Assembly (NCBI GenBank): GCA_030063045.1
Contig: JAQSEB010000054.1
Location: 806,001-870,000 of the forward strand
Length of the DNA stretch: 64,000 nt
Source: Pratylenchus scribneri
Lineage: Eukaryota > Nematoda > Chromadorea > Rhabditida > Pratylenchidae
Direction of reading: 5' to 3'
Within the stretch, counting starts at the first letter, position 1, and each line of letters begins with the position of its first letter. Made by a program: the position numbers and the translations under genes. The notes below the pieces were generated by a model, which did not search any database, was not told where the DNA came from, and saw nothing but the letters and a program-made list of their open reading frames with translations. Positions 1-64,000 of the stretch are shown piece by piece.

Positions 1-1055
1 GAGCATTTTGGGCGAGAGGAACTGAATAAGGAGGACCAATGGGCAGCGAATTGGCGAAAACGGGGGGCTTAATATCGGCGGTGAGGGCATCACTCCCTTC
101 TACCGCCATTGCCGTTGTGTTGCCTTCAGTCAATGCTTAGAAATGTGTGAGTGAAGCGTAGAATATTTGGTGGAGTGAGGAAGAAGGCAATGGAGGACCG
201 ATGGGCGCAGTGGCCCCGGAGGGTAAACCCAAACCAAATGCACCATTTTCGAGGGAAGAGGATGGGCAGAAGGCGCACAGGAAATTCGGCGCTCATATCG
301 ACAATAATGAAGAAAAGGTTAAGAAGAAGGAATATAGTGGGCCAAAAGGGACTCCTCTAGTCGGTGGTCGTCGGTAGGTCGAAGGAGGATAACAATGCCC
401 CTTTGCTCGTCTCTCTCTCTACCATTTTACCAACAATGCGAGAAAATGGGCAATGTTCTTCAACAAAATCGAAGCTGAATGAGTAATTTTCATTTCTCTT
501 TTCATCACACTCGACCTATATTAACTCATCGTCCTCGTTATTTTCTTTCCATTTTTTATAGCTTAATTTTGTGGTCGTTTCTGTTTTGTGTCATATTCTT
601 CCATTGTCTTCCAAACAAACTTATATTTTTTTTCAATTTATCTATTATTTGATAAAATTATGTACAAAATAAGGAAGCAGTTGTAAAAATGGTTTGGTTA
701 AAAATAATTAAAAAGATTTTTAATTAAATTTTTAATTTTTATTTAATTTATGGAAATCATGTATGAATTATTAAAATAAAAATCATGTATGAAAAATAAT
801 GCCCGCGCCCCTGCGGGCGGGGAGGGAATGGGAATAGGGAATGGGAAATGGAATGGGGATTCATGGCTGGCATTGATTGCTTGCTATGCTGCTTTCAAAT
901 TTATTTATTCGAGAATCAAGAGGAATGCGAGAATGGTTTTGATCTTTTGATAACTTTACTTTATAATAAATAATTAACCTAAATTTGGTCGGATGGATGA
1001 ATTTTTTATGGGTTGATAGATATTTAAGTTGTCAATTTTAGCAAAATTTTAAAAA
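1..1055. other. Left-edge intergenic stretch, possible minus-strand exon end
   Basis: No gene can be supported firmly here. On the minus strand positions 1 to about 125 are open with a coding-like composition (Ala/Pro-rich, including a PPVFANSLPIG-type segment) and follow a plausible TTTCTAAG acceptor. They could be an exon of a gene running off the left edge, but I do not recognise it. Positions 600-1050 are AT-rich and look like the upstream region of the WD40 gene that follows. Confidence 0.3.
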
Positions 1056-3548
1056 ATGGACAATTCTGATGAAGATGTGCAGTCGGAAAATGGAGAAAAC
1101 GCCGAAGGAATAAATGACGAACCAGCAGAAGTGCACATGATTGAGGACGAAGAATGGGCGGATTCATACACGGTTTATGGCGATGACGAAGAGGAAGAGG
1201 TCGGTTGTTTTAATGGATTTTCAAATTATAAATTTAAATTTTAGATAAGCCAGCATGAACGGGCAGATCACTCGATTGCCAGAATACACGCTCACGAAAA
1301 GGATGTTTTTTGCCTGGCAATTTCGCCGAATGGAAGCTACCTTGCTTCCGGCTCCGAAGTATTTTCTTTTTAATTTACTTGTTAATCCAACTTTTTAGGA
1401 TGATACAGTCGCTGTTTGGAATTTGAGGGAAGAAAGTGCTTTGCAATTGCAAGGTTTATTAATTTAATCCACAAAATACAATAATAATTCATTGTTTAGG
1501 CGGCAGTCCACTCATACACATCAAAGGCAAACACATCGATTCGGTGCATTGTTTGGCGTGGAATGCAAATAGTAATTTACTTGGTTAGTTCCAATCTAGA
1601 GAATAGTAAATATTTAATAATTATTTAATTCAGCAAGTGGCGATATGGCTGGACGAATTTTGTGCATTCCAATGCCACCAATTGATGGCATTGATTCACT
1701 TTTAATGGTTAATAATTAATATTAATTCAATTTTAATTATTATTTCAGATTGAAGATTGTCAAAATAATGTGCCATCCCAAGAGGATGATGAGGAAAATA
1801 GTTTTGGGCAAACGTAGAGAATTGTGGTCCCGCCGAATTTTTTTTTTAAAAATAAGGGAATCTCATTTTTAGGGGTAATCGATGCTGCTGAGCACGAATC
1901 TGAGCTCAGATTTTTGATATCTTACAATCTTGGTAAGATAATGCCAACTTTTACCAAGATAAAGCAAAGGGGGGACCAAGGGCATTTTTGGTGAAAATTT
2001 TTGTAGGGCCAATATATAGCTCAATCAACGCAGCTCGTCGAGAGGAATCGAATGGTACTATTTTTATTGAATAATATTGCGATATAGGCAAGTTAGACGT
2101 CAAAATATCTTACCAAGACAAATATTTCTTTTGTCATAACTCTCCAATAATTGAATATTATCTCATAAAAATAGTACCATTCGATTCCTCTCGATGAGCT
2201 GCGTTGATTGAGCTATATATTGGCCCTACAAAAATTTTCACCAAAAATGCCCTTGGTCCCCCCCCTTTGCTTTATCTTGGTAAAAGTTGGCATTATCTTA
2301 CCAAGATTGTAAGATATCAAAAATCTGAGCTCAGAATCGTGTTCTACGCACCCGATTACCCTTAGAAATGTGTTTCCCTTATTTTTAAATTTAAAACCGG
2401 GCGGGACCACAATTCTCTACGTTTGCCTAGTTTTGAGCAAATTCGTTGGATTTTATGGCACAGTTCTGTTGAAGGAATTCTTTTTGCTGGCTGCGGGGAT
2501 GGTTCAATATGGATGTGGCTCATTTCAAGGCAACAACAAAAAATTTGTGTGAATCAATCCAAGGTTTGAATTTACATTTTTTCACAAAATGTTTTTAAAA
2601 ATTCAATTTTTAGGTATTCATCGCCAATTCAAATGCTCCTTGTGTTTCTGCCCAATTACTGTCCGACACCAAACATTTAATCGCCGCTTATGAGGACAAA
2701 TTTGTTCGACTTTGGAATTTGAAAGAGGCCAATTCCACTGAAATTCAATTGGAAGAAGAATGCATTGGCGGTGTAATGGACATCAAAGAGGGCCTTGTTG
2801 CAATTGGTTAGCTTAATTTAAACAAAATATTCGTAAATAATCGATTCAGGTTGTTCAAATGGACAGACTGCATTGGTCAGCACAAATTCTGCCAATTTGA
2901 GACTGCTTCGCACCTTTCAATCTCCTTTAAATGAAGTTGGAGAAAAAACACGAAAAGTGGTGAAAATGGAAGAAGATGAACAAAAAACAAATGAAAATGA
3001 AGAAAGCAACAGTGTTGAATGCGTTTGTTTTGCACCTTCCAATCAGCCATGGCTCGCGGTTGGCACATCAAATGAACTTTTGACTGTTTTCGACTATGAA
3101 CGCGGCCAAATTCGATATCGATGTGAAGCTGGTCAACGAGAGAGCCGAGGCGGTTTGTTGACACGCGGTAAATTTTAAATAATAATTTAAATTGGCTGGA
3201 ATTAATCAAAATACGAATTTAAGGTGAAGCCTTGATCAATTTAATTTGGCATTTTGGCTCAAACAATTCAATTTCGCTTATTTCTGCCACCGTGGACGGC
3301 ACCATTCATGTTTGGGATGGGAAAAATGGCGAATTGAAAGCCGGCAATAATAATTACTCTGTGGTAAATTTTAATTAATTTTAATTTCCACCAAAATTAA
3401 ATTCATTTTTAAGGTATTTTTGGGTGGCGACGATGAAAGTTTCTCCATGGTCAAATGGGAAGATGCTGACAAAAATCGAGTATTCTTATTCACTGGATGT
3501 TCAGCTGGTTCCATTCGAATATTTCAACTTCCCCAAAATATTTGTTAA
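1056..3548 (+). CDS. AAMP/SQT1-like WD40-repeat protein, 11 exons
   Basis: Exons: 1056-1199, 1245-1358, 1399-1453, 1500-1583, 1634-1707, 1749-1813, 2431-2563, 2614-2806, 2850-3167, 3224-3363, 3414-3548, giving 484 codons plus stop. The protein has an acidic N-terminus (EDEEWADSYTVYGDDEEEE) and then WD40 blades with SGSEDDTVAVWNL, SGDMAGRI, AGCGDGSIWMW, AAYEDKFVRLWNL and SATVDGTIHVWDG. The order and the ESNSVE...FAP linker match angio-associated migratory cell protein (AAMP), whose yeast relative Sqt1 is a chaperone of ribosomal protein uL16; a cytosolic scaffold or chaperone role follows from the family. Exon 6 is broken by a foldback element (1807-2427). The model treats most of it as an intron (1814-2430), which keeps the frame and adds four codons. 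Other introns are about 40-60 bp. If that intron is not spliced, the frame ends at a TAG (1815-1817) at the element's left end and the allele is broken. Confidence 0.9.
1807..2427. mobile_element. Foldback transposon in an AAMP exon, 8-bp TSD
   Basis: The element is a 621-bp near-perfect inverted repeat. Arms of roughly 250 bp (1807 to about 2063 and about 2171 to 2427) flank a loop of about 100 bp. The ends begin GGCAAACGTAGAGAATTG and finish with its reverse complement. A perfect 8-bp duplication, TAGTTTTG, flanks it (1799-1806 and 2428-2435). Deleting the element plus one duplication copy restores an open WD40 frame (ENSFEQIRW). An 8-bp duplication suggests mobilisation by a hAT- or P-type transposase; no transposase is encoded. 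A GT at 1814 and the AG at 2429-2430 could make it an intron. Confidence 0.93.
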
Positions 3549-3698
3549 TTGTTTCCAAAATAATTTGTTCATTGTTTTTTTATTCATTTCGATAAATTTA
3601 CAAACTTTTATTTTAAATTATTTATAAAAATTATAATGGAAAAATTTCTCATCCTAATTTATGAATAATTAATTAAAATATTTTTAATAACAAAATTT

Positions 3699-3708
3699 AA
3701 TTTGACAG
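3699..3708 (+). promoter_or_regulatory. Possible trans-splice acceptor before TFIIA gene
   Basis: The sequence AATTTGACAG ends 39 bp before the TFIIA small-subunit ATG. It resembles a nematode 3' splice site with no upstream donor of its own. The upstream AAMP stop codon is only 200 bp before the ATG. This spacing suits a two-gene operon resolved by spliced-leader addition, but that is inference. Confidence 0.4.
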
Positions 3709-3747
3709 AAAATATTCGAAACAATTTTATTGCAATTTTATTGAAAA

Positions 3748-4232
3748 ATGGCTTATCAAATGTATCGAACTTCAACAATTGGCACCGCATTGCAAAGTTT
3801 GCACAAATTTGAAAATAATTTATTTAAACGAACATTTTAGGTTCGTTGGATGAATTGGTCAGCGAAGGGCTGATTTCCCAACAATTGGCTGGCGCCGTTT
3901 TGACCACATTCGACAAATGCATCAATAAAGCACTTTCGGAGAGGGCCAGGAATAAAGTTAACTTCAAGGTATTTTTTTACCAATTAATTAACCAAAATAT
4001 TCGTTCAATTATATTGGATAGGCAGAGAAGTTGAGGGCCTATCGATTTTGCGACAATGTTTGGACATTTGTTATGGAAAAAGTGGAATTCCGCGATGCCC
4101 AACGACCAATCGAGGGTCAAATTGATCGAGTCAAATTTGTGGCATGTGAGTTAATTTCAAAATATATTCAAATATTTGTGAATAATTTATTCAAATTTAG
4201 GTGATGCAAATGTTCAGAAACGAGGTCCATAA
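3748..4232 (+). CDS. Transcription initiation factor IIA small (gamma) subunit
   Basis: Exons: 3748-3796, 3841-3968, 4022-4145 and 4201-4232 give 110 codons plus stop, the usual length of TFIIA-gamma (TOA2 family). It starts [12 protein letters not shown] and contains the four-helix segment [20 protein letters not shown], then FDKCINKAL and the beta-barrel part [18 protein letters not shown] and VKFVACD, all diagnostic of the family. The protein would pair with TFIIA alpha/beta and stabilise TBP on promoters in the nucleus. The exon 3 donor is a strong GTGAGT. It lies 200 bp downstream of the AAMP gene on the same strand and may share its transcript. Confidence 0.95.
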
Positions 4233-4748
4233 ATATTGAGGAAGAAATGAGGATGATGAAGAAGAAGATGAACATATAAATTAAATATTTTTTATCGCAT
4301 TTTTTATTTGCATAAAAATTAAAAAATTGAATTTTATTTAATTTAAAAATGAGGAACATATTATCCATTCATTTTCCTTTTTTTTCACATTTTAATCCCG
4401 TGATCCTCTCCATTCACTGTTGAAATGAATGAGAGGATGAATCATTTCATTGTCAAAAAGCGGGGGAGAAGATCAGCCCCCGACGAGACCTAATATTATT
4501 GATCGGATTAATCCGCCGTTCTTTGGGATTATTTTCAATCACATTTGCGGTCAAACATTTTTTTTTATCCAAAAGTAACAAATGTTTAAAAGTCAAAAAT
4601 TCGAAAAATAATATCCAATTTCATTCCCTTCCCGCTCCCCCATTTATTTTCCTTATTTTTTTCTCATAAAATTTCTTAAATTTTATTCATTTAAGCCTAC
4701 TTAAAAAGAAACTAAGATCTCTTTAACAAATTATTATATTGAATTGCG

Positions 4749-5983
4749 ATGCCTTCAACGACTTCAATTCGCCATTATTTTGCCATTTTTACAATTCTTT
4801 CCGCCATTGTTGGAATTGCATTTGGAACGCATAAATGTGTTTGGGTTCGTGGTGCACTTCAATGCCAACGGGATGCCAGTAAACAATTGAATGTGGTCAG
4901 TCCAACAAATTTAAGCAATAAAATATGAAATTTAAATGAAATTTTAAAGGAAGTGCGTGTATATGATCGAGATGGGTTCAGCTTTTTGAAGGCATTTGAT
5001 CCGGATGATCTGATGGGGTAATTAATCACACAAAATGATGAAAAATCTACTCTTTTTCAACATGAAAAAACACAAAAAAAACCAACCTTTTCCAACTCAA
5101 AAAACCGAAAATTTTATCAACACTATAAAAAGCCAAAAAACCTAAACTTTTATGAACGCAAAAACCTTAACTTTTTCAACTCAAAAATTCCTTAAATTTT
5201 AGGGTTACATTCACTGAAGCGGATGGAACTTTCCAGCTGGATGGATGCGGCGATGACTTTAATTGGCTGCCAGGATTGGTTTTTTGTCTATTCGAATTTT
5301 TATTAATTTCAATATTATAAAATTAAGCAAAATTTGCCCGACCCATACATTCGAATTCATCATTATTGCAATGGAGAGCATGGGGAAACCATCGAATTGC
5401 CCGAATTCAACACATTTGTGGTAAATTTTAAATTTAAGAATCCAAAAAATGTTTCATTTTTCATTTAGCCTGAAACCTACGATTTGGGAATTATTGTTTT
5501 GGATTCGAAAAAGCAGCCAAATGTTTCAATTGCCTTTCCTTCCATCCCAAATCCACGTCGTCGCTTCCAATCTTCGTCCACAGAAAATGAAGGCAAAACC
5601 AAAATTCCATCCAAAAGTGGCGAAGAGGTTTTAAAATTAATCAAATAATTTAATATTGAAAAATCATTTGAGGTTAAATTATTCGATGTTTTGGACAGTA
5701 AAGAATATGAAGAAAAGATGAAAAAGAGTGGTGGAAAATCCGCAAATGAACAAATCGTCCCGGTGACCCGTCCTGATGGCAACTCAAATTGGGAAATTCC
5801 AGTGGAATTGGACACCGATTCAAAGGGTAAATTGTCAATAAAATTAATTATTTTAATTAAAAATTTATTTTCCATAAAGCATTGAACAAATTGAGGATGG
5901 AAGAAAAAAGTCATCGAATGAACGACGCCCAAATTGGACAAAGCAAGGACAGCCGAAGAAGGAAGGAGAAGATGAATGAATGA
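4749..5983 (+). CDS. Transthyretin-like (TTL/DUF290) secreted protein
   Basis: Exons: 4749-4895, 4950-5017, 5203-5278, 5328-5420, 5469-5627, 5673-5826 and 5880-5983 give 266 codons plus stop. Residues 1-26 form a signal peptide (hydrophobic FAIFTILSAIVGIAFG). A transthyretin-like domain follows: VRGALQCQRDAS, VEVRVYDRDG, DPDDLMG, F.LDGCGDDFNWLPG and PYIRIHHYC. These match the nematode-expanded TTL family. The domain is followed by a long, charged Lys/Glu/Ser-rich C-terminal tail (about residues 150-266), unusual for short TTLs and without a recognised domain. TTLs are secreted; some plant-parasite members act as effectors, but nothing here assigns that role. An AATAAA lies just after the stop, at about 5997. 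Confidence 0.9.
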
Positions 5984-6562
5984 ATGGAAGAGGGGAATAA
6001 ATAAATATTGGGGAGAATATATAAATATTGATTTATTGCCTTGTAATTTATAGCCATATCCAATCCATCCTTCCACTTCCCTTTCACAGACCAAATCCTG
6101 TATCCTATTCAAAAGCTCATCAGAGACCGAAAATCTCGCATAATTCTTGTAGCCATTCTTTTATATGAGCCAAAATTGCCTTCATTCAAATTTACAATAA
6201 AGCAGAATAAATAAATGTATACTTAATGAAAAGATTGAAATTGAAATTATATTCTTGATCGGATCCATTTACCGAACTCATATTCTTTATATGAAATTCC
6301 AAATGGTTTGGATAATTTTTTCATTATTTCGAGAGAAAGCTATCTTTATCTTTCCACTTTTATTATACAATTTATTCATATATTTGGAACTTATTATTTA
6401 GTAGTTTACGTACGCTTATTAAAGTGGAGACTGGAGAGCTTTCACTCGACATTTTCGGAAAATTTTGGTAAAATCTATAAAAAATCTAGCCAACTCTTAG
6501 CCCTAGCGCCTAGCTCTAATCAAAGCCTTAACCTTAAGACTAGTAAACGGCAAAACTAAGGA

Positions 6563-6582
6563 TCCCCCCCCCCCCCCCCCCC
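6563..6582. repeat. Poly-C tract
   Basis: A run of about 20 C residues, striking in AT-rich DNA. It lies about 70 bp upstream of the ribosomal protein S7 start. Its length may be unreliable in the assembly. Confidence 0.9.
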
Positions 6583-6649
6583 CATTCACTTTTGCAAATT
6601 GCGGAAGTAAATTATACATTTAATTTGTTCAATTCTTTTTGCAGGAATA

Positions 6650-7566
6650 ATGAACGCAAATCTAATGAGACAAAAATTGCTTTTAATTTCTAAAAATGCC
6701 TACACCAATCGCTTCTTTGGCACTAGTGGACAATTGTTAACTGTTTATGATCCGGCCAGATTCTGCGAACCAATTGTGAAAATGGATGAGGTTTTTTTGT
6801 TTTATTAATTTCAATTTTTATGAGTTCTCATTCAGTTAAATAAGCCATTAGCAGCGGATGATCCTCGACATCTTAAGCACATGACTCCAATGAAATCCGA
6901 TCAAACGCCCGTTTTTTATAAGTCAAATTTTATTCATTTTTATTGTACATTTATACTTTCAGGGATCCTATTGTTGATAAAATGATTCGAGTTATGACAC
7001 GGTACGATAAGGAATTAGTTCGAAATGAAATTTATGAAGCGCTGGAATTGGTCAAACGAATCCAATATAGGTTAAATAGTATTAAAATAATGGAATATAT
7101 TATTTTTGCAGTAAATGGGTGGCGGAAAAAGATGAAATGAAGAGGAAAAAAATAATCCTCGATCCAATTGAAATAGCCAATTTGGCAATTTTGAACATTA
7201 GACCGGTTATGCATTTGAAGAAGATTATCAAAGGTTTTTTGGGATATTTGACAAACAATAATTAAATTACAATTATCAGTTGGAATCGTCTACCAAGTTC
7301 CATATGCACTAAACGAACATTTTTCAACATTTTTGGCCATAAAAATGCTACGGGACATTCTGAGGCAAAAATGCTTCCATGGGCAAAACTTTTTTAGGGT
7401 AAGGAGAAAAAATTAATTTTGTGTGAATTAATTTTTCTTCAAGGTTTTATTGGCCCATGAACTTATAGCGGCAATGAACAATGAGGGATTTGCGATTCAA
7501 GCAAAACAAGAACTCCATCGATTGTGTGAAGCGAATAGAGCATTTTCAAGTTTTAGAAGATTTTGA
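6650..7566 (+). CDS. Mitochondrial ribosomal protein S7 (uS7m)
   Basis: Exons: 6650-6790, 6836-6921, 6963-7070, 7112-7233, 7280-7398 and 7444-7566 give 232 codons plus stop. The N-terminus (MNANLMRQKLLLISKNAYTN) is basic and lacks acidic residues, as a mitochondrial presequence would. The core has DPIVDKMIRVMTRYDKE followed by the NLAILNIRPVMHLKKI and VGIVYQVPYAL segments of the uS7 fold, and the C-terminal AAMNNEGFAIQAKQELHRLCEANRAF. It belongs to the small subunit of the mitochondrial ribosome. A TTTTTGCAG ends 6 bp before the ATG, consistent with spliced-leader addition. The next gene (VTI1) starts 137 bp after the stop. Confidence 0.92.
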
Positions 7567-7691
7567 TTTGTTTTTGTTAAATTATATTGAATAAAAAACA
7601 CATTTTATTTGAATTCTTTTATTAATTTATATGGTTTTCATAAAACCGAATTATATTTCCAATTTCAATTTTATTTATTTTCTTTGTACAA

Positions 7692-7701
7692 TAATAGCCA
7701 G
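7692..7701 (+). promoter_or_regulatory. Possible trans-splice acceptor before VTI1
   Basis: A TAGCCAG ends two bases before the VTI1 ATG and 135 bp after the S7 stop. An AATAAA at about 7590 separates the two genes. The layout (poly(A) signal, short T-rich gap, 3' splice site, ATG) is that of a downstream gene in a nematode operon; no spliced-leader evidence can be seen from DNA alone. Confidence 0.45.
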
Positions 7702-7703
7702 AA

Positions 7704-9326
7704 ATGATGTCTACCACAATTGAATTGTTGAATGATTTTGAGCGACAATATTCAGTCAACACTGCTGGTAATTATTACTTAATTTAATTAATATTGTTTA
7801 ATTGGTAAGGAGATATTGAAAATATCGAAAATATGGGATAGTTATGGTCTGAGGGTTTGTCCTACATTCACAAACCAAACAAAATATACCCAAAATTGGA
7901 TAGAGCTGGTCAAGACACATTGAATGGTATATAATTTGGTTATTGTTTGGTCAAAATTAAAGGGTATTACGGTTTTTAAACCCATCTTGGTTTATTGTTC
8001 AAAATTGGTTAAATCCAAGTCAAATCATTATAAAATGATGCATTCTAATGAGATTTATCGATTGGATATAAAGTTTATGGGTGTAGGATAAACCTCTGAA
8101 CCATTAAGCATTTCAACTTTTTAGTGGTTTTTTGGGCAAATTTAATATTTCTATTATGAATATTTTTTATTTCAGAAATTACGGCCAAAATCGGCCATCT
8201 TAATCAATTACTTCCATCGGAAGTGAATTCAGCTGCAAATGAGGTTCGCCGTCTTTTGGCCGATGTCGAAGATCTTTTGGAACAAATGGAATTGAGCGTC
8301 CGGGAAATTGAGTCGATCAAGTTAGTTAAACAATTCCTAATATTTACTAAATTTATTTTTAATCCAGCCCCGACCGTGGAAAATATGAATTGCGAGTGAA
8401 AAGTTACCGAAGTGATAAACGGCAATTGGATGCAGAATTGAGGAAGGCAATGGATCGAATTAAGCAAGGCGCAAACCGGGAAGAACTTTTCCAATATGGC
8501 GACACCGGAATTAGCGTTGATCAGGTTACTTAATAAATAAATTGGAGAAATATTTAATTGGTGGAAAAGAATATTGAAATGCCGAAAAGATTTTTTAACA
8601 GTCAAAAATTTATCTTACAATTAGACCCAACTCTCTCGTCAAAGACCGAACATTTAATTATGTTTTGGCTTGGGTTTAACCAATTCTAACTTATTTTTGA
8701 ACCATTAAACCAGAATGGGTTTGCCTTTAATTTTGACCAAACCGTAACCAAATTATATTCTATTAAATGTGTTTTGACCAGCAGCTCTATAATTTAGGGT
8801 ATATTTGATTTATGAATGTAGGAAAAAACCATAAACCTCTATAATTATTTTGGAAATTATGTATTCTTTTTTCGACAAATTAAATACTACCCATTTAAAT
8901 TAATAATTTAATTTAAACGCATTTTTAAGCAGGATAAACTAATTTCGAATACGGAAAGATTGGAATCTGGAACAAGAAAGTTGCAAAATTGTGAACGAAT
9001 TACAATTGAAACGGAACAGGTTTTTGCATTATTTGAATTGATATTCAATTTAAATAATAAATTTAGATGGGCGGCGAAGTGCTGGAAAATTTGAGCCATC
9101 AACGCGAAATTCTCACAAGGAATCGGGACAGAATGCGAGAGGCAAATGCGGATTTAGGGCGAAGCAGTCGAGTTCTTTCGCAAATGATTCGAAGGTAAAA
9201 AATGATTTTAATTGAATTTAATTGGCCAAAAACATTTACAGAATGATCCAAAATCGATTGGTACTTTTGGTCGTTTTTGTGGTAATGATGTTCTCTCTGC
9301 TATTTTTGGTTTACAAAGCAATTTAA
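7704..9326 (+). CDS. v-SNARE VTI1 homologue
   Basis: Exons: 7704-7767, 8176-8320, 8368-8524, 8933-9019, 9067-9194 and 9242-9326 give 221 codons plus stop. The N-terminal part has the Habc-type helices of the V-SNARE family (FERQYSVNTAEITAKIG, LLEQMELSVREI, YRSDKRQLDAELRKA). The SNARE motif lies at about residues 125-190 (GTRKLQNCERITIETEQMGGEVLENLSHQ, RNRDRMREANADLGRSSRVL), with Gln in the zero-layer region as expected of a Qb SNARE. It ends in a single tail anchor (LVLLVVFVVMMFSLLFLVYKAI). It would act in Golgi/endosome membrane fusion. Two introns each carry a copy of repeat family A. There are two adjacent ATGs; the first is used. Confidence 0.93.
7842..8108 (+). repeat. Dispersed repeat family A, VTI1 intron 1
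   Basis: Its ends are inverted: GGTTTGTCCTACATTC at the left and the complement of GGTTTATCCTACAC at the right. Inner blocks (TTGGATAGAGCTGGTCAAG, TATATAATTTGG) recur in the other copies in this window. No coding potential. It looks like a non-autonomous terminal-inverted-repeat element. Confidence 0.75.
8645..8850 (-). repeat. Dispersed repeat family A, VTI1 intron 3
   Basis: Reverse-orientation relative of the copy in intron 1 of the same gene: TTTTGGCTTGGGTTTAACC, then GAATGTAGG and CCATAAACC. It is diverged, with clear end homology on one side only. Confidence 0.65.
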
Positions 9327-10275
9327 TTTGGCCGTCCTCCTTCAAATTCAAAGAGAGAAGAAACCACAACCTCCAATGAATATCACAACAGAAATTATTC
9401 ACAAAATTTTTTAAAATAATTTACATAACAAGTAATGTTCTTTGATTAAATTTACTTAAAATTTGTAAATATTTAACGTAAATTTTAAAATTTTAGTTGA
9501 ATAAAAATATACTGAATAAACTTTAAATTCTGTAAAAATCAATTTAATTCACCCCAAAATCCCAAGGAAGAAAGTTTTAAAATTTATTTTTTATTAAGTA
9601 CAAACACAAACCCTTACCCTTAACACATATAAATAATAGCCCCTAAAATGAATAGGAAACATTAAAAAAAACATCAAAATCACAAATTAAAACTAATTGT
9701 GATAATTTGAAAATACACTATTTTTTAATTTTTTTTTAAATTTTTCTTTCTTGGGATTTTGTGAATTGGGATTTTAAGAAATTGGTCCCAAAATCTCCTT
9801 TTTGTACTTTACCCCCAGGCTCAATTCATTTTTTTCCTCTCCAATCCATCTAATCCAATAATTCCAACATATTTTATATACTGGAATAAATCTCTTTTCT
9901 TCGTGGCAAATAAAGTACAAAAACCCAAAAATCTCACTTCTCATTAATAGAGTAAATCCTCATGATTTAAAGAAAGACGGATGGTTTTTGCACTTTTTGG
10001 TAAATATTAAAAATTATTTGAATATTAATTTCTCCTCTCAAATTGCTGAATTCGGGATTCGACCCATTCTGGCGCATTTTTTAATTAAGAGGCAATTCGA
10101 TTAAAAAAACATTTATTGGCTCATCTGCCCTCTTTGTTTCCGCCAACAGCGTAAAATTTGTTGGAATTAGAATATGGCCATATAAAAGATAAATTCATTG
10201 GTGAATTTCATCAAATAGTTTGACTCATAAAATTTGGTTTGGCACCTGCCTTACCTTTCTCTCTTAAATCCCAAA
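9327..10275. other. Intergenic stretch without recognisable gene
   Basis: AT-rich DNA between VTI1 and the C6-domain gene. Poly(A)-like signals (AATAAA near 9500) follow VTI1. I see no coding exon, RNA gene or organised repeat. The last 300 bp presumably hold the promoter of the downstream gene. Confidence 0.6.
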
Positions 10276-11353
10276 ATGAATTTACGCTTAATCCAAATTT
10301 TTACTTCCTTATTCCTTTTGATTCTTCTGCAACAGGGGGCACAATCACATTCGGTATTGGATATGATTTAATTTGCCCAAAAAGGAATTTATATTGACAA
10401 AATAATTATAGCGGTTTACCTTTTACGGGTTTGCCCTACATTCACAAAACATAAACCATTGGACAAAATTAAAGGGTTTTAAACGATTAAAATCACATTT
10501 TGGTTTTTGGTTCAAAACTAATTTGGAATTGGTTAAACCCAAGCCAAAATATTTTCAAATGATGCGTCTTCGGAAATTAGAGTGTTTTTTCGGCAAATTA
10601 GATCCCTTAAAAATGTACAAAAATAGATTATGACAATGCCAACATTTTAGCACCACCGCCATCATCATAAGCATCCATGTCCATGTGCTTGTCCATGTGC
10701 TGACTCTTCATCTTCATCCTCTTCCTCATCTTCTTCATCGGAATCCAGGGAACGGCATCATCATCATCATGGATGCCATCATGGGAATCACACAAAACCG
10801 CCTCATCATCATTGTCCATGCGAAGGACCAACCACCCCTTCGCCTCCTCCCTCAAGCCCATTCACTCCATCACATGGAAGTTCACCTTCCACCCCGTTCA
10901 ATCCAAGTACAGTAAAATAATTCGTAATTTTCCATTCCTTCTCTAATTAGGCACTCCGTCTGATGCATCCACTCCGTCACCTCCACCTCCCACCACCCCT
11001 AGCCAATGTGCCCAATGCCCAGTCGATGCGGTCACCCTGACTCCAGGAAATGCAACGATTGGAACGGCAACGGCCACATCGGAAATTGGGCCAAGTGATT
11101 CGGCCGGATGCATTACATTGAATGTAACTTGCACAGCGACGGGTGGTCAAGTTTTCATGCAGGTAAAGTTTATGGCCCAATAAATTGTTATTTGCTGAAT
11201 TCACAGTTCAATGTGGAACAAGGTGGACCGGATGAACCCATTGGGACTGTTGTTGAGGCCACATTAAATTGTAATAAAGAAAATAAATGGGTTTACACTG
11301 GCGAGGATGGATCCAGCCGTGTTATTAATGAAGTGAATTGTGTTCTCACTTGA
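10276..11353 (+). CDS. Secreted C6-domain protein with His/Cys/Ser-rich N-terminus
   Basis: Exons: 10276-10353, 10651-10906, 10951-11162 and 11207-11353 give 230 codons plus stop. Exon 1 is essentially a signal peptide (LRLIQIFTSLFLLILLQQGAQS). Exon 2 encodes a low-complexity region: HHRHHHKHPCPCACPCAD, a run of 11 serines, a second His cluster (RHHHHHGCHHGNH), then Pro/Ser/Thr-rich sequence. Residues from about 130 fit the nematode C6 domain (PF01681-like): QCAQCPVDAVTL, SAGCITLNVTCTATGG, VEATLNCNKENKWVY and INEVNCVLT, with six cysteines. The function of C6 proteins is unknown. The His/Cys clusters could bind metal (inference). Intron 1 carries repeat family A. Confidence 0.85.
10418..10575 (+). 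repeat. Dispersed repeat family A, C6-gene intron 1
   Basis: Begins GGGTTTGCCCTACATTC and continues with the family's internal blocks (CAAAATTAAAGGGT, GGTTAAACCCAAGCC, AAATGATGC). The right end is truncated. Confidence 0.65.
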
Positions 11354-11732
11354 ATTTGAAGGAATGGAATGAAACAATTGATTAATTTGATGATTGGATA
11401 TATTAATAAATGATTTGAGCAATAATTATGATTATATTTATCATTGTGAAAAATAAATTTTTAGCTCAAATCACTCGATTTTACAAGTAGATAATTGATA
11501 ATATAAAAATACAATTTTCTTTTTTGTAGAAAATTTTAATCCATTTTTACAGTTCGTTAAATTTCTCTTAATTCATTCTGCTATACGCATAAGATTTGAC
11601 GAAACTTGCGCATCAAACCGATTTTCAACAAATGGATTTTTAGCATATTTGTTTCCATAAGCCAAGATTAATTCAGCCTTTTTTTAATTTGAACTGTTTT
11701 AATTCTGTCAATTTTAATTCCGCCTTGTTAAC

Positions 11733-12715
11733 TCAGAATAATTCCGCTTGGCGAACATAGAATAATTCCGCCTGGCGAACTTAGAATAATTCCGCTTATA
11801 ATTCCGCCTGGCGAACATAGAATAATTCCGCCTGGCGAACTTAGAATAATTCCGCCTGGCGAACTTAGAATAATTCCGCCTGGCTAACATAGAATAATTC
11901 CGCCTGGCGAACTTAGAATAATTCCGCCTGGCGAACTTAGAATAATTCCGCCTGGCGAACTTAGAATAATTCCGCCTGGCGAACTTAGAATAATTCCGCC
12001 TGGCGAAATTAGAATAATTCCGCCTGGCGAACTTAGAATAATTCCGCCTGGCTAACATAGAATAATTCCGCCTGGCGAACTTAGAATAATTCCGCCTGGC
12101 GAACTTAGAATAATTCCGCCTGGCGAACTTAGAATAATTCCGCCTGGCGAACTTAGAATAATTCCGCCTGGCGAAATTAGAATAATTCCGCCTGACGAAC
12201 TTAGAATAATTCCGCCTGGCGAACATAGAATAATTCCGCCTGGCGAACTTAGAATAATTCCGCCTGGCGAACTTAGAATAATTCCGCCTGGCGAACTTAG
12301 AATAATTCCGCCTGGCGAACATAGAATAATTCCGCCTGGCGAACTTAGAATAATTCCGCCTGGCGAACTTAGAATAATTCCGCCTGGCTAACATAGAATA
12401 ATTCCGCCTGGCGAACTTAGAATAATTCCGCCTGGCGAACTTAGAATAATTCCGCCTGGCGAACTTAGAATAATTCCGCCTGGCGAACATAGAATAATTC
12501 CGCCTGGCGAACTTAGAATAATTCCGCCTGGCGAACTTAGAATAATTCCGCCTGGCGAACTTAGAATAATTCCACCTGGCGAACTTAGAATAATTCCGCC
12601 TGGCGAACTTAGAATAATTCCGCCTGGCGAACTTAAAATAATTCCGCCTGGCGAATTTAGAATAATTCCGCCTGGCGAATTTAGAATAATTCCGCCTGGT
12701 CAACTTAGAATAAAA
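11733..12715 (+). repeat. 24-bp satellite array, about 40 units
   Basis: Tandem units of 24 bp built around AATTCCGCCTGGCGAACTTA, about 980 bp in all. Variant units recur with a 168-bp (seven-unit) period: TGGCTAACAT begins at 11881, 12049 and 12385 (with TGGCGAACAT at 12217), TGGCGAAATT at 12001 and 12169, and TGGCGAACAT at 12313 and 12481. This shows higher-order amplification. Because 24 is a multiple of three, the array is open in more than one frame; the long minus-strand frame (RNYSKFAR repeats) is not evidence of a gene. The array separates the C6-domain gene and OAT, which are transcribed toward each other. Confidence 0.95.
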
Positions 12716-12842
12716 TAATTCATTATTACTTTATTATTTTTATGATATGATTTGGAAATTCAATAACAATTATTCAATTAATGCAAAATAATACAAAAAT
12801 GAATAATATCTCAAAAGGTGTTCATCAAAAGATTTCGTATAT

Positions 12843-15600
<2,758 letters not shown>

Positions 15601-16590
15601 TTTTCTGAAACTGAAAAGTCTAAAATGAAAATAAAATATGGAAGAAATGAATGGATAAATTTATACATTTCTCATTTATGAATGTCCTTCATTCATGTAT
15701 AAAAAATTATTTGTCAACACTTTATCAAATATGATGCAGGGATTTTTTTGGGATTATGTACTTATTTTATATTTTTGCTCTACATTTATCGCCTCTGCAA
15801 CATAAATGTTGGTTTTTGGGATTAGTAAAAGGCAGGAAATGAGGATGGATTAACTAGAAAACGATAAGAAATAATGTTTTCAAGGTACAAGTCGTTTGCA
15901 TCATGCTGATGGCATAAATGAGAAAAAATTGAAATTTTGATTTTTTATAAACTTAATAGAAAATTATGGAAAGTGGAATTGTGATTTTTTAATAATCTCT
16001 AGAAAATATTGGAAAAATGGAAATTTGATTTTTCTAATAATCTCATCATAAAAAATATCGGAAAAAATGGAAATGTAATTTTTTAAAATTAATCTCATAG
16101 AAAATATTGGAAAAATGGAAATTTAATTTTTTTATTATATAAATCGCATAGAAAATATTGTAAAAATGAGAAATGTGATTTTTATTTAGAGTACTTGAGT
16201 TATTGTATAGGGTATGACACATGATAATAGATAATACCGGGTTTTGGTGGTGTATTCTTCAAAAATTTTTAAACAAAACCCATAAAATAGGGCAAAGATG
16301 GGTGGCTGACACGAGGGCAAGAAAAAAAAAGATATTTATGGGTTGAAAAATCAATAAAAAGTCCGGCTAACAAGTTATATTTCCGGTAAAACTAAACCAA
16401 TTTTTTAAATTATATACCATTGAATAGCTAAGACTTAGATCTTCAATATGACATTAAATTTTTGGAAAAGGTTCAATACTTCAAAACTTCCCAACTTTCT
16501 CGCGCCCAGTTAGCCTGCGCCCAGCAGTAGGTAAAGGTACCCGGGGCAGAATATTCAAATGGCATAAATTAATTTAATTCCCCCTCACAG
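15601..16590. other. Region upstream of OAT and of the CNG channel exons
   Basis: This kilobase separates two divergent genes. It should hold the OAT promoter and, on the plus strand, the missing N-terminal/S1 exons of the CNG channel. I could not identify S1-like exons here. Most of 15930-16190 is a degenerate tandem repeat. Confidence 0.5.
15930..16190 (+). repeat. Degenerate tandem repeat, unit about 57-65 bp
   Basis: About four to five units sharing AATCTCATAGAAAATATTGG followed by AAAAATGGAAATTTGATTTT. Very AT-rich. It sits where 5' exons of the channel gene would be expected. Confidence 0.75.
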
Positions 16591-19500
16591 CTTTATGTGA
16601 TTCAATCAATTTATTTGATTTGTTCATCAATTCACGTCTAAGTGAGGATATTAGCTATTAATTTTAATTGGGCTTTGTATTTTTAAGCATATATGGAGGA
16701 TGGAATGCTGATGAAGGATTGGCGGCGTTTGACAAAACGATATTTACGCCGGCAAGTTTCTTCTTCTTTGGTCACCCGAATTTTACTTACCATTTTCGAA
16801 ATATTTAGAAAATCTTTTATATCATGGGGTTAAGCTTGTTATCAAAATGATTGATCAAAACATAATTGGCCAAAAATTTATGGCCATAAAACAAAAACTG
16901 CTCGATTTTGACCTATTTTGCCACCATTTTGGACATAATTTTTTAAATCAAATTCCTTTATTGTTTCTCTAATCATTCTCAATTATGGCTATATAATTTC
17001 ATCAAATTTGCAAAGCTAAATCGAAAAATCAATCCAAAAATTTCGAATCAATACGCAAAATCGGGTCTTCAATTATTTTCTTTCCCAAAAAAATAAAACT
17101 CCTCTTCAATTAAGTTGGCATTTCCCAATGGATTTGTTGGCAATTTTCCCTCTCGATTTGCTTTTATTGCTCAATCGGAATATTTCCCTATCGAGGGTGA
17201 ATCGTCTCGCAAAATGCTATCGCGTTTGGGAATTTGTGCAGGTTGGGGAAATGTGGCCAATTTCATAGACAATTTCCCCACTGTGAATAGATGACAAATG
17301 TGCGCACAAATTATCCAAATGCATTTCGAATCCTCCATATTATCATCGTTTGCGTGGTACTCCGCAATCCCTTTTAATAATCGAAAAGATTTTAGTACAG
17401 CAATTTTAGAGTAACTGGGTCATTCTTTTGGCCCCTCAACAAAGAAGCAACCAATTTAGGAAGGCTCCATGCTATTCAAAAGCCCTAAAATGTCCTCTAA
17501 AATGAGTCCTTCTAAATTAATTTGAAGTGTTAAAACAATTTGTAAAATAAGCGACTTTTCCCTCCGAGTTATTATTTCAAAGATATATAACTATTTTTAA
17601 TGTTTGGATTTTATAAAATTTAAAGAAGCTATTTTTAGAGGATATTTTAGGCTGTCAAATGGTATATGGCCTTCCCGAATTGACCTTGACTATTGCCTCG
17701 TTTAGTTTTAGAAAAAATGGCACAGATATTGAAATGACGATACTTAATTGTCCTCTACAGCCTCCCTCATCAACCCGAAATTCCCCATTTTTATTTAAGG
17801 TCCTTTTCCATTGGAATGCTGCCCTTTACTTCAAAATTTCTCTCTTTTATGGCATTTTTAGTTACTTTTTCCTCTTTATTCTTTATAAACTTATAATTTT
17901 GCAGCCACGGATCCAGCTGCTTGGGAATTTAATCTTGTCAAAAATCAGGTGGAACATTTTAAATGATTGAAAATTACCCAAAAAAGGACCCAATTTGGGT
18001 GGACTGTGGCCAAGTGCTTTGGGCAGAAATTGGCGAAGGCGAATGTGGGTTCAATGAAAGTGGTCGCGGCGATCCGGACACGGAAAGGGCCAACTATTTG
18101 GAGGAAATGGTCAAATATTGGACAAATCGGTTCAAATCTAATCACTTCATTTTAATAAAATTTTATGGAATTTTTCACAGTTCCGAACTCCTTCATTTCT
18201 CCAATTTTAGCAAACAATACAGTTTAAGCTTCTATTGGTCCTCCCTTACATTGACTACTTCCGGTCAACAGGCAAATAATTAAAATTATATCCTTTTACT
18301 GCCCGATAAAGCCATATCCAACGGCGGCAATGCACAATTTTTTGGAAATTTTCGACACAATTGTTGGCGTCCTTGTTTTTGCCGTCATTGTTGGCAGTGT
18401 TGGAAATGTGGTGAGAAATTATTTGGCATAAATGGTGGATTATTAATTTTGTAAATCCCCTCAAGGTGACAACAATGAACAGAGGAAGGGCCGAAATTCA
18501 ACAATTGAATGATGGCATCAAATTTTACATGAATTACAGGCAAATATTCTGCTGGGGAGGGGGGGGGGGGGGGAATTTGGTATCCGAATTTGTTCATTCC
18601 TATATCTATTAATCTTTCAGCTATTAATAGAATTTATTATCTTTTAAACTCTTTCTGTTAAGCAATTTGATATTAAGATAATTAATAAAAACATAATTGG
18701 CCAGAAGATATGGCCATAGAACCAAAAATGTTCAATTTTAATGCCTATTATTCCACTTTTTTCATCATGAATTTTTGTAATTTCCACTAAAATCTACTAA
18801 TTCTTTAATCAATTCGCTACATTCTTAGCTTTAAAATAGTAAAACTTTTCTTGGGTTACGGCTTATTTTTATTTTACTCGAAAAAATTGATTTGTTTCAC
18901 TAAAAATATGGATGCGCATTCATTCGGAAAAATGGAAAGAATAATAAAGAAATTGGAACTTTAAGGAATGTTTCGGATGGAATGCAAAAAAGAGTGCTCG
19001 ATTGCATTCATTATATCCAAAGGCATGCTCAAATTCAGAATGAAGAGGCAAATAACCCCAAATTTTACAATAAAAAATTAAATATTTCTCATCAGACAAT
19101 TATGAGCACAATTCCACCCCGTCTCCGAGGTGAATTGGCCGTTCATTTGCACATGGTCCATACATTTTTATCCCTATAATTCTCCAAATTTAAGGAAACC
19201 CTCCGAGGAATTGAACTTTTTGCCGACTGTGAGCCTTCCCTCCTCTATGAACTTGTTTTACGGCTTCAAATGCAAATGGTGTTTAATTAAATTTTTAATA
19301 TTTTTATTCATTCATTTCCCTAAATTTCTTTGTAGTTTGCTCCAAATGATTTCATTTGTCGACGAGGCGATTTGGCCAAGGTGAACACGAACATTAGGGA
19401 AGATGAATGTATTTTGGCGGATTGAATAGCCTAATTAATTAGCGAGGAGTCAAATCAGGGAGCTTTATTCCGCTTTACACAATAAGAATTTTCATTAAAT

Positions 19501-20839
19501 TTGATGCCAAATGTAAGAGTTGGATGAGATCTATTGAATGATGTAGAAAACTAATGGATTAGGATTATGACCAAAAATATTCGAACAAATATTTAAAAAT
19601 GGTTATCCATATTCTCGTATCCATATTTCCGTAAAAGTTGATCCAATCTATTTATGCAATATTCCATTTAATAGCCAAAGCTTTGCTCTTCAAAATAATG
19701 ACAAATTAGGTGAAAATGCTTCACTGCTTTAAGAGTTATATTTCGCCAAAACCTGGCCGCCCTTTCCGCTTCTAGAAAAGTTAAATAATTTTAATTAATT
19801 AATTAAATGTTTAAATTCTAAGAAATATAATTCCCATCTTGGATTTACTTATCGCAAAAATGACTAATTTATAGGAAATGTATGTGCTGAAACGTGGCGT
19901 TTTGGCCGTCATCGACGATGACGACGATTCTGGAGAGCAACATCAAAAAAGGCTGGGCAAAGGAAATGCTTTTGGTGAAATGGCAATTCTTCGGCCAACT
20001 GGTCCACTGGGCCGTCTCCTCTCCCGACGGCCACATTCCCTCCGTTCGTTGGGCTATTCCGAAGTGTATTTGCTCACACAAGAGGATGCATTGGCCGTTT
20101 TTGTGGATTATCCCGAACAACGGCATTCACTCATTCAGAAAGGTACAAAAAAACATTTTTCGCTTTTTATTTTTGTCAAAATTTTCAGCCACTGAAATTT
20201 TGATCGCTCGAGGCCAGTTGAAACCGGAACATTTGGTCCAACAAGTTCCATTGAGCCCTGTTGAATTTTGCGGCATAGAAAGCACAATTGAGGTGATTTT
20301 TCTAAGCCTTCATTATTTTACGCATTTGGTAATATTTCTTCCATAATAAACTTTTAATATTGGGTTAAGCTCTTTCTCAAGATATCAAAATGACCAATCC
20401 AAACTTAATTGGCCAAATAGTTATGGCCAATAAATTAAATCAACAAAATGTTGGCCTATATTCCCGTTTTTTGGCCATAATTTTTGCAATTTCCAATCAA
20501 TTCCACAAATGCTTTACAATTGTATCAAATTTGTCTTAATTAATGTAATGCTAATATTAATTTATTTGATGGGTCTAATTTGGGTGCAATGCCCACATTT
20601 ATTTAACTTTTACACTTTTCAGGTTCTCCAAAAGCTTGAAGGCACATTGGAAGAGATTGATGTTCAATTGGATCAACTTTATGCAAAATTTACGGTATGA
20701 CAACGGCAAAATTGATTCTAATTTATTCAAATACCAAATTCAGAATAACAGTTCGGAAATGAAAAGGGAAATGACATCGTTAGAGGCAAATTATCGACAA
20801 ATCCGGCAAAAAATGAAGGCAAAAGTGGAAGAAGAATGA
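16591..20839 (+). CDS. Cyclic-nucleotide-gated channel subunit (5' partial), TAX-2/CNGB-like
   Basis: Exons: 16591-16641, 16688-16751, 17115-17241, 17291-17356, 17800-17860, 17905-17948, 17987-18129, 18211-18271, 18312-18410, 18466-18539, 18966-19155, 19195-19278, 19336-19380, 19875-20142, 20189-20292, 20623-20694 and 20744-20839, about 548 codons. Visible from mid-S2 (LCDSINLFDLFINSRL) through S3 (WHFPMDLLAIFPLDLL), S4 (NISLSRVNRLAKCYRVWEF), S5 (HIIIVCVVLFHWNAALYF), pore (FYWSSLTLTTSGQQPYPT), S6 (FAVIVGSVGNVV), C-linker and cNMP-binding domain (FICRRGDLAKEMYVLKRG, GNAFGEMAILRPTGPLGRLLSRRPHSLRSLGYSEVYLL), ending in a coiled coil. The filter reads SGQQ, lacking the acidic residue of TIGE-type alpha subunits, which suggests a modulatory subunit. 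Three introns (from 16752, 18272 and 18540) need GC donors. The S1 and N-terminal exons were not found. Confidence 0.88.
16826..16990 (+). repeat. Dispersed repeat family B, CNG intron
   Basis: Contains GGGGTTAAGCTTGTTATC, AAAATGATTGATC and CATAATTGGCC, followed by TATGGCCATAAAACAA. These blocks recur in order in five other introns of the window. Confidence 0.7.
17410..17700. mobile_element. Foldback element family C, CNG intron
   Basis: Near-palindromic: TCATTCTTTTGGCC, AAGCAACCAATTTAGGAAGG, CAAAAGCCCTAAAATGTCC on the left, and their complements (GATATTTTAGGCTGTCAAAT, GGTATATGGCCTTCCCGAAT) on the right. Confidence 0.75.
18557..18573. repeat. Poly-G tract
   Basis: A run of about 17 G inside the third GC-AG intron of the CNG gene, 18 bp after its donor. 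Confidence 0.85.
18650..18815 (+). repeat. Dispersed repeat family B, CNG intron
   Basis: Matches the 16.8 kb copy: CTCTTTCTGTTAAGC, ACATAATTGGCCAGAAG, ATATGGCCATAGAACC. It is in the intron that begins at 18540. Confidence 0.65.
20358..20520 (+). repeat. Dispersed repeat family B, CNG intron
   Basis: Contains TTGGGTTAAGCTCTTTCTC, GATATCAAAATGACC, CTTAATTGGCC and AGTTATGGCCAA. Third copy within the same gene. Confidence 0.7.
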
Positions 20840-21542
20840 TCAACAACAATGGGCCGAGAAGAAATATTATATTTCCACGAAAAACAAATTTATTTATTTT
20901 TAAGCAATTTATTTTATTATAAATTCAAGTTTTTTCTTGTATTATTATTAAATAGAAGCATTTTAGTAAGCCAGTATAAAGCGTGAAAGAAAAATTAAAT
21001 TTTATATACGGTACAAGATATTCATTTTATTTTCAAATTTATACTTGGCTAAAGAGTATTTATGGGTTCATATATCATCATTTTTTATTGACTTTTCATT
21101 TTCATTTTTCACTCATCAATCAGTCAGTTCAGTCAATTTTTTGCTTTGCATTTGATTGACATTACATTTTGCAATTTAAATTAAATTTAGCTAGAATCTA
21201 GAACCCCGCATTTTTTGCCAAATCTTTGTAAGAATTAGCCTGCTTTAATCTGATTTCTTTGCACCAAGATTCTTGATTCATATTAGGACCCTCCTACACA
21301 ACACACAACATTGCAGTGTAATGTGATGTGATGGTAGTGCACGCCGCACGCGATATCCAATTCTAGATTACAAGTTTCTTATTAATGTTAGAATTAGAAG
21401 TTAGAACCAAAATCAAGTAATGATTCATAAAAATCAATTCTATTTAAACATTTATTTCAAATAATTTTTAGAAATTTAGTAGCCAATTAAATATTAAACT
21501 GAGCAAATATTCATTCATTCAAACAAATTTATTCAATCAACT
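20840..21542. other. Intergenic stretch without recognisable gene
   Basis: AT-rich spacer between the CNG gene and the coiled-coil gene, with short direct repeats (AACACACAAC, GTGATGTGATGG) near 21300. No exon or RNA gene was seen. Confidence 0.6.
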
Positions 21543-23333
21543 ATGGACAAAAATGGTGGCAACCAACAGCAGAAGGAAGGTTTTGAACTGGAAGAAGGGC
21601 AGCAGGAGGAACAGCATCAACAAGACCAAAATGATTCAATGAATTGCCAACCGCCAACCGATTTTCGTTCCATTTTTGGCATGGATTCGGGCAAACTGGC
21701 GGAGAAGTTCAACAAATTGGAGGTAATAAATAAACATTGACAATCGTTTATTCCATATTCTTTAGGCCGAGATGAAGAAGAAGGATGTGGAAATGATGGC
21801 ATTGAAGCAGGAAAATGGCAAATTAAAGCAGGAAAATAACAAATTGAAAGAGGAAAATGAAGGCATCGGTGAAGAAGGAAATGGAAATGAAGCTGGAAAA
21901 TGACAAATTAAAAGAAGAAATTGAAGCATTGCTCAAGGAATACAACGGGGAAATTGAGGTTTGTTTAAATTTTGATTATGAATTGTTTTGGTTATATTAT
22001 TAATTTCAGAGACTTCGACGTGATCTTCTGGCGGCCAGAGAAAAGCATGGAATTTACCTGGATCAGGAGAATTATAAGTAAGTCCAATTTTAATAAAATT
22101 ATTTAATAATCATTTAATTAATTTAGTCAAATGGTCAAGGCCATCGAAGAGAAGTCGTCCAAAGTTGATGAATTGGAGAGTCGATTCCTCGTTATGATGC
22201 AGCAGCTCAAAATTGTAAGTTTTATTAAATTTCTAATATAAAATTGAAATAATCCCTTTAAATTCAGCATTTAGAAGATTATGAGAACTTGAACGCCCAT
22301 TGTCAATCCGTCTACGACAAATACGGCACTGCTCTGGATAAACTGGAGAAAAGGAAGCGAGAGGTCGAGATCGTCCGAAAGGTCAGTTAAGTTTTAACCG
22401 GGTGAATGAGTCCATTAAAAATTGGAATTATTATTTAAAGGAGTTGGCCCAGACCAATGACAATTTGAAGGCTGCCAACAAAGCACTCGATGTTTCGGCC
22501 AATACATTTGTGCATCTTCGTTCTCAGGCAGTCAAGGTACAATTTAATTTGATTAACATTTTTAAATTCACACTTTTCAGTTCCAAACCATCTGCTCAAA
22601 TTACTCCCAAGATTTGAATACTCTTCACGCCAAGCTGGATTCAATTTCGGAGACGTTCATGCACAATCGCAATTTGATTGGCGAGATGGCCGCAGCACAG
22701 ACCACCCGTTTGGACAAAGGCAAAGAGCAACTCTGCGCATTCTCCGGAGAATTCGTGAAGCAAAATGAACTTGCGCTGAAGTCCGCCGAATCCTTTATGG
22801 CCGCCGTTAATTCCATGGTTGGTTTAATATGTTGAATTATTTAATTAAAAATTATTTTAGAAAGATTTGACTTCATCCATGGTCTCTCAAGTGTCCAATG
22901 TTTTTGCCGAATCGACCAATGAAGTGCACAATTTCGTGGACAAATTGCAGGACATCCAAAAGACAGGTTAGCGAATAATTCATTTAAACAATTAAATTAG
23001 CAAATATTTTAAGGCTCAACTCCCAGTCGTCAGCAAACCAACAACTTCATGGAGGGTATTATCCAAATGCTGTCAGCGGCCGAACTCGTCCCCGAACAAC
23101 GTGAATTGGTGACTCCACGTCGGACCAGCTACTTCCAAGGAGGCCGTGATTCCATTCTGGACTCATCCGAATTTGGTGCTGCACTCGTTTCTCCGGCAAT
23201 TCTGAAGAGCAATTTGCCCAGCCAAAAGATGGATGTCCAAGCGAAATCGACGAATGAAGAAGAGAAGACGACGACTTCGCTCGAAGGTGGTGCATCAATG
23301 CAAAGCAGCAACAAGGAGAACGGAGGGAAGTAA
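21543..23333 (+). CDS. Motorless coiled-coil protein resembling a kinesin-5 tail; one-base frameshift
   Basis: Exons: 21543-21722, 21766-21958, 22010-22077, 22127-22214, 22268-22381, 22441-22536, 22581-22817, 22861-22966 and 23014-23333. Discounting one base gives about 466 codons. The N-terminus is Gln/Glu-rich. A long coiled coil follows (AEMKKKDVEMMALKQENGKL through ELAQTNDNLKAANKAL), then a helical region (HAKLDSISETFMHNRNLIGE, CAFSGEFVKQNELALKSAES) like the Eg5/kinesin-5 tail. Near the end, LVTPRRTSYFQGG resembles a BimC box. No motor domain lies upstream, and the first exon has a normal start context, so it is either a tail-only paralogue or an unrelated coiled-coil protein. In exon 2, at about 21862 (GAAGGCATC), one extra base breaks the frame: downstream exons continue only the shifted frame (ASVKKEMEMK). 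This may be a real mutation or a sequence error. Confidence 0.7.
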
Positions 23334-23772
23334 ACACCGACAATGCCAATATGATGATGCATTTCCCATTGACATAAATCCCACATATTTTTGTTTTATT
23401 TATTTTTGATCCTAAATTTTTGTTTGTCTTTACTTGACCTAATTTTTTTGGATAAAATTAAATAAAATATTATGTTTTATGTATATGTAAATTATGTTTT
23501 AATCTCAATACCTTTAACTTGGAAGGGCATGTTTAAATCTGCTTGAATTTTTTGAATGATTCTTTTTCTCCTTACCTAGTTTTAAAAACACCTCCATTTC
23601 GTACTTATTATAACCCAAATCTTCCCCCCCCCCCCCCCCCCCCCCCAATTGGGGTTGGAATGTTTCCTTCCTTCCTACTTCTTGATTGGATGAATTGAAC
23701 AATTAACAGAATTGTTGTTACAAGCCAATTAAAAATTAATTAAATTTCAATTAAAATATTAATCAAATTTAG
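23334..23772. other. Spacer with a 20-base poly-C tract
   Basis: AT-rich, with a poly-C run of about 20 at 23627-23646. No exon of the GH63 gene is recognisable here, although the fragment that follows would need one. Confidence 0.6.
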
Positions 23773-24018
23773 ATAAATTATTTGGCATTGGATGCATTGA
23801 ACTATTATGCCAAATCCGGAGGCCCAAATGCTCGACTGGCCGCCGAAATTTATTCAAAACTCAGGGAAAACTTGCTCAAAAATGTTGCAGAACAATTCGA
23901 AAAAACCGGCTTCTTTTGGGAAAATTACAATGACAAAACGGGCGAAGGAATGGGAACGAGGCCCTTCACCGGATGGACAACACTCATTTTAAATATACCA
24001 GCCGAAAAATTTGATTAA
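23773..24018 (+). pseudogene. Orphan last exon of mannosyl-oligosaccharide glucosidase (GH63)
   Basis: An 82-codon segment after a good acceptor (AAATTTAG): INYLALDALNYYAKSGG, YSKLRENLLKNV, FEKTGFFWENYNDKTGEGMG and RPFTGWTTLILNI. This is the C-terminal end of alpha-glucosidase I (MOGS), the ER enzyme that removes the outermost glucose from N-glycan precursors. It retains the WE.YDD/TG.G...PFTGWT signature. Nothing upstream up to the previous gene's stop (23333) codes for the rest, which is normally several hundred residues. It is therefore a duplicated gene fragment, the relic of a rearranged gene, or an assembly artefact. The frame is intact, which argues for recent origin. Confidence 0.8.
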
Positions 24019-24120
24019 TTTTAAACTCAATTTTATCTTCATACAAATGTGATAATTTATAAATATATTTATTTCCTGTTGTTGATAAATGTATAAATTT
24101 GATCGTGTTTAAATGAAAAA

Positions 24121-24193
24121 ATACATTAACAAAATCAGTGGATATCAAATTAGAGTAAACATTAACAAAATCAGTGGATATCAAATTAGAGTA
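24121..24193 (+). repeat. 36-bp direct duplication
   Basis: Two adjacent, almost identical copies of a block starting ACATTAACAAAATCAGTGG and ending AAATTAGAGTAA. Confidence 0.9.
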
Positions 24194-25225
24194 ATCAATC
24201 ATCTAGCATTTTTCCATCGTTAAAAATATAAATAATAAAATTAGAATTTCCAAAAAACTGGAAGTAGACCACCGAAGTAATAATTTATATTTATTATTCT
24301 GGCTGCTTAGATCACAAGATTTCGAAAATTTGGGATAATCCAATCCAGTCATCCTAATGTTTTTCATTTCCCAATTGCTTTCAATAAATTTGGCACAGAT
24401 TCATTTGTCAAGAAGAATTTTGTTAGCAAATTTGTTTAAGTGCATAGGAAAGACCCAAACCATTAGCCGCCAATTGACCTAAATCCCTTTTGGCCTCAAA
24501 AATTTTATCTAATTTATTGCCTCTTTGCCACCAATGAGCATCTGATCAAATTGCTCTGCTGGATGGATTGAGGCGAAATGGACAAAGAAGCATTTGGCCA
24601 TAGCAAAAAAGAAGCAGCAAATCATTTAGTGCCAATCCACAAAGAGAAATTAATTACGTTTGAATGAATCATTTCCTTCATTCCCTCCCCCCCCCCCCCC
24701 CCTCATTCTATCAAAACCCCTCGATTCTTTGCCAAATAAATTTCCAATTTTAGAATTGGATTCCTTTCATTTTTCTTTTTTTTTTCATTCATCAAAATGA
24801 CGAATAGAATGGAATTTGTTGGTGATTTGCCAACAATTTCTCCCTTTCATCGAATGCACCCAAATGGGGGAATAAATGAATGGACCGAATTGATGGTTGG
24901 GCGTAAAAATAAACAATGTTATTGAGGGCAAGTCTGCTGACTTTGGGCCCCGGCGGGGTCATATGAATTGTGAGATGGGCAAATTGGATGCAAAAAATGT
25001 GGAGGAAAAAGGTCAATTTATTGGAAAGGAATGGAGCATAAAATCGAGATTTAGAGTAATCAAAGTAGAGGAGATGGCAACATTTTCGAGAGGATTGTTA
25101 ATTGGAATGAAACGGAATAATCCTTAGGAATAATTTAATTTTATTTCATTATTTGCTTATTCTATTTTTTGTACTTCTATGTTGCTGGCTTTCTTCATAA
25201 CTTCTTCTTACAGCTAAACCAGGCG

Positions 25226-25435
25226 GAATTAAAACAGGTGGAATTATTCTAAGTTCGCCAGGCGGAATTATTCTAAGTTCGCCAGGCGGAATTATTCTAA
25301 GTTCGCCAGGCGGAATTATTCTAAGTTCGCCAGGCGGAATTATTCTAAGTTCGCCAGGCGGAATTAAAAGAGGCGGAATTATTCTAAGTTCGCCACTCGC
25401 CAGGCGGAATCAAAACAGGCGAATTTATTCTAACA
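25226..25435 (-). repeat. 24-bp satellite array, reverse orientation
   Basis: About eight units of the satellite on the opposite strand (GGCGGAATTATTCTAAGTTC). The first and last units are replaced by the short form that ends in AAAACAGG. It lies in a gene desert. Confidence 0.92.
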
Positions 25436-26344
25436 AGCTGTTTCCATCTGATTTTAGTCTATAATTTGATTAATTAACCTTAAGGCAAAAAACATCTTCT
25501 TGGCTCAATTTCTAAAAAATTTTCCATCATTCATTTTTCAATCTACTTTTCCTTTTTTTGCTTGGCCCATTTCCACTCATTTGTTGCCACGCATTTTTTT
25601 CTTCCCTCAGCTTTGACGACGACAATTGTCCAATTTTTTTTATCTTTCTGGTTCTGCAAAAATAGAAAATGAACGTAAAAAAGATGGATGAACGGAGGGG
25701 TTAAAGTTCCATCGAAGGGACACCCGCCGAGAGCTAACAGTTAACAAATGATCAGCTGACTTTGGGGGAAATGATCGCGGGCCAATAGCCAAAAGGAAAG
25801 AGAAGAAGGAAATGGGATGTGGAAATCCGAGGACAATTCAATCAGCCAAATTCTTCAATATATTTTATTTTGGAAAGTCAATTCAATTTCGAATTTGTCG
25901 ATTCAACTGAATTCCTTCATTTTTGACAATAAAGACAAAGCCGAGGAAAATCCATTGGAAAAGAGCTTGAATAAATATAAATTTGATATATTTTAATTTT
26001 TCATCTTTTCTACCCTTCCTTCCATTGAAATTTAAAAAAATTCGGATTTTGATGATTTTGTGGGCGTTGATGGGCTTGCCAGCCAAGCGGAAGTGTTGGG
26101 TGTGTGAATTTTTGAGGGCGATGATAATCCTTCTGCCAGCCGATGTGACCTGTCATCGGCCTTGCTCAAAAAAGGAATAATCCGTGTGGCAGGGCAACTA
26201 TTTTGAAATGCATGAATATGTTCATGGGGAAGGTGAGGTCGTTTTCCGCCGGTGGGCAAAATATTTGGTTGTGTTACTCATTCAGATTTCATTATTTTTT
26301 ACTCTTGACACTTTCATCATTCTCGAAATGGGATATTCCCGGCC

Positions 26345-26635
26345 GTTCTTTTTGGCCATAGTTCTACAAGGAAACAACCAATTCAAGAAGGCGATATGCC
26401 ATTTGAAAGCCCTAATGTTATTCTAAAAATTGGCTTTTCTAATTGTTTTGGAAATGTTAAAATAATTTGTAAAAAAGCGTCTTTCCTCTAAACATGGATT
26501 TATTCCATTCAGAGACATGTAAACTCTTTTAAAAAGATGGATTTATAAAATAAGAAAAAACCAAATTATAGAGGACATTTAGGGCTTTCGGGATGGTATA
26601 TGGCCTTCAAGATTGGCAATTTCCTCCCTCGCTGA
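26345..26635. mobile_element. Foldback element family C
   Basis: Left: TTTTTGGCCATAGTTC, AACCAATTCAAGAAGGCGAT, GCCATTTGAAAGCCC. Right: GGACATTTAGGGCTTTC, GGTATATGGCCTTC. Intergenic copy. Confidence 0.75.
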
Positions 26636-28162
26636 GATTTGGACGAAAATATAGCCTCTGAAGATAATACTCATCAATCAGTTGTGCCTTTGCTCTACCG
26701 CATAATTTTAAAACAATTTTTCCTATTTCCACTTCACGTGAATCTCGTAAACTTTGTTCTATTTTAATTTTAAACCATTCATTCAATGTCAATTTCCATT
26801 CATCCCTCAGCCAAAAATCCCCTCAAATCCTCCGCTTAATTTTCCTCTCCATTTTAAAATATCCTCCACTCATCTTCTGGCTTTTTCCAATTTTTTCTTC
26901 TTTCAAGCAGCAAAAGCAGCTGATCTGGGGCTCTTCCCATTGCCCCCCCCCCAAACTAAATCCTCACAGAAAATTCACAATCCACAGCCGGCTGGCTGAA
27001 TCTCATTCGACGCTGTCCGCCCCCGCCCTTTGCCCGGGGATCCTCAATCTTTTTTTTGCCTATTTGCCCTATCCTAAATCCTTTCGAAATTTTCCACTTT
27101 TTTAAAGAGAGAAATGTCCATTAAAACAGCAAATGTTCGTCAATGATTTGGCTGTTCTCGATGAATTTTATTTCATCTCATAAATGCCTTTTTTTCCCAA
27201 ATTTTAATTGTCATAAGAGTTAGAAATGGGCACGAATTTATTTAAATTGCTTTATTCAATGTTCGATCCATTAAAAAATTGAACAAATTCTATCATTTTT
27301 CCTTAAATTAAACCATTTAACTTCCAATTTAAAATTTATTCTTTTATGTCCTTTCCATCTTCCGACATGGCCATATCCTTTGAGTATGGCCATAAATTTA
27401 TTTATGAAATTTCTTAAAATATTGAACAATTCACTTCATTTTATTTCCTTTTCATCAATCCAATTTAAATATTTCACAATTTATTCTTTTTCTTCTTCAA
27501 ACCATGGGACATCAGTTGGGCCAATTCCCCTTTTCTTCACTCTCGAACACTGCAGCTGCCCCTGCTGATCGCCCTTTTCCCTTCATTCTTTGTCCAAGAG
27601 AGGATTCCCCAATGATGAACAAAATTTCCGGTCCCGCCCAGCCGATTTGGCCTATTGGGGGTTCATGAGCCCTTTCTCCCTCCCACTCCTTTCTTTATTC
27701 TGAACAGGGCCAAAAGGCGTTCATTCTTCGCCTCACTCAGTTTTCACAAATGACGATCACAGCTGTTCCACAAAGTGGGCGGGGGATAAATGAGAAGGAA
27801 GGAAGGAAGAAAAAGGGGAATTATGGGGCGAAAGGGAGAATAAAATTGAGTTGGCCAAGCCCCAGGCCAAGTCATTTCCACTAATCAGCCAGAAAGCAGC
27901 ATAGAGGGCGCCCGAGGGCAAGAATTCAAGACAGCAATCCATCCAACTGTCCCCATTAAATCCCTCAAATCCCCTAATCAAGCAAAGCCAACATTGAATT
28001 GCTTGAATTCTTTCCAATTATTTCATATTTTTAATTCCATTTCACAATAGAAAAGTTCTCTAAATTGTCGCCACCATTGGCTCGCTAATCTCCAAGTGTT
28101 CCAAGTGCCAATCTAAAAATCCCCAAGGCCAAAACCAACAATCACAAAAAGAAGCCGCAACA

Positions 28163-29548
28163 ATGTCTGCCGAACAAGAGCAAGGAAATGTGAAAGGTCA
28201 ACAACAAGAACAACAACAAGCCGCTGAACCTGTGCCAGCCGAAGCACCGCCAGCCCCCGAGGCTGAGGCCGCCGCTGCTCCAGCTGAACCAGCACCCGAG
28301 GTAAGGAAGTGGGAAAAAGTAGTTCCAAACTTAGTATTTTACCGGCTGGCAGCACTTTTCTTTAAGAAGCATTGTCACATGTCATACCTTTGGGCCTTAT
28401 TGACAGCCGGGGGTATTTTTGTACATAGGAAACGGCTGCCAACCACTAAAATACTTAGTTTGGAATTATGGGTAATTGCTATCGATGATGGCATATTTTC
28501 TACATAGGTGCCTGCTGAAGCTCCAGTTGAAGAAGCCCCAGCAGCTGCCCCAGCGGAGGAAGCCCCGGCAGCCCCACCTGCGGCCGAAGTTGAGCAAATG
28601 AGTTTGGAGGAAGCGGCACCACCGGCACCAGCCGCCGAAGCCCCAGCTGCCGAATGTGCCGCTGAACAACCACCAGCAGCTGAGGCACCCGTGGAGGAAG
28701 CCGTTCCACCACCACAGGAAGCACCGGGTAAGTCCAAAATATTCAGATTTTCCGTGATTAATTTGTGCCATTTTTAGTGGTCAGCGAAGAGCCACCAGCA
28801 GCTCCAGCCCAAGAGGAGGCACCGGCGGCGGCACCAGAAGCTCCAGGTGGGGAAAGGATTTTAGGTACCTAATTGAAATTTGTGTAATTTTAGTGGAAGA
28901 GGCACCAGCGGCCCCTGAAGCTGCCCCAGAAGCCACACCGGAAGCCGCCTCCGAGCCTGCCCCAGAAGCCCCCGCTGAAGTCGCCCCAGAGGCTGCGCCA
29001 GAAGCCGCTCCTGAAGCCCAAGAAGCTGCACCACCAGCGGAAGAAGTAGGATGGGTCTACAAAAAATGCCAAAAAATGATATTTTGTCGAAAAAGGAATT
29101 AATTTGTTGAAAACTTTTTGTGAGAAATTATATATTTTTGAGGCAATTAACTTGGCCCAATATATTGGGATTGGGATTAGGATTAGGCTTAAGGGCTAGC
29201 CTAAAATTAGGGCGTTCTTAGCTCTTGGAAAATAGGAATCTTAAAGAAGTCTAATTTGGCCAAATTATATGGTCTCAAAAAAATTTAAATTTTGAAACGA
29301 AAAAGTTTTCGGCAATTTAATACATTTCAAAAATAATTTTAATCCGATTTCTAAGGCACCCGCTGCTCCAGCTGCTGAAGAGAGCCCTGCTGCCCCTGCT
29401 GAACCTGCTCCGGAGTGCCAGGCACCAGGTAGTATCATAATTTATGTAATAAAATAAAATTATTTTCCTCATTAAAGCGCCAGAAGAAGCGGCTGCTGCC
29501 CCAGCTGCCCCGGCCGAGGAGTCTGCTCCAGCCGAAGTTGTGGCTTAA
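28163..29548 (+). CDS. Ala/Pro/Glu-rich low-complexity protein
   Basis: Exons: 28163-28300, 28508-28727, 28778-28846, 28894-29045, 29356-29428 and 29478-29548 give 240 codons plus stop. After MSAEQEQGNVKGQQQEQQQ the protein is almost entirely Ala, Pro and Glu in short repeats (PAEAP, EEAPAAP, EAAPEATPEAASEP, APAEVAPEAAPEAA). There is no signal peptide or membrane segment, and few positively charged residues apart from one Lys near the start. All six exons join in frame with conventional splice sites, so the gene is probably real. The composition suggests an extended, disordered, acidic protein. I do not recognise an orthologue and give no function. Exons are GC-rich against AT-rich introns; intron 4 carries repeat family D. 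Confidence 0.8.
29130..29320. repeat. Dispersed repeat family D, in the Ala/Pro/Glu-gene intron 4
   Basis: Left end TATATTTTTGAGGC with AACTTGGCCC; right end TTTGGCCAAATTATATGG. The centre GGATTAGGCTTAAGGGCTAG resembles degenerate telomeric sequence. Confidence 0.65.
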
Positions 29549-31244
29549 ATTTGCGGGGAAAAACAACACCAGAAAACATGGAAGAATGTAATAAAACGAC
29601 GATACAAAAATAATTTGCCGCGGCTGATGAGGATTTTTTGGGAGAATGTTATGGACGAATTTTGGGAAGGGAAATGTGCGCATAGATGTGTGCTCCTGTG
29701 GACTTTCAAATATGTACAAAAATGTTTTTGATGGCATCCCAGAGCATTCATTGTGTTTGTTGCCGTATCCAACCCTTTCATCCATTTTCATGTCCCCCAC
29801 ATTTTCTCATTTTGATCTGATCGGTCAAGACCCCTCCCCCCTTCCCCACATCCATCGAATATATTTTTATTTTTTGTGTGTGCCTCCCCCACCCCCATTC
29901 ATTCATTGAAAATTGATTTGATTGATGTGCAACAAAATTATTAATAAATTGTAAAAGTTGGCCAATTTCTTATTTGAATATGATCAGCTGGGCGGATTGA
30001 TAATGATAAGAAAAGTTACAATGAAATTCAGGGGCAAAATTGAGGCATATTTTACTTTTACAGTATATTAATTTCCATTCTCCACATTAGATTGTTTCCT
30101 TGGGGCTCAATCAGAATTTGGAGAGAGAATGAGAACAAGGGAAATTAATGGAAATTCTTTTGGTCACATTGATTGGGAAAGGAGAAGGAGAAAACAGAAA
30201 ATGCCATCTACTTTCTACTATACTAAAAGGAAATGTGGAAAAATATAATTAAATTGGATGAATAGGAAAGCGGTTAAAATGGTTGAACAAATTTGATTTG
30301 TCATTTTTATTGATGATTTCTGGCAAATGATTGATTGGATGTTTCATCGATCCGATTAATAGAGGCTTTTAAAGGCAAATTTGTTTTTTCAAAGTATAAT
30401 ATTGAATTTTAAAGAACATCGTTGTTAAACTGAATACAATATTTTCGCAATCAACGTTAAAAATAATGGTCCGGCAAATTCTTGCAATATAAGCGATTTT
30501 AGTTGAAGTATTGGCATTTACATAGATCCTGTTAATGGTTAAAAGTAATTGAATTTGAATAAATTTTATTAAAAGGATTAATTTAATTTTTAATTCTCAT
30601 TTCTTTCTTTCCCTTCTCAAAATAATTGTCAAATATTCCACTATGCCTTCGGCATCAATCCAAGTCTCATCAAATAAAAATACGACATAGAATATACTGT
30701 AACATTGGAAAAGTCCAAAATATCCTCTACAATTTGACCTTTTTAAATTTTATAAAATTAAATTTTTAAATTATATTTTCTTTGATTAAAATATTTGGCG
30801 ATAATTATTAAATAAAACTATATTTTGGTGAGGAATTAATTGAGGAGATACCTTTTAATTTTCAGCTGTATACGAATAAGAATTGTGCCGACAATTTCTC
30901 AGATCAACTAATATCTCATAGGGAAATAACTGGTGCAAAAAAAACAATTATTTGCAGAAGAATTTTTCAAAACTATCAAAGTTTTCTAAATTTCTCCTGT
31001 TTTACTGTGCACAATAATGGAGGAAAACATACGTTGTATGAAAGAATTATTTTAAAAATTGACACAAATTTTAAAATGTAATAATAAATAGACATTGGTC
31101 CAGATATTTTGGGCATTTATTTATTTTTTTTTTGTATGCCAATTAACAATCGTTTTTTTATAATCTTATCAATCATTATCCAAATCATTATCCAATATTA
31201 TATCCAATATTATTTTGCATTTTCATGGTCCATATTCCGCCCCA
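29549..31244. other. Spacer containing a decayed cyanase 3'-end copy
   Basis: The first 400 bp after the Ala/Pro/Glu gene are probably its 3' UTR (AATAAA at about 29943). No new gene is visible. Positions about 30460-30800 duplicate the last codons and 3' flank of the cyanase gene found 6 kb downstream. Confidence 0.6.
30460..30800 (+). pseudogene. Truncated copy of the cyanase 3' end and its flank
   Basis: Positions 30474-30505 repeat the last cyanase codons (GGTCCGGCAAATTCTTG, then AAGCGATTTTAG) with one substitution before the stop. The similarity continues through the 3' flank: GAATTTGAATAAATTTT, TATGCCTTCGGCATCA, CGACATAGAA and ATACTGTAACATTG all recur in order at 36290-36640. Nothing upstream of the last ten or so codons is retained. 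It is a segmental duplicate that lost the body of the gene. Confidence 0.85.
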
Positions 31245-32216
31245 TCAAACTTCTTTGCCCAGACATTGGGAAATCATTTTGGCTACTGTATGCGAAATGG
31301 AATTCATTGCTTCGTTTCCTCCACTGCCAATTTCGACAAACATTATCATCACTTCCATGTTTGTCAATTTGTTGTCCCCATCCAAGTCAACTAGCTGGTA
31401 AAATAGCTTTTTAAATTTTTATTAAATTTTTTTATTTTAATATTTATTAAAAAATTTAAATAGTTTTTAATTCATTTTTTAAAATTTATTTATTACTGAC
31501 AATGAAAACATTGTTATTAGTTATTCTTTTGGAAGTCATTGAATTTGGCGAAAACATTTCATGTCGAAAAATAATATATTTTTTAGGCCATATAACTTGG
31601 CCAAATCAGACTTCTTTAAGATTCTCTTAACCCTAGCCCTTAGCCCCTAATCCCATGCCGGTCCTGAACCTAGCCCTAGCCCTAAACCCTTAGTTAAGTT
31701 ATATGGCCTCAAAAATATAATATTTTTCGCACGAAAGATTGTTGCCAAATTCAATGTTTTTTTTCGCCAAATTAATATTATCTCTTATTCTGTTTCCCAT
31801 TCGAACCTTAAAAGCTGCATCCATTTCCGATTCCTCCTTGTGCAAACCATAAATAAATGGCATCATAAATTCTTCCGGTGTGATGAATCCGTCTCCGTTC
31901 ATATCAACTATATTAAATTTTGCCTTTACATTTGCCACAGAAATATTCTCTGGCTTCTCTTTAAATTTGGGAATTATTTTCCATTTTCCTTCAAAAAACC
32001 GACCGTACTCCTTTACCATTGCAAGAAACTCCTCAAACTGAAGCTCTCCATCCCTGTTTATGTCTCTAAGCTTGAACTCATAGCCTCCACCCTTTTGCCC
32101 GTTTTCTTGTGCGCATTTATAGATCTTCTGGCGGGCTGCCTTCAATTCCGCCATAGTCAGACCGCTGTCGTTGTTTAAATCAATGGCCTTGAAGGCAGCA
32201 GAAACTTCTTGCCAGG
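31245..32216 (-). CDS. Four-EF-hand calcium-binding protein (5' partial)
   Basis: Minus-strand exons 31807-32216 and 31245-31394 are visible, about 185 codons to the TGA. Four EF-hand loops can be read: DLNNDSGLTMAE, DINRDGELQFEE, DMNGDGFITPEE and DLDGDNKLTNME. All have acidic residues at positions 1, 3, 5 and 12, except that the first two and the third use Asn at position 3. The spacing gives two EF pairs separated by FFEGKWKIIPKFKEKPENISVANV. The first visible exon begins with two bases of a split codon (then WQEVSAAFKAI), so at least one upstream exon exists; I could not find it, and so cannot say whether the protein has a signal peptide. The intron 31395-31806 holds a family D element. 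It is a calmodulin-superfamily member, not calmodulin itself. Confidence 0.85.
31555..31770. repeat. Dispersed repeat family D, EF-hand gene intron
   Basis: Near-perfect inverted ends: AAATAATATATTTTTTAGGC and GGCCATATAACTTGGCC at the left, AGTTATATGGCCTC and AAATATAATATTTTTCG at the right. The centre contains CCCTAGCCC runs. Confidence 0.75.
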
Positions 32217-32789
32217 CTGCAAATATTATTAAAATAATGATCAGTACAATTTATTTTTCTTTAATTAAACAAGGTTTGGAGCAATGGATAATATGCTTGT
32301 GTTGTTGCCAAATTTTAAAAATTAAATTAATAAGGTTTTCCGAATTAAATTTGAGTCAAATTTAATTCAAATATTCGACTAAATTTAAGGCAAAATTCTG
32401 TTACTGTTGAGTCAAATGTTTATCAAAATTATAGGCAAAATTCTCTTTTTTTTTGAAAATTTAACCGAAATTGATTCAAATTTAATCCATTTTTCTATTT
32501 CAGCATTAAGTAAAAATGTAATCGGGATATTCGCTGAAAAATAACGGACTTTTCTTTCTCATTAGCAGACAAAAAAGCAAATTTATATATCTTTATTTAC
32601 CGTAAAACTTCCATTAGAAGTCCCCTCATCGAAAAATGTATGTCAAAAATAACCAATTTAAAGATGAAATTAGGCCGAAATAAGCATTTTTTGACTCAAA
32701 AAAATTCAAAAAAATTCCCACTCGGAGTGTCTCTGAAATTTATAAGCCCCGGGGCTTATAATAGAAGTTTTACGGTATATGCATATTGC
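32217..32789. other. AT-rich spacer upstream of the EF-hand exons
   Basis: Should contain the first exon of the EF-hand gene but none was identified. A short inverted-repeat element occupies 32599-32777. Confidence 0.45.
32599..32777. mobile_element. Short terminal-inverted-repeat element
   Basis: Ends TACCGTAAAACTTCCATTAG and its near complement, the segment ending ATAGAAGTTTTACGGTA. About 180 bp, no coding capacity. Confidence 0.65.
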
Positions 32790-33031
32790 ATATGACCAAC
32801 CCTGGTCAACGGGATACGAGTGCACCAAGCTCAAGAGACTGCATCGAAAGATGATCAATGCAGAAATTAGTAAGATTGAAAATGAATTAATAGTCATCAT
32901 TAATTTTGATAAATTTATTTGCATATTTATTTTTTGAGACTGCAAAATTTCCACACTTATAATTTATAGTGTCCAATACTGATGGACAGCCAGCAGCCAC
33001 TATAACGAAATATAGAGGAGCTTTGGAGTTG
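32790..33031 (+). CDS. Unidentified exon pair (fragment)
   Basis: Two possible exons: about 32790-32869 (YDQPWSTGYECTKLKRLHRK, then MINAEI) and 32970-33031 (SNTDGQPAATITKYRGALEL). They join in frame through a consensus GTAAG donor and a TTTATAG acceptor, and another GTAATA donor follows. I do not recognise the protein, and found no start or further exons; a foldback element follows immediately. It could be a relic. Confidence 0.3.
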
Positions 33032-33089
33032 GTAATATTTTTTTTTAAAGAGATAATATTAATTTGTCCAAAATCTTTCCGTACTGCGA

Positions 33090-33432
33090 CACTTGCGGAC
33101 CCGACACTTGCGGACGAAATGGTCTGGAGTCGAAGGTGGTAAAGCTGGAATGGCATTGTTAAAAGCATTTTATTAGGCATAAAATTAGCTACAAAATGAC
33201 ATCAAAAGTTTTTATCAATGTTGAATATTCACCGAGTTATGGGCAAAAAACCATCAAAATCGCGATTTTAATTAAATCAACAGTTTTTAGGCCATAACTT
33301 GGTGAATATTCAATATTGGCCAATACTTTTGATGTTATTTTGTAGCTAATTTTATGCCTAATAATATGCTATAAACAGTGCTACTCTAGCTTTAGCACCT
33401 TCGGCTCCAGACAGTTCTGTCCGCAAGTGTCG
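33090..33432. mobile_element. Foldback element with CGACACTTGCGGAC ends
   Basis: Arms of about 130 bp: the left has CGACACTTGCGGAC twice, then GGTCTGGAGTCGAAGGTGGT and AGGCATAAAATTAGC; the right has their complements, ending TCTGTCCGCAAGTGTCG. The loop is short, around TCAAAATCGCGATTTT. No coding capacity. Confidence 0.85.
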
Positions 33433-33454
33433 GCCAACCAATCTTTGTTGAAAA

Positions 33455-33615
33455 ATAATATATTTTTGAGGCCATATAACTTGGCCCTAACTAGGGGTTT
33501 AGGGCTATAGTTAAGGGAATCTTAAAGAAGTCTGATTTGGCCAAGTTACATGGTCTCGAAAATATAATATTTTTCGACACGAAAAGTTTTCTCCAAATTC
33601 AGTGTTTTTTTCGCC
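33455..33615. repeat. Dispersed repeat family D
   Basis: GAGGCCATATAACTTGGCCC at the left and TTTGGCCAAGTTACATGG at the right, flanked outside by AATAATATATTTTT and AAATATAATATTTTTCG. Confidence 0.75.
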
Positions 33616-34087
33616 AAATTAAATGACTCCCTTTTTTAAATGGACTGAAGATAGGATTATATTTAGAGATGGGCATTTTTTTAGTAGATCAGCGATTTTT
33701 TTTAACCAAATAGGGAAAAAAGAATTAGCGTTTGTTCTTGGCCAAATATTATCTTATGCAAAAAGAATTATTCATATAATTTAATATAAAACGATGAAAA
33801 TGGTGTGAATTATGTGTGTATAGATGAAATTGCATCAGTTTTAAAAATCTTTTATAAATAGAAAGAGAAAGGACAAACGGTTGTTACACTTTACACAATA
33901 GTAAACACAATTTATTTCCGAAAATGAACAATTTTTTGCCAAAAAATTTTGTTTATTGAATTCGTTCCACTATATGTTCACATTTCACACCAAACATCAT
34001 TTCCACTTCCCATCTTATTATTTTCTGTTTCGGTCAAAATATCAAGAAATAGGCAAACACATCTAATTTATTTTAAATTTGGTCATT

Positions 34088-34370
34088 ATGAAAAATATTT
34101 ATAAAGTTATGAATTTAGAGAACTTCCAAGGAACTCGTATAAAAAGGGAAAATGCAAGCCATGAGGAAAAAACTGATTTATTAGAAATGGGGCTGAATTC
34201 CTTATCGGTGTTACCATGCATTTCCATATTTTTTGCCTCAACGCTCAACCTCAATCCATTTCCGGGTCTGCATCAACTGGATGCCAAAAAAATGCACAAA
34301 TTGCTGGAAAAAATTTTGGCCACGAAATTTGCTTCCACTATTAAAAATGTCTCCCGTCTTTTCGTTTGGT
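34088..34370 (+). CDS. Possible first exon of an unidentified gene
   Basis: An open frame starting MKNIYKVMNLENFQGTRIKR runs about 94 codons and meets a good donor, TTTG|GTAAGAAG, at about 34371. Codons look biased rather than random (FPGLHQLDAKKMHKLLEKIL). I find no continuation exon and no known domain. It may be a real exon, a relic, or chance. Confidence 0.3.
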
Positions 34371-34454
34371 AAGAAGCAAAAAAAATAATTTGCCTATGGG
34401 AAAAGAAAAGAGAATATAGTATTTCAATTCCTCTTGTGAAATCGAGGTAGATAT

Positions 34455-34563
34455 GTTGCAGCTAATTTGCGGAATTAGCTAATCCCGGGAATAGCTAGAT
34501 AAAACGCGGCACATTTTAGCTAGCTATCCCGGGATTAGCTAATTCCGCAAATTAGCTGCAACA
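34455..34563. mobile_element. Short perfect hairpin element, possible GATA target duplication
   Basis: A 45-bp arm (TGTTGCAGCTAATTTGCGGA, then ATTAGCTAATCCCGGGA) is repeated in complement at the right end with a loop of about 15-20 bp. GATA flanks both ends. It could fold into a very stable stem. Confidence 0.85.
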
Positions 34564-35089
34564 GATACACCCCTTCTTCAATAAGCATAGCAGCAGAGGA
34601 TAAAATTTACAGATCAAGGAAATTGTATTAATTGGGTATATTATTTTAATGGGAAATTTCGGCAACCAATCAGATCAACATAATGATTTCTTTGGAATTT
34701 AAAAAATTTGATTTACATAAAAACAACTTCCAAATTTGCAATGAATAAAAAAAAATTAGCTTAAATGTAACACAAAATTTTTTTAATTTAATCCATCTTC
34801 TTTTTTCCCTTTCATCTGTGCAAATGGAAGTGGATGGATGAGATCAATTTCGGCACGCGATTTATTTGATGGATTTGTTATGTTAACCTAGATCACTGGC
34901 GCCGTCAAAATTCTCGTTGCTTCTTTTCAGCATTTGTACTTTTTGGTTTTTGTGCTTTCATTAGACGGAATTAGTGATCAATGTTTTTTATTCTTAAATT
35001 GATCCATCTCTTTTAGGGTGGTCTCTTTTTGACATTCCATGGAAAAAAATAAAAATTCTTTCTATTTGATGATAGATAAAATTTTAATT

Positions 35090-35586
35090 CCACCAGGTTA
35101 GAATAATTCCGCCTGGTGAACTTAGAATAATTCCGCCTGGCGAACTTAGAATAATTCCGCCTGGCGAACTTAGAATAATTCCGCCTGGCGAACTTAGAAT
35201 AATTCCGCCTGGCGAACTTAGAATAATTCCGCCTGGCGAACTTAGAATAATTCCGCCTGATGAACTTAGAATAATTCCGCCTGGCGAACTTAGAATAATT
35301 CCGCCTGGCGAACTTAGAATAATTCCGCCTGGCGAACTTAGAATAATTCCGCCTGGCGAACTTAGAATAATTCCGCCTGGCGAACTTAGAATAATTCCGC
35401 CTGTTTTAATTCCGCGTGGCGAACTTAGAATAATTCCGCCTGGCGAACTTAGAATAATTCCGCCTGGCAAACTTAGAATAATTCCGCCTGGAGAACTTAG
35501 AATAATTCCGCCTGGCGAACTTAGAATAATTCCGCCTGGCGAACTTAGAATAATTCCGCCTGGCGAACTTAGAATAATTCCGCCTA
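35090..35586 (+). repeat. 24-bp satellite array, about 20 units
   Basis: Same unit as at 11.7 kb, same orientation. A short spacer unit (CTGTTTTAATTCCGCG) near 35401 shifts the phase. The array ends about 180 bp upstream of the cyanase start. Confidence 0.95.
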
Positions 35587-35768
35587 TTTATCAAAGAAAT
35601 ATAATAAAAATGAAATGGGAGAAGACAAAATTAATCGCTGGGACTTCTCTGATCAAAGATTAGGAATTATTGGGATGGCTGGCTCCCAGATTAATTGAAT
35701 GGATCAGTATTTTCATTGATTTTTTTTTCTCCATTGCCCAAATCATTGCCAAAAAATAATTCATAAAA

Positions 35769-36328
35769 ATGAAAACAATATTTTCATCAAGAGAAGAAGT
35801 AACTGAGGAAATTCGGGCACAAAAAGTACGGCTAAATCTTAAATGGGCTAAAGTGGCCGAGGAATTGGGCCAAAGCAAAGAATGGATAACGGCAGCATGT
35901 TTGGGCCAAATGCAAATGAATGAAACGGAGGCGGACAAAGTGGTAATAAATTGAAATTGAATTCACCTCTATTTTCTATTCAGACTCAAATATTCAAACT
36001 TTCACCGGAGGCAAAATTATGGCTTCAAAAAGCACCAAATAGAGGAGCACAAATTGGACAAGGCCAAACAAATTTGGATCCACTCATTTATCGTTTCCAG
36101 GAGGTTCCGAAATTTCATTATAATATTTTAGAATTCAAATATTAAATTTAATAGGTTATCAACGTTTTTGGACCGGCATTGAAGGAATTGATCCACGAGG
36201 AATTCGGTGATGGAATAATGAGTGCAATTGACTTCAAAATTGATGTGCAAAGAGAAATCAACGAACAGGAGGGTGATCGAGTCAAAATGATTTGGTCCGG
36301 CAAATTCTTGCCATATAAGCGATTTTAA
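35769..36328 (+). CDS. Cyanate hydratase (cyanase)
   Basis: Exons: 35769-35942, 35984-36103 and 36155-36328 give 155 codons plus stop, the bacterial CynS length being 156. The N-terminal helical domain (REEVTEEIRAQKVRLNLKWAKVAEELGQSKEWITAACLGQM) is followed by the catalytic domain with DPLIYRFQEVINVFGPALK, HEEFGDGIMSAIDF and the terminal WSGKFLPYKRF. The three catalytic residues of bacterial cyanase (Arg, Glu and Ser) are all present, in YRFQE and IMSAIDF. The enzyme converts cyanate and bicarbonate to ammonia and CO2, detoxifying cyanate. Cyanases are rare in animals; those of plant-parasitic nematodes and spider mites are regarded as laterally acquired. Two short nematode-style introns show it is adapted to this genome rather than contaminating DNA. 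Confidence 0.95.
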
Positions 36329-37840
36329 TAATTTTTGCATAAATTCTGTTATTGTTAAAGTAATTAAAGTTGAATTTGAATAAATTTTGTTAAAAGGATT
36401 CTTTAATTTTTTCTCATTTCCTCCTTTCCCTTCTCAAAATAATTGTCAATTATTTCACTATGCCTTCGGCATCATTCCAAACTCAATTAAAGAAATAATA
36501 ACATGAAAATGAAAAGGCGACATAGAACATACTGTAACATTGAAAAGTCTAAAAAGTCCTTTACATTACAATTTGGCCTTTTTAAATTTTATAAAATTAA
36601 ATTTTTAAATTATATATCTTTGAGTGCAATAAACTTGATTTATTGAGAAAAGGCCACTAATTTTACAAATTATTTTAACATTTCAAAAAATTATAAAACC
36701 ACTTTTAGAGGACATTTAGAACTTTCAAATGGCATATCGCCTTCCCAAATTTGTTTCTTCCTTGTTGAGCTATGGGCAAATGAACGACTTCGGTACATTG
36801 AAATGACCTTTCTGATCTTTCCCACAAATCAACCCATTTGCTTTTCCTTGTTTCCGTTCTTCCTTACCTAATCCCAACCCAATTTTCAATCATATCCACC
36901 CCCAGATTTATGCCGTCGGCATTAACCAAATGAAAACATAAATCCACATCTCCGTTCACATGAACTCCGCGACACAGTGGCGCACTTTTCCACAGCAAAT
37001 ATAAAAATATAAAATAATTTTATGATCGCCCAAGCGAAAGGGGTCGTTCAAGGGATCAAATAGAGGGGACATGGGATTAGCCGGCGCCTTCCCTTTTTTT
37101 GTCACGCCCAACAGACGAGTTGCAAACTGCTGCTAAAGGGATGGGAAAGTTTGGAACTAAAAAAGGAGGGGAAAGGGATTGAACTCGCGCGGGATTCGGA
37201 CCGGATCATCGTTCTCGAGAAAGAGAAAGTCCCCTCTTTATTTTTGTCCCTCATTAAAATACATTAAATCCTTGATCCTTTTGATTAATTTTCCATCGCC
37301 TTAAATTCACAAAGCTAATCCGTCGAAAGTGAATGAACTTGTTGTTGGGATGGAAAGGTGGGATTAAAAGGGCACGCAATAAAAAGGCTCAAATCTTTTG
37401 GTGGTTGACCCAAACCCATTATCAGTAAGGATAGGAAAACGGGATTTTTAAAAAAAGCTTTTTTCAAACCTAATTTGTAATGTATTTGGCTAGTCAAAAT
37501 AATTAAAATTCATAGCTTTTATTTCCATTTTTAATGTCAATTTTATGTGCAAAACTATTAATGAACTTTTCACTTTTACAAATCAGAAATCAGTTGTAGA
37601 AATAAACAATTATTTTCGTTAATTTTAAATAAAATATGAAATTTTTTAATTTATTCTTTTTAATTATATAATTTTTTTTTTTATTTTTTTTTAATATTTA
37701 TTTTGCCCTCTTTAATATGCAAATTTTTGGCAATCAGTTTTATAATTATTTTCAAAAATGCTTTAAAATTTTGTCAAATTAAAAAGGCAATTTTTCTTAA
37801 GAAAATTTTCTGAAAGAAAATTCAACAATTTATTTTCCCA
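36329..37840. other. Spacer between cyanase and collagen
   Basis: Contains the cyanase 3' flank that is duplicated at 30.46 kb and half of a family C foldback element (about 36640-36790: GGACATTTAGAACTTTC, GGCATATCGCCTTCCC). From 36800 to 37840 I see no gene; 37640-37700 is almost pure A/T. Confidence 0.6.
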
Positions 37841-40346
37841 ATGCTTGGCTCTATCCCGATGGAATTACGCTTCACCGCATTTTTGGCCTCATCCATCAGC
37901 GGAATTGTTCTCCTCATTTCCATGTTTGCTATGATTCAAATTAAACAAGAAATCAACGAATATTGGAGGGAATTGGACTCGGAAATTGGCAAATACAGAG
38001 TCAGTTTAACAAAATTTATTAAAAATAAATTGGAAATTAATTCAATAATTCAAAAAAGTAAAAAAATAAAATATTATAAATTAAAAATAATAGGAACAAA
38101 CGGACGGAATGTGGAATGAATTGAGGGGAATACGGACAAGGACTAGGCGGCAGGCACAAAAGACATTTTCACTATCTGTGCCAATTGGAAGTGCTCCATC
38201 GTTTGGACGAAGTGAAGGCACTGCACCTTGTCAATGCGCAATTGGCTCGAAAAATAAATGCCCGGCTGGTCCAGCTGGTCCAAAAGGGATCAAAGGGAGG
38301 CGAGGAGAAAATGGCAAAGATGGAGTGCCGGGGATTGATGGAAAACGTTGGTTTTTTGAAAGAGGATATTATTAAATTGCCTAAAAGACTATTGAAATGC
38401 CCTAAAATGTTACAAAAACCCAAATAATTATAATAGATTATTGGTTTATCCTACATTCATAAATCATAAATACCCAATTGGATAGAGCTGATCAAGAAGC
38501 ATTAAATGGTATATAATTTGGTTATGGCTTGGTCAACAATGAAAGGGTATTAAACTGTTTAAACCACATTTTGGTTTAATGGTTCAAAACTAAGTTAGAA
38601 TTGGTAAGACCGAAGCCAAAATATTAATAAAAATGATGCTTATTAAAGAGATCTATGGATTGAATATAAGATTTATTAGTGTAGGATAAACTTCTGCTGA
38701 ACCGCTAAAATATTATCAACATTTCAATATTCGATATTTTTGCAACAAATTAAATAAATATTTCCATTTTTATATGACTGTTAATGTAATTAAAAATAGA
38801 TGCAATGGACATTCACATGGATTTGACCGGTCATATTGATCATTGTTATTATTGCCCTCCGGGTCCACAAGGTGCCATTGGGCCAACGGGAAAATTGGGC
38901 CCAAAGGGCATGAAGGTTGAAGGCTTAAATGGATTTTCTATTGGAAATTATTAATTAATTTGCCAGGGAGCAAACGGGCAAGCTGGACCAGATGGCAGAG
39001 ATGGTCAACCTGGAACACCAGGAGACCATGGTAATTCGGCAAAAATCGATTATTTTGAATTTATAAATTACCATAATTTTATGGCCAGATAAATTTTTGA
39101 GCATTTCAACATTTTTTAAATACTAACAATAAATATTTTTTTAACATTGGGTTGGGTTCAGCTCTTTCTTTAGTGAATTTTGATATCAAAATGATTGATC
39201 GAACAATGTTTAATTAGCGAGAAATTATGGCCAACAAACAAGCTTAATTTTAGCCTATTTTCCATTTATTTTTGGGGCATAATTTTATGCAATTTTAAAT
39301 TAAATTCAATAATTCTTTCTTTTATTAATTATTAAGGATTTAATTTACCCTCACAATCTAATATGCTTTTTTAGAGCAATCTAATATCAAAAAGATTTCT
39401 ATTTTTAGCTTTGCCTCTTTTTTGGCTGATTACTTTTTTGCTAAATTCGGCTTAAAAAAACAATTTTAATTTCTTTTTTTCAATTAATATTTTCTCTTTT
39501 AAAAAGCTCAAATTTAAGGTGCCCCAGGGCCTCCAGGTCAACCTGGCCCCATTGGGCCAATCGGTGAACGGGGCCGTGATTCGCAACAGCCAATCGGTCT
39601 AAATTCCCTTATAAAATTCATTTCAATCCCTGTTTAGGCCGCCCTGGTTCAAAAGGGCCCCGAGGGGCGATTGGTGAGCCTGGTCCCATTGGAAATCCAG
39701 GAATACCGGCACAAATTGGCCCACCTGGGGAAATGAAAGGAGAACCCGGAAAGAGAGGTGAAAATGGATTTTGAGAAAATAATTTTGCTGCCATTTTAAA
39801 GGAGCGCCCGGCCCAATTGGTTCCAAAGGACCGCCGGGCCCCGAAGGGCCAGAAGGAAAGCCAGGTAGAGTATAAATTTATATCTTTGGAGGAGTGTTTC
39901 GGAATTTTTATATTAAGCAAAACCGAGACTCATAAATATCTAAAGCTTTAATAAAATATGATTTTTTTAAAAAATATTAAATTGTTACAAAATGATAAAA
40001 AAAAACAATTTTTGATTTTAAGCTAAAATATGGGCGTAAACCCATTTGATTTACGTAAAAATTGACAATAATTCATATAAATATACAAGCCAATTCTATT
40101 ACTATTATTTTTAAGCAATTTTCGCCAAATAAAAAACTCCAATTTCAAAAAAATTAGAAACATTCTATTGAATTCAATTATTTTAATATTTGAATTTTGA
40201 ATCCAATTTCAACAGGTCCTGATGCTCATTATTGCGGATGTCCGCCTCCTCAATCATTGGTATCAATGCCAAACAACAACAAAAAGCCAGTCAATGAAGC
40301 AGCTTATCCATTTTATTATTTTGGACAGCGAAGAACAAGGCTATAA
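37841..40346 (+). CDS. Nematode cuticle collagen
   Basis: Exons: 37841-37999, 38094-38346, 38800-38915, 38967-39030, 39519-39596, 39638-39757, 39802-39864 and 40216-40346 give 327 codons plus stop. An N-terminal membrane-spanning signal anchor (ELRFTAFLASSISGIVLLISMFAMI) opens the Col_cuticle_N domain, followed by a furin-type basic site (RTRTRRQAQK). Gly-X-Y blocks are interrupted as usual: CPAGPAGPKGIKGRRGENG, then a Cys pair (HCYYCPPGPQGAIGPTG), then GPDGRDGQPGTPGDHG to GPPGPEGPEGKPGPDAHYCG. The C-terminal segment (CGCPPPQSLV to YYFGQRRTRL) is non-collagenous. It would be secreted by the hypodermis into the cuticle. Intron 2 carries repeat family A and intron 4 family B. The many introns are more than in typical C. 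elegans collagens. Confidence 0.93.
38436..38708 (+). repeat. Dispersed repeat family A, collagen intron 2
   Basis: Full-length copy with inverted ends TTGGTTTATCCTACATTC and GTGTAGGATAAACTTC, and the internal TTGGATAGAGCTGATCAAG. Confidence 0.75.
39143..39340 (+). repeat. Dispersed repeat family B, collagen intron 4
   Basis: Contains ATTGGGTTGGGTTCAGCTC, GATATCAAAATGATTGATCG and AATTATGGCCAACAAAC. Confidence 0.65.
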
Positions 40347-41133
40347 AAGTGTACAAAATATAATTAAATTGATTAGTGAAATCCCAAATCCGAATCCCAC
40401 TTTTTTTATTTATCCTTCCTTTCACATTTCAAAACAAAATCCTTTCCAAATGCTCAATAATTTCCATGGAAACGTACCCTCCTTTTCCTTTGCATATTCA
40501 ACATTTTCCCTCAAAATTTGTTTACATTATACATTCAGAATTTTATGCTAATATTTTTCTTTATCCAGAATTTTACATTTTATATTTTCAAAAATTAATA
40601 AAAAATGTTCATATATATTTTTCTATCCAATTTATGCCAATTCAAATTTTATTTGCTTTTTGCCGGTAAAAAAATTAATAATAATTTGAAGCCCACGAAG
40701 ATCTTCTCTGGCGCGGCGATGGGCAAAAGGACAAACCAGTTCAGAGCCAAAAATATTAAAAGGAGATGAGAATGGGAGCCAAACATAAAACAAGCCAAAT
40801 AGTGGACGGTCATCGGCGGCGGCCGGGGTCCGGCGAGGCCGAAGACTCATCCTTGGAAAAAAAATGAGGATTGCTTGTAGCCATGAGAATGCATAAAGGT
40901 GGAGGAGGGTTTAGTGAAGCGGCGGCTGGCTGGAAGCCCCCAAATATTCTTCGCAACGATTTTTGTAAAGGAAGCAAAGGAATGTGTGTGTGTCCCAATT
41001 CCCATAGACCCACAAATGTGCGCGCAATATCCGTGCGCGCATCTCCTCATTCCAATTTCCTTCAATATTTATTAATATTTTGTGAAAACTGAAAGAATTT
41101 ATTTCAATTTTAAGATTTTTAACCCTCGCTAAA
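40347..41133. other. Spacer between collagen and RIPOR genes
   Basis: AT-rich 3' flank of the collagen gene to about 40680, then a more GC-rich 300 bp likely to hold the RIPOR promoter. No exon seen. A TTTTAAG acceptor-like site ends 22 bp before the RIPOR ATG. Confidence 0.5.
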
Positions 41134-44100
41134 ATGGAGGAATTGAATGAGGCCAGAAAACAAGCTAAACGCTTTGGCCAACTTTTCCAATTGATTGGTG
41201 CTGGATTTTGGTAAGCCATTTTTTGAATAGAAGTGCCTACTTTTTAATTTAATGCTTTCAATTGCTGACAAAGTTTCTGGATATTTTTAGATAAATAGTA
41301 CAAAATTTATTTTAAAAATAACAATTAAAAAGACAATTTGATTTTAAACCAAACTGAATGATCAAAAAACACTTAGATTTATTCATTATTCTATTTTTCG
41401 CCTTATCTCAGTAATTTTTCAGCTATTTTCGAAGGAGAATATGAAAAATAAAATCCTAAAATTCCATCTTTGCCCAATTTGTCTTAAAAAATTAAATCAA
41501 AGGGTTCTAGAGAATATGATCCTAAAAATTTGATTTTTGCCATCGGCACTTATATCGTATACATACAGCAGTACAGTGATTTGGGGCAATCAGTCATTGG
41601 AAGAAAAATAAAAAATATTAAAGTTTATTAAAAGTCAATTTCCGCAATAATAATCCTTCGTTTCCCAAGGGAATATATTGCTTTGATCGAAGAGCAGCAT
41701 GATCAGCCAGAACAGCAATTGGAGGAGACGGAGGATGAAAGGCCAAGGAATGAGAATGGAGAAGAAGCCGCAGATGAAGATGTAATTGACAACAAACCAT
41801 CTTCCTCCTCCGCGTTCCCATTTCCCGTTCAATATGATTCACATTCGCACGATCAACCATTCGATGATAATCAAAAGCAGGTCTGCTTGGATGATTGCTT
41901 TTCCCATTCATTTATCCTACTTTTTTCAATTAATTTATTCTTTCAAATTTTAGCTAATAAATATGGCCCGATGGCCAACGGAATTGGAAAAGGGTGATCG
42001 CATGTTAATGGCTGAGAATCATCGACTTTATAAATTGCATGCCGAAAGATTGGCGAAATTGCAAAGAGATTATGCAAAATGGCGAATGAAATTGGAGAAA
42101 GGTGTGTCTCTGTTTTAAAGTAATTTAACAATTAATGAAGTCTCTACTAATCAAATTTCATTTTAATTTATGCGAATTTATCAGACGCATTTATTCATTT
42201 TATATAAACGTTAGAACGGTAGACATGAAGAATGCCTTAAAGTCCATCCCATTTAATCATTGAAATTCATTAATTCCTTCATTTTCAATTTCTTTCTCAT
42301 TTTTTTATTATCATTCCATTTGATCAAAAATTAATTTCTACTATTTAAATAGAATTCCGAATAATTCCATCTGGTCAATTTTTAGAATAATTCCACTTGT
42401 TTTAATTCCGCCTTGCGAACTTAGAATATTTCCGCCTTTTTTAATTCCGCCTGGCGTACTTGGAATAGTTCCGCCTGTTTTAATTCCGCCTGGCGTACTT
42501 GGAATAATTCCGCCTGTTTTAATTCCGCCTGGCGAACTTAGAATAGTTCCGCCTGGCGTACTTGGAATAGTTCCGCCTGTTTTAATTCCGCCTGGCGAAC
42601 TTAGAATAATTCCGCCTGTTTTAATTCCGCCTGGCGAACTTAGAATAATTCCGCCTGGCGAACTTACTTAGAATAATTCCGCCTGTTTTAATTCCGCCTG
42701 GCGAACTTAGAATAATTCCGCCTGGCGAACTTACTTAGAATAATTCCGCCTGTTTTAATTCCGCCTGGCGAACTTAGAATAGTTCCGCCTGGCGTACTTG
42801 GAATAGTTCCGCCTGTTTTAATTCCGCCTGGCGAACTTAGAATAATTCCGCCTGTTTTAATTCCGCCTGGCGAACTTAGAATAATTCCGCCTGGCGAACT
42901 TACTTAGAATAATTCCGCCTGTTTTAATTCCGCCTGGCGTACTTGGAATAGTTCCGCCTGTTTTAATTCCGCCTGGCGAACTTAGAATAATTCCGCCTGG
43001 CGAACTTACTTAGAATAATTCCGCCTGTTAAAGATAATGTTTTAGCTTGCTAGATGAGTTAAGCTTATAGAATTTTTTATAACAATGCCTAATTTAACCT
43101 TAAAATTTTGCGCGGAACAAAAGTTGTTAACTAAAGTAATTGCCACCATCCCGAAAATATTATATGGCCTCAAGAGGTTTCCCTACCTTTCCATTTTGGC
43201 CGCACACTTATGATCGAGTGAAACACCACATTTTTAGCAAATGCAATAAAAAAAGAAGGGAGGGGGTTTCGGCTTCTCAACTACCCTCCGATCCAAAACA
43301 ACTTGTTTTCGCATGCCGCAATAATTGCACCCTTCCTCTCTGCCTTTTCCTCCATCCTACATCCAAAAATTGCATTTCGCTCTTCCTCTTATGTTTCATG
43401 TTCCATCCACAATTTTGTTGCGCAATTTTTTATTTCCCAAAATTTTAATTTCAAATAGAAAATATTTATTTTTATTTTTTATTAAAAATTGTTGGCTAGC
43501 CAAATTTTGAATAATTCCATATCTAAGCAATCTTTTATGCTTTTAATAAGACTTTTTCCTTTGACTATATCTTTCAGGAGGAAAATTTGATAACTAAATG
43601 ACTGATCAAAAATTAATTAGCCAGAAGTTATGGCCAAAAAACAAAGCCCATTTATAGTCATATTTTTCCGCGTCAAAACTTTTTGAAATTTTTATTAAAT
43701 TCACTAATTCTTTCTTTAATTTGTTCATTCCAATTCCAAATCAGAGGCTATAAAATTGTATTATAATTTATTAAATTTAAAGGAGCTAATATCAAATGAA
43801 AAATAGATTTGATGCGCAATTTCAATCCATCATATTTCAAAATTGCCCATACATTGTACAATTTACCTTTTCATCCTTTCTTTCCATTTAATTTCTTCAT
43901 TTTGCTCCCATTTTTTGCTGACTAATCGTCTGCTTGGATGGAAGGATTTCGAATTTAGTATTCTGTGGATGATTTAGATGGTCCACGGAGATGGGGAAAA
44001 GCAAAAATACGGCCGATGATGAGCAATCCAAAAACAAAATGGCCAAACCAACAAGGGAAAATGTTGACCATAGATGAAGGCCCATGAAAATAACATTTTG

Positions 44101-47100
44101 TTTTTGGCCCATTTGTAAAAATAAAATAATTATTCCCTCCAATATATTTCCAAAAATTTTGCCTCAATTTTCATTTCTCAATTTTGCCCCTTTCTCCCAC
44201 TAAAAAACTCATTAAAATATTTTCCCTGGCCATCCTCATAATCTTTCTTGGCCGGCGCGGTCAAATTCTCGAGGACATTCCTCTCGAAATTTTGATGACT
44301 TTTTGCTGACCACATTGGCCCGCCAATGGCCGCGGTCATCCCACTTTCCTTTCCCCCGCGAGGTTTTCTAATCGGAAATGCAAACATGACCAGCCGGTCA
44401 CTCATTCCCATCCATCCATTCAAATTCAACTAAAATTCCATTTTCCTTGCCACATTGGCCGCCCCTAATCAAGAGAAAATTGAAAGATTTGTTCACCAAT
44501 TTTACATGGACAAATTTCATTAAACCTTTCATGAGAATACTCTAAAATGTCCTTTATATTTTGCTTTAAGCATTCATATCGAAAATTTTTCTTTTTAGGC
44601 CATATCAGAAAAGTGGCCATAAGGAAATTTTATGAATTTTGCAATTAGAAGAGGTATAGGGCAGGTTAGATTTAGGGCTAGGCAGGGATCTTTGGAATAC
44701 CGCTAAATTTGGCCACAATTTAGGGTCAAAAAATATTTTTTCAATTTCAACCTTTTCTCATCATTTCTCAATCCCAAATTTGGCCCGTTTTATGTCCTCT
44801 GTCAATTTTTTTCATGATAAATTATTATCTAAATTCAGTCCTTCCTCCCTATTCATTTCTATTCCAACTTGACCATGATTTATGGCCATAAAAATTGCCA
44901 CATTTTGGTCTTAAACTAAGCAAACAAGCAATCCATCATTTCCTTCTCGCTTCTCCCCTTTTCTTTCATTTCCTATTCTCATTATTGAACCAATTTATAT
45001 CCTCCGTCCCCCTCCACATCCCATCAATTGACTTTACTAATCTCTGTGGCTTTGGCCAATGCGGCTTGTTCCTTCTGCTGTGGCCTCTGGCCCCAATTGA
45101 ATGAAGATTAGCATCTCATCCATTTTCCATTGCCCCTTCAGGGCCTTCAGCATTAATAGAAATTAGCCGCGACCGCAGCAGATTGGTACGAATTGAAAAG
45201 GAGGGAAAAACGAAGGGGGATCAAGGTCGAAAGAGCCTTGGCCACAAGGGTTATGTGGGGACAAGCCAAAAGGAAATAAAGCGGAAAGGAAAATGGGGAA
45301 GAAGGATGACGGCGGTTGTTGAAAATTCATCGCGGTGGGGCCAAGGCCAACCACCCTCAACCACCTTCTTTTAGTACAGGTCAGCCTTTAGTATTGGTGG
45401 TGGTGGCCTTTTTGCCTGGCTGGCCACCACCAATGCAATTGGCAAACAAAAGCGCAACTCGCCGCCTCCCCCGCCAACCATTTTCCTCCACACTCATCTA
45501 TCATCAGCATTTTTGCTGGCAATGACCAACCCCAACATTCAGCGATGGTGGTCTTCGCCTCAAACTTTCCCTCCCTCACAAAAAGTAGCCTCAAATAAAT
45601 TAATGCCATCTCCAAAAAATTGCCTATACTGTGTTTAAAACTTATTTTGCCTGCAGCCGCATCCAATAAATATAGGCAAAAATTTTTGCGCCTCAAAATT
45701 GGCTCCTTCTAAAATAAATCAATCCCAAACCACTTTTTAATGTGAATTTATCCGGGAACCGGGAATTGGCATTTATTTTACATATATATCAGCATTTTTT
45801 TGATGCCAAAAATATGGCTAAATCACACTCCTAAAAGCTATCCCTGCTTAATCATAAATTTATCCTTATTAGTTTTATCACTAAGGCCAAGCTAATTAAA
45901 TGACGCCTCCCCCTTATTTTTATCTCAGAAATGCTAAAATTTGTTAAATTCCAATTTCTTATTTCCGTCAAATTAATTTCTTCATGTCCTTAAAGCATTC
46001 ATTCAATGGCCAAGTTCACTTTTTATTGCAAAAAAATTCAAAAAATTCCCTTTTTGTCGAAATCAATAGATGTCCTCCATCCAAATGGGTGTCTGATTGT
46101 TTTGTGGCGAACAACAATAGGGTTCTGGGCGAATGGACCAAATTCCCTATTGCCCCATTCCCAGTTCCCTATAGCACATTTTTCCCTTCCCAATCCCAAA
46201 ATGCCCAAACCCATTTTCCCCGAACACACACCTGTCTGTTTTGTGTTCCATTCTCCCCAGCCAAAATGTGCACCTTCCTCCTTCCAATCGTTATTCTTCC
46301 CTCGGGGGCACAATTTCCCCTCCGCGCATTTTCCTCCATCTAATTTTCCAATTCTTCCCTAAAATGTGCCCTTGTCCGTCCGTTCGCCTCATCTACTAGC
46401 GGAGAGGATAAACACGCCCTTGGAAAAAGCGGGAGGCACGAACATAACATTCTCATTTTATGAGGAAAATGAGCAGTGCGATCGATCGACTGGATGATGC
46501 AAATTTCTTCCCTTCTTCCCATTCCCTTTTCCTAGAATAATTGGCCAATTTGGCCTAAATGGGCAACATTTTAGCACCAAGGCCCATTCAATTGGCCATA
46601 TCTAGAGAAGGAAACAACCAATTTAGGAAGGCGATATGCCATTTAAAAGCCCAAAATGTCCTCAAAAAAGTGGCTTTATTCATTTGGCCATAGCCCAACA
46701 AGGAAGCAACCAATTCTTGAAGGCGATATGCCATTTAAAAACCCAAAATGTCGTCTAATAAGTGGCTTAATTAATTTTTTAAAATATTAAAAAAATTTGT
46801 AAAATAAGCAGCTTTTTCTCTAAAAATTCGGTTTATTATACTCAAAGACATAAAACATTTTTAAAGAGGTGGATTTCATAAATGTTTTATGGCCACTTTT
46901 ATGAGGAAGATTTAGGCATTCCAATGGTATATCGCCTTCTTAGATTGGTTATTACCTCGCGGCATTATGGACCAAAAGAATAGCATAGTGATAGCATAGG
47001 TAACAGGCGATGAAATGAACCTATGCGATCGATTGGCTGGACTATGCAAATTCCTCCCTCTTCCTTTCATTTTCCTTTAACAATTGGCCAATGTTGCTGA

Positions 47101-50100
47101 ATCTAATCCAAAATAACAAAACATTTATTTTTTTCTTTTAAAACGGATTCCTTTTTGAATTGCTTTCAGCAAAATTGAAGCCTTCTCTTCTTCCCTCCTT
47201 CCACAATAAACAGTTTTCTTTTTAGTCCAGTAACTTTTTTATGAGATGGAATTCATGAATATTTTATGGCCTCATTTAAGAGGAAGCTTTGGGCTTTCCA
47301 TAGGTGTATCGCCTTCCCAAATTGGATGTTGCCTCGTTGAGCTATGGCCAAAAGAATGACGCAGATACTCCAACATTCCCTAACGCGCTTGATCAGCCGA
47401 TTTGCAAATTTCCTCTTCCCAATTCCCAGACCCCTTGTTTTCTAATAATTGCCATTGTGGCCCCATCTAATAAAAAAAAATACAATATTTCATGATTTTT
47501 CTTTAAAACGGATTCCAATAGCTTTCAGCTGAATCGAAGCCCCCTTCGGTCAAATCCTCCCACCCCAACAATTTCCTCTTTAATCCATGTGGTTGGCTGG
47601 TTGGTTGCTTTTCTTGTTGCTCACTTTTTCACAATCCACCCTCATCCCCTTCCCCATCCATCCCCGATCATTCAAATGCGCACAATAATCGTCATCCATC
47701 CCCCCTTTCCCCATTCAATCCTGTCCATCCCCTCTTCTTTTCCCTTCTCGATCGCGCGCCGTCCACAAATCCAACCAAATCCATCCATTCGAAAAGATTT
47801 TTGTGGGGAGAAACAAATCCGTGGAAGGAAGATCCGAGATTAGCCGCTTGATCCATTCCGCATGCCTCCCCCCCCCCCCCCCCCCCCCCCCACATTTTGT
47901 TGGATGGGGCTAATCCTCTCCCACTTTGTTTTGCTTGTTTTTCTTGCCGTTCACTCAAAATGGCAACCTTGAAAATTTATTCTAAAAAATGGGAAAACAA
48001 TGAAATTAAGAGAATTAAAGCTAAATATCTTGGAAATGAAAATTTTGTAATTTAATTTAGCTAACAAGGGCTAGAAGAATTTATAAAAGAGCATGAATTT
48101 GGCCAGTGGTTTAATATTATCTACAAAATTTTATATTTTCTTATGGAAAAATTCGATTTTTTTGCCAAATTAATTCAAAAATAGCCACTTTTGATATTAC
48201 CAAAAAATGCCAAAATTTTTTTGATTGGGTAAATGCAGCGTTTTTTTTAATTATTTTAATTTTTTCATATTTTTTTATATTTTTTGGCTTGATTCACATT
48301 CAAAATTCAATCCACCATTTTTATTCGTTCACTCATATGCGCTATCGACATTTTTTAATTTTTTTTCTACTTTTTAATTTGGCCACTTGGCCACAAAATG
48401 AAAAATTCGGATAAACTCAATTTTTTTTGTCCAATTTTTTTATTTTTTCTGATCTCCTATTTTTGTATTGATTCAATCAGCCACACAGTCGCGCATAGGT
48501 CGAGAGCCCATTTTTGTGATGTGACCTTTCTTTTGGATGGGGATGAATGAATGGAGATGGTGCGCAGTCCAAGGCCGGAAATGGACGGATGAATGGAAAG
48601 GGAAGGGATGTAGGGGAATAAATGAAGGGATGGAATTCTCATAAACAAATAAACACCCATTTTCGTAGGTCTTCTTTTTACCCAAAAAATTCACCTTTTA
48701 TCCATTAAAATTTTTGAAAATTGAAATTAAATTGTTTTGAACAATTAAATTGTTGCATTTTAATCGCAATTTATGAGATGCGCGCCGCCTTCCTTTTTAC
48801 CTTATCTCGAATTCGCCATCATCTCCAAAAATTGATGGCATTTTAGAGGGCATCAGAATTTGGGTATTTTCCATTCCTCATTTTATGCAGGCGCCCCTCA
48901 ACTTTCAATATTTGCCCAAAGCCAAAAAAGGTCAATCCAATATAAAAAGTTTTCCCTATTAATATTTGTGATGGATAATTTTTTTTTTGTAAATTCCGAA
49001 CAATTTTACCCAAAAAATCAACAATTTTTTTGTTGAAAAACTGGCAATAGACCTTGCACATAATTGTAAAAATCCCTCGCTCCTTTTACCCAAAGCCAAA
49101 AAGGTCAATCTAATAATATAAAAAGTTTTCCATTAATTTTTTTACATTGCCATTTAGGCTAATTTTTTGTAGATTTCAAATTAATTCAAAAAATAATTAA
49201 TTTAATCACAATTCAATATCGGAATTTTGGCAATTTTTGGCCATAAATTTGGCCAAATTCATTATAGAAAATTTACCCCTGCCTATGCCTCGCCTTCACC
49301 TAGTTAAACCTTTACCTTAAATAAAATTCTAATTTTCAATTATTAAATATGATCTTAAAAATTCTATTTTGGAGTTAAAAATTTGTTGGTAAAATAATAT
49401 TTTGGCCCTCTCATTTTTTATGCTGAATCCCCGCCACCAGACTAGACTTCTCTTATTCCAGTTTTGAACCACCCAAAAAAGTGCAAAAATCGTCGCCTCT
49501 TCCACCTTAATTCGATTAGTTCAACTCACCCACAATCCGCCGAATCATTCCAAATAGGGGAGACATATATTCATTTGTTTTTAATTAAATTGGTTTCATA
49601 TCAATGTTTTTTTTTGAATGGGTTCTGCCTTTTATAATTCAAATTTACTCTAATAAAAATAAGCCAAATTTAAACCTACTCTTTCATTTTTGTTATAAAG
49701 GACAATTATGTACATTGTCGATTAGGTTAGGTATTGCCTAGGCTTTTTGGAATATATCGCAGCGTGGTAGTAACCAATTTCGGAAGGTTTTATATCATTC
49801 GAAAGCCGGAAGGTTCCTCTAAAAAGAGGCCATAAATATGAAATCTAAGCATTAAATAAATTATATATATATATTTAAATATATTTAAATATAATGGACA
49901 CGAATTGAGGAAAGCCGCTTATATATTATATTACAAATTCTCTTAAAATTAAAAAAGAAAAGGCCACTTTTTAGAGGACATTTAGGGCTTTCAAATGGCA
50001 TATCACCTTCTTGAATTAGTTGCTTCCTTGATTAGCTATTGGCCCAAAACTATGCAGATACCTAATTATCCTGTTTCCTTTTGTCTATTTTCTGCTTCTG

Positions 50101-53100
50101 CATTTTTCATTTGGCCCCAACCTTGCAATTATCCATCCAATTTTCCCCGTCGAACCTTCCGCGCTTCCGCAGCGCATTCATTTCCAATCCACCTATTTTA
50201 CCTTTTTTTGCTTCCAAAAAGTTGCTAATGGCGGCCTTTGGACTCCCCTAAAAGAATGAAAGAATGAATTGATGGGCTAAAACAACAGGAAATGCGTAAC
50301 AATTCCAACAAAACACATTCCACCCCATTTTATCCACAGCCAAAATAGTAATGCGATTGCAAAATTTAGTAGATTTACCTGCAATTTGCACCTTTCTTTC
50401 CCATTTTAATTAGCCCTTTTTTCCCGAGTTTATTGCCTTCATTTTCCAGGTCATCCCATCGGCCCCTCACAATTTTCAATTCCCGTCACACTTTTTTTGG
50501 TTTTTAATGAGTTTATTTCTTCCAATTTTCTCGTTGATTTGTGCCATCAAATGAAAGAACAGAATGTTGGCTATTCAATGATATTAATTTAATTCAAATT
50601 TATTCAGAATTGATGAAATTGATACCTAAAAAACTATTTTAAATGATCTTTACTATGGATTAGCTTATAAATTGTTTGTTTTTTTATGCATAACTTCATC
50701 ATTTTCAAACCAATTTCGATAAATTTAATATAATTTTATAGCCAATAGTCTTCCCTTTAATTTGATATAAAAATTACTAAAATCTATTCAATCCTTAATT
50801 AGTTTTAAACGTTTGAAACCAATGAGATCCCAACGAGTTGACCAGCATAATGGCTTAATGTTTCCTTGAGCATAACTCTTGCAATTCTGAATGAATTAAA
50901 ATAAAATTTTTATCTTTAAAAATAGCCAAAAGTCTTCTCTTTAATTTGATACCAAAATTTTTATAATTTGTTCAGTCCTTAATGAGTTATATTCATTCGC
51001 GTCAGGTTGCTTGATCCACTACAATATTCCCCCTGTCTATATTTTCCAATTCCTTGTTCGCATCCGGATAATCCCTTCATCTATCGATGATGTTTTTCCT
51101 TCTGCTACTAATCCCCCTAATCAAAACCTCCAATTAACTACTTTTGCTTTTCTGATGATGAGAAATGAGAAATGGAGAAAATTGGCGCGCCATTTTTTAT
51201 TGGCACCGAAGGGTATATCCACCACATTGTGGAAAGAAAATCCTTGCTCGCGCGATTTGGCGCGTCTTTGCACCCAATGATCCGATTCGTCCATTTCATT
51301 CCAATTCCCTACCAAATCCCATCAAATTTTTGCTCAAATCGCTGAAGCGGATCAACCTAATGGGAGGGGGTCGATTCCAAAAAAATGCGAAAAGGAGAAG
51401 CAATTTTTGGAGAAGAAAAAATCAGATGATCCACCCACACAAAAAAGGCAACCAAACAAATTTTTGCTTGAATAAATTTGCGAGATAAGAAAAAATTTGT
51501 GTGGAAAAACACACAAAATAATATCAGAATTTATTGCACAAAAAAAAACATTTGGACCATAAATTTATTTGCCCTCCTTCCCCCACAAATTCATCCGCAT
51601 TCCAAAAACATTTCTGCTCTGAAGACAATTTAATGGCCTGCAAACAAAAGAGAAAGCCGCAAATTTGGCCATCATATTAGCATTCATTTTCGCCGACAAT
51701 TTTACGATTTCCCCCTCTTCCCTTATTAATCGAAAATTTGTGTCCTTTTCAAATCGAATTCATTTCATTTTCGGACCCAATTCTCATTCATTTTATCAAA
51801 TTCGCAACCCCAAATTTTAGGGCCAATCCCCCAATTTCCATTACCACCAAAAGTAAAATAGGTCCTTTCCTCTTTTTCCCCTTTTTAATTTTAACCGATA
51901 ATTCCAATTTGTGATGCTTTGCGAACCAAATTTAGGGAAGAGATGGGGGGGGGGGGGAATGGAGATTAAATATTCGGGAGTGAATATTGAACATTGAATT
52001 AAAAGAGCGACCCCATGGGATTGGTTTACTTATGAATGATAATCATTCACTAGAAGAAAATAATTCACCATATGATATTCCCAAAACAGTTTTTGTGAAC
52101 ATTTTGTCAATTTCAAGGGAACATCCATTTTATTGGCCATATCTTAATAAGAGGCAACCAATTTAATTTAGGGCGATATTCCATTTGAAAGCTATAAATG
52201 TACTCTAAAATTTGTCTTTTTATAATAAATTTTATAAAATTTGGTTTTCAAAAATTTTTTATGACTTTGATTTTAATAAACCAGAATTTGTTGAGGGGAA
52301 AGCTGCTTATTTTACAAATTTCTTTACCATTTCAAAAAATTATAAAAGCCACTTTTTAGAGGATATTTAAGGCTTTCTAAAGGCATATCGCCTTTCTGAA
52401 TTGGTTGCTTCTTTCTCGAGATATGTGGCCAAAAACACAATCGGCGATACCCAATTGGTAAAATTTCTTCCGCCAACCACTTTAAAATAGACAATTCACC
52501 CAAAATTCATTCAATCATCTCCATTTTTGATTCATTTGTGTTGATCATCATTGCCAAAAATTCTTTCCATTCTTTTCATTCCTAAAATGGGGCTCATGAT
52601 TAAAAACTGGGAGGAATGGCCTTCCTTTCCTCGTAAAGTTTTTTGTAATTCATCCATCCAACCCAATTTTAATCAATCATCCCCGCCAAAATGGAAACAA
52701 CCACCCGCAGCTGGCAAAATAAAAATAACTTTCCAATAAAAAAAAATAAATTGATGTCATAATCAATGGCAAAAAATGGCAAATTTTCTCAAAAATATAT
52801 TTTTTATCCCAAAAATATAAGTTTAAAAATTGGCTATTTCTTTGGGTAATATCGAAGTAAATTTAGAAGAGCCAAGGCTAAAAGGCCAGAATGTTGAGCT
52901 AATTAATACCCAAATTTGGCCCCATTTTAGGGTATGAAAAATTATCTATTTAAGAAAAATTAGCCTTGGCCCATTATGAAGCAAGGTAGAGAAGAGGACT
53001 TGGCAGCGAATAGCGATAGTCTTTTACAAAAATGAATGACCAATTTGGTCATATTTTATGGCCACAAAAATTTATCCAGATAAAGTAAAAATTTCAATCA

Positions 53101-56100
53101 ATATTAAACGAATTGATTTGTCCATGAAATCCGCTATATTTTAATCTATTCAAAAAAATTGTTTCAATATCATTTTTGAATGGTGCAATCGAAAATTCCC
53201 AGTAAACACAATGTGAACGCGCAAATTCTCCCTTTTATATTTTCGCTTGGAGCCAATCCATTGTCCAACAATATTCCATTCCATCCCCACGGCCATTTCC
53301 CATTCCCCTTCTCCTTCCCACTTTCAATTTCAATTGTTTGGCCATTTTGTTGTGACGATGACGAAGCGGCAAAATCAGCAAAAAAAAGCATTTCAATGAG
53401 AATATGACGGACGAGGACTTTTGTATGAAATGAGTAAAATAGGGAAAAGAATGGTGGTTGAAGGTGGTCGTCGACGGCGGTCCAATCCAAAAGAAAATAG
53501 GAGAAAAGTGGAAATTTTGTGAGGGAAGGGCGCGGATTGTGAAAAGAAACGCAAGAAGGAAATTGTTGAGCAATTCAATAGGAAATGAGAATATTTTATT
53601 TTTTTATTTTTTTTACTCTCTTCAAATCGAAACAAAACAAAAACATTCAATATTGTCTATTGAGTACCTTGGGCCATTCTTTTGGCCATAGCTGGAGAAG
53701 AGGCAATCAATTCAGGCGTTTTGCCATTTGAAAGCCCTAAATGTCCTCTAAAAATGGCTTTTGTAATTGCTTTGAAATGTAATTAGTTAATAAAATAAGT
53801 GGCTTTTCCGTTTTCCCTTTCTTATTAGAAAATACAGGTTTATTACATTCAAAGACTTGTAAGCATTCCTGAATTTTAAAAAATTAAAAAAATGCCTCTT
53901 TTTAGAGAACACTTTCAGCTCTCCAAAAGTATATTACCTTTCAAAATTGGCTGCCTTCTTATTGAGTTATGGCCATAAGAAAGGCCCTAGCAACATAATT
54001 ATTTTATCTCTCTTACATAGCATCAAAGAGACCGCCAATTCGCCGCTATAAAAACATTCCGATTTTTATTACCTCAAATTTTGGGCCCCAATATTGAGCA
54101 AAATTTAATTGGTTTCGTTGATAATTTTCCACACCACATCCAAATGTACAAAATTGTCCATAAATTCCCTTCTTTTCTTCAATCGAATTTACTCCATAAA
54201 CCAAAGCTAAAGCTAATAAAATGTGGACGAATGGGGCGAATGTTTGTGATTGGTGGATCATTAAATATCATAAAAACTTGCCAAACTCTCGCCATTCACC
54301 ACAATTCCCGTTATTCTTCCCACTTTTGCGCAATTTTATGGCGAATTTCTTCTACTTTCCTCATCTAATAATTCCATTCTCTTCCTCCCTTTAACACCCC
54401 ACAATTTGGGGGTGGGCCAAGTTTTCCAAAGCACAATTCTTGAGGCAATAAAATTTTTTAACTACTTTTAGTGCCATTTTGAAGAACAAAGTTTTTGATA
54501 ATTAGATGGAATATTTTTTTAGAAAAAATGGTTCTTCTTTTATGGAATGGCTTCTTGAATATGATTTACCATTTTCCAACACTTTTTCTTATTTTTTTGC
54601 CATAATTCCGTGATTTTTTACTATCCATTTGTTTTCTATATCATTTAATAGATCTGACCCTGCACATTCATTTTTAATTAAAATTTGTCGAAAAAATTCT
54701 AAAACTTTATAATGCCTCGCGCACTAATGTCCTTTACTCCAAATTTTACAATTAATTTCTTACAAGTTTTCAGATTCATTTCGTCTATTCCCCTCGGCAA
54801 ATCCCTTATTGCATTCATTAGCTACAAATTTAAGCTCCTCTCGATCAAAATTTTCTCGATTTGCTCCTCCTTTGCTTTTTTGCCGTTGCCCTTCGCCGCA
54901 AAGAAAAAATCGCCTATATCGGCCACAGTCCATTAATTCCCTTTCGAAAAGCAAAGGAGAAGGGAAATGTAAGTGGAAATTGGCGCATTTTTGTGGATAA
55001 AATTTTGGAATTTTTCCAATACAGTTGATCGAGCAAAAAGTCAAAGCGATTTGGATTTGACAAAAAGTGGTGTTGAAAAGGAAGAAGGAGGAGAAGGCAA
55101 AGAATCATTTCGAGCAATTCGGGCAGCAATGACCGCAATTGAGGCAGAAATGTGCGGAATGTTGGGCAGATTGGAATTCCAAGTTCAAGGTAGAAGAAAT
55201 TTCTTGTTTGAATAATTAGAATAATTTATCGGTTTAGTTAGTAAATAATTCCGCCTGTTTGACTAAGTTTTAATTCCGCCTGGCGAACTTAAAATAATTC
55301 CGCCTGTTTGACTAAGTTTTAATTCCGCCTGGCGAACTTAAAATAATTCCGCCTGTTTGACTAAGTTTTAATTCCGCCTGGCGAACTTAGAATAATTCCG
55401 CTTGGTGAACTTAGAATAATTCCGCCTGGCGAACTTAGAATAATTCCGCCTGGCGAACTTAGAATAATTCCGCCTAGTGAACTTAGAATAATTCCGCCTG
55501 GCGAACTTAGAATAATTCCGCCTGGCGAACTTAGAATAATTCCGCCTGGCGAACTTAGAATAATTCCGCCTGGTGAACTTAGAATAATTCCGCCTGGCGA
55601 ACTTAGAATAATTCCGCCTGGCGAACTTAGAATAATTCCGCCTGGCGAACTTAGAATAATTCCGCCTAGTGAACTTAGAATAATTCCGCCTGGCGAACTT
55701 AGAATAATTCCGCCTGGCGAACTTAGAATAATTCCGCCTAGTGAACTTAGAATAATTCCGCCTGGCGAACTTAGAATAATTCCGCCTGGTGAACTTAGAA
55801 TAATTCCGCCTGGCGAACTTAGAATAATTCCGCCTGTTTTAATTCCGCCTGTCGAACTTAGATAATTCCGCTTGCTTTAATTCCGCCTGGTTAAGAGAAA
55901 AATTGACCATTTCCAGTTTCTTTAATTTAATTATGTATTTAATTTTTCATTTAGGGCTAGAGGAAAGATACTATTTTCATAAAATATCCTTTAGAAGCTT
56001 GATGTGGCCTAAGATAAAATTCCAGAAAACAAGTTACCGAGGATTTCTTCCCTTAAGAACACGGAAATTTAATGAGTTTTCATTTCACTGAGAATCCTCT

Positions 56101-59100
56101 GATTTTTGCCTCAGGGAAATTTAAAAAAATGAAAAATTCCTAGAAATCCATCGTTGAAAATTATAGGGATTCTCTTCCATATAATTATATCTTCGCATTG
56201 TCTGAACTAAAAATGCCAGTACAAAAAAGTCAAAACTTTAATAATTCTCATTCCCTTGGTCAGGTATTGTCGGCTTTGCGCGTCTTTGCACCGGCGATGT
56301 GTTCGAAGTTTCCATTAAGCATGGCCATCAAAAGTGGCGAACTCGAGGCAAAACACAACCGGACAAATCACAACGATGGGATCAGCAGCCGGCATCGACC
56401 TCCATGAATATTCTTTGGAATGTGCCAGTCCATATAAAGGCATGCGAGTTGGGTTTCCTCCGTTCTCGATGCCTCAATGAGAGACAATTTGATCCGGCCA
56501 AATTTGCGTCGGCACAGCCCCAATTGGTCACAATGAATTTGAATAGGTAAGGGAAATTTGGGGGAAACTAACTTCAAGGAGAAATAAAATAAGGGCTTTA
56601 TACCAGTGCTAATTTTTCATTCATAATACAATGAGCAAGGCAATTACTAATTTCAGAAAGCAATATACTCTTTTTTAAATCAAAAGTGTCATCTAAAAAA
56701 TTACTGGTTAAATTATACTTGAAATTAATGCTCTAAAAGAAATTATATCTTTCTTTGAGTGTAATTAACCTTTTTTCAACCCTAATATATTTAGAATAGA
56801 ATTAACACTTTTTAGAAGATATTTAAGCTTACAAATGGCATATTATCATTCCAAATTAAAAAGATTGTTTCTTTTTTTTTTGATTTATCAGTCAAAGAAT
56901 GACTCTGATACTGAAATTTCTGACTGTACCATTTTCTCCAATTATAAAATAAATATAGTGCATTTTTTCAGTGTTGGAAGTATCAAATTACGTTTAATTG
57001 TCTCATGGCTTCCGTTGCTTTCATCCAAACCTCCATCAATCCATCAAATTGCATTGCCAAATGGAAATGGCACAGCCGCGATCCTCCATCAACCTGAACA
57101 AATTGGAGCCCGAATTCCGGTCGCTAAATTAAAACAGCATCATTCCCAATTGCCACTTCAATTTGGGGCCAACGGATTGCCGCCTAAAGTTCCGCCAAAA
57201 CGGAATCAATCATTGAGTGCCGGCTTTTCGGCATCATCGCCTCCACCCGAAAATGGACTTCAAATGGCAGAAAATGGCACAAATGGTTCTCCAGTGAAAA
57301 TTTGCCTTCGTGATAAGAAAAGACAAAGGGAACAACGCATTCAAATGGGAATAAGTGTAGCGGCTAATATTGGTAGGGAAGCGAGCCGAACGGACAAAGA
57401 TCGATGGCGAAACTCGTCAACAACATTGTTGGATGAATTGTACAAGGATTTGTCCAAATCAATTCCAACAATTGACGACGTTAGTACCAAAATAAATTAT
57501 AAATTAATTTAATTTGTCTAAAAAATGCTGAAAATGTTGAAAAAAGTTAATGATACCAAGCATCGGAATCGGATACTATATAATTTGTTATGGATTATGG
57601 TTTGGCCAAAATAAAATGATATTAATTAAACTGTTTAAACCCAATGTGTTTTAAAATCTAAGTTAAATTTTCAGCATTTTTTGGACATTTATTGAGCTAT
57701 ACCCGGATATTTCCATTAATATTTCAGTATACTTAATCTTAAAACTTTTATGCCTTTGGGTTAATCTTTTTTTGTCGAGAATTTTGATATCAAAATGAAT
57801 GAGAAAAATTTGTTTAAGTGGACAAAAACCGTCCAATTTAGATATTTCCCATCCACTTTTTCAAAATTTTAGCAATTTCAAAAAAATCACTTTTTTCTAA
57901 TCATTTTGACTTTGACCTAATCTAGGGTTCTAGGAATAATATCCAAAATTTACAAAAATAAATGCTAAATAATTAAAATTTATATGGGGAAAATTTGCCT
58001 CTCATCCAATGAATGAATAAAATCAACAATTTTATTTCCAGCTTTCCGCTTTCAATCCAAATAAATCTGGCAGCATTGGAGGCGGCGGTGGCAGTCTTGG
58101 CCCATCCACCAAAGGCCAACAACAACAACATCGGGCATTCAAATCCACGGATGATGGTAGTGGAGGATTGCCTGGGGCCGATTTGCCACTTTGCTCCTCT
58201 TCGTCCATTTCTGAAGGCCGTTCCAAAAGTGCAAAACGAATATTCTCATTTGTGAAAAGAGGAGAAAAAGGCATAAATGAAGGGGAGGAAAGGAGGAAAA
58301 AGGAAGAATGGCGAAAATCAATTAGCCTTGGCCAAATTGCATTGAACAGGGAAAAGAGAAATGAAGATGGGGAAGAATTGGGCCAAATGGAAGAGCCGGA
58401 AGAATTCCGTGAAAAAATTGCCGATTTGGAGGCAAAAAGGAAAATGGGGCAAATTGAGGAGAATGGGCGGAATGGAAGCAATGGAGGATCGGCAAGGTAA
58501 TTTGGCCAAATTTGGCAGCGGGGATGAATAAAGATGGATTATTGAAAATTTATTCTTCAACCTAAATTAGGTATAGGCGAAAGAAATTATCATTAAATTA
58601 AAAATCAAATTTCTGATTTTGTATTGTATTGTATTTTAAAATATTCAATAACCAATCTCCCATTCTATGTAAAGAGAGTAAAATTTTGAGACATTAAATG
58701 GGAATTTTCTTTATTCTTCATTAAAAAATACAGGCGGATAGACAATTTCATTCCATTCTAATTTAATTTTTTAATATACCTACTTTAGAATAAAATTACT
58801 TAATGCTTTGAAATAAAAATTTTAGGACTTTAATTTTATTATATTCTCCATCCAAAATTATAAACGAAGGACCCTGTTATTTAATTAAAGTTATTTTTAA
58901 TGAATTTTAAATTCCCTCTAGGTTATAGAAATATGAACATTTAAAAAAATTTTTTTGCCATTAAAAATATTTTCCTAAATTTAAATTTTTTAGAAGGGCA
59001 AAATTGAGCAATTTGAAGAAGGGGCGATCCATGATTGAAGGAAATGTCACAACAATGGAATTGAATGGTGCAAATTCACCCTCGCCTCCGTCTTCCATCG

Positions 59101-62100
59101 CTGATTATGCCGTGAATAAGTCGAAAGAATTGGAAAGGGCACTCCAAACGGTGGACGCACTTTTGGCCAAAATCGATGCCCTCCGAGAACTTTTGGCCAA
59201 ATTAAGGTGAAAATCAATCAAGTGAAATAAATAATTAAATAAAATATTTTGAAGGCCGGCTGAATACACGGAACTGGCCGGATTTGAGGCAGCAATGCTA
59301 AATTGGGAAGCTTGCTTAAAGTTGAATCGGTCCGGCATTTTATGCCAATTGGATGGAATTTTTGTTGCCAATAATCATTCGAATGGGCAAATTCAAAATG
59401 GTTCGATTGGAAATTATTTATCAAAAATACTTAATGGAAAATATTTAAATTGTCGAAAAGATTTTAATAAATCAAACGGTTCTAGACCTAAAAATTAAAC
59501 TTAAATTCATTTAAGATTTATCATGTTATCATATTTTTGGCTTGGATTCAACCAATTCTCTATTAGTTTTGAACCATTAAATCAAACTTGGGTTTAAACC
59601 ATTTAAAACCTTTTAATACCCTTTAATTTTGGCCAAACTATAACATTTATATACCATTCGATGCATTTTGACAATCTCCATCCACTTTGATATATAATTT
59701 ATGAATGTATGGCAAATCTTTAAACCATTATACATTATTTACTATTTTCGCCAATTCAATATTTTTTTCCGTAAATCAAAAATATTCAAAATTTAATGCA
59801 TATTTGCCTTTTTAGGCGGTCGAAATCGTGGAAGTGCCGGTCAACAAATGATGCGCCAAAGATTGGCAAACAATCGAAATTCAACCATTTTCCTCCATCA
59901 ACAGCAACAACATAGTCCATCGACGGCATCCGACGAAACGGATGAATCAAATGGACATGGACATAGAATTGGAGGAGGCCATCCACATCAGAATGATCAA
60001 ATGTTTATTATTTTCATAGAATTCGAATCCAATTTTTCTTCATTATTTTCAGCTCCGAGAATGACAGTGGCATCGATTCCCTTCGACAATACCATTCTCC
60101 ATATAATTCGTCGAAACGCCAAAATTCAATTGGGTCGAATCGAATTGACTCAATGGTGAGTGGAATTTCAACATGTCGCCGTTTATAATAGCTCATCAGG
60201 GACTGAATCAACCAATTTTGAAAATTTTAATATCAAATTAAAAAACAGACTCTAGGCTATCAGATGAAAAATTAATTTTATTTAAAAGTTCTTTCAGAAT
60301 TATTTAGAATTATGCTTAAAAATATGAAAATTTCGTTAATAAATAAAATTTTTTTAGATGTTTTTAAACATAAATTAATAAATTTTTTCATGTTTTTGGA
60401 CATAAATTAATAAATTCTGATGAGTTTATATTATAATTTTTCACTTTACTTTTCGGATAAAATTTTAACATCTAACTTTCAATAAATAAAATGATTTTGC
60501 ATTTTTCCGATAATAGTAATTTTGCAATTTTTCCTTTAAGTGACAATAAAATTAATATAATTTAATAGCCAAAATTCTTATTTTTAATCAGTTACTAAAA
60601 AAAATCATTAAAATCGATGTAATTCTTGTTTAATTATTTTTATTATAAACGGCGACAAGTCAGACAAACACATATTTGTGGCAATTTCATTTTCACTCAT
60701 TATTACTGCAAATTTTTAGTCAAAAGATCGTCGCAAATCCATTGGCACAATGTTGGATGTTTTACAAAGCCAACAAAGCCATCACCAGCCAATTTCGGCC
60801 ACTGGCACTGCGCAAATGGACAAATGCCTTGAAATGCATTTGGCCAGAGCACAATTGGCCCTTCAAGTAAAATTTCATAAATATTTTTCAAAATATCTTA
60901 AAATTCTTTTTAGGCAATTTTTGATGTTCAAGAGAGTCCATTTGAATATACGCTGACAAAAATGCTTTGCCGAATGGAGGTATTTGATCAAATTTTGTGC
61001 CAATTTTTTCATTAATTTTAAAGGGAGTGGAAACTATTGCACTGGAATCGATGCTTGGCCTCGTGCAAGATTTGATGGCTCAATGTGAATCGAATCCACA
61101 AAATGGTTTGTAGAAAATTTGGGAAAATTTAGTATCATTTTTATAATTACCTGAATCATTCTTTCGACCATAACTTAGCGAGAAAGGGGAAAAGTAATAA
61201 ATTTTGGAAGGTAAAATACATTCGGAAAGCCTAAAGTGTACTCTAAAAAAGAGGATTTTTAAATTTTTGAAAATATTTAAGGAAAAGCTACTTTCTTCAA
61301 AACATATTAACTATAGAGGACAAATGAATAAGAAAAAGAGGAATTGAAATATTTCCTCTTGTCTTTTCTGGATTACGGTACTGGGTACAGTATAAATAGT
61401 TCCCTCACTTTCCTCTTCTATGGGCTTCAAAGAAAGGGAATATGGGATTACATTCCCTGAAGTAAAATTCAATATCGATATGAGAATGGGAATAATTTCT
61501 GGATTACCGTTACCGTATATTTCCCTCGATTCACTTTTATTATGGGCTTGTAAAGAAAAGGAAATATGCGATGACATTTCCTTGAGGGAATTTTCAATGT
61601 CAATATGGGAAAATTGAATCCCTTCAATTATATATTTATTTTTGATTCTTATTTCAATAAGGAAACAACCAATTTGATGAGACAAAATACCATTTGAAAG
61701 TTCAAAGGATTCTCTACAATTGACTTTTAATAATTTTTTGTAAAGGCTTTTAAAAATTTTATTTTACAATTAGATTATAAATAAACCGAATTTTTGAGGA
61801 AAAGTAGCTTATTTTACTAATTATTTTAACATTTCAACAATTAAAAAAGCCATTTTTTTGGAGGACATTTAGGGTCCTCAAATGGGCCTATTTCTGAATT
61901 TATTGATTACTTTTTGAGCTATGGCTAAAAGAATGGCTCAAGTAGATAATGAATTTGCCCAAAATCCTCAGATTATTAAAATCAAACCAATATCGGATCA
62001 ATGAATTCATCATTCCATTTTTTTCAGTTCTTCTTCAACTCGGCCTCCAATTCCAATTGCAACAATGTTGGCTTTCCGCCTGCCAACATTTGGACGCATT

Positions 62101-64000
62101 TTTGCTTGCTCCTTTGACTCAATTGCGCACTAAATTGCGGCCAATTTGCGAGCCAATTGTTCGGGCTAGATATCCAAAATTGGTGGAAAAAGGTGAGAAA
62201 AGCAAAATCCCATAAAAATTATTTTTATTTTAAATTTTTAGTGCTCGACTCCCTTTGTTCCCTTCTTTGCGAAGGAAACATTTGCGGCGATGATCAACAA
62301 GAAATTAGCCTCTTTCAATTTGTGGCACTTTTCCGTGGCAAACAATTTCCGGCATTCATCGAGAATTTATCCCATGAAGGTTTTGTACCATTATTTTATT
62401 AAGGGATTATAATATAAATACATTAAATGCTCATTCTATCGATTTTTTTTTATGATTTTCTCCATCCTAGGATATTTTATTTTATTTATTCTATGTTACA
62501 AACGGAGCCAATGCTTTGACTCCAATGGGCCCGTATCTTAAAAACGAGGTAATGGTAAATTTACCAGTTACCAACTTCTTTTTCAGGGTAAAAGGCGTAT
62601 TTTAAAAATGTGGTAAATTTACCTCGAGTTTCTGGTAAGTTTACCTTGGTAAACGAACTAGTTACCAGCAACTTTTTTACCCGCATCTTAAAAAGAAGGT
62701 AACTGGTAACTTTACTAGGAGTTGGTGGTAAAATTTTAACCGCGATAGGGGGCTCGGTTATCATTTTACCAGCTTCTATTGATAAAAGTAAACTTACTGG
62801 TAAAAACATAAGAAATGAGGTAAATTTTTTAAGATATGGATTTACCAGCAACCTCTGGTAAATTTACTCGGTATTTTTACCAGAGTAATTTTACTCGGTA
62901 ATTTTACTACATTTTTAAAATATCGCACCAAGAGGAGTAAGATTTTGTCTTCGGTTCAAAAAAATTTTTTCTACTTGACCAAAAATAATAATTTTTATAC
63001 CAAAAAATAGAGCAAACTTTCCTGCATCGTATAAGATAAAAATAAAGATTTTTTGAGGATTAGAAAAATTATTAAAAAAAATTGAAGTAAACACCGGAAT
63101 CAGCACGGAACCAATTTTTCAAATTTTTTTGAATTGTTGACTCCTCATTGGCCTAGCCGTTCGCTCCAAAATTTTTATTAATTTTTCTAATTCTCAGAAA
63201 ATCTTTATTTTTATCTTATAAGATGCAGAAAAGTTGCTCTATTTTTTGTTATAAAAATTTTTTTTTGATCAGCTAAAAAATTTTTTGATTGTATCCCAAA
63301 AATCCTACTCCTCTTGGAGCAAACGCGTTGGCTCCTTTTGTGTACTAAACATAGTTTTATCTAACATATTGATTTTTGATTAATTACCCTAGTAAATTCT
63401 AGTACTCAAAGCGAATAACTCAATACATCCATGAATTATTTTGCAAAATTTTACGATTTATAGTAATAAAGGCTATATCAAAATAATTTATAAAATTTAA
63501 TTCAAAAATAAATCTGCTGATATATTTTATTGGCATCGTTTTTTATTCAAATAAGCTAAATTTTATTTAATTTTTATATCATTTTTTGATTGAAAAATCT
63601 TTCCCCTATCAAATCTAATTAAAAAGCATTCAAAATGTTTTAATCTAGGATGTGATGAATTATAAACGTTCAAATAATCGAGACTTAACAAAAATATTTC
63701 ATTTTTCTTTCAGCTTGGATTACGGCAAATTTGCTCACCGGTCAACCGGGCCCAATCCGTGAAGTGATGGACCGGTTGCGGAATGTGCCCGTTGTGCCGC
63801 CAATGGACAGTTTACGGCACATTGGCTTGGCTCTGGTTAAACCGGGCGCAACGAACGCCACAATGGCACCAATTGGTGAGAAATAAATGGCGAGAATTAA
63901 TTGTGAATTTGATGCCAAAATTGCAGAAAAATATTTGCGAAAGGCATCACCCGAATTGGCCATGGATTTGTCCGCCTGTTTTCTGTGCCTTTTGGAACAT
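41134..64000 (+). CDS. RIPOR/FAM65-family protein (3' partial)
   Basis: Exons: 41134-41210, 41670-41880, 41954-42101, 55025-55189, 56264-56546, 56972-57479, 58042-58496, 58994-59206, 59255-59400, 59816-60002, 60053-60155, 60720-60866, 60914-60979, 61024-61105, 62028-62192, 62242-62379, 63714-63875 and 63927 to the edge, 1110 codons in phase. The helical part (ENHRLYKLHAERLAKLQRDY; AIRAAMTAIEAEMCGMLGRL) leads into the RIPOR signature [25 protein letters not shown] and the C2-like QPQLVTMNLNSVGSIKLRLIVSW. Disordered basic regions follow (KRIFSFVKRGEKG, RRAKLSNLKKGRS), then a helical, probably ARM-like C-terminus (FQLQQCWLSACQHLDAFLL, KYLRKASPELAMDLSACFLCLLEH). Vertebrate RIPORs bind Rho GTPases and restrain RhoA in polarity and adhesion. 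Intron 3 is 12.9 kb. Joining exons 3 and 4 rests on phase and on family order. Confidence 0.85.
42356..43030 (+). repeat. Compound satellite array (24-bp and 18-bp units)
   Basis: Here the 24-bp unit alternates with a shorter form, CTGTTTTAATTCCGCCTG, and with GGCGTACTTGGAATAGTTCC variants. Blocks of several units are themselves repeated (for example AACTTACTTAGAATAATTCC recurs four times), so it was amplified as a higher-order unit. Confidence 0.93.
43545..43750 (+). repeat. Dispersed repeat family B, RIPOR intron 3
   Basis: Contains ACTTTTTCCTTTGAC, AAATGACTGATC, AAATTAATTAGCCAG and AAGTTATGGCCAAAAAACAA. Confidence 0.6.
44588..44750. repeat. Dispersed repeat family D, RIPOR intron 3
   Basis: TTTTTAGGCCATATC at the left, then TTAGATTTAGGGCTAGG in the centre and TTTGGCCACAATTTAGGG at the right; diverged copy. 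Confidence 0.5.
46600..46990. mobile_element. Foldback element family C with duplicated left end
   Basis: Two consecutive left ends (GGAAACAACCAATTTAGGAA at about 46608, GGAAGCAACCAATTCTTGAA at about 46691), each followed by GGCGATATGCCATTTAAAA, then one right end (GGTATATCGCCTTC at about 46927). Confidence 0.75.
47215..47375. mobile_element. Family C element, right half
   Basis: GGCTTTCCATAGGTGTATCG, CCTTCCCAAATTGG, CCTCGTTGAGCTATGGCC. The left half is not visible. Confidence 0.65.
47868..47890. repeat. Poly-C tract
   Basis: About 23 C residues inside RIPOR intron 3, the longest homopolymer in the window. Confidence 0.9.
48912..49150 (+). repeat. Spaced direct duplication
   Basis: A segment with CCCAAAGCCAAAAAAGGTCA and ATAAAAAGTTTTCC occurs at about 48912-48965 and again at about 49089-49140. 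Confidence 0.75.
49745..50045. mobile_element. Foldback element family C
   Basis: Left: GTAACCAATTTCGGAAGG, CATTCGAAAGCC. Right: GGACATTTAGGGCTTTC, GGCATATCACCTTC, TTGCTTCCTTGATTAGC. Confidence 0.7.
50690..50995 (+). repeat. Direct duplication of about 120 bp
   Basis: Two imperfect copies, both with CATAACT, ATAGCCAA, GTCTTC and TCTTTAATTTGATA followed by TTCAGTCCTTAAT-like sequence. Confidence 0.65.
52130..52435. mobile_element. Foldback element family C
   Basis: Left: TATTGGCCATATCTTAATAA, GGCAACCAATTTAATTTAGG. Right: GGATATTTAAGGCTTTC, GGCATATCGCCTTTCTG. Confidence 0.75.
53672..53985. mobile_element. Foldback element family C
   Basis: Left: CATTCTTTTGGCCATAGC, TGAAAGCCCTAAATGTCCTC. Right: TTTCAGCTCTCC, ATATTACCTTTCAAAATTGG, TTGAGTTATGGCCATAAG. 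Confidence 0.75.
54073..54261 (-). CDS. Candidate exon of a small secreted protein inside RIPOR intron 3
   Basis: On the minus strand a 63-codon frame begins with a Met followed by a clear hydrophobic stretch (APFVHILLALALVYGVNS), then a hydrophilic part (KKGIYGQFCTFGCGVENYQR). It ends at a conventional donor, GAG|GTAATA. It looks like a first exon with a signal peptide. I found no second exon and no homology. It may also be a chance frame. Confidence 0.3.
55240..55885 (+). repeat. 24-bp satellite array in RIPOR intron 4
   Basis: Begins with compound units (CTGTTTGACTAAGTTTTAAT) and continues with about 20 standard 24-bp units. The CTAGTGAACTTAG variant recurs at about 55474, 55666 and 55738. 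Fifth locus of the same satellite in this window. Confidence 0.95.
56620..56890. mobile_element. Family C-like element, diverged, RIPOR intron 5
   Basis: AATACAATGAGCAAGGCAAT at the left; TTAAGCTTACAAATGGCATA and TTATCATTCC at the right. Clearly related but degraded. Confidence 0.5.
57570..57665 (+). repeat. Family A fragment, RIPOR intron 6
   Basis: Retains TATATAATTTG, TTATGGTTTGGCCAAAATAA and AAACTGTTTAAACCCA only. Confidence 0.5.
57750..57900 (+). repeat. Dispersed repeat family B, RIPOR intron 6
   Basis: TTGGGTTAATC, GATATCAAAATGAATGAG and CACTTTTTCAAAATTTT blocks in the usual order. Confidence 0.55.
59515..59735 (-). repeat. Dispersed repeat family A, RIPOR intron 9
   Basis: Reverse orientation: TTTGGCTTGGATTCAACC, GGTTTAAACCATTTAAAACC, then TTTATGAATGTATGGC near the end. 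Confidence 0.65.
61160..61310. repeat. Family C left half, RIPOR intron 14
   Basis: ATTCTTTCGACCATAAC, TAATAAATTTTGGAAGG, GGAAAGCCTAAAGTG. Only the left side of the element is recognisable. Confidence 0.5.
61366..61615 (+). repeat. Tandem duplication of about 125 bp
   Basis: Two diverged copies: TCTGGATTACGGTACTGGGT and ATTTCTGGATTACCGTTACC, both followed by TTCCCTC, ATGGGCTT and AAAGAAA-rich sequence, then TCAATATCGATATG and TCAATGTCAATATG. Confidence 0.7.
61660..61935. mobile_element. Foldback element family C, RIPOR intron 14
   Basis: Left: GGAAACAACCAATTTGATGA, ACCATTTGAAAG. Right: GGACATTTAGGGTCCTC, TGAGCTATGGCTAAAAGAAT. Confidence 0.7.
62504..63335. mobile_element. Foldback element with GGAGCCAA ends, RIPOR intron 16
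   Basis: Left end GGAGCCAATGCTTTGACTCC; right end complements GGAGCCAACGCGTTTGCTCC. Long arms continue inside: AGAGGAGTAAGATTTTG (about 62930) pairs with AATCCTACTCCTCTTGG (about 63301), and ATAAGATAAAAATAAAGATT (about 63030) with its complement near 63205. A second element (62527-62929) interrupts the left arm. Confidence 0.85.
62527..62929. mobile_element. Nested inverted-repeat element rich in GGTAA/TTACC
   Basis: Ends GGGCCCGTATCTTAAAAACG and the complement of GGTGCGATATTTTAAAAATG. The interior is made of GGTAAATTTACC, GGTAACTGGTAAC and TTTACCAG motifs, so it contains many short palindromes. It is inserted in the left arm of the 62504-63335 element. Confidence 0.75.

Follow-up and report, generated by a model that had tools for sequence, protein, structure and literature searches.

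The term introner denotes an element whose copies have turned into introns in numerous genes. Tc1 is an autonomous transposon that duplicates TA, and Rushforth and Anderson (1996) is said to be a further reference on Tc1-style rescue in C. elegans. In this nematode, Tc1 in exon 7 of dpy-19 is removed from the pre-mRNA, likely via a cryptic splice site and with a frameshift, according to passages of PMC12405876. Passages of PMC9860276 describe introner families that carry the 5′ splice site while co-opting the 3′ site, as well as an Aureococcus introner that adds 12 bases to the transcript, four from the element and eight from the duplication. The literature on introners (titles and abstract openings, mainly open-access) yielded no description of a nematode introner; PMC9169325 analyses intron loss and gain in nematodes and refers to introner elements as one way in which introns arise, and the sections of it used here name no nematode introner. 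As for transposon classes, Merlin elements have 5′-GG ends, inverted repeats of 24–462 bp and 8- or 9-bp duplications (passages of PMC8101967), while the Tm1 Mutator/Foldback elements of root-knot nematodes are characterised, in excerpts from PMC3169594, by 9-bp duplications, composite tandem-repeat ends, A1/A2 motifs, and the terminal motifs CGGTTAA and CCTACCC.

In the window (the whole 64,000-nt stretch of Pratylenchus scribneri DNA analysed here), exon 6 of a WD40 gene is split by a 621-bp element at 1807–2427, whose nested inverted repeats fold back nearly end to end. Its outer arms (1807–1974 and 2260–2427) are 89% complementary and its inner arms (1969–2095 and 2137–2263) 91%, with a 41-nt spacer between the inner arms, and an exact 8-bp direct repeat, TAGTTTTG, flanks the element at 1799–1806 and 2428–2435. 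The first-pass annotation had placed a 621-bp inverted-repeat element with a perfect 8-bp duplication inside a coding exon, and re-derivation of the coordinates and of the repeat confirmed this. The coding sequence of the gene occupies 1056–3548 on the + strand; its product has a Pfam WD40 match, the matches being WD40 beta-propeller ones only, and we take the gene to be AAMP-like. Deleting the element and one duplication rebuilds the WD40 frame, as had been claimed, with exon 6 in frame (...EENSFEQIRWIL..., the exon reading EENSFEQIRWILWHSS). The same annotation had proposed that the element is spliced out as an intron at 1814–2430; the GT at 1814–1815 and the AG of 2422–2430 are indeed present, and the arithmetic is correct, since this hypothetical splice would give ENSFGQTFEQIRW, with 12 additional bases, in frame and stop-free (the exon reading EENSFGQTFEQIRW). 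The coding frame 1056–3548 is open under both versions, that is, with the element excised or with 1814–2430 spliced. The features of the locus are as follows (a slash within a site marks the splice junction).

1056–1707, + strand: exons 1–5 (1056–1199, 1245–1358, 1399–1453, 1500–1583, 1634–1707) of the WD40 gene, presumably AAMP-like; open frame across frame-checked introns, WD40 Pfam match, counterpart exons in both other gene copies.
1749–1806, + strand: left part of exon 6, its last bases being the left TAGTTTTG; uninterrupted exon in the homeologs.
1799–1806, unstranded: left target-site duplication TAGTTTTG; exact direct repeat.
1807–2427, unstranded: foldback (hairpin) non-autonomous DNA transposon of 621 bp, with terminal sequence GGCAAACGTAGAGAATTGTGGTCCCGC at both ends; inverted repeats, family search, identical copies elsewhere, RNA fold.
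1814–1815, + strand: proposed 5′ splice GT, AAAC/GTAGAG, weak and in a predicted stem; splice scores, RNA fold.
1872, + strand: strong cryptic acceptor within the element, TCTCATTTTTAG/GG, its AG ending at 1872, score 8.0; splice scores.
1933–1934, + strand: strong cryptic donor within the element, CTTG/GTAAGATA, score 7.5; splice scores.
2422–2430, + strand: proposed 3′ splice site TTTGCCTAG, under every native acceptor used; splice scores.
2428–2435, unstranded: right target-site duplication TAGTTTTG; exact direct repeat.
2436–2563, + strand: right part of exon 6; uninterrupted exon in the homeologs.
2614–3548, + strand: exons 7–10 (2614–2806, 2850–3167, 3224–3363, 3414–3548), stop codon 3546–3548; open frame, homeolog exons.

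Elsewhere, the window holds a 24-bp tandem repeat with unit ATAATTCCGCCTGGCGAACTTAGA in four arrays (11798–12713, 35098–35585, 42481–43029 and 55271–55836).

A DNA search of the species' own genome (227 Mb, 276 contigs), in which the best 40 of 1020 candidates were scored, gave at least 40 distinct places of the family, each in both orientations. The condition that other copies share these ends holds for many of them: searching the genome for the 27-base end with up to three mismatches gave 117 occurrences versus 0 for the reversed control pattern, and a 23-base end pattern spanning three subfamilies has 170 exact occurrences. Inspection of 59 loci (39 plus 20), equivalent to 58 distinct sites since L011 and L070 are one site, revealed an exact 8-bp duplication at 46 of the 58 and a 9-bp one at one further site. 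Among the first 39 loci the 8-bp duplication is exact at 34, carries one mismatch at L007, measures 9 bp at L045 and is unclean at L011, L012 and L032; L011 is a partial view of L070, where the duplication is exact. The 45 duplications used in the target-site statistics, from which L015 was dropped as a duplicate of L014, are W-rich at the centre. Two other copies are identical to the window element at 621 of 621 positions, and four further copies differ from it at 1, 1, 2 and 5 positions (gaps counted). Judged by these identities, the burst is very recent, and so is the window insertion, given the two identical copies. An older insertion was also recovered: L014 and L015 carry the element at the same place within flanks that are 95–97% alike, and their elements share 601 identical positions, with 17 mismatches and 3 gap positions, which suggests that the family was active before these segments parted and then again recently. 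Longer elements are present as well, of 748 bp (L051), 981 bp (L063) and 1556 bp (L070).

Both the terminal inverted repeats starting 5′-GG and the duplication length, 8 bp or, at one site, 9 bp, agree with the definition of Merlin elements. The genome has 62 places with a Merlin domain (PF12762; DDE_Tnp_IS1595); inspection by eye found none of them near the element's ends, among the up to 100 end places listed for each end pattern, and GGCAAACG ends were recognised at none of the three Merlin-domain loci scanned. One of these three, L081, has the ends GGTACTTG and contains at 878–2101 a 1224-bp Merlin element with GG ends, an open frame of 165 aa and an 8-bp duplication (CTCAAAAT); its family is matched with equal score, and again with a 165-aa open frame, at five more places in the genome. 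At C64:1999880-2029413, 17 Merlin-domain matches lie within 30 kb, apparently a cluster or tandem array. hAT elements make 8-bp duplications and have short C/TAGNG-type ends, and hAT genes are abundant too, with 150 scored matches in the genome. The 8-bp duplication fits a hAT origin, but the ends of the element are GGCAAACG and not of the C/TAGNG type, which goes against this assignment. Neither the Merlin-domain nor the hAT searches of the genome found an autonomous copy with the element's ends. Membership in the Tm1 Mutator/Foldback group was rejected, as the ends GGCAAACGTAG and the 8-bp duplication do not conform to the definition in the excerpts from PMC3169594. A Merlin (IS1595-like) transposase probably mobilised the element; this assignment is tentative, since the searches brought up no Merlin gene that shares its ends and the genome is rich in hAT genes as well.

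A protein search of the same genome located the WD40 gene on C54 (the window), at C93:755403-757259 and at C2:3793584-3795482, and a TFIIA-gamma gene adjoins it in all three collinear segments. The C93 and C2 copies have counterpart exons, and both read GAGGAAAATAGTTTTGAGCAAATTCG, the exact empty site, at which TAGTTTTG occurs just once. The coding sequence is open in all three copies; their pairwise nucleotide identities are 94.2, 95.7 and 93.6%, with dS of 0.10–0.17 and pairwise dN/dS of 0.20–0.29. Unique codon changes (synonymous/non-synonymous) number 11/10 in the window copy, 11/13 in C2 and 26/19 in C93; by this count amino-acid changes are not in excess in the window copy. The open frame, the dN/dS values and the lack of such an excess suggest that ordinary constraint acted on the window copy up to recent times, in keeping with a young insertion, its state since the insertion lying outside the dN/dS signal. 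Recency alone would also predict an intact frame, and since the other two copies are empty with intact frames, selection for splicing need not be assumed. The two-gene segment is present as a collinear triplicate (C54, C2 and C93; dS 0.10–0.17), as in hybrid or polyploid lineages.

The account that we consider probable is that a near-palindromic, non-autonomous foldback transposon, with a Merlin (IS1595-like) transposase as its probable mover, inserted lately in exon 6 of one of three homeologs, namely the window copy, and that most of the message which this copy yields does not function, being either broken or mis-spliced. If the element is retained, the first in-frame stop is the TAG at 1815–1817, and translation would end at codon 180. 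Splicing at the strong cryptic acceptor or donor tested within the element, with removal of 1708–1872 or of 1933–2613, would likewise lead to stops. The loss would be tolerated owing to the two other copies, which have intact frames and are presumably expressed. This effect on the message is deduced from the DNA. The poor quality of the would-be splice sites (below) and the two empty copies make damage to one spare gene copy, not a new intron, the most likely outcome. The foldback element that interrupts the WD40 exon is itself genuine, young and clean, and an ordinary case of its kind.

To score splice sites we used 17 frame-keeping introns, left out one at a time, from the WD40 gene (9), the TFIIA-gamma gene (3) and a gene that we take to encode ornithine aminotransferase (5); the native sites score 0.8 to 8.6 (donors) and −0.3 to 12.7 (acceptors). 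An enlarged set, with homeolog introns added, comprises 26 different donors and 28 different acceptors. Either scoring rests on few introns, and spliceosomes in the cell sometimes accept poor sites. The proposed donor AAAC/GTAGAG scores −2.6 with the 17-intron set, a value equalled or exceeded by 77% of the GTs in the window; with the enlarged set it scores −1.3 versus a native minimum of −2.7, hence within range, and 65% of GTs are as good. When 1779–2455 was folded as RNA, the predicted energy was −454 kcal/mol versus −153 ± 7 in 20 shuffles (z −43), and the proposed donor GT falls within the predicted hairpin stem. Such a stem could hide the donor; we rank it as less likely that it would bring donor and acceptor together. 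Enumeration of GT-AG introns of at least 36 nt within exon 6 gave six pairs that keep the frame without a stop, of which 1814–2463 scores highest and 1814–2430 lowest.

These scores bear first on rescue of the kind described for Tc1, in which cryptic splicing would remove the element partly, imprecisely and inefficiently and leave some altered in-frame protein. The dpy-19 exon 7 insertion provides a precedent (passages of PMC12405876), and two routes can be named: removal of 1814–2463, the best-scoring of the six pairs, would cost seven codons, while a transcript that skips exon 6 altogether (186 nt once the element is discounted) would use two strong native sites and keep the frame at the cost of 62 residues. 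On the other hand, the summed score is below zero for all six frame-keeping pairs, and the donor sits in a very stable predicted stem. We regard such rescue as unlikely overall, although it is the foremost competitor of the spare-copy account.

The proposal that the insertion made an intron at once, with 1814–2430 spliced out and four codons added in the manner of an introner, fares considerably worse. The GT and AG are in place, the 12 added bases match in number those of the Aureococcus introner (passages of PMC9860276), and the reading frame of the window copy is otherwise intact, which its recency would also explain. However, the proposed acceptor, GTTTGCCTAG/TT, scores −6.6 with the 17-intron set (native minimum −0.3), a value that 81% of the window's AGs reach or exceed; with the enlarged set it scores −9.4 (native minimum −2.6), with 82% of AGs as good. 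The acceptor is therefore beneath every native one, and the donor falls at, or close to, the low end of what native donors score. With the donor also in the predicted stem and the pair ranking last of six, the scores and the fold argue against instant intron creation, and we consider it very improbable.

The wider suggestion, that the family could seed introns genome-wide, found no better footing. In both orientations of the 45 duplications, NAG opens the duplication in 5 of 90 cases versus 3.6 ± 1.9 in shuffles, which is no clear excess, and 7 of the 90 orientations would permit splicing in frame on the proposed pattern. Genome-wide, exact ends are followed by NAG at 8 of 170 occurrences. A search for same-end copies in coding exons with GT and AG so placed thus narrowed to these eight sites, and flank translations judged by eye (not gene models) gave a recognisable coding exon at the window site only. 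One of the others, L071/L059, falls on an apparent native 3′ splice site (TAG/TTCGG) in a gene with a Pfam astacin match (2.3e-13), hence astacin-like; L074 is apparently, by eye, at a native 5′ splice site (CATA/GTAAAA); and L072/L035, L075/L038, L077 and L078 are non-coding in appearance, again by eye. The copy at L002/L076 is identical to the window element and sits within an open frame of 119 codons that looks like repeats, where its duplication, CAGAAATG, would permit the same in-frame splice as at the window site. L002 has a codon score of 5.3, and 42% of random places score as high; the site is probably non-coding. The codon model itself, trained on three genes, was discarded as a coding test, as it leaves short exons inseparable from background (WD40-gene exon midpoints score 7.0–24.9, random places have a median of 4.3 and a 95% point of 20.6).

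Several copies lie at apparent splice junctions. The element at L047 (1494–2129) is inserted across an apparent native 3′ splice site, TATTTAG/G ahead of DFDEINEKLRQIEQEAEKIRA, in a gene with a weak PDB match (E 0.065). We presume this gene to be PABPN1-like. At L047 and at L059/L071 the right-hand duplication re-supplies the native acceptor, the duplication at L034 is perhaps over a native 3′ splice site as well, and at L046 (1496–2130) a native 5′ splice site, CTGAG/GTAAATTG, has apparently been duplicated (by eye). Because the duplication re-supplies the native site in such cases, an existing intron merely becomes longer, which is not intron creation. Scores above 3, 5 and 7 for 3′ splice sites occur at 4, 4 and 2 of the 45 duplications, with 4.1, 1.9 and 0.9 expected from random places (9.0, 4.2 and 1.9%); the target pattern AWWWWT almost excludes AG and was unusable as a control. 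There is thus no clear enrichment of these 45 duplications at native 3′ splice sites over chance. We consider the new-intron idea unlikely, and very improbable in its fullest form, in which a hairpin transposon of an animal, a nematode, is seen just after it converted coding sequence to an intron, with a stem of about 290 bp that draws donor and acceptor together and so lets weak sites function.

Finally, identical copies of the element elsewhere could have confused the assembler into joining the element to the exon, but the perfect 8-bp duplication, of a sequence that both homeologs carry once where the site is empty, is a hallmark of transposition and not of a misjoin, and the chance of such an artefact is practically negligible.

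As the evidence stands, this is an ordinary yet very clean young transposon in an exon. One genome holds an occupied copy and two unoccupied collinear copies that can be told apart by sequence (dS 0.10–0.17), which makes the locus a natural test of the fate of a fresh exonic insertion, and copy-specific RNA would separate the possible fates: retention, cryptic splicing, skipping and a new intron. Were the element in fact spliced, it would represent a rare animal introner at birth, measurable against its own unoccupied ancestors in the same nucleus.

Compared with described systems, the window element resembles Tm1, some members of which are miniature, in being a foldback-like element with inverted repeats, and differs from the Tm1 of the PMC3169594 excerpts in its 8-bp duplication, in its ends, GGCAAACGTAG, and in having no composite tandem-repeat ends. 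It differs from Tc1, which is autonomous and duplicates TA, in being non-autonomous, in its 8-bp duplication and in being known from DNA alone; what the two share is a DNA transposon in an exon and possible cryptic splicing. The likeness to introners lies in inverted repeats and a target-site duplication, features of many but not all introner families, in the exonic position, and in a GT in the element's end with an AG from the duplication. Unlike introners, it has poor splice sites and its family no clear excess of duplications bearing AG, and where an introner family would have many exonic copies with matching GT and AG placement, one of eight NAG-flanked sites is in a recognisable exon. At 621 bp, without a transposase and as a nearly complete palindrome, it departs from Merlin elements, with which it shares 5′-GG ends, long inverted repeats and 8-bp duplications.
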